DNA from: Candidatus Cloacimonadota bacterium
GTDB lineage: Bacteria > Cloacimonadota > Cloacimonadia > Cloacimonadales > TCS61
DNA length: 36,848 nucleotides
NCBI GenBank assembly: GCA_021734245.1
Contig: JAIPJH010000018.1
Location: 1 to 36,848, forward strand
Reading direction: 5' to 3'
A model generated the notes under the pieces. It saw only the letters and a list, made by a program, of their open reading frames with translations. It made no database searches and was not told the origin of the DNA. Both the position numbers and the translations under genes were made by a program. Shown piece after piece: positions 1 through 36,848 of this stretch. The first letter of the stretch is position 1. Each line of letters begins with the position of its first letter.

Positions 1-434
1 TTAATTATTTCCTGCAAAAACTTCAGATAACGTTTGATCGGTTGATACTCTGGAAATTTCTGGTAAAATTCAGTACTTTGCCTTAATTCTATCGACATAA
101 ATCGGGCGATGTGTGGTTTTTCTGTAAAAAGTTTTACATGATAATCGAAGAATTTTGTCAATCGGGCTACATAGCTGTCTTCTTCCTGGAATAGAGATTT
201 TAATTCTTCCAATTTACCGGCTATCAGCTCATCGAAAGATCGTATCAACAAGTCATCTTTGTTATTGAAATAAAGATATACTGTGCCATCTGCTACACCA
301 GCCTTTCTTGCAATGTCGCTGATTTTAGTTTTATGAAAACCTTTGATCGCAAAAGTTTCGATAGCAGCATCAATTATTGATTGCCGTTTTCTATTCTTCT
401 TTTCAACCACCTTTTCAGATTGTTTTCTTATCAT
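1..434 (-). CDS. TetR/AcrR family transcriptional regulator, FadR-like (3' end outside window)
   Basis: Reading from the ATG at 434 gives 144 complete codons with no stop before the window edge, so about the last quarter of a normal TetR protein (about 190-200 aa) is missing. The start follows a strong SD (GGAGGAAGG). The N-terminus is a TetR helix-turn-helix (about residues 17-62) with the signature AGVADGTVYLYFNNKDDLL. The following helices include IELRQSTEFYQKF. Both segments resemble from memory Bacillus FadR (YsiA), a TetR repressor of fatty-acid degradation released by acyl-CoA. The acyl-CoA link is inference, because the ligand domain is incomplete. Two TGAAT/ATTCA palindromes lie just upstream (447-486), suggesting autoregulation. 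Target genes are not visible; any co-transcribed genes would lie outside the window. Confidence 0.85.
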   Translation of the reverse strand, partial: MIRKQSEKVVEKKNRKRQSIIDAAIETFAIKGFHKTKISDIARKAGVADGTVYLYFNNKDDLLIRSFDELIAGKLEELKSLFQEEDSYVARLTKFFDYHVKLFTEKPHIARFMSIELRQSTEFYQKFPEYQPIKRYLKFLQEII

Positions 435-446
435 TCCTTCCTCCAC

Positions 447-495
447 TGAATCTTATTCAATAACGTCAAAAATGAATCTTCATTCAGGCTGTCAA
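447..495 (-). promoter_or_regulatory. Putative tetR promoter with two TetR-type operators
   Basis: Two perfect palindromes precede the regulator gene: TGAAT-CTT-ATTCA (447-459) and TGAAT-CTTC-ATTCA (473-486). On the minus strand a consensus -35 TTGACA lies at 495-490, so the second palindrome fills the spacer before a weak T-rich -10 near 472-466. The first palindrome lies between there and the SD. FadR-type TetR regulators are known to bind TGAAT(N)ATTCA-like sites. The sequence supports the palindromes; their use as operators is inferred. Confidence 0.55.
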
Positions 496-512
496 CCAGA
501 ATGTGAAAATAA

Positions 513-541
513 TAAAAAAGAAGGAAGACTTTCATCTTCCT
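513..541 (-). terminator. Intrinsic terminator after the SnoaL-like lipoprotein gene
   Basis: On the minus strand AGGAAGA (541-535) pairs with TCTTCCT (528-522) around a 6-nt loop, followed by a T-rich run (519-512). It lies 25 bp downstream of the stop at 566. Confidence 0.65.
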
Positions 542-565
542 CCAAAAAAATTGAGATAAAATATT

Positions 566-1003
566 TTATTTATGTTTCATTGGCAAAAGATTTGCGTGAG
601 AAATCCACTTCCAGCCCTCTGGTGTTCTGCTGAAAACAGAAAGCCTGGCAGACTTCTTGTCATAAGTTTCCCCTTCGATGGTTTCTTTGACATGTACAAA
701 ATAGGCGACATTCATAGTATTTACATTTTTTGTAATGACAAAATCAGTTAGTTCAAAATCTCCCATATTCAAGCCTTTAACAAGTTCGATCTCATCTGCT
801 TTGTTTCTGGTTCCATCAGCATGAATCGATTGAAAAGCGGGATCTAAAACATTATCCAAATAATCGATATTACCTGTTTTCATCGCATTCCAAACTTCTT
901 TTACCAATACTTCACCATCGATATCTTCAGGTTGATTATCGCATGCAATAAAGCCTAGAGCAATAGCGAATGATATCAAAATGATCGGTAAAATTTTCTT
1001 CAT
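566..1003 (-). CDS. SnoaL-like / DUF4440-type lipoprotein
   Basis: The start is the ATG at 1003, preceded by SD AGGGGAG; a longer reading frame upstream lacks a comparable SD and would bury the signal peptide. The 145-aa product begins with a lipoprotein signal ending in IACDN. The lipobox is imperfect but has the required Cys, so outer-membrane or periplasmic anchoring is likely. The mature part (about residues 30-145) has the layout of the NTF2/SnoaL fold: a helical start (VWNAMKTGNIDYLDNVLDPAF), a HADGT turn and terminal strands ending in GWKWISHANLLPM. Members of this fold bind small ligands or act as subunits, and catalytic residues cannot be assigned. It has its own terminator downstream and stands alone between the PKD gene and the regulator. 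Confidence 0.7.
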   Translation of the reverse strand: MKKILPIILISFAIALGFIACDNQPEDIDGEVLVKEVWNAMKTGNIDYLDNVLDPAFQSIHADGTRNKADEIELVKGLNMGDFELTDFVITKNVNTMNVAYFVHVKETIEGETYDKKSARLSVFSRTPEGWKWISHANLLPMKHK

Positions 1004-1082
1004 AACACTCCCCTTACTTTTTATCGTAAATATAAAAAATAAATCCATACGAGAAAAACTCTGTTGATTTTTCATGTCAAGT

Positions 1083-1120
1083 AACAAAAAAACCTGCCGG
1101 TATAAATTTCCAGCAGGTTT
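1083..1120 (-). terminator. Intrinsic terminator after the PKD protein gene
   Basis: On the minus strand CCTGCTGG (1117-1110) pairs with CCGGCAGG (1100-1093, one G-T pair) around a 9-nt loop. A run of seven T follows (1092-1086). It lies just downstream of the stop at 1141. Confidence 0.75.
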
Positions 1121-1140
1121 TGTTCTAATAGTTGAAAATT

Positions 1141-2841
1141 CTATTTGAGTAATATCATTTTTCTGGTTTCTGAAAAACTACCAGTTTTAAGCTGATATAG
1201 ATAGATCCCGGATGACTGAGATTCAGCATTCCATTCGAACTGATGAGTTCCACTATCAAAAGATTTAGATTGTAATAGCTGTCCGTTTGAATTGTAGATT
1301 GTCAATTCACCAGTATCGCCATCTGCAATCTGGAAGGAAATCTCTGTTACAGGATTAAATGGATTGGGATAGTTTTGATCTAATGAATTTAAACTTGATA
1401 ATATATTTCCGGTTCCAACAGCAATTACTTCTATATAGTCAACACGAGTTCTTGTATCTGTAATTGTACCATCACTTACAGTAAGTGAAACAGTATATAA
1501 ACCACCTTCGCTATATATATGTACAGGATTTTGCTCGTCACTGTCAATCGAACCATCGTTATCAAAATCCCATTCCCAGGATGTTACAGGTCCAATTGAG
1601 TCATCACTGAACTGTACTTCCAGAGGAGAATTTCCAGAAAGAGGATCAGCATGAAAATCTGCTACAACTCCTTCGCCAACTGTAATATAATCTATTTTTG
1701 TTTCTGTATCGGAATTAGCTCCATCTGATACAGTTAAAACAACTGTGTAAATTCCAGTTGTGGTATATTCATAAACTGGGTTTTGTTCATCGCTGTCAAT
1801 TGAGCCATCATTATCAAAATCCCATTCCCAGGAAGTTACATTCCCAGTAGAAAGATCTGTAAAAGCTACTTCCAAAGGAGCATATCCAGATTGCGGATCA
1901 GCACTGAAATCAGCATCTAAATCTGTTTCAACTACGATGTAATCTACTTTTGTTTCTGTATCAGTGGTAGATCCATCTCCTACTGTTAAACTAACAGTAT
2001 AAGTGCCAACGACATCGTAAATATAAGTTGGATTTTCTTCGCTACTGTCAATCGAACCATCATTGTCAAAATCCCACTCCCAACTTGTAATATTCCCAGT
2101 AGATTCATCGGTAAAGTTAACTTCTAAAGGAGCATTTCCGGTTAAAGGATCGGCAGAAAAATCAGCCACAAGCGGAATCGTATCGATCAAATCATCCGGA
2201 GTTCTGGGGTTAAGACCATATTCATCATAGCTATAATCTAAACAACCAATAATTTCCATCCATTCCATACCAACTGTAATTACAATCGGTGGAGTTACAG
2301 AATCCAAATAGAAGAAACCATCGTCTACCTGGCATTCTCCACTGCCGTCATCAACATACCATTCTCCATAATTATTTTGTTCTGCAGTAACTACTACATT
2401 GGAAACTGAAACCAAGCAACCTTCATACGGCTCAGCCAAAGCTGGCACAACCAGATCTAAAGTTGTAACCTGTAATGGATCGGGTACTGGATTTCCTGAA
2501 CTTAAAACTGTAATTGTACAATATCCTAGCTCAGTCAATCCGTAATATTCAGATACAGTTCCCGTAACTTCTACTTCATCGCCCAAAGCAGGTCCAGCAG
2601 TATAATCGTAAACATAAATTCCATGCCAAGCTCCACCACCTGGATCACTCATGAAGAATTTATTATCCTGATTGTAATTTTCTCCTGTCACAATTCCTGT
2701 TACGGTAACTATTTGTCCATCCATTGGTGATGGATATGTTCCATCAGGACCAGGATCAGTCGTATACTGGATATCGTAAATGGTTGTAGCAAAAGCAGTA
2801 GAAACAAAAATTAAAAATAATAAAAACATGATTTTTTTCAT
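1141..2841 (-). CDS. Secreted protein with OB-like N-terminal region, three PKD domains and C-terminal sorting domain
   Basis: The 566-aa protein starts at an ATG 6 nt after SD AAGGAGG. A signal peptide (MKKIMFLLFLIFVSTAFA) is followed by about 200 residues resembling the OB-fold part of extracellular nucleases (VTVTGIVTGENY, LGDEVEVTGTVSEYYGLTEL). No nuclease catalytic domain follows. Three PKD domains (about 224-304, 309-389, 392-472) share the motif SWEWDFDNDGSIDS, which also has the DxDxDG spacing of a calcium loop. Residues about 487-566 form a FlgD/Por-type sorting domain (LDQNYPNPFNPVTEISF, with GIYLYQL and RKMILLK near the end), which in other bacteria directs export and surface attachment. 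A surface-binding or adhesion role is likely but unproven. It appears to be monocistronic. Confidence 0.85.
   Translation of the reverse strand: MKKIMFLLFLIFVSTAFATTIYDIQYTTDPGPDGTYPSPMDGQIVTVTGIVTGENYNQDNKFFMSDPGGGAWHGIYVYDYTAGPALGDEVEVTGTVSEYYGLTELGYCTITVLSSGNPVPDPLQVTTLDLVVPALAEPYEGCLVSVSNVVVTAEQNNYGEWYVDDGSGECQVDDGFFYLDSVTPPIVITVGMEWMEIIGCLDYSYDEYGLNPRTPDDLIDTIPLVADFSADPLTGNAPLEVNFTDESTGNITSWEWDFDNDGSIDSSEENPTYIYDVVGTYTVSLTVGDGSTTDTETKVDYIVVETDLDADFSADPQSGYAPLEVAFTDLSTGNVTSWEWDFDNDGSIDSDEQNPVYEYTTTGIYTVVLTVSDGANSDTETKIDYITVGEGVVADFHADPLSGNSPLEVQFSDDSIGPVTSWEWDFDNDGSIDSDEQNPVHIYSEGGLYTVSLTVSDGTITDTRTRVDYIEVIAVGTGNILSSLNSLDQNYPNPFNPVTEISFQIADGDTGELTIYNSNGQLLQSKSFDSGTHQFEWNAESQSSGIYLYQLKTGSFSETRKMILLK
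1541..2110 (-). repeat. Three near-identical DNA segments encoding the PKD cores
   Basis: The sequence encoding the EWDFDNDGSIDS core recurs with a period of about 250 bp, near 1547, 1795 and 2049, and differs at only a few bases. This is a tandem domain duplication inside the coding sequence. Confidence 0.8.
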
Positions 2842-2904
2842 TATAACCTCCTTGGTTAGAAAGCAAATTCAGGCAATTTATGTCAACGCAAAAAACTGAA
2901 AAAC

Positions 2905-4197
2905 CTATGAACATTCTTCACAATCGTGATATTTACATTGATCAAAATATAGTTTAATAATCCCTTGCTGATTTATTGCTTTTCGGTTAACAATTTTTTT
3001 ATATGGATCCGGCAGGAAGTTTTCCATAAAATTCGTAATGTAATTTTTGGGAAGTCCAGGATATTTTTGATAAACTTTTAAAATATTTTGTTCGAGATCA
3101 GCATAGCTCTTTTCTTTGGCATAAACTATGATAAGCGGCAAAATGATATTTACAACAATTGTATCGATCCTGGTTTTTCCCAACTTATACTTTTCGGGAA
3201 GAAAATCGGGAGTTGTTTGAAAATAGTTATAATTCTTCTTTTTCAATTCGGATAATTTGAAATTAGCAATGCTGAAGGAAAATAGCTTTAGCACCTCCTT
3301 AAATATTGAAGTTTCCAAACTTCTGTATAAAATCTCTACGACTTGTAAAATCCTGATCGCCGGGTGATTTACAGGGCGAATTCGAAACAGTTTCCAATTT
3401 ATCGGAATCTGGTCTGGATTTAATTTCATTTCGTGAAACAAATCTATCCATTTATTTTTTAGTTCAAGCGGGAACGTGGAAGGCAGGTGGTTTATAAGAT
3501 CTGAAGAACACAGATATAATGCAATTAAATGATCCTTCTTCATTCCATCAGTATATAATTGCTTAATTTTTTTATACGGAATCTTCATCGCTAACTGGAT
3601 CATCTGATATTTGTTTTTGCTATAACCAAGTGATTCCAGCAAACCTTGATATAGCAATTGTTCGAAATCGGCAAAATAGTGTTCAGCAGTAAATCTTTTA
3701 ATTTTTTTATAAAATCTTTCGTTTCCAAGTTCAATCAGGAATGATCTAAATTTTTCCTGATTCATATTATTGATCAATCGGCAGGATTTCGAAATGGTTT
3801 GCTTATTTTTACCTAAATATTTTTTGGTCAGTTTATTGATATCCTGGTTCAAAAAATCTTTCAATTCCAGAATTTCAAACTGAGTTCCATCTTCGTTGAA
3901 ATTGAATTTATATTGCCCGTTGTGTTCATACACCACCTGTAAAATAACTGAATTGAAAGCAGGATTTTCATGATGCTCATGAACCTTCCAATTATAAGTT
4001 TCCAATTCGATCTCTACATCTCCTCTCATAACTTCACCATCAATTTCTATGATTGCATCTTTGAAATCGGGGCCAGAATCTGTATTCCACCTTCCAGGAA
4101 AAAGAATCTTCATTTTTTTATGGGAAATTGTTGTTAACTCTTCTACAATGTGCTGAGCATCCCAGATGTGATATAAAAAACGTTCAGTTAAATGCAT
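2905..4197 (-). CDS. DUF2851 family protein
   Basis: The ATG at 4197 lies 4-5 nt after SD GGAGG and gives 430 aa. An in-frame extension to 4233 adds 12 residues but would run across the SD. The N-terminus (LTERFLYHIWDAQ), the block FPGRWNTDSGPDFKDA, the GDVEIE-(x)n-W-(x)n-H stretch and a Cys-rich C-terminus (QCKYHDCEECS) match my recollection of DUF2851. That family is common in Bacteroidota and relatives and has no known function. There is no signal peptide or membrane segment, so it is probably cytoplasmic. The acidic and His positions near the N-terminus recall nuclease-like folds, but I cannot assign a reaction. Neighbours give no functional clue. Confidence 0.8.
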   Translation of the reverse strand: MHLTERFLYHIWDAQHIVEELTTISHKKMKILFPGRWNTDSGPDFKDAIIEIDGEVMRGDVEIELETYNWKVHEHHENPAFNSVILQVVYEHNGQYKFNFNEDGTQFEILELKDFLNQDINKLTKKYLGKNKQTISKSCRLINNMNQEKFRSFLIELGNERFYKKIKRFTAEHYFADFEQLLYQGLLESLGYSKNKYQMIQLAMKIPYKKIKQLYTDGMKKDHLIALYLCSSDLINHLPSTFPLELKNKWIDLFHEMKLNPDQIPINWKLFRIRPVNHPAIRILQVVEILYRSLETSIFKEVLKLFSFSIANFKLSELKKKNYNYFQTTPDFLPEKYKLGKTRIDTIVVNIILPLIIVYAKEKSYADLEQNILKVYQKYPGLPKNYITNFMENFLPDPYKKIVNRKAINQQGIIKLYFDQCKYHDCEECS

Positions 4198-4287
4198 AAA
4201 ACCTCCAAAAAGAATAATAAGAAGATATTCCACTGCATTTTTCAGTAGAAATTATGTTTCAGCATGATGATAATTTATCTACACATC

Positions 4288-4325
4288 TGTTCTGCATTCT
4301 TTAAAAAACAGAAAAATGCAGAACA
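4288..4325. other. 11-bp hairpin between the oxidoreductase and DUF2851 genes
   Basis: TGTTCTGCATT (4288-4298) is the exact inverse of AATGCAGAACA (4315-4325), with a 16-nt A-rich loop. It lies 62 bp past the stop of the oxidoreductase gene. There is no T-run on the minus strand, so it may stabilise a 3' end rather than act as a canonical terminator. Confidence 0.55.
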
Positions 4326-4387
4326 TCTCCTCCTTAAACTGAGAAGATAATTTTTCTACCTCGAAGTAAGCATCGAGGATTTTCTGA

Positions 4388-5500
4388 TCAATAGATAATT
4401 CTGTTATCTATGAGTTCTTTTATTTCCTGTGCTATTGACATGCTGGCAGTTAAACCAGGTGATTCAATTCCAATGCAATTTATAAAATTTGGATAGCCTT
4501 TTTCCGATTCGTCTTCAATATAGAAATCTCTGAAATCATCATTTTCAGCTTGCAGTTTCGGCCTGATTCCAGCATCATCTGGATGCAGAGTTTCAGGATC
4601 GATATCGATATATCTTTGAATTGCCTTAATAAAATCATCCTTGTGTGTATCGTCCATCATATAATCGAGTTCATCTACATAATAAGCGCTGGGACCAAAT
4701 CTAACTTCTCCCATCAAATTTATCGTAAGGTGAATTCCCAGAGAAATTCCCCTGGGATCGGGAAGAGGATAAATGAGGTGTTTTATTCCTTTCAGATTGG
4801 AAGACTTGAAATATTCACCTTTGCACCAGTGCAATTCCAGTTTCTGGCGACGAATATTTATTCCAACCATGTCTGCAATTTCATCGGAAAATAGTCCAGC
4901 ACAATTGATGATCGTATTTGCTTCGAAAGCTTCTCCATTTTCGAAATTTACCAGATAACCTTCATCCAGCGTATCGATTGTGATAACTTCCATATCATAA
5001 ACAATAAACGCACCTTTTTTCTCAGCTTCGCTTTCCAGTCTCTGCATCAATTTGTGTGTATCTATTATTCCTGTGGAAGGTACATGAAGAGCTGCTTTTG
5101 CCTTTATATCTGGTTCAAGTTCATAGCATTCTTTCTGAGAAATAATTTTAAGATCTTTTACACCATTTTTCTCACCATTGGCTTTAAGTTTTTCCAGTTC
5201 AGGGATTTCTTCTTCGGTAGTTGCCACTACAAGTTTCCCGCAGTTATCGAATGGAATATTGTGCTGTTTGGCAAAATCATAGATCATTTCCAAACCTTGA
5301 ACACAATGGATAGCCTTTTTGGAATTCTGCGGATAATAAATTCCTGAATGCAGTACTTCGCTATTTCGGCTGCTGGTGTGCCTGCCATAAGTTTCTTCCT
5401 GTTCTACCAGAACAACATCCTCATATTCTTCTGCCAATGAATTTGCAACTGCCAAGCCTACAACTCCACCACCGATGATCAAAATATCAACTTTTTCCAT
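4388..5500 (-). CDS. lhgO: FAD-dependent oxidoreductase, L-2-hydroxyglutarate oxidase (LhgO/L2HGDH) family
   Basis: The 370-aa protein starts 4 nt after SD GAGGTGA. The FAD-binding Rossmann motif is at residues 8-18 (IIGGGVVGLAV), with Glu33 at the end of the second strand to hold the FAD ribose. The block HTSSRNSEVLHSGIYY (41-56) is characteristic of the L2HGDH subgroup of the DAO superfamily. The C-terminal part carries GIRPKL and ESPGLTASMSIA. The family oxidises L-2-hydroxyglutarate to 2-oxoglutarate and passes electrons to quinone or an acceptor. Other 2-hydroxyacids or glycerol-3-phosphate-like substrates cannot be excluded. It follows panC by 8 nt and so belongs to the panD-panC operon, with no obvious metabolic reason beyond shared 2-oxoacid chemistry. 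Confidence 0.85.
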   Translation of the reverse strand: MEKVDILIIGGGVVGLAVANSLAEEYEDVVLVEQEETYGRHTSSRNSEVLHSGIYYPQNSKKAIHCVQGLEMIYDFAKQHNIPFDNCGKLVVATTEEEIPELEKLKANGEKNGVKDLKIISQKECYELEPDIKAKAALHVPSTGIIDTHKLMQRLESEAEKKGAFIVYDMEVITIDTLDEGYLVNFENGEAFEANTIINCAGLFSDEIADMVGINIRRQKLELHWCKGEYFKSSNLKGIKHLIYPLPDPRGISLGIHLTINLMGEVRFGPSAYYVDELDYMMDDTHKDDFIKAIQRYIDIDPETLHPDDAGIRPKLQAENDDFRDFYIEDESEKGYPNFINCIGIESPGLTASMSIAQEIKELIDNRIIY

Positions 5501-5508
5501 TTCTCACC

Positions 5509-6354
5509 TCAATCTGAAATATTCATATTATCAATCAGTCTTGTATTTCCTATAAAAACTGCTAAAACTATTCTGGAATTCTTTTCTGCTTTCTGCTGCG
5601 ATTGCAATGTATTCGGATCGATAACTTCAATATAATCAATTCTACCATCGTTATTTTCGATCAAATTGCGCATTTCAGCAGCGATATTATCGACATCGCA
5701 AATCCCATCCTTGAACATTTTACGAGCCAGCAGAAGCGATTTATAAAGGCATAAAGCCCTTTTCCTTTGCTCAGTATTCAAATATTTATTCCTGGAACTC
5801 ATAGCAAGCCCATCATTTTCACGAATCAGCGGACAGCCAATGATCTCAGTTCGAAAATTCAGATCACTACCCATCTGCTGCAGAACTTTGAGCTGTTGAA
5901 AATCCTTTTCTCCCATGAACATAAAATCGGGATCGATAATATTCATTAATTTAGTGACAATAGTTGTAACGCCGCGAAAATGATTTTTGCGTGATTTTCC
6001 ACAAAGAACTTCAGTAAGATCATCTACAATTACCCAGCTTTTATAACTTTTTGGATACATCATTTCGTTGGTTGGGAAGAAAACGTAATCGACTGCTAAT
6101 TCAGTCAAGAGTGAAATGTCTTTATCAAAATCACGCGGATAGCTGCCCAGATCTTCGTTGGGACCAAATTGTGTTGGATTTACATAAATACTTACAACAA
6201 CAATATTCGATTTCTGTTTGGCAGCTTTGACCAAGCTTAAATGCCCTTCATGAAGGTAACCCATCGTAGGAACAAATCCGACTTTTCCTGTGGAACTTTG
6301 CCTTGCATTTCGCATTTCTGCGATGGATCTTATCACAACAGGTTTTTTGCTCAT
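5509..6354 (-). CDS. panC: Pantothenate synthetase (pantoate--beta-alanine ligase)
   Basis: PanC joins pantoate and beta-alanine using ATP through a pantoyl-adenylate. The 281-aa length is normal. Diagnostic motifs in order are PTMGYLHEGHLSLV (HIGH-type ATP site, about 29-42), VNPTQFGPNEDL and YPRD, HFRGVTTIVTKL, MGEKDFQQL, and the KMSKS-like loop LAMSSRN. Its ATG shares one base with the panD stop (TAATG), so the two are translationally coupled: PanD makes the beta-alanine that PanC uses. panB and panE are not in the window. Confidence 0.97.
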   Translation of the reverse strand: MSKKPVVIRSIAEMRNARQSSTGKVGFVPTMGYLHEGHLSLVKAAKQKSNIVVVSIYVNPTQFGPNEDLGSYPRDFDKDISLLTELAVDYVFFPTNEMMYPKSYKSWVIVDDLTEVLCGKSRKNHFRGVTTIVTKLMNIIDPDFMFMGEKDFQQLKVLQQMGSDLNFRTEIIGCPLIRENDGLAMSSRNKYLNTEQRKRALCLYKSLLLARKMFKDGICDVDNIAAEMRNLIENNDGRIDYIEVIDPNTLQSQQKAEKNSRIVLAVFIGNTRLIDNMNISD

Positions 6355-6719
6355 TATTTTTCCAAAGTAATAAATTTCTGGTTTAAATCGTCTTCAATTA
6401 TTAAAATTTTTGCTTTATGATTTTTCATTTCTTCTTCATTCAACTGCCCGAAATTTACGATTATAACTTTATCATCCAGGCTAACTAATCGCGCCGCAGC
6501 ACCGTTCACACCAATTACACCCGAACCAGCTTCACCTTCTAAAATGTAAGTAGCAAAACGGTTACCGTTGCTGATGTTGTAAACTTCCACTTTTTCATTC
6601 GGTTTCATACCGCTGGCATCCAGAAGATTTTTATCGATTGTGATACTTCCCACATAATTCAAATCTCGCATTGTTACATGAGCTCGATGAATTTTTGACA
6701 ACAACATTGTTCTCAGCAT
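6354..6719 (-). CDS. panD: Aspartate 1-decarboxylase proenzyme
   Basis: PanD makes beta-alanine from L-aspartate using a pyruvoyl cofactor formed by self-cleavage. The 121-aa protein has the cleavage site YVG24-S25 and the known functional residues in register: Lys9, His11, Tyr22, Arg54, Tyr58 and Asn72. The start (MLRTMLLSKIHRA) is the family's usual N-terminus and follows SD AGGAGG. It is the first gene of the panD-panC-lhgO operon. No panZ-like acetyltransferase is nearby. Confidence 0.97.
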   Translation of the reverse strand: MLRTMLLSKIHRAHVTMRDLNYVGSITIDKNLLDASGMKPNEKVEVYNISNGNRFATYILEGEAGSGVIGVNGAAARLVSLDDKVIIVNFGQLNEEEMKNHKAKILIIEDDLNQKFITLEK

Positions 6720-6853
6720 TTTACCTCCTGCAGTGTTTTGATGAACTTAAGATAGGCATCATCACTCACTGCAAATCAAAAACTAATTTATTGATTTTAT
6801 TATTTAAATGTCCAGATTTTTTTTGAGTGATTCTTTTGTAAACTTGTTTTTAG

Positions 6854-8092
6854 TTATTCTTCTATTTGCCAGGAAAGCGCTGCTGTTTGTCCTTTCTTCT
6901 CATTAACTGTTTGAAGAATAATTGCTCCGAAGATAAAGAAAAAGAGAACAGATAAAATTGCCCAGCGTTGATCACCAGTAATACGGGAAATTTCACCGTA
7001 AACCAGAGGTCCCAGAATTGATGCAATCCTGCCGGTAACAGAATAAAAGCCGAAGAATTCTGCCATTTTATCTTTTGGAGTAAGAAGTGCCAGCATCGAT
7101 CTGCTGCTGGATTGACTGGAACCGATGGCAATTCCTGCCAGTATTCCTACTAAGTAAAATTCGTTTATCGATTTGCACAAAAATGCCCAGATCACAACAG
7201 CTATCCAAATGAGTAATGTGATTGTTATTGTTTTTTTTGCTCCGATTTTATCTAAAACATAACCGAATGTGAATGCTCCGATCATGGAAGTGATATTGGC
7301 GATGATAAAATAATTAATTAACTGTTTGGAACTCATATCAAAACGGGTAGATCCATAAATTGCAGCAAAACTAATGACGATGATAATTCCATCATTATAA
7401 ATAAGATAGCTGATGATGAATTTGAGAAGTTCTCGAAAATTGCGAAGACTTTTCAGGCTTCGATGAATACGTTTGAAAGCTGTTTTGAAATAATTGGTTC
7501 GTTTGGAAGGTTTGCGAATTTCTTTTAATAATATAAAAGTGGGAATAGCAAAAATCCCGAAAAATGCTGCAACTGTAGGAAAAACAAGCGGAGTCCATTT
7601 ATTGTGAACCAAAGGAAGAACGATAAGAAGAGAAATCATTCCACCAATATAACCAACAGCCCAACCCCAGCCGGAAACCTTCCCCATATTTTCTCGATTC
7701 GTCACGTCGGGAAGAAGTGCATTGTAAAAGACGTTTCCACTGTTGAATCCAAAATTGGCAATAATAAAGAAAAGCATTCCGGTAAAAATATCTCCGGCTC
7801 GTACAAAATAAAGAAGTGCTGTAAAAATTACTGTTAAATAACAATTAAAAAAAAGAAATCTTTTTTTGGCTCGGGAAAAATCGGCAACAGCACCAAAAAT
7901 GGGAGCAGAAACAGCTACTAGAAGCATCGAAATACTGACAGCTCTTCCCCACATTGCAGTTCCCAATTCACCTTGATTTACAACAACTTCCTTGAAAAAT
8001 ACACTGTAAATAACTGTTACTATAATAGTGGTGAACGATGAATTAGCAAAATCATACATGATCCAGCCGAAAATGTTTCTATTCATTTTCAT
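6854..8092 (-). CDS. MFS transporter, UMF1 / Atg22-like family
   Basis: The 412-aa integral membrane protein has about 12 predicted transmembrane segments. The N-terminus (IFGWIMYDFANSSFTTII) is characteristic of the UMF1/Atg22-like MFS subfamily. In yeast, Atg22 exports amino acids from the vacuole; bacterial substrates are mostly unknown. Two ATGs are possible (8092 and 8086). Both lie inside recF, whose stop is at 8079, giving an overlap of 8-14 nt that suggests coupling to the dnaN-recF transcript. A charged loop (about residues 190-215) separates the two six-helix halves. The substrate cannot be read from the sequence. Confidence 0.85.
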   Translation of the reverse strand: MKMNRNIFGWIMYDFANSSFTTIIVTVIYSVFFKEVVVNQGELGTAMWGRAVSISMLLVAVSAPIFGAVADFSRAKKRFLFFNCYLTVIFTALLYFVRAGDIFTGMLFFIIANFGFNSGNVFYNALLPDVTNRENMGKVSGWGWAVGYIGGMISLLIVLPLVHNKWTPLVFPTVAAFFGIFAIPTFILLKEIRKPSKRTNYFKTAFKRIHRSLKSLRNFRELLKFIISYLIYNDGIIIVISFAAIYGSTRFDMSSKQLINYFIIANITSMIGAFTFGYVLDKIGAKKTITITLLIWIAVVIWAFLCKSINEFYLVGILAGIAIGSSQSSSRSMLALLTPKDKMAEFFGFYSVTGRIASILGPLVYGEISRITGDQRWAILSVLFFFIFGAIILQTVNEKKGQTAALSWQIEE

Positions 8093-9155
8093 CTGTTTGT
8101 TCCAGATTTATTTCTGCTAATTCAAAAGATTGGTAATTGATTTTATTTGGTGTAGCAATGAATATCTGATGTTCTTCATGCAGTAAATTCATGATCTGTG
8201 TTGAACGTTCTTTATCAAGGTCAGATAACACATCATCAAACATCAAAATGGGAGTTTCATCAGAATGCCTGGCAATAAGTTTGGCCTGAACCAGCCGAAC
8301 AGCAATTGCCAGAGAACGCTTTTGTCCCTGAGAGCCGAATTGACGCACAGGATGATCATCGATCATCAATTCGATATCATCCAGATGCGGTCCACTCAAA
8401 CTTCTTTCATAATGAACTTCCTGCTCCACACTGTCTTCCAGATGCTCCTGAAGTGATGTTTCTAAATCATCACCATTTTGAGGGAACGAATATTTATATT
8501 TTATGGAAAGCTTATCTCTATTATCGCTGATCTGATGATAGTATTCCTGCAAAACAGGAATGAATTCTTCCAGATAAATTAATCTCTGTCTAATTATTTG
8601 AACTGCCAAATCTACAAACTGATTGTCCCAGATTCGCTTTTCATGAGGATCAAATTCGCTTTTAAGAAGTGCATTTCTCTGTTTTAGGATTCGATTATAA
8701 TCTCTGAGATTTGTAATATAATCAAAAGAATATTGCGAAACAGCCTGATCTATAAAACTTCTTCGATAAGAAGGTGGCCCGCCTGTAATATTGATATCAA
8801 CAGGAGAAAAATAAACTACTTTTAGATATTTATAAAGATCACTAATACGGGAAATTGTGTTGCCATCTATTTTTATTATTTTTTTCGTTCTATCTGCTGC
8901 AGCTTCGAAAAGATGTTCTTTTTGGGAAAATTTAAAGTTACCTTCTAAACGAAAAAATGCTTTTGAAAAGTTGATCAGTTCAGTATCTTTACTGTTTTGA
9001 AACGACTTTCCAAAAGCAAAATATGCTATTGCTTCCAGCAGGTTGGTTTTTCCGATTCCATTTCGTCCAAAAATCAGTGAACCTTCTGCAGGAAAATTAA
9101 AATCACACTCTATAAAATTTCTAAAATTAGTTAACTTTAAATATTTAATTTCCAA
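8079..9155 (-). CDS. recF: DNA replication and repair protein RecF
   Basis: RecF is an SMC-like ATPase that loads RecA at gapped DNA with RecO and RecR. Visible motifs are Walker A GRNGIGKTN (residues 30-38), the YFSPVD and SYRRSFID blocks, the signature region FGSQGQKRSLAIAVRL and Walker B ILMFDDVLSDLD. The length (358 aa) is normal. The start is TTG at 9155: a TAA stop lies immediately upstream in frame, and the first residues (MEIKYLKLTNFRNF) align with the usual RecF N-terminus. The SD is weak, so translation may depend on coupling to dnaN, which ends 35 bp upstream. The gene overlaps the following transporter gene. Confidence 0.96.
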   Translation of the reverse strand: MEIKYLKLTNFRNFIECDFNFPAEGSLIFGRNGIGKTNLLEAIAYFAFGKSFQNSKDTELINFSKAFFRLEGNFKFSQKEHLFEAAADRTKKIIKIDGNTISRISDLYKYLKVVYFSPVDINITGGPPSYRRSFIDQAVSQYSFDYITNLRDYNRILKQRNALLKSEFDPHEKRIWDNQFVDLAVQIIRQRLIYLEEFIPVLQEYYHQISDNRDKLSIKYKYSFPQNGDDLETSLQEHLEDSVEQEVHYERSLSGPHLDDIELMIDDHPVRQFGSQGQKRSLAIAVRLVQAKLIARHSDETPILMFDDVLSDLDKERSTQIMNLLHEEHQIFIATPNKINYQSFELAEINLEQTDENE

Positions 9156-9190
9156 TTAATAAAACCAATTGATCTCAGATCCTTTCGCAA

Positions 9191-10309
9191 TTATGACAAA
9201 CGTAAAGGCATCAACAAAAATCTGGCAAAATAACGTTCGTCTGTATCTGTATTGAAGAAGAGTGCTGGTTCATTTGATTTCCCCATGCGAATTTCAATAA
9301 AATCAGATTCGAGAACGTTCAAAATGGAATTGAGATATCGATAGTTGAAAGCGATAACAAGGGGTTCACCGGAATAATTGAAATCTTCCAGATTTTCGTT
9401 TGCATCTCCTTCTTCACGTTTGGTTGAACTTATCGAAAAAGCACTTGTGGAAATATCGAATTTTACCTTAAAAGTATCTTCGGAAGCAAGCAGGGAAACC
9501 CTTTTTACAGCATCTTTTAAAATACTTTTCTTTATTTTTAGAACGTTATTATTATTAGCTGGAATTGCTTTAGTATAATCAGGAAATCTTCCTTCAATAA
9601 TATGGGTGAAGATCGTATAATTGCCATAAGAGAACATAACTCTGTTCGATTCTATCAATATGGAAACATCAGGATGATCTTCATTGAAAACTTTGTCTAA
9701 AAACAAAAGGCCTTTTGTAGGAATTATCTGCTCTATTTGTTCTGGAATATCAACCTGATTGTTCAAATTGAATTCAGCGATCTTTTTACCATCGGTAGCA
9801 ACCATGAGTTGTTTATCGGGCATGATCTTCCAATAAATTCCGGTAAAGATGGGTCTATTGATCTCTGTGGAAACAGCAAAATGAGTATTATCGATCATCT
9901 TTTTGAACAACTTGGCATTCATTTTAAATATATTGTCCAAATTCTTTTGCGGAACAAGCGGGAATTGACTGCTTTCTGCACAATGAAGATTGTATTTAAC
10001 ATTACCGCACATTATTTTCAGATTATCTTCTTCCAACAGGAAATGAGCCATCGAATCGGGAAGAACATTGATCATATCATTTAAATTTCGGGCAGAGACA
10101 GCAACTTTTCCGCCTTCAGTAATATTTGCTTCAAATTGTGCAACTACAGTAATTTCAAGATCTGTGGCTGTAAATTTTATATTATCTGCTTTCTCATCTG
10201 CTTCGATAAGATAATTTGTAAGGATCGGCATTGTGTTTTTGCTGGGTACGATTTGATATAAATGTTGAATATTGGAAAGCAACTTTTGTTTTTCAATAGA
10301 AAATTTCAT
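9191..10309 (-). CDS. dnaN: DNA polymerase III beta subunit (sliding clamp)
   Basis: The beta clamp encircles DNA and tethers polymerase III. The 372-aa length and three-fold repeated domain layout fit the family. Conserved parts include the N-terminus (MKFSIEKQKLLSNIQHLYQIVPSKNTMPIL), FTATDLEITV, EGRFPDYTKAIP and the C-terminal hydrophobic-pocket strand ending FLLMPLRLS. The start follows SD GAGGGAG. dnaN-recF is a classic pair, but dnaA does not precede it here: HU is the next gene upstream and has its own terminator. Confidence 0.97.
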   Translation of the reverse strand: MKFSIEKQKLLSNIQHLYQIVPSKNTMPILTNYLIEADEKADNIKFTATDLEITVVAQFEANITEGGKVAVSARNLNDMINVLPDSMAHFLLEEDNLKIMCGNVKYNLHCAESSQFPLVPQKNLDNIFKMNAKLFKKMIDNTHFAVSTEINRPIFTGIYWKIMPDKQLMVATDGKKIAEFNLNNQVDIPEQIEQIIPTKGLLFLDKVFNEDHPDVSILIESNRVMFSYGNYTIFTHIIEGRFPDYTKAIPANNNNVLKIKKSILKDAVKRVSLLASEDTFKVKFDISTSAFSISSTKREEGDANENLEDFNYSGEPLVIAFNYRYLNSILNVLESDFIEIRMGKSNEPALFFNTDTDERYFARFLLMPLRLS

Positions 10310-10336
10310 TTCTCCCTCTTTTTTACAAGATTAAAA

Positions 10337-10375
10337 TAAAAGAAAAGCAAGAGCAGTTAAGGAGCTCTTGCTTTT
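10337..10375 (-). terminator. Intrinsic terminator after the HU gene
   Basis: AAAAGCAAGAGC (10343-10354) and GCTCTTGCTTTT (10364-10375) form a perfect 12-bp stem. On the minus strand the stem is followed by a T-rich stretch. It separates HU from dnaN. Confidence 0.8.
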
Positions 10376-10390
10376 ATAAGAAATTAAAAA

Positions 10391-10663
10391 CTACTTAACT
10401 GCGTCTTTCAGTTTTTTACCTGCTTTAAATACTGGAACCTTACGTGCTGGGATTTGAATTTTAGCTTTTGTTTGTGGGTTAACGCCAGTTCTAGCATTTC
10501 TTTTGTTTACTTTAAAAGTTCCAAAGCCAACAAGAGAAACCTTGTCGCCTTTTTCAAGTGCTACTGTAATTCCATCAATTACAGAGTTCAAAGCTTGGTT
10601 TGCAGCTTTTTTGGTAATACCTGCTTCTGCTGCAATTTTTGCGATTAAATCTTGTCTGTTCAT
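10391..10663 (-). CDS. hup: HU-family DNA-binding protein
   Basis: The 90-aa nucleoid protein starts at the ATG at 10663, 7 nt after SD AGGAGG; an in-frame TTG one codon earlier is not needed. Conserved features are the N-terminal helices (DLIAKIAAEAGITKKAANQA), VSLVGFGTFKV, the DNA-clamping arm (RNARTGVNPQT, with the proline that intercalates into DNA) and the Lys-rich C-terminus. HU homodimers bend and compact DNA. HU and IHF subunits share this pattern; the sequence looks like HU. Confidence 0.95.
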   Translation of the reverse strand: MNRQDLIAKIAAEAGITKKAANQALNSVIDGITVALEKGDKVSLVGFGTFKVNKRNARTGVNPQTKAKIQIPARKVPVFKAGKKLKDAVK

Positions 10664-10922
10664 CAATTCCTCCTTTATTTTTTGGGTCTCAAAACACCTG
10701 TCGAGTAATTGGATTGGAGCAAAATCTTGTCAATTAAAAAATTTCTTAAGAAGCCCATTTGAAGCGCATTACAGCAATTTTGAGATCACTTTTCTGGTTC
10801 CAATCCAGTTGCCTGTACGACGTAATCTTATGCAACGCAACATGTTAGAGATATTAGGATGCAAATCTATATTAACAAATAAAATTCTTCAAAAAAATGC
10901 AAAAAATCCTAAACCTGCATCA

Positions 10923-12896
10923 TTATTGACTTTCAGTGATTTCCGGTTTTTCATCCTGGCTTTCTTGAATAGAATTTGTTTTGTCACTTTCTGTTGAAAT
11001 TGTGTTAGCTTCCTTTTTGATGCCAATCAGTTCGAATACTTTAACAGGTATAGATTTACCTTTCACGGTCGCTTCATCTACAAATTCAGCAATAATCTTA
11101 TCTGAACAGAGATTATATGTTGATTCACTGATGAGAATGTTATTCCTGGTTTTGTAATTCCTGGTAAGAGCTTCAATGCGAGCTCCTGCGTTCATATTAT
11201 CACCAATTGCGGTGTAATCGAAGATTTGTTCTGAGCCAAGATTTCCGACGATCATTGTACCGCTGTTTAAGCCGATACCAATATCAACAGGATCTCTTTT
11301 TTCAGCTATCCATTTTTCTTTCAGCTCATTCATTTTCAAGCGCATTTCAATTGCTGCTTTACAAGCTCGGAAAGCATGATCTTCCAAGGGTACAGGAGCA
11401 CCAAACAATGCAATGATTTCATCACCCACGAATTTATCCAGAGTTCCTTGATTCTCCATTATCACTTCGACCATGGCAGAAAGATATTCTCGGACAATTT
11501 CAACTGTTTCTTTGGCAGAATGACTTTCTGTATAAGGAGTAAAAGATACAATATCTGCATAGATTACAGAAAGATCCATCTGCTTGCCGCCATATTCCAA
11601 TTTGCGAGGATCTTTTATAAGTTCTTCTACTAATTCTGGCGCTATGTATTGTCCAAAAGCCTGCTTTATGAATTTTCTTTCACGCACTGTCTTTATATAT
11701 TGGAATATCAATCCCGAAATATATGTAATAATAATCAATAATGGGATTTCCAGAACTGGAATCTGAGTATTTCTCGATGTAAAAATGTAATATGCAAAAC
11801 CTACATAGATAACTATCATAATCAAATTCAGAATAAATGAAATTGAAGGTTTTAAATTGAAATTGATTATGAATAATATTATTCCAATAAATAAGAATAT
11901 TCCAAGGAAGATAAAGAAAGAAAATTCTTGTAGATAATCATGCTGAAGCACCATTTCGATAAAATTTGCATGAATTTCCACACCCGGTGTCAATCTCTGA
12001 TCTTGGCTGAAAAATGGTGTATGATGCAAATCATGGAATTCTACCGCAGTTAATCCGATCAATACGATTTTATCTTTCAAAATCGGTTTGAGTTCATTAA
12101 ACTCGTTTAAATCGGATTCAATAGATTTTTCAAAATCAGTGGTAAAAGTAGAATCATCGATTACTTGAGCATAATCAAAATATGGGAAATGTCGAGCAGG
12201 TCCGAAGTAATTTAATAAGACACTCTTTGAACGATATTTAGGAATGAAATTGTCTCCAAGTCGGAAATATCCGGGATTGTTCTGGAATTGACTAGAATTG
12301 GGTGAAATGCCATAGACATCGGCTAAGGCAAGCAAACCTATAGATGGTTTTACTTCGTCCTTTCTTTTTTGGATAATCTCATATTTTCTTACAAAACCAT
12401 CTTCATCTGCAGTAATATTTACCATTCCCCACTTCACATTTCTTTCCATAAATGGTCGGATAGGAGTGAGAAATTGTTCTCGGGTAGAAGAATCATAAAT
12501 TGTTTTGATCAACTTGCCAGCAATTACAATATTATCATATTTTCCTGCAACGGAAGCAAGATATTCATCAGCTTCTACATCAGAACGTTCTGTGAACTCG
12601 ATATCAAAGATTATTTCTTTCACACCTGCTTTTTGCAGGTTTTCGATAAGATGTGCATGATAGTCTCTGGGAAAGGGCCAGCTTTCATTCAGCACGTTAA
12701 ATGTTTCATCTCCGATTTCCACGATCACGACATTTTCCGAAATCTCTCTTGCACCTCGCATTATAAAGAAGAGGTCTTTTGCCTTGTGTTCCAGACTTTG
12801 CCAGAATGACGAAAGGAAAACGATCTCCAAAACGATGAAAATCGCTATCGGAACAATGATAAATTTTAATTTATCCGTTTTAGAATTTCTGAACAA
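10923..12896 (-). CDS. CHASE2-domain membrane adenylate/guanylate cyclase (class III)
   Basis: The 657-aa protein has an N-terminal membrane helix (about 11-30), an extracytoplasmic CHASE2 sensor (about 40-315, e.g. VVIVEIGDET, WPFPRDYHAHLI), three more membrane helices (about 325-400) and a class III cyclase domain (about 440-600). Metal-binding Asp448 (YADIVSFT) and Asp492 (FVGDEIIALFG) are present. Lys488 and the DYT motif (560-562) favour ATP over GTP, and Asn569/Arg573 complete the site. The start is TTG at 12896, 7 nt after SD GGAGA and inside the end of the preceding gene (17-nt overlap); the next in-frame ATG would delete the first helix. It ends the run FecR protein, envelope protein, cyclase, so the sensed signal probably concerns the envelope. 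Confidence 0.93.
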   Translation of the reverse strand: MFRNSKTDKLKFIIVPIAIFIVLEIVFLSSFWQSLEHKAKDLFFIMRGAREISENVVIVEIGDETFNVLNESWPFPRDYHAHLIENLQKAGVKEIIFDIEFTERSDVEADEYLASVAGKYDNIVIAGKLIKTIYDSSTREQFLTPIRPFMERNVKWGMVNITADEDGFVRKYEIIQKRKDEVKPSIGLLALADVYGISPNSSQFQNNPGYFRLGDNFIPKYRSKSVLLNYFGPARHFPYFDYAQVIDDSTFTTDFEKSIESDLNEFNELKPILKDKIVLIGLTAVEFHDLHHTPFFSQDQRLTPGVEIHANFIEMVLQHDYLQEFSFFIFLGIFLFIGIILFIINFNLKPSISFILNLIMIVIYVGFAYYIFTSRNTQIPVLEIPLLIIITYISGLIFQYIKTVRERKFIKQAFGQYIAPELVEELIKDPRKLEYGGKQMDLSVIYADIVSFTPYTESHSAKETVEIVREYLSAMVEVIMENQGTLDKFVGDEIIALFGAPVPLEDHAFRACKAAIEMRLKMNELKEKWIAEKRDPVDIGIGLNSGTMIVGNLGSEQIFDYTAIGDNMNAGARIEALTRNYKTRNNILISESTYNLCSDKIIAEFVDEATVKGKSIPVKVFELIGIKKEANTISTESDKTNSIQESQDEKPEITESQ

Positions 12897-15225
12897 TTTT
12901 GAATCTCCAAGTTAAAGTTGTGTAATCTCCATCTTCTATTTCATTATCTTTGAACAATTTAACACCAAGATTGGTTGATAAAAATGTTCTTATAAAAACT
13001 TGGTAATATGCTCCTACATTAAAAAGAGTAGAACTTTTATCTTGATCACCGCCAAAAATATCATATTTGAGATCACAATAAGGTTTGAGCGTATCTTCCA
13101 GAAGTGAATAAATTCCCTTCAAATATATAGAATTAAAACTATTTTCCTCAGTTTCTCCAGCATTTTCCTTATCTTCCACTGATAGTGTGAACGATATTTC
13201 TGTCTCCAATGGCAAACTTTCCCATTCGCTGTTTGCCGATAAAATGAAATTATTCTTCGAATAGACATAATCTGTCGTGTCGTTGTTGGCTTCGTTAGTG
13301 TAGCTGTAATCGTTGGCATATTGCATAAAGTTAAAAGATAATCTAGTAGGAGCAGTTTTGAATTGATTAAGATCGTAACTGGTTCCAAAACTGATGATGG
13401 AAGAATTTGCATCTCCAAGATTGCTGCTTCCTGATCTTGCAGTAGTGTTCATGGAATATGAAAGTCTGAAATTGAGATCGGAGGTAGCGCGATAAAATAA
13501 TTGAGAATTATAATTAGAAGTTTTGGTTGTATAATCTTTTTCATCATTCAGGTTATCTGCGATCAAATTCAATGAAAGATTCAGATTAACTTTGTTTTTC
13601 CAGAGGTTGATATTATCATTAATGCCCAAAACCGAAGTATCAGTTTGCAGATAATTGGAAGATAAGGAATTAAAACTTCCACCAACTGCAGAATAATTTA
13701 TATTGAGGAAATTTCGGTAGAAAAAGGCTCGCAGATAGGTTTTATAGGCGAGATTTTTAAGACTTGGCGTATAAGGTTCCAGATTCTCATTTATCACTAA
13801 TATCGGTTCTAAATCTTCAGGATCAAATGGCAGATCAAGTTCGGTATCAAGTTCTGCTTCAATATCTTCAATGCTCATTGTTCCTTCATAGATATTTCTG
13901 TTCAGATAACTCATTGCCACTTCTGCTCCCATCAGCAATCTGCGTTTGAAAAGGGCAAAGGAGACATCTGAGCCCAGAACGATATTATCTTGAGGTTCTA
14001 CTACATATGAGCTATCTGCATCGATCACATAATCTTCGTCAATAGAAGCGATATCATCTTTATTCTTGGAAAAGCCCAAACTCCACATCACTGCGTCAGG
14101 TCGACCAAATTCTGTGCGTAAACTGTAAGTATTGGTGGCAAATGTACCTGCATCGTATTGAAAATCACCATCCACAGCTCTATTACTTTGGCCACCTGTG
14201 AATTTCATTCTAAAATTACGAAAATGCAGGTTGGTATGAACACCTCGTACATTTGTTCCGCTCAATAAAAATGTTCCATAATTTGGAGAAAGATCACCAG
14301 CAGTAAGATCGAAATATTTGGTCATAAAAGCAATATTGTACCTGTTCACGGGTTGAGCTTTATGAGTTTCCAGTGAAGAAAGATAGATCTTACTTTTAAA
14401 ACCTAACCACTTGTATTTACCTTGAAACATCAAAAGATAATTTGCTCGCTTATCGGTATCATCATCATTTTCATAATTTTGTTTCGAATAATAGGTGCTA
14501 ACAGTTGATTTTCCTCTTAAATTAATATCTGTTTTCCAACTTTTTTCTACAATGCTCATTCGCCATATTTCAGATTTTATCTCGGTTCCGTTTTTCAGAT
14601 TAGCTTTCACCTGATAATTGTACTTTCCCTGAAATAAACCGGAAACTTTGTAGATCAGTAAATTTTTGTAAATTTCAGCCTGATCAGTTCTATCTTTGTC
14701 ATTCAAATAGAATTTTACCGAAGAAAGATCGATATTATTCTGAATGGAAAAAAATGAGATTGCAATGATGAAATCCTTGGAGAAGTCTGTGTATTCAGGA
14801 TCAGGAGAAAGTAAAATGAACTTCTCCTGCATGAATTGTTGTTCAGGCTCTATAATTGTAATAAGAAATGGAGAAGATTCTGGATTGAATTCTGGCAGGG
14901 AAACAACTGTTTCATCACTTTTGCGAACTTGGAAGAAATATTCTAAACCAGCTTCCATATCATCTGTATTTTTTATGATGAATTCGAAATAAGGCTGCGT
15001 TACAGATGTCATATCTTGTTCCATCTCGTTATAAACTATTTCTCCCTGCTGCCGGTAAAACATTGTAACTCCAGCAATTTGTTCGATTCCTTCCCGAACA
15101 TCAAGTCTGATATTAATTTTTTTTCCTTTTTGGATTGTCTGGATCGGATCGTGATTCAAAACAACTTCCGAAAATAGTGGAATTATGATCAACACTAATA
15201 CGATTATTGAAATTATTTTGAGCAT
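12880..15225 (-). CDS. Large envelope protein, probable outer-membrane beta-barrel
   Basis: The 781-aa protein starts at an ATG after SD AGAGG. It has a signal peptide (MLKIISIIVLVLIIIPLFS), an N-terminal section of about 220 residues with beta-sandwich character, then about 550 residues of alternating amphipathic strands rich in Tyr, Asn and Ser. It ends in TWRFKIVQKF, a terminal aromatic typical of outer-membrane barrels. I recognise no named family. The gene starts 3 nt after the FecR-domain gene and overlaps the cyclase gene, so the three are made together. A plausible role is the outer-membrane part of an envelope-sensing or export complex. This is inference from context and strand pattern. 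Confidence 0.7.
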   Translation of the reverse strand: MLKIISIIVLVLIIIPLFSEVVLNHDPIQTIQKGKKINIRLDVREGIEQIAGVTMFYRQQGEIVYNEMEQDMTSVTQPYFEFIIKNTDDMEAGLEYFFQVRKSDETVVSLPEFNPESSPFLITIIEPEQQFMQEKFILLSPDPEYTDFSKDFIIAISFFSIQNNIDLSSVKFYLNDKDRTDQAEIYKNLLIYKVSGLFQGKYNYQVKANLKNGTEIKSEIWRMSIVEKSWKTDINLRGKSTVSTYYSKQNYENDDDTDKRANYLLMFQGKYKWLGFKSKIYLSSLETHKAQPVNRYNIAFMTKYFDLTAGDLSPNYGTFLLSGTNVRGVHTNLHFRNFRMKFTGGQSNRAVDGDFQYDAGTFATNTYSLRTEFGRPDAVMWSLGFSKNKDDIASIDEDYVIDADSSYVVEPQDNIVLGSDVSFALFKRRLLMGAEVAMSYLNRNIYEGTMSIEDIEAELDTELDLPFDPEDLEPILVINENLEPYTPSLKNLAYKTYLRAFFYRNFLNINYSAVGGSFNSLSSNYLQTDTSVLGINDNINLWKNKVNLNLSLNLIADNLNDEKDYTTKTSNYNSQLFYRATSDLNFRLSYSMNTTARSGSSNLGDANSSIISFGTSYDLNQFKTAPTRLSFNFMQYANDYSYTNEANNDTTDYVYSKNNFILSANSEWESLPLETEISFTLSVEDKENAGETEENSFNSIYLKGIYSLLEDTLKPYCDLKYDIFGGDQDKSSTLFNVGAYYQVFIRTFLSTNLGVKLFKDNEIEDGDYTTLTWRFKIVQKF

Positions 15226-15228
15226 ATA

Positions 15229-15906
15229 TTACCTCTTTTCAAATTCAATTTCTATTATCTCTATTTCTCCATCTTCATTTTCCATTTCGATCTTTAAAGT
15301 TTCTACTTCTTTGATGTCTTCACCTTTTTCTTCATAAATTTCTTCAAATTCATCTGCGCTTACATCGGAAAATGTAAACTCACCAGCTTCATTCTCAGCA
15401 GCTTTCTGACCAGATGTAACAGAAACTTCATTGGAAGTTTGCTTATTCTTTATAGACACTTCTCCTTCTTTAACGCTTACAGAAGCTCTACCGCTCTCAC
15501 CCACTTCTACCATAAACTGAGTTCCTTTCACGGAAACCACGTTGTTCGGTGTATCAACTTCAAATATTCCTGTTTTCTTTTTTACCTGAGCCAGCAATCC
15601 ACCCAGCATGAGAGTACTTCTTTTGTTCAGTTTATCATCTTCTTGTTCTGCTTCAATCGTAAGAATGCTATTGGGAAATAATTTTACACTGGAACTTCCA
15701 TCAATGAATTTTACAACAGCAAAAGATTGTTCCTTGCTGATGAGTTCATCTTTATTGATAAGATTTTGGCCTTCTTCAGCCATCATTTTCTCTTCATCTC
15801 TATTTAACTCAATTTCACCTTTGGCTTTTATCATGAAGGCTACAGGATCGGCTGCAAAAAGAGAAACAGCAATAATTAACAAAAGAAAAGTAGTTAAATT
15901 TTTCAT
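15229..15906 (-). CDS. Exported FecR-domain protein
   Basis: The 225-aa protein has a cleavable signal peptide (MKNLTTFLLLIIAVSLFAAD) and SD AAGGAGAG. A FecR domain spans about 50-170: INKDELISKEQSFAVVKFID, then FEVDTPNNVVSVKGTQFMVE and VKEGEVSIKN, the typical FecR beta-helix signature. The C-terminus is extremely acidic (EEIYEEKGEDIKEVETLKIE). FecR domains relay envelope signals in iron-uptake systems. Stand-alone exported versions are, from memory, sometimes found next to CHASE2 cyclases, as here. There is no sigma factor or TonB receptor nearby, so classical FecIR regulation is unlikely. Confidence 0.88.
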   Translation of the reverse strand: MKNLTTFLLLIIAVSLFAADPVAFMIKAKGEIELNRDEEKMMAEEGQNLINKDELISKEQSFAVVKFIDGSSSVKLFPNSILTIEAEQEDDKLNKRSTLMLGGLLAQVKKKTGIFEVDTPNNVVSVKGTQFMVEVGESGRASVSVKEGEVSIKNKQTSNEVSVTSGQKAAENEAGEFTFSDVSADEFEEIYEEKGEDIKEVETLKIEMENEDGEIEIIEIEFEKR

Positions 15907-15917
15907 GGAGCTCTCCT

Positions 15918-16976
15918 TTATTCCAAAACATCCAATTCGCCGTTGGCCAATTGGTTCAAGATATTCATCAATTCATCCACCGAAATTTCCTGTCCCTGCC
16001 AGGTAATCGTGGAAATATTATATCCGTTGTTCAATAGATTTTGTAGAACAGTTATATCACCAGTGTTCAATTGATTTAAAAAGTTTATCACAATAACTTC
16101 TTCTACTTCGTCCTCTTCTTCCATATCTATTTTGAAAGTGTAGAACACACTCTGATAAGTTTCTGTGGAACCTGGTGAAGAAAGTGGAGCTGAAACACGC
16201 CAGGCATAGATCTCACTATTTTCCAGAGATGCTGCACTGCCGGGATAAACTATAGAATTACTGATTGTAGTGGTTGTATAATATTTATCCAAAAGCTCGA
16301 TTTCTTCTGCTGATTCGATTTCTTCATCGATATGATAAAGATCGAAAGTATAGTTTGCTAAATTTGAAAACCAGATAAATTCAGGATATTGGTTCATCAA
16401 ATTCATTGGTCCGAAACTTCCCAAAGGATAACCAGGAGTGATCAAGGAAATTGAGATCGGTGATTGGATTGTGATGGTTGTAGAAACTGGGTCAGAAAGT
16501 GGATTGTCATTCAAATCTCTAACTTCGAACCAGAAATTATAATCTCCATCTGGCATTCTGCCGGAAGAAAGTACAAAATCTTCGATATCAGAAAGTAGAT
16601 CATCATAATCTCCAGAATTATCAAAATCTACAGGATCGTTATTGACAATATCCCTATTTGTTAAGCGGAGAAAGGCTGGATTAACTGGAATTTCTGGTGA
16701 GAAATCATTTGTGATAAGATCAACATTTGCCTGCGCATCAGAACGTGTCACTTCCACATGGATCTTGTAATCTTCCAAAGGTGAAGAAGCCGTTGTACTG
16801 AAATTCATAACAAAAAATTCTGGTTGGGAATCAGGTTCCTCAGGATTGAAATTTGCAGGATAAAACGTGTTGAAATAAGTACCCATTGGTGTAGTCAGTT
16901 CAATGTTTACATCAAAACTTTGAGCAAACATAACGCTAAAACAAAAAACAAAAAACAAAATAAAAATCTTTTTCAT
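15918..16976 (-). CDS. Uncharacterised exported protein
   Basis: The 352-aa protein starts after SD AAAGGAGAG and has a clear signal peptide (MKKIFILFFVFCFSVMFAQS). The body looks like beta-sandwich modules (about 20-175 and 175-290; e.g. DGDYNFWFEVRDLNDNPLSD). A segment FDNSGDYDDLLSDIEDF could hold calcium. An acidic linker (MEEEDEVEEV, about 286-295) leads to a C-terminal helical unit (about 298-352). I recognise no family. It lies 22 nt after ddl and 11 nt before the FecR gene, so it is probably part of the same envelope system. Confidence 0.7.
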   Translation of the reverse strand: MKKIFILFFVFCFSVMFAQSFDVNIELTTPMGTYFNTFYPANFNPEEPDSQPEFFVMNFSTTASSPLEDYKIHVEVTRSDAQANVDLITNDFSPEIPVNPAFLRLTNRDIVNNDPVDFDNSGDYDDLLSDIEDFVLSSGRMPDGDYNFWFEVRDLNDNPLSDPVSTTITIQSPISISLITPGYPLGSFGPMNLMNQYPEFIWFSNLANYTFDLYHIDEEIESAEEIELLDKYYTTTTISNSIVYPGSAASLENSEIYAWRVSAPLSSPGSTETYQSVFYTFKIDMEEEDEVEEVIVINFLNQLNTGDITVLQNLLNNGYNISTITWQGQEISVDELMNILNQLANGELDVLE

Positions 16977-16998
16977 AAAACTCTCCTTTTCGAGTTTA

Positions 16999-17931
16999 TT
17001 AAAATCTTTTCAAAGATATCTCGATAATTTTGATAAGTAGCTCATCAAAACTGATCCCTGCACTTTTAGCAGCCATCGGCGTTAAACTCAGTTCTGTCAT
17101 TCCCGGTAAAGTATTCACTTCTAGAAAGAAGAATTTTTCACCATCGAAACGAAAATCTACTCTACCGTAAACTGAACAACCAAGTTTCTTGAATATTTGA
17201 ACAGCCATAGATTGGATCAGATTAATTTCATCATCTTCTAGCTCAGCTGGAGATTCGTAGATCGTGTTGCCTTTGGTGTATTTATTGTTAAAATCGTACC
17301 AGCCGTTCTTTGGTTTTATTTCTACAACCGGAAGTGGTTTGTCATCAAGTATCGTCACTGTAAGTTCACGACCGGAAATGAATTTTTCGAAAATTACTTT
17401 GTCGCTGTACTTTTTTGCTTCCAGGAAGGCAGGAATTATCTGTTCTTTATTTTTAACAATTGAAATACCCACTGAAGATCCTGAATCATTTGGTTTGATA
17501 ACAAAAGGAAAACCAAAAACATTTTCCACATCATCCAAACTAAATTGATCTGTATCTGTTTCAATGCTGCGTTGCGGTAATTCCAAACCAATACTTTGAG
17601 CAATTATTCCCGAAATTTCTTTATCCATTGCTATAGCGCTGGAGCGGGAATCGGAACCGGTGTATGGAATCTTTTCCAAATCTAAAAGAGCTTGGATCTT
17701 TCCGTCTTCACCATCTGTTCCATGTAAACCGTTAAACACGATCTTAGCATTGAACTTTCTTATTTTTTCGATCAATTTCCCATAAGATTTAAAATCAGCA
17801 GGATCTAGCAGAAGAGTTTTCAATCTTGAACCCTGTAATGATTTATTGATCTCTTCAGAAGTGATGCGGGAAACTTCGGCTTCTTCCGAAAAACCTCCCG
17901 ATAATATAACTATTTTTTCGTTTTTCATCAT
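16999..17931 (-). CDS. ddl: D-alanine--D-alanine ligase
   Basis: Ddl joins two D-alanines using ATP for the peptidoglycan stem peptide. The 310-aa ATP-grasp protein shows GLHGTDGEDGKIQALLDL, PYTGSDSRSSAIAMDK, the ATP-grasp lid FVIKPNDSGSSVGISIV, FEKFISGRELTV and the metal-binding end FLEVNTLPGMTELSLTPMAA. An ATGATG start gives two choices (17931 or 17928); the SD is weak. It lies 33 nt after aroA in the same direction and 22 nt before an exported-protein gene. Confidence 0.95.
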   Translation of the reverse strand: MMKNEKIVILSGGFSEEAEVSRITSEEINKSLQGSRLKTLLLDPADFKSYGKLIEKIRKFNAKIVFNGLHGTDGEDGKIQALLDLEKIPYTGSDSRSSAIAMDKEISGIIAQSIGLELPQRSIETDTDQFSLDDVENVFGFPFVIKPNDSGSSVGISIVKNKEQIIPAFLEAKKYSDKVIFEKFISGRELTVTILDDKPLPVVEIKPKNGWYDFNNKYTKGNTIYESPAELEDDEINLIQSMAVQIFKKLGCSVYGRVDFRFDGEKFFFLEVNTLPGMTELSLTPMAAKSAGISFDELLIKIIEISLKRF

Positions 17932-17964
17932 AAAAACATTTCTTATAAAATAGATAAATAAATG

Positions 17965-19209
17965 TCAAGAATTAACTATAAGACTATTCATATTTTCCAA
18001 AAAATCAGGATTGGATTTGTTAATACAGTTCAAGTCATCAATTTGGATTTCGGGATAAATAATTTTGAGAATAAAGAGTGACATTGCAATGCGATGATCG
18101 TTGTGAGATGAAAGGATCTTTGATGTATTTAATTTATTGCAGGGTAGAACTATAAGGTGTTCTTCCTCATATTTTAATTGAACTCCCAGCTTTGCTAATT
18201 CACTTTGGATACTCTTTATTCTGTCACTTTCTTTATAACGAAGATGGTTGATATTTTTTATCTTTGTAGGTGTCTTTGCAAAAATAGCTAAAACAGCAAG
18301 TGTAGGAACCTGATCCGGCATGTGTTTCATATCGAATTCAATTCCATGTAATTCACCTTTCTTTACCCAGATCATTTCATTTTGAATTTTAACTGAAGCT
18401 CCCATTTTTTTTAAAATTTCAAGAAATCCATAATCCGGCTGTAACGAATTTTCTGAAATTGGTTCTGTTGCAATCCAGTACTCTGAATTTGCCCCAATCG
18501 CCCAGAAATAAGCTGCTGATGAATAATCAGGTTCAACATTGTAAATCTCTTTTTGTTCATACTTTTGACCCTGTGGAATTTCTATAAAATCTTTATGAAT
18601 GATTACATCAACTCCAAAATCTCGCATAATCTCTGCAGTCATATTTATATAATCTTTGGAAACAATTTCATTTTCTAATTCTATTTTTAATCCATTTTTC
18701 AGTTCAGGAGATATCAACATGAGAGCACTCACAAATTGACTGCTGATACCAGCATCTATGGAGATTTTATGATCAATTATGTTTTTTCCAACAATATTAA
18801 TTGGATAAGATTCCATATCGATTTCTGCACCAAGTTTTTTTAGTGCATCTATCATTGTTTTTAATGGCCTTTTTTGTAATTGTTCAGTTAATTCTAATTT
18901 TGATTTTAAGCCTTCCCAAACAGATAGGCGAGCTAATAGAAATCTGGCTGCTGTGGCTGAATCTCTTACAGAAAGTTGAACTTTTCCCGAATGATCATGA
19001 GTTTTGGAAATTGTAAGAAAATCACCACGCTCAATAATGTTATATCCCAATATAAAAAGGTTTTCAGTCATAGTTCTTATATCATCACAATTCGAGAAAT
19101 TTCTGAATTTCAGTGGTTTATCCATCATCGTGGCAATTATCAGCAATCGATTCAAAATAGACTTCGAAGCCTGGATCTTAATCGGCATTCTATGTTTGCT
19201 TTTATTCAT
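17965..19209 (-). CDS. aroA: 3-phosphoshikimate 1-carboxyvinyltransferase (EPSP synthase)
   Basis: AroA transfers enolpyruvyl from PEP to shikimate-3-phosphate. The 414-aa protein starts after SD GTGAGGA. Motifs are ASKSILNR (14-21; usually GDKS.SHR), VRDSATAARFL (81-91), RPLKTMIDALKKLGAEI, SSQFVSALM, EPDYSSAAYF, DQVPTLAVLA, LRYKESDRI and HNDHRIAMS. The protein is divergent: the usual NAGTAMRP loop reads DSATAARF, placing Ala85 where E. coli has Gly96 and Phe90 where it has Pro101. The catalytic Asp and Glu of the DQVP and YKESDR blocks are kept, so it should be active. Confidence 0.93.
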   Translation of the reverse strand: MNKSKHRMPIKIQASKSILNRLLIIATMMDKPLKFRNFSNCDDIRTMTENLFILGYNIIERGDFLTISKTHDHSGKVQLSVRDSATAARFLLARLSVWEGLKSKLELTEQLQKRPLKTMIDALKKLGAEIDMESYPINIVGKNIIDHKISIDAGISSQFVSALMLISPELKNGLKIELENEIVSKDYINMTAEIMRDFGVDVIIHKDFIEIPQGQKYEQKEIYNVEPDYSSAAYFWAIGANSEYWIATEPISENSLQPDYGFLEILKKMGASVKIQNEMIWVKKGELHGIEFDMKHMPDQVPTLAVLAIFAKTPTKIKNINHLRYKESDRIKSIQSELAKLGVQLKYEEEHLIVLPCNKLNTSKILSSHNDHRIAMSLFILKIIYPEIQIDDLNCINKSNPDFLENMNSLIVNS

Positions 19210-19269
19210 TTTTCCTCACTGGGATATTTTTGCTGTTCCCTATCCTGAAAGTCAATAAACAAATTTATT

Positions 19270-19320
19270 TTGACAACAATTACCTCTTTTTAATTATCTC
19301 ACTAATATTTTGTTAAGGAT
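19270..19320 (+). promoter_or_regulatory. Candidate promoter and SD for the ABC exporter operon
   Basis: A consensus -35 TTGACA (19270-19275) is followed by AT-rich DNA with weak -10 matches near 19291-19298. SD AAGGA (about 19315-19319) sets the GTG start of the next gene. It lies in the divergent gap between aroA and the plus-strand genes. Confidence 0.35.
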
Positions 19321-19326
19321 TGAAAT

Positions 19327-20007
19327 GTGGAATTAATAAAAGTTAATAGTTTAACCAAGCAATATAAAATGGGAAAGATCGTTGTAAATGCGCTCAATGG
19401 TGTTGACATCACGATCGACGAAGGTGATTTTGTTGCGATCATGGGTCCTTCCGGTTCCGGGAAATCGACTCTGATGCATATTTTAGGATGTCTTGATTCT
19501 CCAACAGAGGGCGATTACATTTTACAGGAAGAAACAGTTAGTAATATCAAGAAATCAAAGCTTGCAGCAATTCGAAATAAGCAGATTGGTTTTGTATTTC
19601 AGACCTTCAATCTTCTTCCTCATTTAAATATTCAAAAAAACGTTGAACTTCCTTTGATGTATGGAGGATATTCCAAACGTAAAAGAATTCAATTGGCAAG
19701 AAAGGTTTTAGGAGAAGTTGGTCTGGGAGATCGTCTTCGCCATAAACCATCAGAACTTTCCGGTGGTCAAAGACAGCGCGTTGCCATAGCCAGGGCTATT
19801 GTGAATAATCCAGCCATAATCCTGGCAGATGAACCAACCGGGAACCTTGATACAAACTCGGGAAATGATATTCTGGGAATTTTTACAGACCTGCACAAAA
19901 AAGGACATACAATTATTATCGTTACACACGATTCTTATGTAGCAAAAAGAGCAAATAAAATCATCAATATCGTGGACGGACTAATTCATAATGGCGATAT
20001 CTCTTAA
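19327..20007 (+). CDS. ABC transporter ATP-binding protein (MacB/LolD type)
   Basis: The 226-aa ATPase has Walker A GPSGSGKST (40-48), a Q-loop (FVFQTFNLLPHL), the signature LSGGQRQRVA, Walker B IILADEPTGNLD and the H-loop VTHD. The start is GTG at 19327, 7 nt after SD AAGGA; an ATG two bases earlier is out of frame and stops at once. TFNLLPHL and DEPTGNLD are typical of the MacB/LolD/FtsE group, which uses mechanotransmission across the periplasm rather than transport through the membrane. It overlaps the permease gene by 17 nt. Confidence 0.92.
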   Translation: MELIKVNSLTKQYKMGKIVVNALNGVDITIDEGDFVAIMGPSGSGKSTLMHILGCLDSPTEGDYILQEETVSNIKKSKLAAIRNKQIGFVFQTFNLLPHLNIQKNVELPLMYGGYSKRKRIQLARKVLGEVGLGDRLRHKPSELSGGQRQRVAIARAIVNNPAIILADEPTGNLDTNSGNDILGIFTDLHKKGHTIIIVTHDSYVAKRANKIINIVDGLIHNGDIS

Positions 20008-21217
20008 AGAAAGTATTGTAGTCGGTTTTACAGATTTCTGGTCTCGAAAGGTTAGAAGTCTGGTCACAATCATCGGAATCGTTTTAGGCGTTATGTCGAT
20101 CATTGTTGTTCTGGCTCTGATGAAAGGAATTAACAAACAAACACTTGCCTGGATGATGGAGCGTGGCGGACTCAGCAAAATATCAGTTTATAGAAATTGG
20201 ACTTATGAAAATCCGTTAAAACTCAATAATCACTTTACCTGGCGAGAACTGAATTTGATCCGATCTCTTATTCCTGAAGCTAAGTATTTCAATCCTTCAG
20301 AACGCAATTGGACAAGTTATAAATACCAAGATAAGGAATATAGATCATCAATTTATGGTGTGCTTCCCGATTTTTCCAAGATAGAAAACTGGGATGTTCA
20401 GGAAGGCAGGTTCATCAGTGAATTCGATGTAAGCCAATCCAACGACGTCATAGTTATTGGAACAGAGATCAAAAAGGAACTATTTGGCAGCAAAGACGCT
20501 ATTGGAAAATTCGTAACAGTTCTAGAAAGAAGACTTCAGGTAATCGGTATTATGAAGCACCGATTTATGAAGAATAGCGGAATTTTGGGAAATGAAAATG
20601 GTTTGGCTTACATGAACAGAAGAGCTTTTATCCCGCTCAGCACGATGATCCATAAAGGAACCGGTGAAGATGAGATCGGTAGTTTCATCGTAAAAGCACA
20701 GGATGCAGACAGTGCTCCTGAGCTTAGAGAAAAACTGGAATCTATTATTCTGAATTTACGTCAGGGTAAACCTGTTTTTCGCGTGGAATCTGCCCAGGAA
20801 GCAGCAGAACAACAGGCAGAAAATCAAAGAAATTTTCAATTGATCTTTTTCTTGATAAGCACAATCTCTCTTTTTGTTGGTGGTATAGTTATTGCCAATA
20901 TCATGCTTGCAACTATTCAGGAAAGAACCCGAGAAATAGGAATCAGGATAACGGTAGGTGCTAGAAGAAGAGATATCTTTATACAATTCTTGGTACAGAC
21001 GGTGCTTGTTACATTTATTGGTGGAATTCTTGGTGTAGTTCTGGGGCTTTCGATTTTGGATATCGTAAGTAAATTTATAGAATTTGAATTAATTGCTGGT
21101 GTTGGAATGATAGTTATAGCACTAATCGTGTCAGCAGGTGTGGGGTTTTTATCTGGAATTATACCCGCAATTGTTGCCAGCAGATTAAATCCTGTGGAGG
21201 CTTTGCGTTATGAATAA
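19991..21217 (+). CDS. ABC transporter permease, MacB/FtsX family
   Basis: The 408-aa protein has one N-terminal membrane helix (about 24-46), a large extracytoplasmic MacB-PCD-like domain (about 50-275) and three C-terminal helices (about 280-305, 330-355, 370-400) in the FtsX fold. The motif TREIGIRITVGARRRDI is diagnostic, and the end LNPVEALRYE is typical. It works with the preceding ATPase. No periplasmic adaptor (MacA) or outer-membrane partner is adjacent, so the substrate (macrolide, peptide, lipoprotein or other) is unknown. Confidence 0.92.
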   Translation: MAISLKESIVVGFTDFWSRKVRSLVTIIGIVLGVMSIIVVLALMKGINKQTLAWMMERGGLSKISVYRNWTYENPLKLNNHFTWRELNLIRSLIPEAKYFNPSERNWTSYKYQDKEYRSSIYGVLPDFSKIENWDVQEGRFISEFDVSQSNDVIVIGTEIKKELFGSKDAIGKFVTVLERRLQVIGIMKHRFMKNSGILGNENGLAYMNRRAFIPLSTMIHKGTGEDEIGSFIVKAQDADSAPELREKLESIILNLRQGKPVFRVESAQEAAEQQAENQRNFQLIFFLISTISLFVGGIVIANIMLATIQERTREIGIRITVGARRRDIFIQFLVQTVLVTFIGGILGVVLGLSILDIVSKFIEFELIAGVGMIVIALIVSAGVGFLSGIIPAIVASRLNPVEALRYE

Positions 21218-22196
21218 GGTTTTAGATTTTTTAAAAGCATTTTGGAAAAAATATAATGAAGACAAGATATTCAAGGAATCAGCTGCTCTTACCTATGTTA
21301 CACTTTTGGGTTTTATTCCATTTATTATTTTTATAGTTTTCTTTTTACCAGATCTGCCTTTCTTGAAGCTTGAAGACAGAATCAGTGAGCTAACTCGTTC
21401 CATTTTTGTTCCGGAATCCGCCCAGATCATTTTCGATTACATATCACAGATGACCAGTAAAAGAATTCCTTTTAACACCATAAGTTTTGTAATCCTGCTC
21501 TTTACATCTTATTCTCTATTTCAGATCATCAATACCACTTTTGACACGATCCTTAATGCCAGGGAAATGAAATCCAAAAACTTCCTGACTGAAATTACAA
21601 GATTTCTCGGTATGACCGTTTTTGGATCGCTTTTAATTCTGGTTTTACTATCAGCAATCTCGCTACCAATCGTATCAAAATTTTTAAATATCGGAATTTT
21701 GCAGCGTCTATCTTTGTATGTTTCACCATTTTTTATTTTAACACTTATCTTCAGCCTGGGTTTTTTCTACATTCCCACTGTAAAAGTAAAAAAACGGTCG
21801 ATTGTTATTGGTGCAGCTATTTCGGCAACGGTTTGGATATTATTCAAGTCATTTTTCAACTGGTATATTTCTACACTTACAAATATTGAATTGATCTTTG
21901 GAGTTCTGGGAGCTATTCCAATTTTCCTGATCTGGATATATGCCAACTGGCTGATTCTTCTTAGTGGTGTTATTATTGTTTCAATTTTAGAGAAGCGCCA
22001 TGTTCGTCGTTCATCCAAAGAAATCGATCAAGCATTGGTGAAGATCAGCTTTGAAGCTGTAATGGATAAGAAGTTCATCAAAACAAGATTTCCCAATAAA
22101 ATGAAAAAAGAAGATTTGAGTGCTTTACTTTCGGAATTGGTAAATAATAAAGAACCAAAAAAATCTAAAAAACAGTTTACAGAAAAAGACAGCTAA
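21210..22196 (+). CDS. YihY/BrkB family inner-membrane protein
   Basis: The 328-aa protein has about six membrane helices. The N-terminus (FKESAALTYVTLLGFIPFIIF) and the later IPTVKVKKRSIVIGAAISAT and IYANWLILLSGV segments match the YihY family, once misnamed ribonuclease BN; its function is unsettled. A basic cytoplasmic tail follows from about residue 265. The ATG overlaps the permease stop by 8 nt, so it belongs to the ABC operon. Confidence 0.88.
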   Translation: MNKVLDFLKAFWKKYNEDKIFKESAALTYVTLLGFIPFIIFIVFFLPDLPFLKLEDRISELTRSIFVPESAQIIFDYISQMTSKRIPFNTISFVILLFTSYSLFQIINTTFDTILNAREMKSKNFLTEITRFLGMTVFGSLLILVLLSAISLPIVSKFLNIGILQRLSLYVSPFFILTLIFSLGFFYIPTVKVKKRSIVIGAAISATVWILFKSFFNWYISTLTNIELIFGVLGAIPIFLIWIYANWLILLSGVIIVSILEKRHVRRSSKEIDQALVKISFEAVMDKKFIKTRFPNKMKKEDLSALLSELVNNKEPKKSKKQFTEKDS

Positions 22197-22226
22197 ATTT
22201 TTTCGCAAGCATATAATTTATTGAGT

Positions 22227-22316
22227 GGAGACGTGTCCGAGTGGCTTAAGGAGCACGCTTGGAAAGCGTGTATGTGGGTAACTGCATCTAGGGTTCAAAT
22301 CCCTACGTCTCCGCCA
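22227..22316 (+). tRNA. tRNA-Ser (anticodon GGA)
   Basis: The acceptor stem GGAGACG (22227-22233) pairs with CGTCTCC (22306-22312), followed by G73 and an encoded CCA. The anticodon stem CACGC/GCGTG holds the loop TTGGAAA with anticodon GGA. A long variable arm (class II) and the T-arm with TTCAAAT complete the serine cloverleaf. Confidence 0.97.
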
Positions 22317-22348
22317 TTTTTTATGTGTTCATTTCTTAAGAGGTATGC

Positions 22349-23734
22349 ATGAAAAAATCCGCTTATATATTATTTGTATTCATTATCTTATCAGGTTGCA
22401 GTCATCTTTCAAAACAGGAAAATAATATCTATCATGTTCGAAACGAATATTATTTTGCTCCGCATCTTTTGCCGCATGTTTCACCCGAAATGCAATTTGC
22501 TGGATATTGGATAGATAAAATAGAAAAACCGGATTCAATAATTTTGAACTCCAATGATATCGAAAATTTGAACTCTCATATAAAGAAAATTGGATTAATC
22601 AGAAATGTTATTGATACAGAGAAAGATGACTCTTTAATTGATGAATTCCATGATCTTGCCTATAAATATATTGAACGTAAAAAAGTTTTTTTAGAAGAAG
22701 CCGAATTGTATGAACAGGATGGCAGCAGACTTAGCGCAGAAGAACTCGATTTTTATCGTGAAAATCTTCCTCGTGATTTAACTGATTTTTCAAACCTTTG
22801 CTTAGATTCTTTGGCTTTCATCACTCATTTCAGTAACGAATTGAATTTACCCGGTAACTATTTTCTATCTGAAAAAACTTTTGATGAAGAATTTAATCGT
22901 TTGCAAAACAATGGATTAGATATGGGAAACATCACATTTGCTGTTTGCCTTAGTAGAGATAGAAAATGGGTTTTTCAAGTTAATAATGATTCTTATGGCT
23001 GGATTCCAAAAGAAAATTTATTCATGTTGAAAAATTATCATCAACTTGCTAAGTTCAAAAGTGGAATTGTCTGCATCCCTTATGCTCAATTTTGGTTTAA
23101 GCAAAATGAGTCTGGTTTCGCTGGCACTTTGCGAATGGGTTCAAAAGTTTGGATCGATACAACTTTTAGTGATGAAAAACATTTCAGGATCTACTGCCCA
23201 AAAGTCACCGCAACATTTTTTGCCTATATTCGTAAAAATGAAATTGTTTTACAGCCGCTTTCGATAACTTCTCGCAATTTGCTGGAGAAAGCCTTTTCAT
23301 GGCTAAATTATCCTTATGGTTGGGGCGACACTAATCAGTTTGTTGATTGTTCCAAATTTATTCAGAAATTATATGCCTTATTTGGAATTAATTTTCCTCG
23401 CAACGGAAATGCACAACAAAATTCCTGGCAAAGTTTAAGGGAGATTTTTCCAGAAAAACCGGTTCCTGAAATTCTGCAGAATTCAGGTATTCCAGGTTTC
23501 ACTTTACTTCGTATGCCGGGACATATAATGCTATACGTGGGAAGTGAAAGTAACAAAGATTATGCGATCCATGTTCTTTATCGATATCAGCAAGTTGACG
23601 AAAGCATAATATCAAACAGAGTTACAAACCGTATTGTAATTTCCGATCTAGATCTTAGTCGGGGAACTCCTCGTGGTTCTTATCGTGAAAGGTTGAATGT
23701 TATTTTGAATCCGGGAATAAAAATTTCACAGTAA
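22349..23734 (+). CDS. SH3/NlpC-P60 (C40) peptidase lipoprotein
   Basis: The 461-aa protein starts after SD AAGAGG. A lipoprotein signal ends in the lipobox LSGC (Cys17). The middle part (about 195-300) resembles the paired bacterial SH3 domains found in this group (RDRKWVFQVNNDSYGWIPKE). The C-terminal NlpC/P60 domain (about 305-455) has catalytic Cys334 (DCSKFIQKLYALFGI) and His392 (RMPGHIMLYVG), with family signs such as YGWGD and FPRNG. The family cuts gamma-D-Glu-diaminopimelate or nearby bonds in peptidoglycan stem peptides. It follows tRNA-Ser by 32 bp and looks monocistronic. Confidence 0.9.
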   Translation: MKKSAYILFVFIILSGCSHLSKQENNIYHVRNEYYFAPHLLPHVSPEMQFAGYWIDKIEKPDSIILNSNDIENLNSHIKKIGLIRNVIDTEKDDSLIDEFHDLAYKYIERKKVFLEEAELYEQDGSRLSAEELDFYRENLPRDLTDFSNLCLDSLAFITHFSNELNLPGNYFLSEKTFDEEFNRLQNNGLDMGNITFAVCLSRDRKWVFQVNNDSYGWIPKENLFMLKNYHQLAKFKSGIVCIPYAQFWFKQNESGFAGTLRMGSKVWIDTTFSDEKHFRIYCPKVTATFFAYIRKNEIVLQPLSITSRNLLEKAFSWLNYPYGWGDTNQFVDCSKFIQKLYALFGINFPRNGNAQQNSWQSLREIFPEKPVPEILQNSGIPGFTLLRMPGHIMLYVGSESNKDYAIHVLYRYQQVDESIISNRVTNRIVISDLDLSRGTPRGSYRERLNVILNPGIKISQ

Positions 23735-23807
23735 GAAAAACTCTTTTTAAAGTCTTCTTTTGCTAAGATTGTCTGCTGTGATCATAAAAGAGAAACACTA
23801 AAAATAA

Positions 23808-23994
23808 ATAAAGAAATTCATAAATTTTACTCTCCCCATAGCAGAGTCAGGGGGTATTTCGCCAAATTTATTTCAGCAAGCTGAAAACCGAATTCTTATT
23901 ATTTACTCCTCTCCGGCAACTGCCGGATCTCCCCTCAAAAAAGGGGAGAAAATTTGGAAACTCCGAGGCAGAGCAGCGAGGAAATCTTTCGATT
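23808..23994. repeat. Dispersed structured repeat, copy 1
   Basis: First of three related copies. Inverted pairs inside are CCCC/GGGG (23834/23850), CCAAATTT/AAATTTGG (23862/23950), TTCAGC-AA-GCTGAA (23872-23885), CCGGCA-AC-TGCCGG (23913-23926) and CTCCCC/GGGGAG (23929/23943). It has no coding capacity. Apart from this element, the stretch 23735-24030 holds nothing I can identify. Confidence 0.8.
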
Positions 23995-24030
23995 AAAAAT
24001 AAACAAAAGGAATTCCTCTTTTCCTCCCGC

Positions 24031-24300
24031 TTACTGATCTATGATTTTGATCAATTCCTTTCCTAAATATGGAATAAAGATTTCTATTTGATTTGAGAAA
24101 TATTGTTTGTGGATAAAAAAGGTTAAATTTTGATATTTTATTTCTATGAAATCGGCTTTATCTTCTGGAGCAGCCATCTTCTCGGACAGCATTTTTACAA
24201 CGTTTCATCAGCCTTTCATCACTGGAAAAAGATCTATTGTGATGATATTACCTTTAGTTAATATGTAGTTTTCTAATCTCCTGGAAATTTCAATTTTCAT
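24031..24300 (-). CDS. Small protein with two consecutive in-frame UGA codons; probable selenoprotein (CC/Se-motif type)
   Basis: The ATG at 24300 directly follows the kdsD stop (TAAATG), with an SD-like GGTGGG inside the kdsD end. The frame runs 90 codons to TAA. Only codons 31 and 32 (24210-24205) are stops, both UGA. Residues before them (MKIEISRRLENYILTKGNII, then TIDLFPVMKG) and after them (AAPEDKADFIEIKYQNLTFF, then IPYLGKELIKI) read as one soluble alpha/beta protein of 89 aa. From memory it resembles short (seleno)proteins defined by a Cys-Cys or Sec-containing pair, so UGA-UGA would encode Sec-Sec. A possible SECIS hairpin (24170-24190) is weak. The alternative is a decayed gene, but two adjacent stops at the motif site and no other lesion argue against decay. 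Confidence 0.6.
24170..24190 (-). promoter_or_regulatory. Weak SECIS candidate for the UGA-UGA gene
   Basis: On the minus strand GCUGUC pairs with GGCUGC (one U-U mismatch, one G-U pair) around a 9-nt loop beginning 20 nt after the second UGA. The position suits a bacterial SECIS, but the stem is poor and the loop lacks a clear GGU. Confidence 0.3.
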
Positions 24301-25263
24301 TTATCCCACCACACCGGCTTTGATCAAATCATGCATCTGCAATACTCCGACCGGTTTGTATTTTTCATCTACTACAGGAAGTAAAGTGATGTTATTATCT
24401 TCCATCAGATTCAAGGCATCAACTGCCAATGAATTTCCTGAGATCGTTTTGGGATCTTTTGTCATTGTTTCCGAAACAGTTTTATCCATGATGTTTTGCT
24501 GATTTTTGAGTAAAATTCTTTTCAGATCACCATCGGTAATAATTCCAACCAATTTATCATTATTATCGATAACGATAGTTCCTCCAATGTTGATATCCAA
24601 CATTTTCTGTATTGCTGAATTCATTGTTTCATTTTCTTTTACAATTGGGATTTCTTTGTGCATCAATTCTTCCACTCGCAAAAGAAGCTTTTTCCCAATT
24701 GTTCCACCGGGATGAAATTGAGCAAAATCAGATTCCTGGAAATCTCGTTTTTTCAGCAGTGCTACTGCAATGGCATCACCAACTGCCAGAGCGACTGTTG
24801 TGCTGGCAGTGGGAACTAAACCAAATGGCTCGAATTCTTTGGCAACATGACAATCGATGATCAGATCGGCATTTTTTGCCAGTTTGGAATCCAGATTTCC
24901 TGTGAAAGCGATGATGGGAATTTTATTGAATTTGATGAATGGAATTATTGATATCAATTCTTCAGTATTACCGCTGTTGGAAATTGCTAATACAACATCT
25001 TCCGGCTGAAGAATTCCCAGATCGCCGTGAATACCTTCTGCAGCATGCAAAAAAATGGAAGTGGTGCCGGTACTGGAAAGCGTTGAAGCAATCTTGCGTC
25101 CAATAATGCCGGTCTTCCCCATTCCGGTTACAACAACTTTACCCTGGCAATTAAAGATCAATTCGATCGCTTTTTCGATATTTTCATCTATGCGATCAGC
25201 TACTTTTTGAATTGCTTCTGCTTCCAGGTTCAGTTCTTTTTTCACGAAATCGATAATATTCAT
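24301..25263 (-). CDS. kdsD: Arabinose-5-phosphate isomerase (KdsD/KpsF family)
   Basis: The enzyme converts ribulose-5-phosphate to arabinose-5-phosphate, the first step to Kdo of LPS. The start at 25263 (MNIIDFVKKELN) follows SD CGGAG and gives the normal length of 320 aa; an upstream in-frame extension runs through a structured intergenic element. The SIS domain (about 30-170) has VVVTGMGKTGIIGRKIA, FLHAAEGIHGDLGIL and ISNSGNTEEL. Two CBS domains follow (about 200-320). The leader may hide the SD by pairing. The stop is fused to the start of the UGA-containing gene. Confidence 0.94.
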   Translation of the reverse strand: MNIIDFVKKELNLEAEAIQKVADRIDENIEKAIELIFNCQGKVVVTGMGKTGIIGRKIASTLSSTGTTSIFLHAAEGIHGDLGILQPEDVVLAISNSGNTEELISIIPFIKFNKIPIIAFTGNLDSKLAKNADLIIDCHVAKEFEPFGLVPTASTTVALAVGDAIAVALLKKRDFQESDFAQFHPGGTIGKKLLLRVEELMHKEIPIVKENETMNSAIQKMLDINIGGTIVIDNNDKLVGIITDGDLKRILLKNQQNIMDKTVSETMTKDPKTISGNSLAVDALNLMEDNNITLLPVVDEKYKPVGVLQMHDLIKAGVVG

Positions 25264-25267
25264 ATTT

Positions 25268-25355
25268 ACTCCGAAAATCATTAACTTCCGAATGTACGAA
25301 GTCCTTCGGAATGTTTGATGATCAACAATCGGAAGAGCCCCGAATTTATCGGAGT
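25268..25355 (-). promoter_or_regulatory. Leader structure that can cover the kdsD SD
   Basis: In the transcript ACTCCGA (25355-25349) pairs perfectly with TCGGAGT (25274-25268), which contains the kdsD SD. A second stem, CTTCCGA (25335-25329) with TCGGAAG (25291-25285), is nested inside. It could control translation, or it may be a dispersed repeat that happens to abut the gene. Confidence 0.45.
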
Positions 25356-25376
25356 GCATTCCGCTGTTTAAATGAA

Positions 25377-25424
25377 ACCTTGCGAAGGTCGAACAAGTAT
25401 GAAGGTTGAAAACCTTCGCAAGGT
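25377..25424 (-). terminator. 13-bp hairpin after thrS
   Basis: ACCTTGCGAAGGT (25377-25389) and ACCTTCGCAAGGT (25412-25424) are perfect inverses, 11 bp past the thrS stop. The minus strand continues with TTTCATTT, a modest T-tract. It may terminate thrS or protect its 3' end. Confidence 0.5.
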
Positions 25425-25435
25425 ATTATTCACTT

Positions 25436-27352
25436 CTATTTCTTTTCGTCGTTTTCCTGTTTAATTTCTGCAGTGATCTCAGCCAGTTCTTTGCTGCCCA
25501 GATCACCTTTACCATGACATCTGACAGATACTTTACCGCTTTCCTGTTCTTTTGCTCCCACGATGAACATATAAGGAATCTTGCGCATTTCAGCAGCACG
25601 GATCTTGTAGCCGATCTTTTCATTCTGCAAATCGATTTCGCTACGAATTCCAGCAGCTTTCAGCTTGGAATTAACTTCCCTGGCATATTCTTCATAATGT
25701 TCGGAAATCGGAATCACTTCCACCTGAACAGGACATAACCAGAGCGGGAAATTACCGGCATGATATTCGATCAGAGTTCCGAAGAATCTTTCCATCGAAC
25801 CCAGCAGAGCACGATGCACCATGAAGGGTCGATGCGGCTGATTATCTGCTCCAATATATTCCATGCCGAAACGTTCCGGTAAATTAAAATCGAATTGAAT
25901 AGTGGAACATTGCCAGCTCCTGTTCAAAGCATCTTTGATCTTGATGTCTATTTTCGGACCGTAAAAAGCTCCGCCACCTTCATCAACTTTATAATCGATG
26001 TTCTCGGCTTTCAAAGCTTTTTCCAGAGCAGAAGTTGCTTTATCCCAATCTGCTTTTTCTCCCACTGCTTTTTCCGGCATGGTGGAAAGATAAATGTCCA
26101 TATTTTCAAAACCGAAAGCTTTCAGAATATCGATCGAAAACTTCAAAACATTCATAATCTCATCATCCAGCTGCTCAGGAGTGCAGATGATGTGGGCATC
26201 ATCCTGAGTGAAGCCGCGCACCCGCATTAAACCATGCAGAGCGCCTGATTTTTCGTAACGATAAACAGTTCCCATTTCTGCCATTTTTATGGGCAGATCG
26301 CGATAACTATGCTTCTCCGACTGATAAATAGCAATGTGGAAAGGACAATTCATCGGTTTTAGATAATATTCCTTTTCATCTACCACGATTGGGCTGTACA
26401 TGCTTTCTTCATAAAACTGCAAATGACCACTGGTTTCCCACAATTCTTTCTTTCCGATATGTGGAGTATTTACTACATCATAACCATCTTCAAAGTGACG
26501 CTTTTTCCAATAATCTTCGATCACAGAACGCATCAAAGCTCCATTGGGATGCCACATTACAAGACCCGGTCCGATCTCGTCGGAAATGGAATATATATTA
26601 AGTTCCTTTCCAAGCTTGCGATGATCTCTCTTCTTGGCTTCTTCCAGCATTTCCAGGTATTGGTTCAGTTCTTTGTTGGAAGGAAAACTGATGCCGTAAA
26701 TTCGCTGCAGCATCTTGTTTTTCTCATCACCTCGCCAATAAGCACCGGAAGTTTTCAAGAGCTTGACAGCTTTGATCATACCAGTATTTGGCAGATGCGG
26801 TCCTCGACAAAGATCGGTGAATTTTCCCTGAGTATAGAGCGAAATGATCTCACCTTCAGGAATTTCATTCAATATCTCAACTTTGTAGCTCTCACCCATA
26901 TCAGCAAATTTCTTAATTCCTTCTTCACGGGTGATCTCTTCTCGTTTATATTCCAATTTCTGCTTAGAAAGCTCTTTCATTTTTGCTTCGATCTTGACCA
27001 GATCAGCATCGGTGAAAGGAACTTCTTTATCAAAATCGTAATAAAATCCCTGCTCGATTGCGGGACCGATAGTTACTTTTACATCCGGGAAAAGCTCTTG
27101 TACTGCTTGCGCCATCAGATGTGCAGTACTGTGCCAGTAAACTTCTCTGCCAATTTCACTATCAAATTTATAAAGTTCGATCGATGCATCTTCGCCAATT
27201 GGAGCATTCAAATCGATTAACTTATCATTAACTCTGGCTGCAACAACATTGCGAGCCAAACCCGGACTGATGCTCATTGCCACATCATACGGGCTAATAT
27301 CTTTTGGAAAGTCCTTTATGGAACCATCCGGAAATTTAATTTTTATATTCAT
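25436..27352 (-). CDS. thrS: Threonine--tRNA ligase
   Basis: ThrRS charges tRNA-Thr and edits Ser-tRNA-Thr. The 638-aa length is normal and the start follows SD AAAGGAG. The TGS domain (1-60) begins MNIKIKFPDGS. The editing domain has the zinc-type HSTAHLMAQAV (His74, His78) and CRGPH. The class II core has MRVRGFTQDDAHI, the zinc site MNCPFHIAIY, GAFYGPKIDI and motif 3 HRALLGSMERFFG. A C-terminal anticodon domain follows (about 535-638). A short SD-led reading frame and a hairpin precede it at 27384-27440. Confidence 0.98.
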   Translation of the reverse strand: MNIKIKFPDGSIKDFPKDISPYDVAMSISPGLARNVVAARVNDKLIDLNAPIGEDASIELYKFDSEIGREVYWHSTAHLMAQAVQELFPDVKVTIGPAIEQGFYYDFDKEVPFTDADLVKIEAKMKELSKQKLEYKREEITREEGIKKFADMGESYKVEILNEIPEGEIISLYTQGKFTDLCRGPHLPNTGMIKAVKLLKTSGAYWRGDEKNKMLQRIYGISFPSNKELNQYLEMLEEAKKRDHRKLGKELNIYSISDEIGPGLVMWHPNGALMRSVIEDYWKKRHFEDGYDVVNTPHIGKKELWETSGHLQFYEESMYSPIVVDEKEYYLKPMNCPFHIAIYQSEKHSYRDLPIKMAEMGTVYRYEKSGALHGLMRVRGFTQDDAHIICTPEQLDDEIMNVLKFSIDILKAFGFENMDIYLSTMPEKAVGEKADWDKATSALEKALKAENIDYKVDEGGGAFYGPKIDIKIKDALNRSWQCSTIQFDFNLPERFGMEYIGADNQPHRPFMVHRALLGSMERFFGTLIEYHAGNFPLWLCPVQVEVIPISEHYEEYAREVNSKLKAAGIRSEIDLQNEKIGYKIRAAEMRKIPYMFIVGAKEQESGKVSVRCHGKGDLGSKELAEITAEIKQENDEKK

Positions 27353-27383
27353 TTTTTCTCCTTTAATGTGTTTTTTGTTTTTT

Positions 27384-27440
27384 TTAGTAATTACACATCA
27401 AAGGTGTAATAAACGAATGTTCAACCTGCTGTTGAATCAT
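27384..27440 (-). CDS. Possible 18-aa leader peptide upstream of thrS
   Basis: An ATG at 27440 lies 7 nt after a perfect GGAGG and opens MIQQQVEHSFITPLMCNY, ending 32 bp before the thrS start. A 7-bp hairpin (ATTACAC/GTGTAAT) covers its last codons. It holds only one Thr codon, so a classical attenuator is doubtful. It may be chance within repeat DNA. Confidence 0.25.
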   Translation of the reverse strand: MIQQQVEHSFITPLMCNY

Positions 27441-27474
27441 TCCTGTACCTCCATCATTTTTAAATTCCGTATTT

Positions 27475-27629
27475 TTCCCCTTCGTAAGGGGAATTTAAGG
27501 GGGGTTTTTCTTTGTGTTCTAAATCAATTTTAAAAACTTAAAACCCCTCTTTCTCGATCCTTCGCTACAATCCTGAAAAATTCGTAATCACTCAGGATGA
27601 CATCGAGCCATCTCCCCTTCCAAGGGGAG
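27475..27629. repeat. Hairpin-rich intergenic element between the binding-protein gene and thrS
   Basis: TTCCCCTT-CGT-AAGGGGAA (27475-27493) and CTCCCCTT-CC-AAGGGGAG (27612-27629) are similar perfect stems that frame a segment with CTCAGGATGAC (about 27592). The unit resembles interspersed repeats of the type also seen at 33780-33834. No gene is seen in 27441-27645. Confidence 0.55.
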
Positions 27630-27645
27630 TTTATTCTAAATTACT

Positions 27646-28935
27646 CTATTCTTTAGATTTTGCAATCTTTTCTTTGATCATCTTGGCAGCGTTATCCAAA
27701 GCTTTTTGTGGTTTAAGAGTTCCCCTCAGCACTTTTTCAATAACCTGCTCTTCCAGATATTTACGCGTTTCAAACCACTCACTGATCTGAGGTTCAAAAG
27801 TAGCATGTTCCAATTGTTCATAAACAGATGCAATTTCAGGATTGCTCTCCAATCGTTTTTTTATAGCTTCTTCCTGGAAGGCACTTTTGCGCACCGGCAT
27901 ATAATATGTAAGTTCGCTCCAGCGAGCTGTTTGAGCAGCTTCGGTAAACCATTTTACAAATTCCCAAGCAGCCCATTCCACCTTATCATTTTCCGAATCA
28001 AAGATCACCACATTTGTACCACTGATGATATTTCTTTTGGTTTCTTTAATAGGAATCGCAGAAATTCCCAGATTAAAATCGATTCCTGTCCGCAGCATAT
28101 AAGCCATCGAAACGCTGGAATCCTCATAAAAAGCTATCTTACGTGCTGTAAAATCTTTTTGTCCTTCATATCCCGGTGAAAGATAAGCAGATTTATTCAC
28201 ATTAAGAAGTGTGTTCAGATATTCCAGAGCTTCTACGCCTTCTTTACTATTGAAAAGCGGTTTGGTATTGTCTTCGTTCATGATCTCACCACCGGCTTGA
28301 AGCAGCAGATTTTCAAATTGCCAGGCACTTATCTTCAATGTTGTGCCGTATTGGTCGATCTTACCATCACCATCCAGGTCTTGAGTCAAGAGATCTGAAT
28401 AATGTAAAAATTCTTCCCAGGTTTTAGGAGGAATATTGGGATCGAGGTCATTCTGGAAAAGGATATCTTTGTTGTAATATTGAACCCGCACGCTTTTATT
28501 GAAGGGAAAAGACACCAGTTTTCCGTTCATTGTATTGCTTTTGATGAATACCGGGTAAATATCTGCTAATTCTTCTTTTCCAAAATTGGGATCTTTAGCA
28601 ATGAAATCTTCTATCGGAATGATAACTTCACCATCGATGAAATTGGAGATCCAGGCTTCATAAGCTTGTGCCACATGCGGCTGGTTTCCGGTTTGAATGG
28701 AAGCCATCAACTTTTGAGATAGTGCAGTGTAATTTCCCATGTTGATGGAAGTTACATGAATATCTGGATGAGTATCATTAAACTTTTTTATCAATTCAGC
28801 TAAAGCATCACCCAAAGGACCACCCATTGCCTGCCAGAAGATCACTTCGGTTACATCATTTTCAGTTTTCTGCTTTTGTCCGCAACCTGCAAGCAGCAGC
28901 ATTGCAATCGCAAATATTAATATAGCTTTTTTCAT
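27646..28935 (-). CDS. ABC transporter solute-binding lipoprotein, sugar type (UgpB/MalE-like)
   Basis: The protein is 429 aa when started from the second of two ATGs (28935), which sits 5 nt from SD AAGGAG; the first (28938) is only 2 nt away. A lipoprotein signal ends in LLLAGCGQ. Family signatures of extracellular binding protein 1 are VIFWQAMGGPLGDALAELIK, FNDTHPDIHVTSINMG, the calcium-loop-like QDLDGDGKIDQYG and AWEFVKWFTEAAQTARW. It captures sugars or glycerophosphodiesters for an ABC importer. No permease or ATPase lies beside it, so partners must be elsewhere. Confidence 0.9.
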   Translation of the reverse strand: MKKAILIFAIAMLLLAGCGQKQKTENDVTEVIFWQAMGGPLGDALAELIKKFNDTHPDIHVTSINMGNYTALSQKLMASIQTGNQPHVAQAYEAWISNFIDGEVIIPIEDFIAKDPNFGKEELADIYPVFIKSNTMNGKLVSFPFNKSVRVQYYNKDILFQNDLDPNIPPKTWEEFLHYSDLLTQDLDGDGKIDQYGTTLKISAWQFENLLLQAGGEIMNEDNTKPLFNSKEGVEALEYLNTLLNVNKSAYLSPGYEGQKDFTARKIAFYEDSSVSMAYMLRTGIDFNLGISAIPIKETKRNIISGTNVVIFDSENDKVEWAAWEFVKWFTEAAQTARWSELTYYMPVRKSAFQEEAIKKRLESNPEIASVYEQLEHATFEPQISEWFETRKYLEEQVIEKVLRGTLKPQKALDNAAKMIKEKIAKSKE

Positions 28936-29119
28936 CATAGCTCCTTTATCTAATATATTTTAATACACATCAATATTTTATCGGCAAATTATTATGAGCT
29001 TTTTGAGAGTCAATGATATTTTACTCATCCTGCTGTCCTTCTCATCTCATCACATTCGAAAAGAAGGAACATGAGATGCCGTGGAAATAAAACAAAAAAT
29101 ATAATATGGATTGCATCAA

Positions 29120-29263
29120 TCATTTGCTGGAATGCGGCAAAGTCACAATCGAACCCCCTCGATGCCCTTTGAGAATCTGGCTCGGCAGCACCTTGAAAAC
29201 GGCTTCTTTGAAGCTTTCATTCAAGTGAACCTTTTTAACGATTGAGCATAATAGGAAAATCAT
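29120..29263 (-). other. Short 47-codon reading frame in a gene-poor stretch
   Basis: The frame from ATG 29263 to TGA 29120 encodes a peptide with a coherent middle (ESFKEAVFKVLPSQILKGHR, then GGSIVTLPHSSK). There is no SD. It may be a repeat-borne or decayed fragment; I do not recognise it. The gene-poor stretch 28939-29786 otherwise holds an 8-bp inverted repeat (29043/29071), a hairpin at 29301 and repeat copy 2. Confidence 0.2.
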
Positions 29264-29300
29264 TTCTATTTTGACCGTCTAAAATCTTATCCAATAAAGC

Positions 29301-29320
29301 CCACGAATTTATTCGTGGGA
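29301..29320. repeat. 8-bp hairpin CCCACGAA/TTCGTGGG
   Basis: A perfect palindrome with a TTTA loop lies in the intergenic DNA upstream of repeat copy 2. It has no T-run after it. Confidence 0.5.
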
Positions 29321-29380
29321 ATCTTGAGACGAGAAATATATCGGACAACGATTTCAACCGTTTGCAAAAAATAAAAACCA

Positions 29381-29556
29381 ATAAAGAAAATTCTTAAATT
29401 TGACTATCTCCGGAGGTATTTCGCCAAATCTATTTCAGCAAGCTGAAAATCGAATTTTCATTATTTACCCCTCTCCGGCAAATGCCGGATATTCCCTCAA
29501 ACAGGGGAGAAAATTTGGAAAACCCCGATGCAAAGCAGCGAGGAATTCTTTCGATT
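29381..29556. repeat. Dispersed structured repeat, copy 2
   Basis: Related to copies at 23808 and 36711. The hairpins are CTCC-GGAG (29408-29415), TTCAGC-AA-GCTGAA (29434-29447), CCGGCA-AA-TGCCGG (29475-29488) and TTCCCT/AGGGGA (29492/29503). The right-hand part with GCAGCGAGGAA is shared with copy 1. Confidence 0.8.
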
Positions 29557-29728
29557 GAAATGGTTACTATAAAAGGCTTTGCTTGTTTTTTTTAAGAATA
29601 ACCCAGTGAAATTGAATTGATTTCACAGGTTAAAAATTCAGGGGCTTGAAAAAAATGAAATTATAGTGTTTTTTTGTTGATTACTGAAAAATGGATATTT
29701 TCCGGGAAATACATGAAACATATAGAAA

Positions 29729-29758
29729 TTGACAGCATAATTACGATCAACATATTTG
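29729..29758 (+). promoter_or_regulatory. Candidate promoter for the flavin reductase gene
   Basis: TTGACA (29729-29734) is followed after 18 bp by TATTTG (29753-29758), 28 bp before the ATG. The -35 is perfect and the -10 is moderate. Confidence 0.4.
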
Positions 29759-29786
29759 ATTGAATAAAGAAACAAAGAGGTTAAAC

Positions 29787-30266
29787 ATGAAACGAACAGA
29801 TTTTTCAGAAGCAAATTCCAAAACCAAACATCCGGCAAAAGTAGTGGTTGCGATCGTGAAAGATAAAGATGGTAAATTTAATCCGATAACTTTGGAATGG
29901 TATATGAAAACATCCATCAAACCGCCTATGTTTGCCATTTCCATCGGACACACACGTTATTCACACGAATGTCTGCAGCAGAATCGTTTTTTCAATCTCT
30001 GCTTTCCTTCCAACCAGATGATAGAAGCTGTAAAGTTGTGGGGATCAAAATCCGGCAGAGATCTTGATAAACTGGAAGTTGGCGGCCACGAATGGTTTGC
30101 AGGCAGACTGGATAAATACCCGATTATAAAAGATGCTAAAGCTACATTTGAATGCAAAGTTGTAACGCAGGTAAAAAGCGGAGACCACACAATTTTTGTG
30201 GGAGAGGTGAAACTCAGCTGGCTGGATGAAGAGAAAGAAGTGATAACTGTGAAGGATTTGATGTAA
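29787..30266 (+). CDS. Flavin reductase-like (FMN-binding split barrel) protein
   Basis: The start is the ATG at 29787, 7 nt after SD AGAGG, giving 159 aa; a longer frame from TTG 29760 lacks an SD. The fold is the flavin reductase split barrel: ITLEWYMKTSIKPPMFAISI, SHECLQQNRFFNLCFPS and HTIFVGEVKLSWLDEEKEV are in the expected order. Members bind FMN and either reduce flavin for partner oxygenases or act as electron carriers. In an anaerobe, a flavoredoxin-like role is possible. It is monocistronic, with its own terminator. Confidence 0.85.
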   Translation: MKRTDFSEANSKTKHPAKVVVAIVKDKDGKFNPITLEWYMKTSIKPPMFAISIGHTRYSHECLQQNRFFNLCFPSNQMIEAVKLWGSKSGRDLDKLEVGGHEWFAGRLDKYPIIKDAKATFECKVVTQVKSGDHTIFVGEVKLSWLDEEKEVITVKDLM

Positions 30267-30300
30267 CTCAGGCACTCCTGCCTGAGCTTATCTTTTTTTT
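30267..30300 (+). terminator. Intrinsic terminator of the flavin reductase gene
   Basis: CTCAGGCA (30267-30274) and TGCCTGAG (30279-30286) form an 8-bp stem with loop CTCC, directly after the stop. It is followed by a T-rich run ending in eight T. Confidence 0.85.
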
Positions 30301-30378
30301 GCACGTTCAGGAGTGAACGTGATACTAACTAAAACATTGGGCACGTTCAGGAGTGAACGTGATACTAACTAAAACATT
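30301..30378. repeat. Tandem 38-bp direct repeat, each unit with a perfect hairpin
   Basis: Two identical 38-bp units (30301-30338, 30341-30378) each hold CACGTTCA-GGAG-TGAACGTG. The second unit runs into the last codons of the minus-strand lipoprotein gene, so the first unit is a duplicate of that gene's 3' end. Confidence 0.85.
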
Positions 30379-30877
30379 CCTTCAAAACAAGTCTCAATTT
30401 CGGTAAGATGTAAAGGTCAGATGTTTCCAGATATTCCACGAAAGCTGCATGTAAATCTGTATCCGAAATTTGCAGCTGAACAAAATATTTGAAGTGTTTC
30501 TTCCCTTTTAATCGTAGTTCTATAGATTCGGATAAACCTACAGATATTGCCGGCGACTTGATATTTGTGTAGTAATTATTAAAATTGAGAAAGATCCTAT
30601 CGAGTTTCTTCTGGATCTGCTCATCACCAGGTTCGATGCAGTTTTTTGCAACGAAATCGTTCATATATTTTGTGATTATATCTGGATAGTTATAATAAGC
30701 ATCGTTTTGGGCAGCTAAACGGGCAATATGCTCTTTATCGTTAACACCGATTCCATAACTGCAAACATAGCCGGGTTCTTCCTTTTCCCACCAGACGGGA
30801 AGATATTCTCTGTTTTGTGAATTGAAGTAGCAGGAAATTAAAATTTGAGATATTAGAACTGGAATTATTTTTTTCAT
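30365..30877 (-). CDS. Small lipoprotein, LPP20-like
   Basis: The 170-aa protein begins with a lipoprotein signal, MKKIIPVLISQILISC, with Cys16 as the likely lipid site. The mature part starts YLPVWWEKEEPGYVCSYGIG and continues with DKEHIARLAAQNDAYYN, the pattern of LPP20/LPOA-type lipoproteins in which a G(I/S)G strand precedes a helix rich in Ala. Function is unknown; some relatives assist envelope assembly. The SD is weak. Its last codons lie inside a tandem hairpin repeat. Confidence 0.65.
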   Translation of the reverse strand: MKKIIPVLISQILISCYFNSQNREYLPVWWEKEEPGYVCSYGIGVNDKEHIARLAAQNDAYYNYPDIITKYMNDFVAKNCIEPGDEQIQKKLDRIFLNFNNYYTNIKSPAISVGLSESIELRLKGKKHFKYFVQLQISDTDLHAAFVEYLETSDLYILPKLRLVLKECFS

Positions 30878-30919
30878 AAATTTTATAAAGTTTCCGAAAT
30901 TTAAAGAGAGACTTTCCTA

Positions 30920-30954
30920 AATAAAAAATGGGCGATCTTACGACCGCCCATTTT
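30920..30954 (-). terminator. Intrinsic terminator of the 2-oxoacid oxidoreductase operon
   Basis: AAAATGGGCG (30925-30934) and CGCCCATTTT (30945-30954) form a 10-bp stem. On the minus strand a T-rich tract follows. It sits just past the gamma subunit stop at 30959. Confidence 0.85.
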
Positions 30955-30958
30955 AATA

Positions 30959-31501
30959 TTAATTTTCCTTTCCGATTTCCATGCCACGTTTAATGGCTTG
31001 TAAATTTCCTTCCAATAATTTTGGATTTTTTTCTTTCAGGTAATTAGTAAGATCTTCTTCAATCGTTTCGTATGCTACCAGATTCTTCTTTCCGATAACA
31101 ACACCAATTGCAACCATGTTCAAAACTTTAGCACTTCCGATTTCGTTAGCAATTGTATTCATGGGAGCGTAAACCACATCGATATCATCACGATCGAGTT
31201 TGTGAGGACACATATCGGTATTGGCTATCATCAATCCACCTTTCTTAATAAGCGGACCAAATTTATCTACGGATGGCTGATTGAGAGCGATAAGAATATC
31301 GGGATGAGTTACCAATGGAGAAGCGATCGGTTTGTCGGAAATCACAGTAGAAACGTTAGCGGTTCCACCTCGCATTTCCGGTCCGTAGGATGGCAGCCAG
31401 GAAACTTTTTTGCCTTCCTGCATACCAGCTTTTGCCAGAAATTTTCCAATTGTAAGGGAGCCCTGTCCACCAAATCCTGAGCAGATAAGTTCAACTTTCA
31501 T
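30959..31501 (-). CDS. 2-oxoacid:ferredoxin oxidoreductase, gamma subunit
   Basis: The 180-aa protein has the family opening LICSGFGGQGSLTIGKFLA, followed by SYGPEMRGGTANVSTVISD and LNQPSVDKFGPLI, typical of the gamma (catalytic domain C) subunit. It completes the oxidoreductase with the alpha, beta and ferredoxin subunits encoded upstream. Its ATG shares one base with the beta subunit stop (TAATG). Substrate class is discussed under the alpha subunit. It is the last gene of the operon. Confidence 0.93.
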   Translation of the reverse strand: MKVELICSGFGGQGSLTIGKFLAKAGMQEGKKVSWLPSYGPEMRGGTANVSTVISDKPIASPLVTHPDILIALNQPSVDKFGPLIKKGGLMIANTDMCPHKLDRDDIDVVYAPMNTIANEIGSAKVLNMVAIGVVIGKKNLVAYETIEEDLTNYLKEKNPKLLEGNLQAIKRGMEIGKEN

Positions 31502-32253
31502 TATTTACCTCCCTCTTCGCCTTTATCTCGGAATTTCTTCACTACAAAATATTCATACATATTTTCCTTAGCCCATTTCTGTGCATCAGATGGAGCCATT
31601 CCCCAGTTTGTAGGGCAGGTAGAAACAAATTCCACAAAAGTAAATCCTTTTCCTTCCTTATTGTATTTCATTGCTTTTAAAACTGCTTTTTTTGCTTTCA
31701 ATATATCTTGCGGTGAAAGAAGAGATACACGTTCGATATAATAGGGTGCTTGCAGTGAATCTAAAAGTTCGCATGCTTTGATTGGATAACCGATGTCTTT
31801 TTCATCTCTTCCGTAAGGTGAAGTTGATGTTTTCATTCCCGGAAGTGTAGTTGGAGCCATCTGTCCACCTGTCATTCCATAAATTGCATTATTAACGAAG
31901 AAAACAGTTATATTTTCTCCACGATTTGCTGCGTGAACGATTTCCGCAGTTCCGATTGCAGCCAGATCACCATCTCCCTGATATGTAAACACATGCATAT
32001 CAGGACGTGCTCTTTTCATGCCTGTAGCAACTGCTGGAGCTCTTCCATGAGCAGCTTCAGCCATATCGCAATTAAAGAATTTATAGGCAAATACGGAACA
32101 ACCAACAGGAGCAACTCCCATCATGTTATTGCGCATATCAAGTTCATCCATCGCTTCAGCAATAAGGCGATGAGAAATACCGTGAGTACAACCCGGACAA
32201 TATGTGAAGTTCAGGTCTGTTAATGAATTTGGTCTTTGAGCTATTACTTTCAT
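31501..32253 (-). CDS. 2-oxoacid:ferredoxin oxidoreductase, beta subunit (TPP-binding)
   Basis: The 250-aa protein has FTYCPGCTHGISHRLIAEAM and the thiamine diphosphate site GDGDLAAIGTAEIVHAANRG followed by NNAIYGMTGGQMAPTT. It forms the active site with the alpha subunit and passes electrons to the small ferredoxin. There is no attached 4Fe-4S domain, consistent with the separate ferredoxin gene. It starts 9 nt after the alpha gene. Confidence 0.94.
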   Translation of the reverse strand: MKVIAQRPNSLTDLNFTYCPGCTHGISHRLIAEAMDELDMRNNMMGVAPVGCSVFAYKFFNCDMAEAAHGRAPAVATGMKRARPDMHVFTYQGDGDLAAIGTAEIVHAANRGENITVFFVNNAIYGMTGGQMAPTTLPGMKTSTSPYGRDEKDIGYPIKACELLDSLQAPYYIERVSLLSPQDILKAKKAVLKAMKYNKEGKGFTFVEFVSTCPTNWGMAPSDAQKWAKENMYEYFVVKKFRDKGEEGGK

Positions 32254-32262
32254 GATTCCTCC

Positions 32263-33342
32263 CTATATTGCCTTGATTTTATCTTTTATTTCGTCCGGTG
32301 TGAACAGAATTCCGCCAACTTTTCCCAGGAATTCTACCTGAACTTTACCACACACAGCCAGTTTCACATCTTCCACCATCTGACCAAGATTCAATTCTGT
32401 AACCAGAACCTTTTTGATGTTCGGTGTAATTAATTTGGCAATTTCATCATAAGGATACGGCCAAACTGTGATGGGACGGAAAAGACCAACTTTAATGCCT
32501 TCTGCATTCAGTTCATCAACTGCACTTTTTGCGATTCTGGCAGCTGTTCCGAAGGCAACAATGAGATATTCAATATCGTCATTTACCATGTATTCTTCAT
32601 AACGAACTTCGTTTGCCTCTATTTTGTCATATTTCTTTCCAAGTTTGATAACATGCTGTTCCAATACAACAGGATCGATTTCCAGAGAATTAATTTCATG
32701 ATGATGATGATTTGGTTCATCTTCGTTTGGATGCATGCACCAATCGTAATGTTGTTTGTTAAGTTCTTCCAGTTCTTCTTTAGTTTTCTGAGGTTTAAAA
32801 TCTACCGGTTCCATCATCTGACCCAGAAGTCCATCGGAAAGCAGCATCACAGGATTGCGATATTTATCTGCCAGTTCAAAAGCCAGATCGGCCATATCAG
32901 CAAATTCCTGCACTGTGCTGGGAGCTAATACGATAAGTTTATAATCACCATGTCCGCCACCTTTTGTAGCCTGGAAATAATCTCCCTGAGCAGGTTGAAT
33001 ATCACCAAGACCGGGACCGCCCCTCTGCACATTTACGATTACAGCTGGAAGATTTGCTCCTGCAAGATAAGAAATACCTTCCATCTTCAATGAAATGCCG
33101 GGAGAAGATGAAGATGTCATAACGCGTTTTCCACAACCTGCAGCACCATAAACCATATTTATGGCAGCCAGTTCACTTTCGGCCTGCACAAATGTGCCAC
33201 CCGCTTTGGGCATCATGCGGCTCATGTATTCGATAAGCTCGCTTTGTGGGGTGATGGGATAAGCAAAGTAGAGCCGACAGCCTGCTCTGAGTGCAGCTTC
33301 AGCAACTGCTTCGTTACCTTTCATCAATACCTTTTCACCCAT
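32263..33342 (-). CDS. vorB: 2-oxoacid:ferredoxin oxidoreductase, alpha subunit (VorB/KorA type)
   Basis: The start is the ATG at 33342, 6 nt after SD GGAGG, giving 359 aa; a TTG 12 bp upstream is unlikely. Features are GNEAVAEAALRAGCRLYFAY, ITPQSELIEY, FVQAESELAAINMVYGAA, MTSSSSPGISLKMEGIS, NVQRGGPGLGDIQPAQGDY. The complex makes acyl-CoA and CO2 from a 2-oxoacid with reduced ferredoxin, or runs in reverse. The four-gene set with a separate small ferredoxin fits VOR (branched-chain 2-oxoacids) or KOR (2-oxoglutarate). I favour VorB from memory of the alpha sequence, but substrate is not proven. Confidence 0.85.
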   Translation of the reverse strand: MGEKVLMKGNEAVAEAALRAGCRLYFAYPITPQSELIEYMSRMMPKAGGTFVQAESELAAINMVYGAAGCGKRVMTSSSSPGISLKMEGISYLAGANLPAVIVNVQRGGPGLGDIQPAQGDYFQATKGGGHGDYKLIVLAPSTVQEFADMADLAFELADKYRNPVMLLSDGLLGQMMEPVDFKPQKTKEELEELNKQHYDWCMHPNEDEPNHHHHEINSLEIDPVVLEQHVIKLGKKYDKIEANEVRYEEYMVNDDIEYLIVAFGTAARIAKSAVDELNAEGIKVGLFRPITVWPYPYDEIAKLITPNIKKVLVTELNLGQMVEDVKLAVCGKVQVEFLGKVGGILFTPDEIKDKIKAI

Positions 33343-33365
33343 AAATTCCTCCAATATATTTTTAA

Positions 33366-33569
33366 TTATTTTTCGATTTTTATCGCTACATCAGGACAGG
33401 TAGTGTAGCAAAGTTTACAGGCAATACATGCATCCTGATCGAAGCATTCCGCATAATGATAGCCCTTTTGATTGATTTTCTCAGAAAATCTGATGATCTT
33501 CTTGGGACAGGCAGCAATGCACAATCCACAGCCTTTACAGTAATTGGGATCAACAGTCATTCTCGCCAT
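33366..33569 (-). CDS. 2x[4Fe-4S] ferredoxin, delta subunit of the 2-oxoacid oxidoreductase
   Basis: The 67-aa protein starts at 33569 (MARMTVDPNYCKGCG) after SD AAAGGAG; a longer frame upstream has no SD. Two ferredoxin motifs, CKGCGLCIAACP and CIACKLCYTTCP, bind two [4Fe-4S] clusters. As first gene of the operon it carries electrons from the TPP site to external ferredoxin. Confidence 0.93.
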   Translation of the reverse strand: MARMTVDPNYCKGCGLCIAACPKKIIRFSEKINQKGYHYAECFDQDACIACKLCYTTCPDVAIKIEK

Positions 33570-33779
33570 AATTGACTCCTTTATTTTTTTATAATAATTT
33601 ATAAGATAAATTTTGGGATAAAGCCCAGATGTCAACTGATATTATTTTGAGTGAGATTCAATGAATATTTTTGCTTGTTATTATCTATTATCAAATTTTT
33701 TCATTACGTAAGAAATGGTACAATCCTTCCTCGAATAGCATCGTATTCTCCTTTATTTAAAATATCTGAATTCATCGCA

Positions 33780-34094
33780 GGATAAGGTATGACATAATTG
33801 ATTATGCCTTATCCTTCGACAAGCTCAGGATGACAAGTTTGTGGACTGGGTTTAACAATACTTGATGCTTTAGGTTCTTAAGTCAATTATTGTGTTACTT
33901 CAGTGACCTCGAGCCCGAAATGAATAGCCCCGTGCTTCAGCGCGGGGATTCAAGAATGATCAAAAGAAAAGGGCTTTGCCCTATTCTGAAGGATCTTACA
34001 GAGGTTGTTCTTACAGCTTCGTGCCACTTCGCCGGTACAGGTATGAAGAATCTCTTTTCCACAACGAGAAGAAAAAAAATCCACAAGATCCTTC
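33780..34094. repeat. Cluster of hairpin elements in a gene-free stretch
   Basis: The stretch 33570-34134 has no supported gene. It holds GGATAAGG/CCTTATCC (33780/33807) followed by TTCGACAAGCTCAGGATGAC, a common interspersed repeat from memory. Next come a stem CCCCGTGC-TTCA-GCGCGGGG (about 33929-33948) and AGGGC-TTT-GCCCT (33970-33982). A segment framed by GAAGGATCTT (33988-33997) and AAGATCCTTC (34085-34094) ends the cluster. Confidence 0.6.
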
Positions 34095-34134
34095 CACTGA
34101 AAAGCTAAAAGAGTCGTCAGGATGAAGCTAAAAA

Positions 34135-35343
34135 CTAGATTTTTCCCAATAATATCCTGATGAATTCATCTTCCTTTATTGTTCCAAATCCACCATTTTT
34201 ACAAGATTCTTCGTTGTATTCAGTCACATCATCAGGTTTTATTTCTGGATTGTAAATTACGAACGGAATCGCATCATGAGTGTGGGTGCGAACTTCACAA
34301 GGTGTAGCATGATCGGGTAGAAGTGCAAGTGATACTGGTTCGTTCATTTTTTCTGTTTCTTCCAAAACGTATTTCACAACTCGTTTATCCAGAAATTCCA
34401 GAGCCAGAATTTTTAGATCCACATCACCAGCGTGACCTGCTTCATCAGTAGCTTCCACGTGCAGATAAACCAGATCGTGATCTTTCAGTGCTCTCACAGC
34501 AGCTTCGGCTTTTCCTTCATAATTTGTATCTGTAAGCCCGGTAGCACCTTCCACTTCGATCACATCCATTCCAGCAAAAACTCCCAGACCTTTTATAATA
34601 TCCACGGCAGAAATTACAGCTCCCGAAACATTGTATTTATCTTTTAGAGTTTTCATTTCGGGTTTGTAGCCGGAAGACCAGAACCAAACTGAATTCGCCG
34701 GATCTTTGCCTTCCGTAATTCTTTGTTTATTTATGGGATGATCTTTTAGAATTTCCTGTGATCTTAAAATTAGATCGTTAAGCAGTTTTGCTGTTTTTTC
34801 ACCTTCGTTGCTAATAGCTTCGATCATTACATCTTTGAAGGCAGTTCCCGGAACATCATGCGGTGGAGTGAACTTCAGATCATTGTTTCCACCTTTAACT
34901 ACAAGCAGATGCCTGAAACTGATTCCGGGATAAAACCTGATCTTATCAGTGGCCAGCTTTTCATTTAAGAAATCGATAAGAACGTGAGATTCCTCTGTGG
35001 AAATATGTCCTGCAGAATGATTTTTGATCTTGCCATCTTCAATGCACAGCAAGTTGCAGCGCATCGCCAGATCGCCTTCTTCGATGTTAACTCCCATACT
35101 GGCACCTTCCAGTACACCGCGTCCTTCATAAACTTTGTGCACATTATAACCCAGAACTGCCAGATTTGCAACTTCGCTGCCGGGCGGCATATCAAGCGGA
35201 ACAGTTTGAAACATTCCGGTCTTTCCTATTCTTGCCAATTTATCCATGTTTTCTACTTGCGCTGCCATCAGCGGAGTTTTTCCATTCAGTTTTGCGATGG
35301 GATGATCTGCCATTCCGTCACCCAAAATAATGATATATTTCAT
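34135..35343 (-). CDS. apgM: 2,3-bisphosphoglycerate-independent phosphoglycerate mutase, archaeal (ApgM) type
   Basis: ApgM interconverts 3- and 2-phosphoglycerate. The 402-aa protein belongs to the alkaline phosphatase superfamily. Visible are the metal-binding start IIILGDGMADHP (Asp9), the phospho-accepting serine MPPGSEVANLAVLGYN (Ser56), KVYEGRGVLEGASMG, EATDEAGHAGDVDLKI and the metal site LPDHATPCEVRTHTHDAIPF. The start follows SD GAGGTGA. In bacteria this archaeal type is common in anaerobes, where it may replace GpmI. It is monocistronic. Confidence 0.95.
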   Translation of the reverse strand: MKYIIILGDGMADHPIAKLNGKTPLMAAQVENMDKLARIGKTGMFQTVPLDMPPGSEVANLAVLGYNVHKVYEGRGVLEGASMGVNIEEGDLAMRCNLLCIEDGKIKNHSAGHISTEESHVLIDFLNEKLATDKIRFYPGISFRHLLVVKGGNNDLKFTPPHDVPGTAFKDVMIEAISNEGEKTAKLLNDLILRSQEILKDHPINKQRITEGKDPANSVWFWSSGYKPEMKTLKDKYNVSGAVISAVDIIKGLGVFAGMDVIEVEGATGLTDTNYEGKAEAAVRALKDHDLVYLHVEATDEAGHAGDVDLKILALEFLDKRVVKYVLEETEKMNEPVSLALLPDHATPCEVRTHTHDAIPFVIYNPEIKPDDVTEYNEESCKNGGFGTIKEDEFIRILLGKI

Positions 35344-35478
35344 ATTTCACCTCATTTGTTTTTTTATCGTGAACAATTTCCAACAATTTGATGTGAGATG
35401 CAATAAAAAAATATTATATCATTGATCTTGGTCAATTTTTCAGTTAAATCTAATTATGGATTATAAAATTTATACTTC

Positions 35479-35919
35479 TTAAGCTTCCTTCAATAATTCT
35501 ACTACCAATCGATAAGCCAATCCAACCGCTGGAAAGCAAACGTTTTGGGCAGTATTATTTTTCATAGATTGCTCCAAGCCTTCTTGTGTACTTAGATCCA
35601 AACCAGTTAACTCCCGACAAGAAATAGTATTCTTCTCAGCTTCAAAACGACGACGAAACTCTTGAATTACTCCTAAAGTTTGAAATGCTTCTTCCATTGT
35701 AGAACCACGTTCTTTTTTGTAGCTAATAGCCATAACTCCACCAGCTACAGCACCACAAACATCACCTGTGTTGCCTATTCCACCTGCAAAGCCAAAAGCA
35801 ATTTTTGGGATGATTTCATTATCGATCTTCAAATCAAATTCCTGGCAAACTGCCAGAAGTACCGCTTCTGTTCAAACGTAACCTTGTTTCATTAATTGTT
35901 CAGCTTTTGTTATCTGCAT
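35479..35919 (-). CDS. C_GCAxxG_C_C family redox protein with in-frame UGA; probable selenoprotein
   Basis: The ATG at 35919 lies 8 nt after SD AAGGAG. The frame runs 147 codons to TAA, interrupted only by UGA at codon 16 (35874-35872). The family motif begins (G)YNCAEAV; here it reads GYV-UGA-TEAVLLAV, so UGA replaces exactly the first conserved Cys. The other motif Cys are intact: Cys55 (GDVCGAVAGG), Cys101 (ISCREL) and Cys128 (NVCFPAVG). With Sec the protein is 146 aa. A conventional caller would begin at an internal TTG and lose the N-terminus. The family is thought to be redox-active and function is unknown. A membrane protein gene lies 18 bp upstream in the same operon. Pseudogenisation is possible but would not be expected to hit this codon precisely. 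Confidence 0.75.
35842..35870 (-). promoter_or_regulatory. Candidate bacterial SECIS hairpins after the UGA
   Basis: Two overlapping perfect 6-bp stems follow the UGA. CAGAAG-CGGUA-CUUCUG (35870-35854) has a GGU loop but begins very close to the UGA. CUGGCA-GUU-UGCCAG (35856-35842) has its loop 21 nt after the UGA, close to the E. coli fdhF spacing. They are mutually exclusive. Confidence 0.5.
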
Positions 35920-35937
35920 AGTTACTGCTCCTTGATA

Positions 35938-36489
35938 TTATTCTTTTATCTTAGTTTTTTTCATACTATCTTTACGAAAAATTCCTGCTACTTTAATGAA
36001 TATGTACCGAACAACGAAAGAAATAACTGCTACAAACAAGGCAAAGATCAAAGGAAGAACTCCACCAATAATAGGAGTCATCCCTACTACAAAACCAATA
36101 ACATATTCTATTTTGTATACTGGAAACAACAATCCAGAAATCAATAGTCCTATAAATACAATATTTGTTAGATTCTCGGCTCCAAATATAAATGATGCAG
36201 CTAAAATCGCACCATAGATTAAGGAACACAGAAAGGCAAAAAGTAAGTTAAGTGGTATTCCAGCCCAACGTGTTGTATTTGGATAAGAGCGAATTCTGTA
36301 GCCAAAAACCATACCAAGGATAGGCAAGGTAATCAGTTCAAACCAATTGGATATTGCTGGAAGTTCAGGATTATTGATGAGATGGTGGCTTCTAACACCT
36401 CCAGTAAAGTGCTCTAAGGCTAAATGCGCTGCAGCGAATGCGAATGCCATAATTGGAATTAGGATAGGGAAACTATATGATTTTTTCAT
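35938..36489 (-). CDS. Uncharacterised polytopic membrane protein
   Basis: The 183-aa protein starts after SD AAGGAG (spacing about 10). It has about five membrane helices (about 8-26, 50-65, 80-102, 108-125 and 130-165). The first periplasmic or cytosolic loop holds a conserved-looking block HFTGGVRSHHLINNPELPAISNW with paired His residues (shown here in two parts: HFTGGVRSHH and LINNPELPAISNW). From memory, unnamed membrane proteins with an SHH...PAISNW block occur widely. The gene precedes the putative selenoprotein by 18 bp, so they are likely partners, perhaps an electron-transfer or transport pair. That role is inferred only. Confidence 0.75.
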   Translation of the reverse strand: MKKSYSFPILIPIMAFAFAAAHLALEHFTGGVRSHHLINNPELPAISNWFELITLPILGMVFGYRIRSYPNTTRWAGIPLNLLFAFLCSLIYGAILAASFIFGAENLTNIVFIGLLISGLLFPVYKIEYVIGFVVGMTPIIGGVLPLIFALFVAVISFVVRYIFIKVAGIFRKDSMKKTKIKE

Positions 36490-36710
36490 TTTTCAATATC
36501 TCCTTTACTTTTTATATTTTTCAGGCAATTGTTATGCCAAATACGATTGAAAGGATTTAAATGACTGAAAACATAAAAGTTAGATAGTATTGGTAAAAAA
36601 TACATGGCAGCAGGAATATGCTATATTTGATAATTTATTATCGGGTTGAGTTATTAAAATGATAAAGTTAGTCAAACTCAATTTAAATCCATCAAAAATT
36701 CATTTTAAAA

Positions 36711-36848
36711 ATAAAGAAAATTCTTAAATTTGACTATCACCGTGGCAGAGCCAAGGTGTATTTCGCTAAATTTATTTCAGCAAGCTGAAAATCGAATTTT
36801 CATTATTTACCCCTCTGCCTTCGGCATCTCCCCTCAAACAGGGGAGAA
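36711..36848. repeat. Dispersed structured repeat, copy 3 (cut by window end)
   Basis: Related to copies at 23808 and 29381. The first hairpin is CACC/GGTG with inner TGGC/GCCA (36738-36758); the hairpin that is CCGGCA/TGCCGG elsewhere is TGCC-TTC-GGCA here. The right part lies outside the window. The rest of 36490-36710 holds only a 7-bp inverted repeat (TTGAGTT 36646, AACTCAA 36675) and no gene. Confidence 0.8.

Follow-up and report, generated by a model that had tools for sequence, protein, structure and literature searches.

A small reading frame with two adjacent UGA codons

The minus strand of the 36 848 nt stretch of Candidatus Cloacimonadota DNA analysed here (hereafter, the window) carries a short reading frame interrupted by two consecutive UGA codons, and raises the question of whether this frame is a gene and, if so, whether both codons are read as selenocysteine (Sec). 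The features relevant to this question are listed below.

24031..24300 (-), 89-codon gene with two in-frame UGA codons (translation, NF041239 match, seven homologs, AlphaFold model)
24205..24210 (-), UGA-UGA at codons 31-32, predicted Sec-Sec (in register in 8/8 homologs; on the CC columns of NF041239)
24173..24190 (-), putative SECIS hairpin GCUGUC-CGAGAA-GAUGGC (folds at -5.8 kcal/mol; position matches the GGUC hairpins of relatives)
24301..25359 (-), KdsD/KpsF-type arabinose-5-phosphate isomerase, directly upstream (TIGR00393, 305 bits; SIS and CBS domains)

The frame reads from an ATG at 24300 to 24034, followed by a TAA stop at 24033-24031, and its product is MKIEISRRLENYILTKGNIITIDLFPVMKG-UU-NVVKMLSEKMAAPEDK...IIDQ. 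The original prediction, made from the sequence alone, was of an 89-codon frame beginning at the base after the kdsD stop; its coordinates are correct and the strand is minus. Translation also confirmed that the TGA codons 31 and 32 (24210-24205) are, as had been claimed, the only in-frame stops within it. A plus-strand reading of 24031-24300 was ruled out (many stops, no gene). The upstream gene encodes an isomerase of the KpsF/GutQ family (KdsD-like; 305 bits against a TIGR00393 cut-off of 203.7). An overlap between the two genes had been proposed, but they are merely adjacent, with the kdsD TAA (24303-24301) abutting the ATG at 24300 with zero gap and no overlap, and the window gene is probably translationally coupled to kdsD. 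Searching Pfam with the window protein returned a spurious Anoctamin match alone, under its cut-off, and searching Rfam with the locus gave only a chance match. Downstream of the gene, at 23890-23960, there are two GC-rich inverted repeats (CCGGCAACTGCCGG and CTCCCCTCAAAAAAGGGGAG) that may represent a terminator or a repeat element.

The frame on its own carries little weight. Using a filter that required at least 25 codons from an ATG before the TGATGA and at least 50 codons after it, 15.5 % of first-order Markov copies of the window contained one or more passing frames, and a single such frame is therefore not significant. When the same filter was applied to 174 kb of real loci (18 fetched stretches), seven matches were obtained, each of them in a stretch bearing a homolog. 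Hence, the double-UGA frame is meaningful because it is conserved in homologs, despite its near-chance occurrence when considered alone. The window includes a second TGATGA at 26724-26729 (-), flanked either way by approximately 40 open codons in a frame that lies within thrS; it shows no signs of a gene and was taken as a chance occurrence.

Homologs retain the UGA pair

A profile search of 125 genomes from the phylum found the gene in eight, including the genome that contains the window; two further matches (G098 and G020) were weak and were judged to be spurious. A first search, covering 99 related genomes, had found six further copies; in each of them TGA occurs exactly twice, at the position of the pair. 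In all eight copies TGATGA follows the same Gly codon and the frame is open on both sides, and in none of them is there a Cys codon at the pair. The relatives share only 28-35 % identity with the window copy; in the full-length alignment the figure is 28-34 %, and Gly-U-U, K36, S39 and M42 are the invariant residues there. Searches of two congeneric genomes, G001 and G002, gave no match, and no relatives were found among viral contigs and plasmids or in a contig scan using the whole protein with the pair as Cys codons (TGT/TGC). A contig search using only the part after the pair returned four named records, from three Candidatus Cloacimonadota isolates and Candidatus Cloacimonas sp. SDB.

In comparisons between homologs, dN is lower than dS both before and after the UGA pair; for the closest pair (G008 and G018), dN/dS is approximately 0.06 before it and 0.29 after it. 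Judged from these comparisons, purifying selection acts on both sides of the pair, and the two flanks, which had earlier been read as one coherent protein, fold into a single compact domain in the AlphaFold model (see below). Further frame lesions in relatives would have counted against the Sec-Sec reading, and none were seen in the homologs.

Relationship to NF041239 and other selenoprotein families

When the UGA codons are read as Cys, the window protein scores 41.1 bits against NF041239 (curated cut-off 40), a family named Moor_selen_rel, CC/Se motif family (seleno)protein, and described from Moorella thermoacetica; the two are of the same length and the match is near-gapless over residues 1 to 75. 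Replacing C31 or C32 with Ala costs 5.3 or 3.3 bits, respectively, and masking both costs 9.5 bits, which places the UGA pair on the CC columns of the family. Six relatives were scored in the same way and all fell below the cut-off (16.6-37.1 bits), the window copy being the highest of the members tested. The Cloacimonadota set thus represents a divergent branch, and the gene is a variant of a known family and not a new kind of system. A search for homologs with Cys or Sec at the pair had been suggested as a check of the Sec-Sec reading, and both the seven further UGA-UGA copies and the CC columns of the NF041239 model answer to that description.

In a 2026 catalogue covering 119 families of prokaryotic selenoproteins, NF041239 is entered with a single Sec in a CxxU-type motif (PMC13188914, Table 1), whereas every Cloacimonadota copy found has UGA at both residues. 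No prokaryotic motif tabulated there has two adjacent Sec (PMC13188914), though an earlier mention elsewhere is possible. Two Sec per protein, as here, are found in the double-Sec families MbdU (CU), the UxxU proteins and Sec-containing FrhD/VhuD, but in none of these are they adjacent (PMC13188914). The HesB-like selenoproteins and IscA/HesB (TIGR01911, NF038090 and TIGR00049) are also of relevance, as the predicted fold of the window protein is closest to IscA, SufA and DsrR, though the similarity is weak. Unlike IscA/HesB, the window protein lacks the C-terminal CxC cluster ligands of A-type carriers and has Sec-Sec in place of UxGP; it includes no Cys at all, and none is conserved in the relatives. 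One homolog matches NF038090 weakly (E 0.16). A HesB-like protein encoded in another genome (G061:C31, L029), with CS instead of the CC site, scores with TIGR01911, TIGR00049 and NF041239 (24.7 bits), and could possibly be a bridge between IscA/HesB and the CC/Se family.

Selenocysteine machinery and genetic code

The presence of selA, selB, selC and selD had been proposed as a second check. The window genome (3.1 Mb, 98.5 % complete) includes SelB (347.5 bits), tRNA-Sec (60.1 bits) and SelD (359.6 bits), all over cut-off. For SelA, only the N-terminal 148 positions are present, at a contig end, and the score of 139.6 bits is under cut-off because the gene is cut by the contig end. The tRNA-Sec gene and selB are on opposite strands, approximately 140 bp apart (G000:C61; L009, L017, L050). 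In the same genome selD also encodes a selenoprotein, its in-frame TGA giving Sec in AAGUAGK (G000:C93, L026), and it has a different SECIS, possibly an AGUCC-GGC-GGACU hairpin. FdhA was sought in the window genome as a second Sec gene for comparison of SECIS elements, but only a weak partial match, with no TGA, was found.

Across the phylum, SelB was over cut-off in 56 of 125 genomes (by tally), among them six of the eight that carry the UGA-UGA gene; the two carriers in which it was not are G008 (680 contigs) and G016 (61 % complete). In carrier G046 two genes (G046:C92 and G046:C82) exceed the curated cut-off for SelB, which could mean two SECIS specificities. TGA terminates 14 of 77 long ORFs and also terminates the G018 homolog itself. 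As UGA is an ordinary stop elsewhere and ends one of the homologs, the code is not reassigned.

A hairpin downstream of the UGA pair

A hairpin is found at the same spot in all eight copies, and its loop is the classical bacterial SECIS loop GGUC in seven of them. The hairpin of these seven relatives reads CCRUC(C/A)-GGUC-GGAUGG or closely resembles it; counted from the first UGA its loop lies 23-24 nt downstream, and from the second 20-21 nt. In the window copy the loop starts 20 nt past the second UGA and 23 nt past the first. Published criteria for bacterial SECIS elements are a loop of 3-9 nt, a stem of 4-16 bp, a G in the first two loop positions, a spacing of 16-37 nt and a minimum free energy of at most -7.5 kcal/mol (PMC13188914). 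The window hairpin fulfils those for loop, stem, G and spacing but, at -5.8 kcal/mol, not that for energy, and it lacks GGUC; its energy is no better than that of shuffled sequences. Taken alone, the hairpins of the relatives meet the criteria, except that of G013 at -7.3 kcal/mol, and in longer stretches from G008 and G018 an alternative pairing is slightly more stable than the hairpin. Of the eight hairpins, that of the window departs furthest from the canonical SECIS form; this is the chief doubt about the window copy, and it makes Sec insertion less certain there than in the family.

The helix is 95.8 % paired across the alignment, and this falls to 17-56 % when it is slid by 1-3 columns. 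The strong conservation of the stem leaves only slight covariation, and 120 of 500 shuffles do equally well. Within the hairpin, Gly is encoded by GGT in 7/7 cases and Arg by CGG in 6/6, compared with pooled usage of 0.32 and 0.09, respectively (not corrected for shared ancestry), and codon choice here looks to be driven by the RNA. In so far as sequence comparison can show it, the hairpin is conserved at the RNA level in the relatives.

Predicted fold

AlphaFold models built with the eight-sequence alignment were confident for both the window protein (pLDDT 92.3, pTM 0.81) and the L038 protein (pLDDT 92.3, pTM 0.84). In the model both halves contribute to one compact domain, and the pair occupies the turn that connects strands 19-29 and 33-41. 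Among PDB structures the model is most similar to IscA and SufA, and DsrR ranks within the ten best matches, but the resemblance is weak (E 0.009-0.3 for most, TM 0.36-0.47). Comparison with Escherichia coli IscA using hhalign was not significant, and a sequence profile gave no meaningful match to PDB chains. Aligned by eye, the GCSG of IscA appears to line up with the GUUN of the UGA-UGA protein. Weak as the matches are, an IscA/HesB-like fold is considered probable.

Genomic context

The kdsD neighbour had been considered an unexpected context. The adjacency is real but was seen only in this genome, and relatives lie in arsenic resistance (ars) clusters. The ars genes adjoin the UGA-UGA gene in four of the eight carriers (G008, G013, G018 and G037), forming three complete clusters with acr3 and one partial cluster. 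The gene order is ArsP permease, thioredoxin-domain protein, ArsG/DsbD-like membrane protein, UGA-UGA gene, ArsC and ACR3 in L040, and thioredoxin, ArsG/DsbD-like gene, UGA-UGA gene and ACR3 in L041, with no ArsC between the last two. In L038 (G018) it is rhodanese, TauE/SafE, UGA-UGA gene, ArsC and ACR3, and in L043 it is ArsP, rhodanese, TauE/SafE, UGA-UGA gene and ArsC, up to the contig end. The rhodanese and TauE/SafE genes directly upstream in these last two clusters (L038 4439-5605 and L043 1193-2358) suggest a sulfur or selenium link in these operons. In G016, the UGA-UGA gene follows a thioredoxin/ArsG-like fusion.

No ars neighbours were found in the window, G046 or G041, and acr3 is absent from the window genome. 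As these three copies are outside ars operons and one of the genomes is without acr3, arsenic may not be the general role. Overall, 31 of 125 genomes encode acr3. Three of these also carry the UGA-UGA gene, and in all three the two genes are no more than approximately 1 kb apart. The UGA-UGA gene is an accessory one, being missing from most genomes of the phylum that have acr3. A version with CC was sought in eight other ars loci (G002, G010, G015, G019, G031, G033, G040 and G114) and was not found.

Is the UGA pair read as Sec-Sec?

We conclude, with a probability of about 0.72, that the gene encodes a small single-domain Sec-Sec selenoprotein, a variant of NF041239, for which an arsenic-linked diselenol/diselenide is the best guess. 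Sec insertion, the arsenic ligand and expression of Sec-Sec from the window copy are inferred, and there is no peptide evidence. We have high confidence in the more limited claim that the protein encoded by this family contains Sec at the UGA pair. The Sec-Sec reading put forward originally is very probably right, supported as it is by the seven UGA-UGA homologs, the hairpins of the relatives, the Sec machinery and the CC columns of NF041239.

Among the alternatives, the one that deserves most attention is that the family is truly Sec-Sec but the window copy is losing Sec, its SECIS loop having decayed such that translation mostly ends at codon 31 and leaves a 30-residue remnant. The loop CGAGAA in place of GGUC, the shallow hairpin and the long divergence from the other copies are all consistent with this, as are the location outside an ars operon in a genome without acr3 and the lack of a match in G001 and G002. 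Yet 87 sense codons of AT-rich DNA have acquired no further stop or frameshift, the window copy has the top NF041239 score of the members tested, the fold is confidently predicted, and dN remains below dS relative to the relatives across the downstream part; we therefore consider decay of the window copy unlikely, though it cannot be dismissed. Less likely again is that only one UGA is decoded as Sec, with a near-cognate tRNA (Trp or Cys) reading the other and a mixed product as the result. A single hairpin has to serve two codons that lie at different distances from its loop (23-24 and 20-21 nt), and the catalogued NF041239 members have one Sec (PMC13188914, Table 1). However, both distances are within the accepted range of 16-37 nt and UGA occupies both positions in 8/8 genomes; were one Sec dispensable, some genomes should show TGC/TGT or TGG there.

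The remaining two explanations are already contradicted. By chance or through an assembly artefact, a stretch antisense to a gene or between genes could be open apart from a double stop without being a gene at all and, with 0.155 expected, such a frame is not rare per window; but seven homologs with the same architecture come from separate assemblies and the pattern is absent from the other fetched stretches tested, which makes this very improbable. General reassignment of UGA in the lineage (e.g. to Trp or Gly) has the least to recommend it, as no support for it was found, TGA ends 14/77 long ORFs and the G018 homolog, and Sec machinery is present.

If the Sec-Sec reading is correct, one SECIS hairpin just past the UGA pair would recruit SelB with Sec-tRNA(Sec) and serve both UGAs in turn, the distance between the hairpin and the decoded codon shortening by one codon between the two insertions. 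The UU pair would be the only conserved chalcogen site, located (by eye) at the end of the strand where IscA has its first cluster-binding Cys. In the relatives within ars operons, the resulting vicinal diselenol/diselenide would most likely bind a thiophilic metal(loid), arsenite being the best guess, or alternatively may act as a two-electron shuttle in arsenic handling; for copies outside ars operons, a general soft-metal or Fe-S role would fit. ArsD, an arsenic metallochaperone encoded in arsenic operons and proposed to bind As(III) via a vicinal Cys pair, resembles this protein in having a vicinal pair of group-16 residues, but these are Cys instead of Sec and a different fold is expected. 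A vicinal diselenol that binds arsenite or performs redox chemistry is the function we favour, but it is unproven. The full proposal, namely a conserved natural family with an encoded adjacent Sec-Sec, two successive insertions from a single SECIS, and a diselenol arsenite ligand or diselenide redox switch in Cloacimonadota ars operons, remains tentative, its chances being a little below even.

An adjacent Sec pair would mean that UGA is read twice running using one SECIS at two distances, with two chances of termination, and a small, conserved natural substrate would allow tandem Sec insertion to be tested directly. Gene callers that treat every UGA as a stop would report only the first 30 codons of such genes, and the family should therefore be missing or truncated in annotations. 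In chemical terms, a vicinal diselenol should bind arsenite and other soft metals strongly and form a redox pair of low potential, and the position of the gene beside arsC and acr3 in several genomes ties selenium use to arsenic defence.
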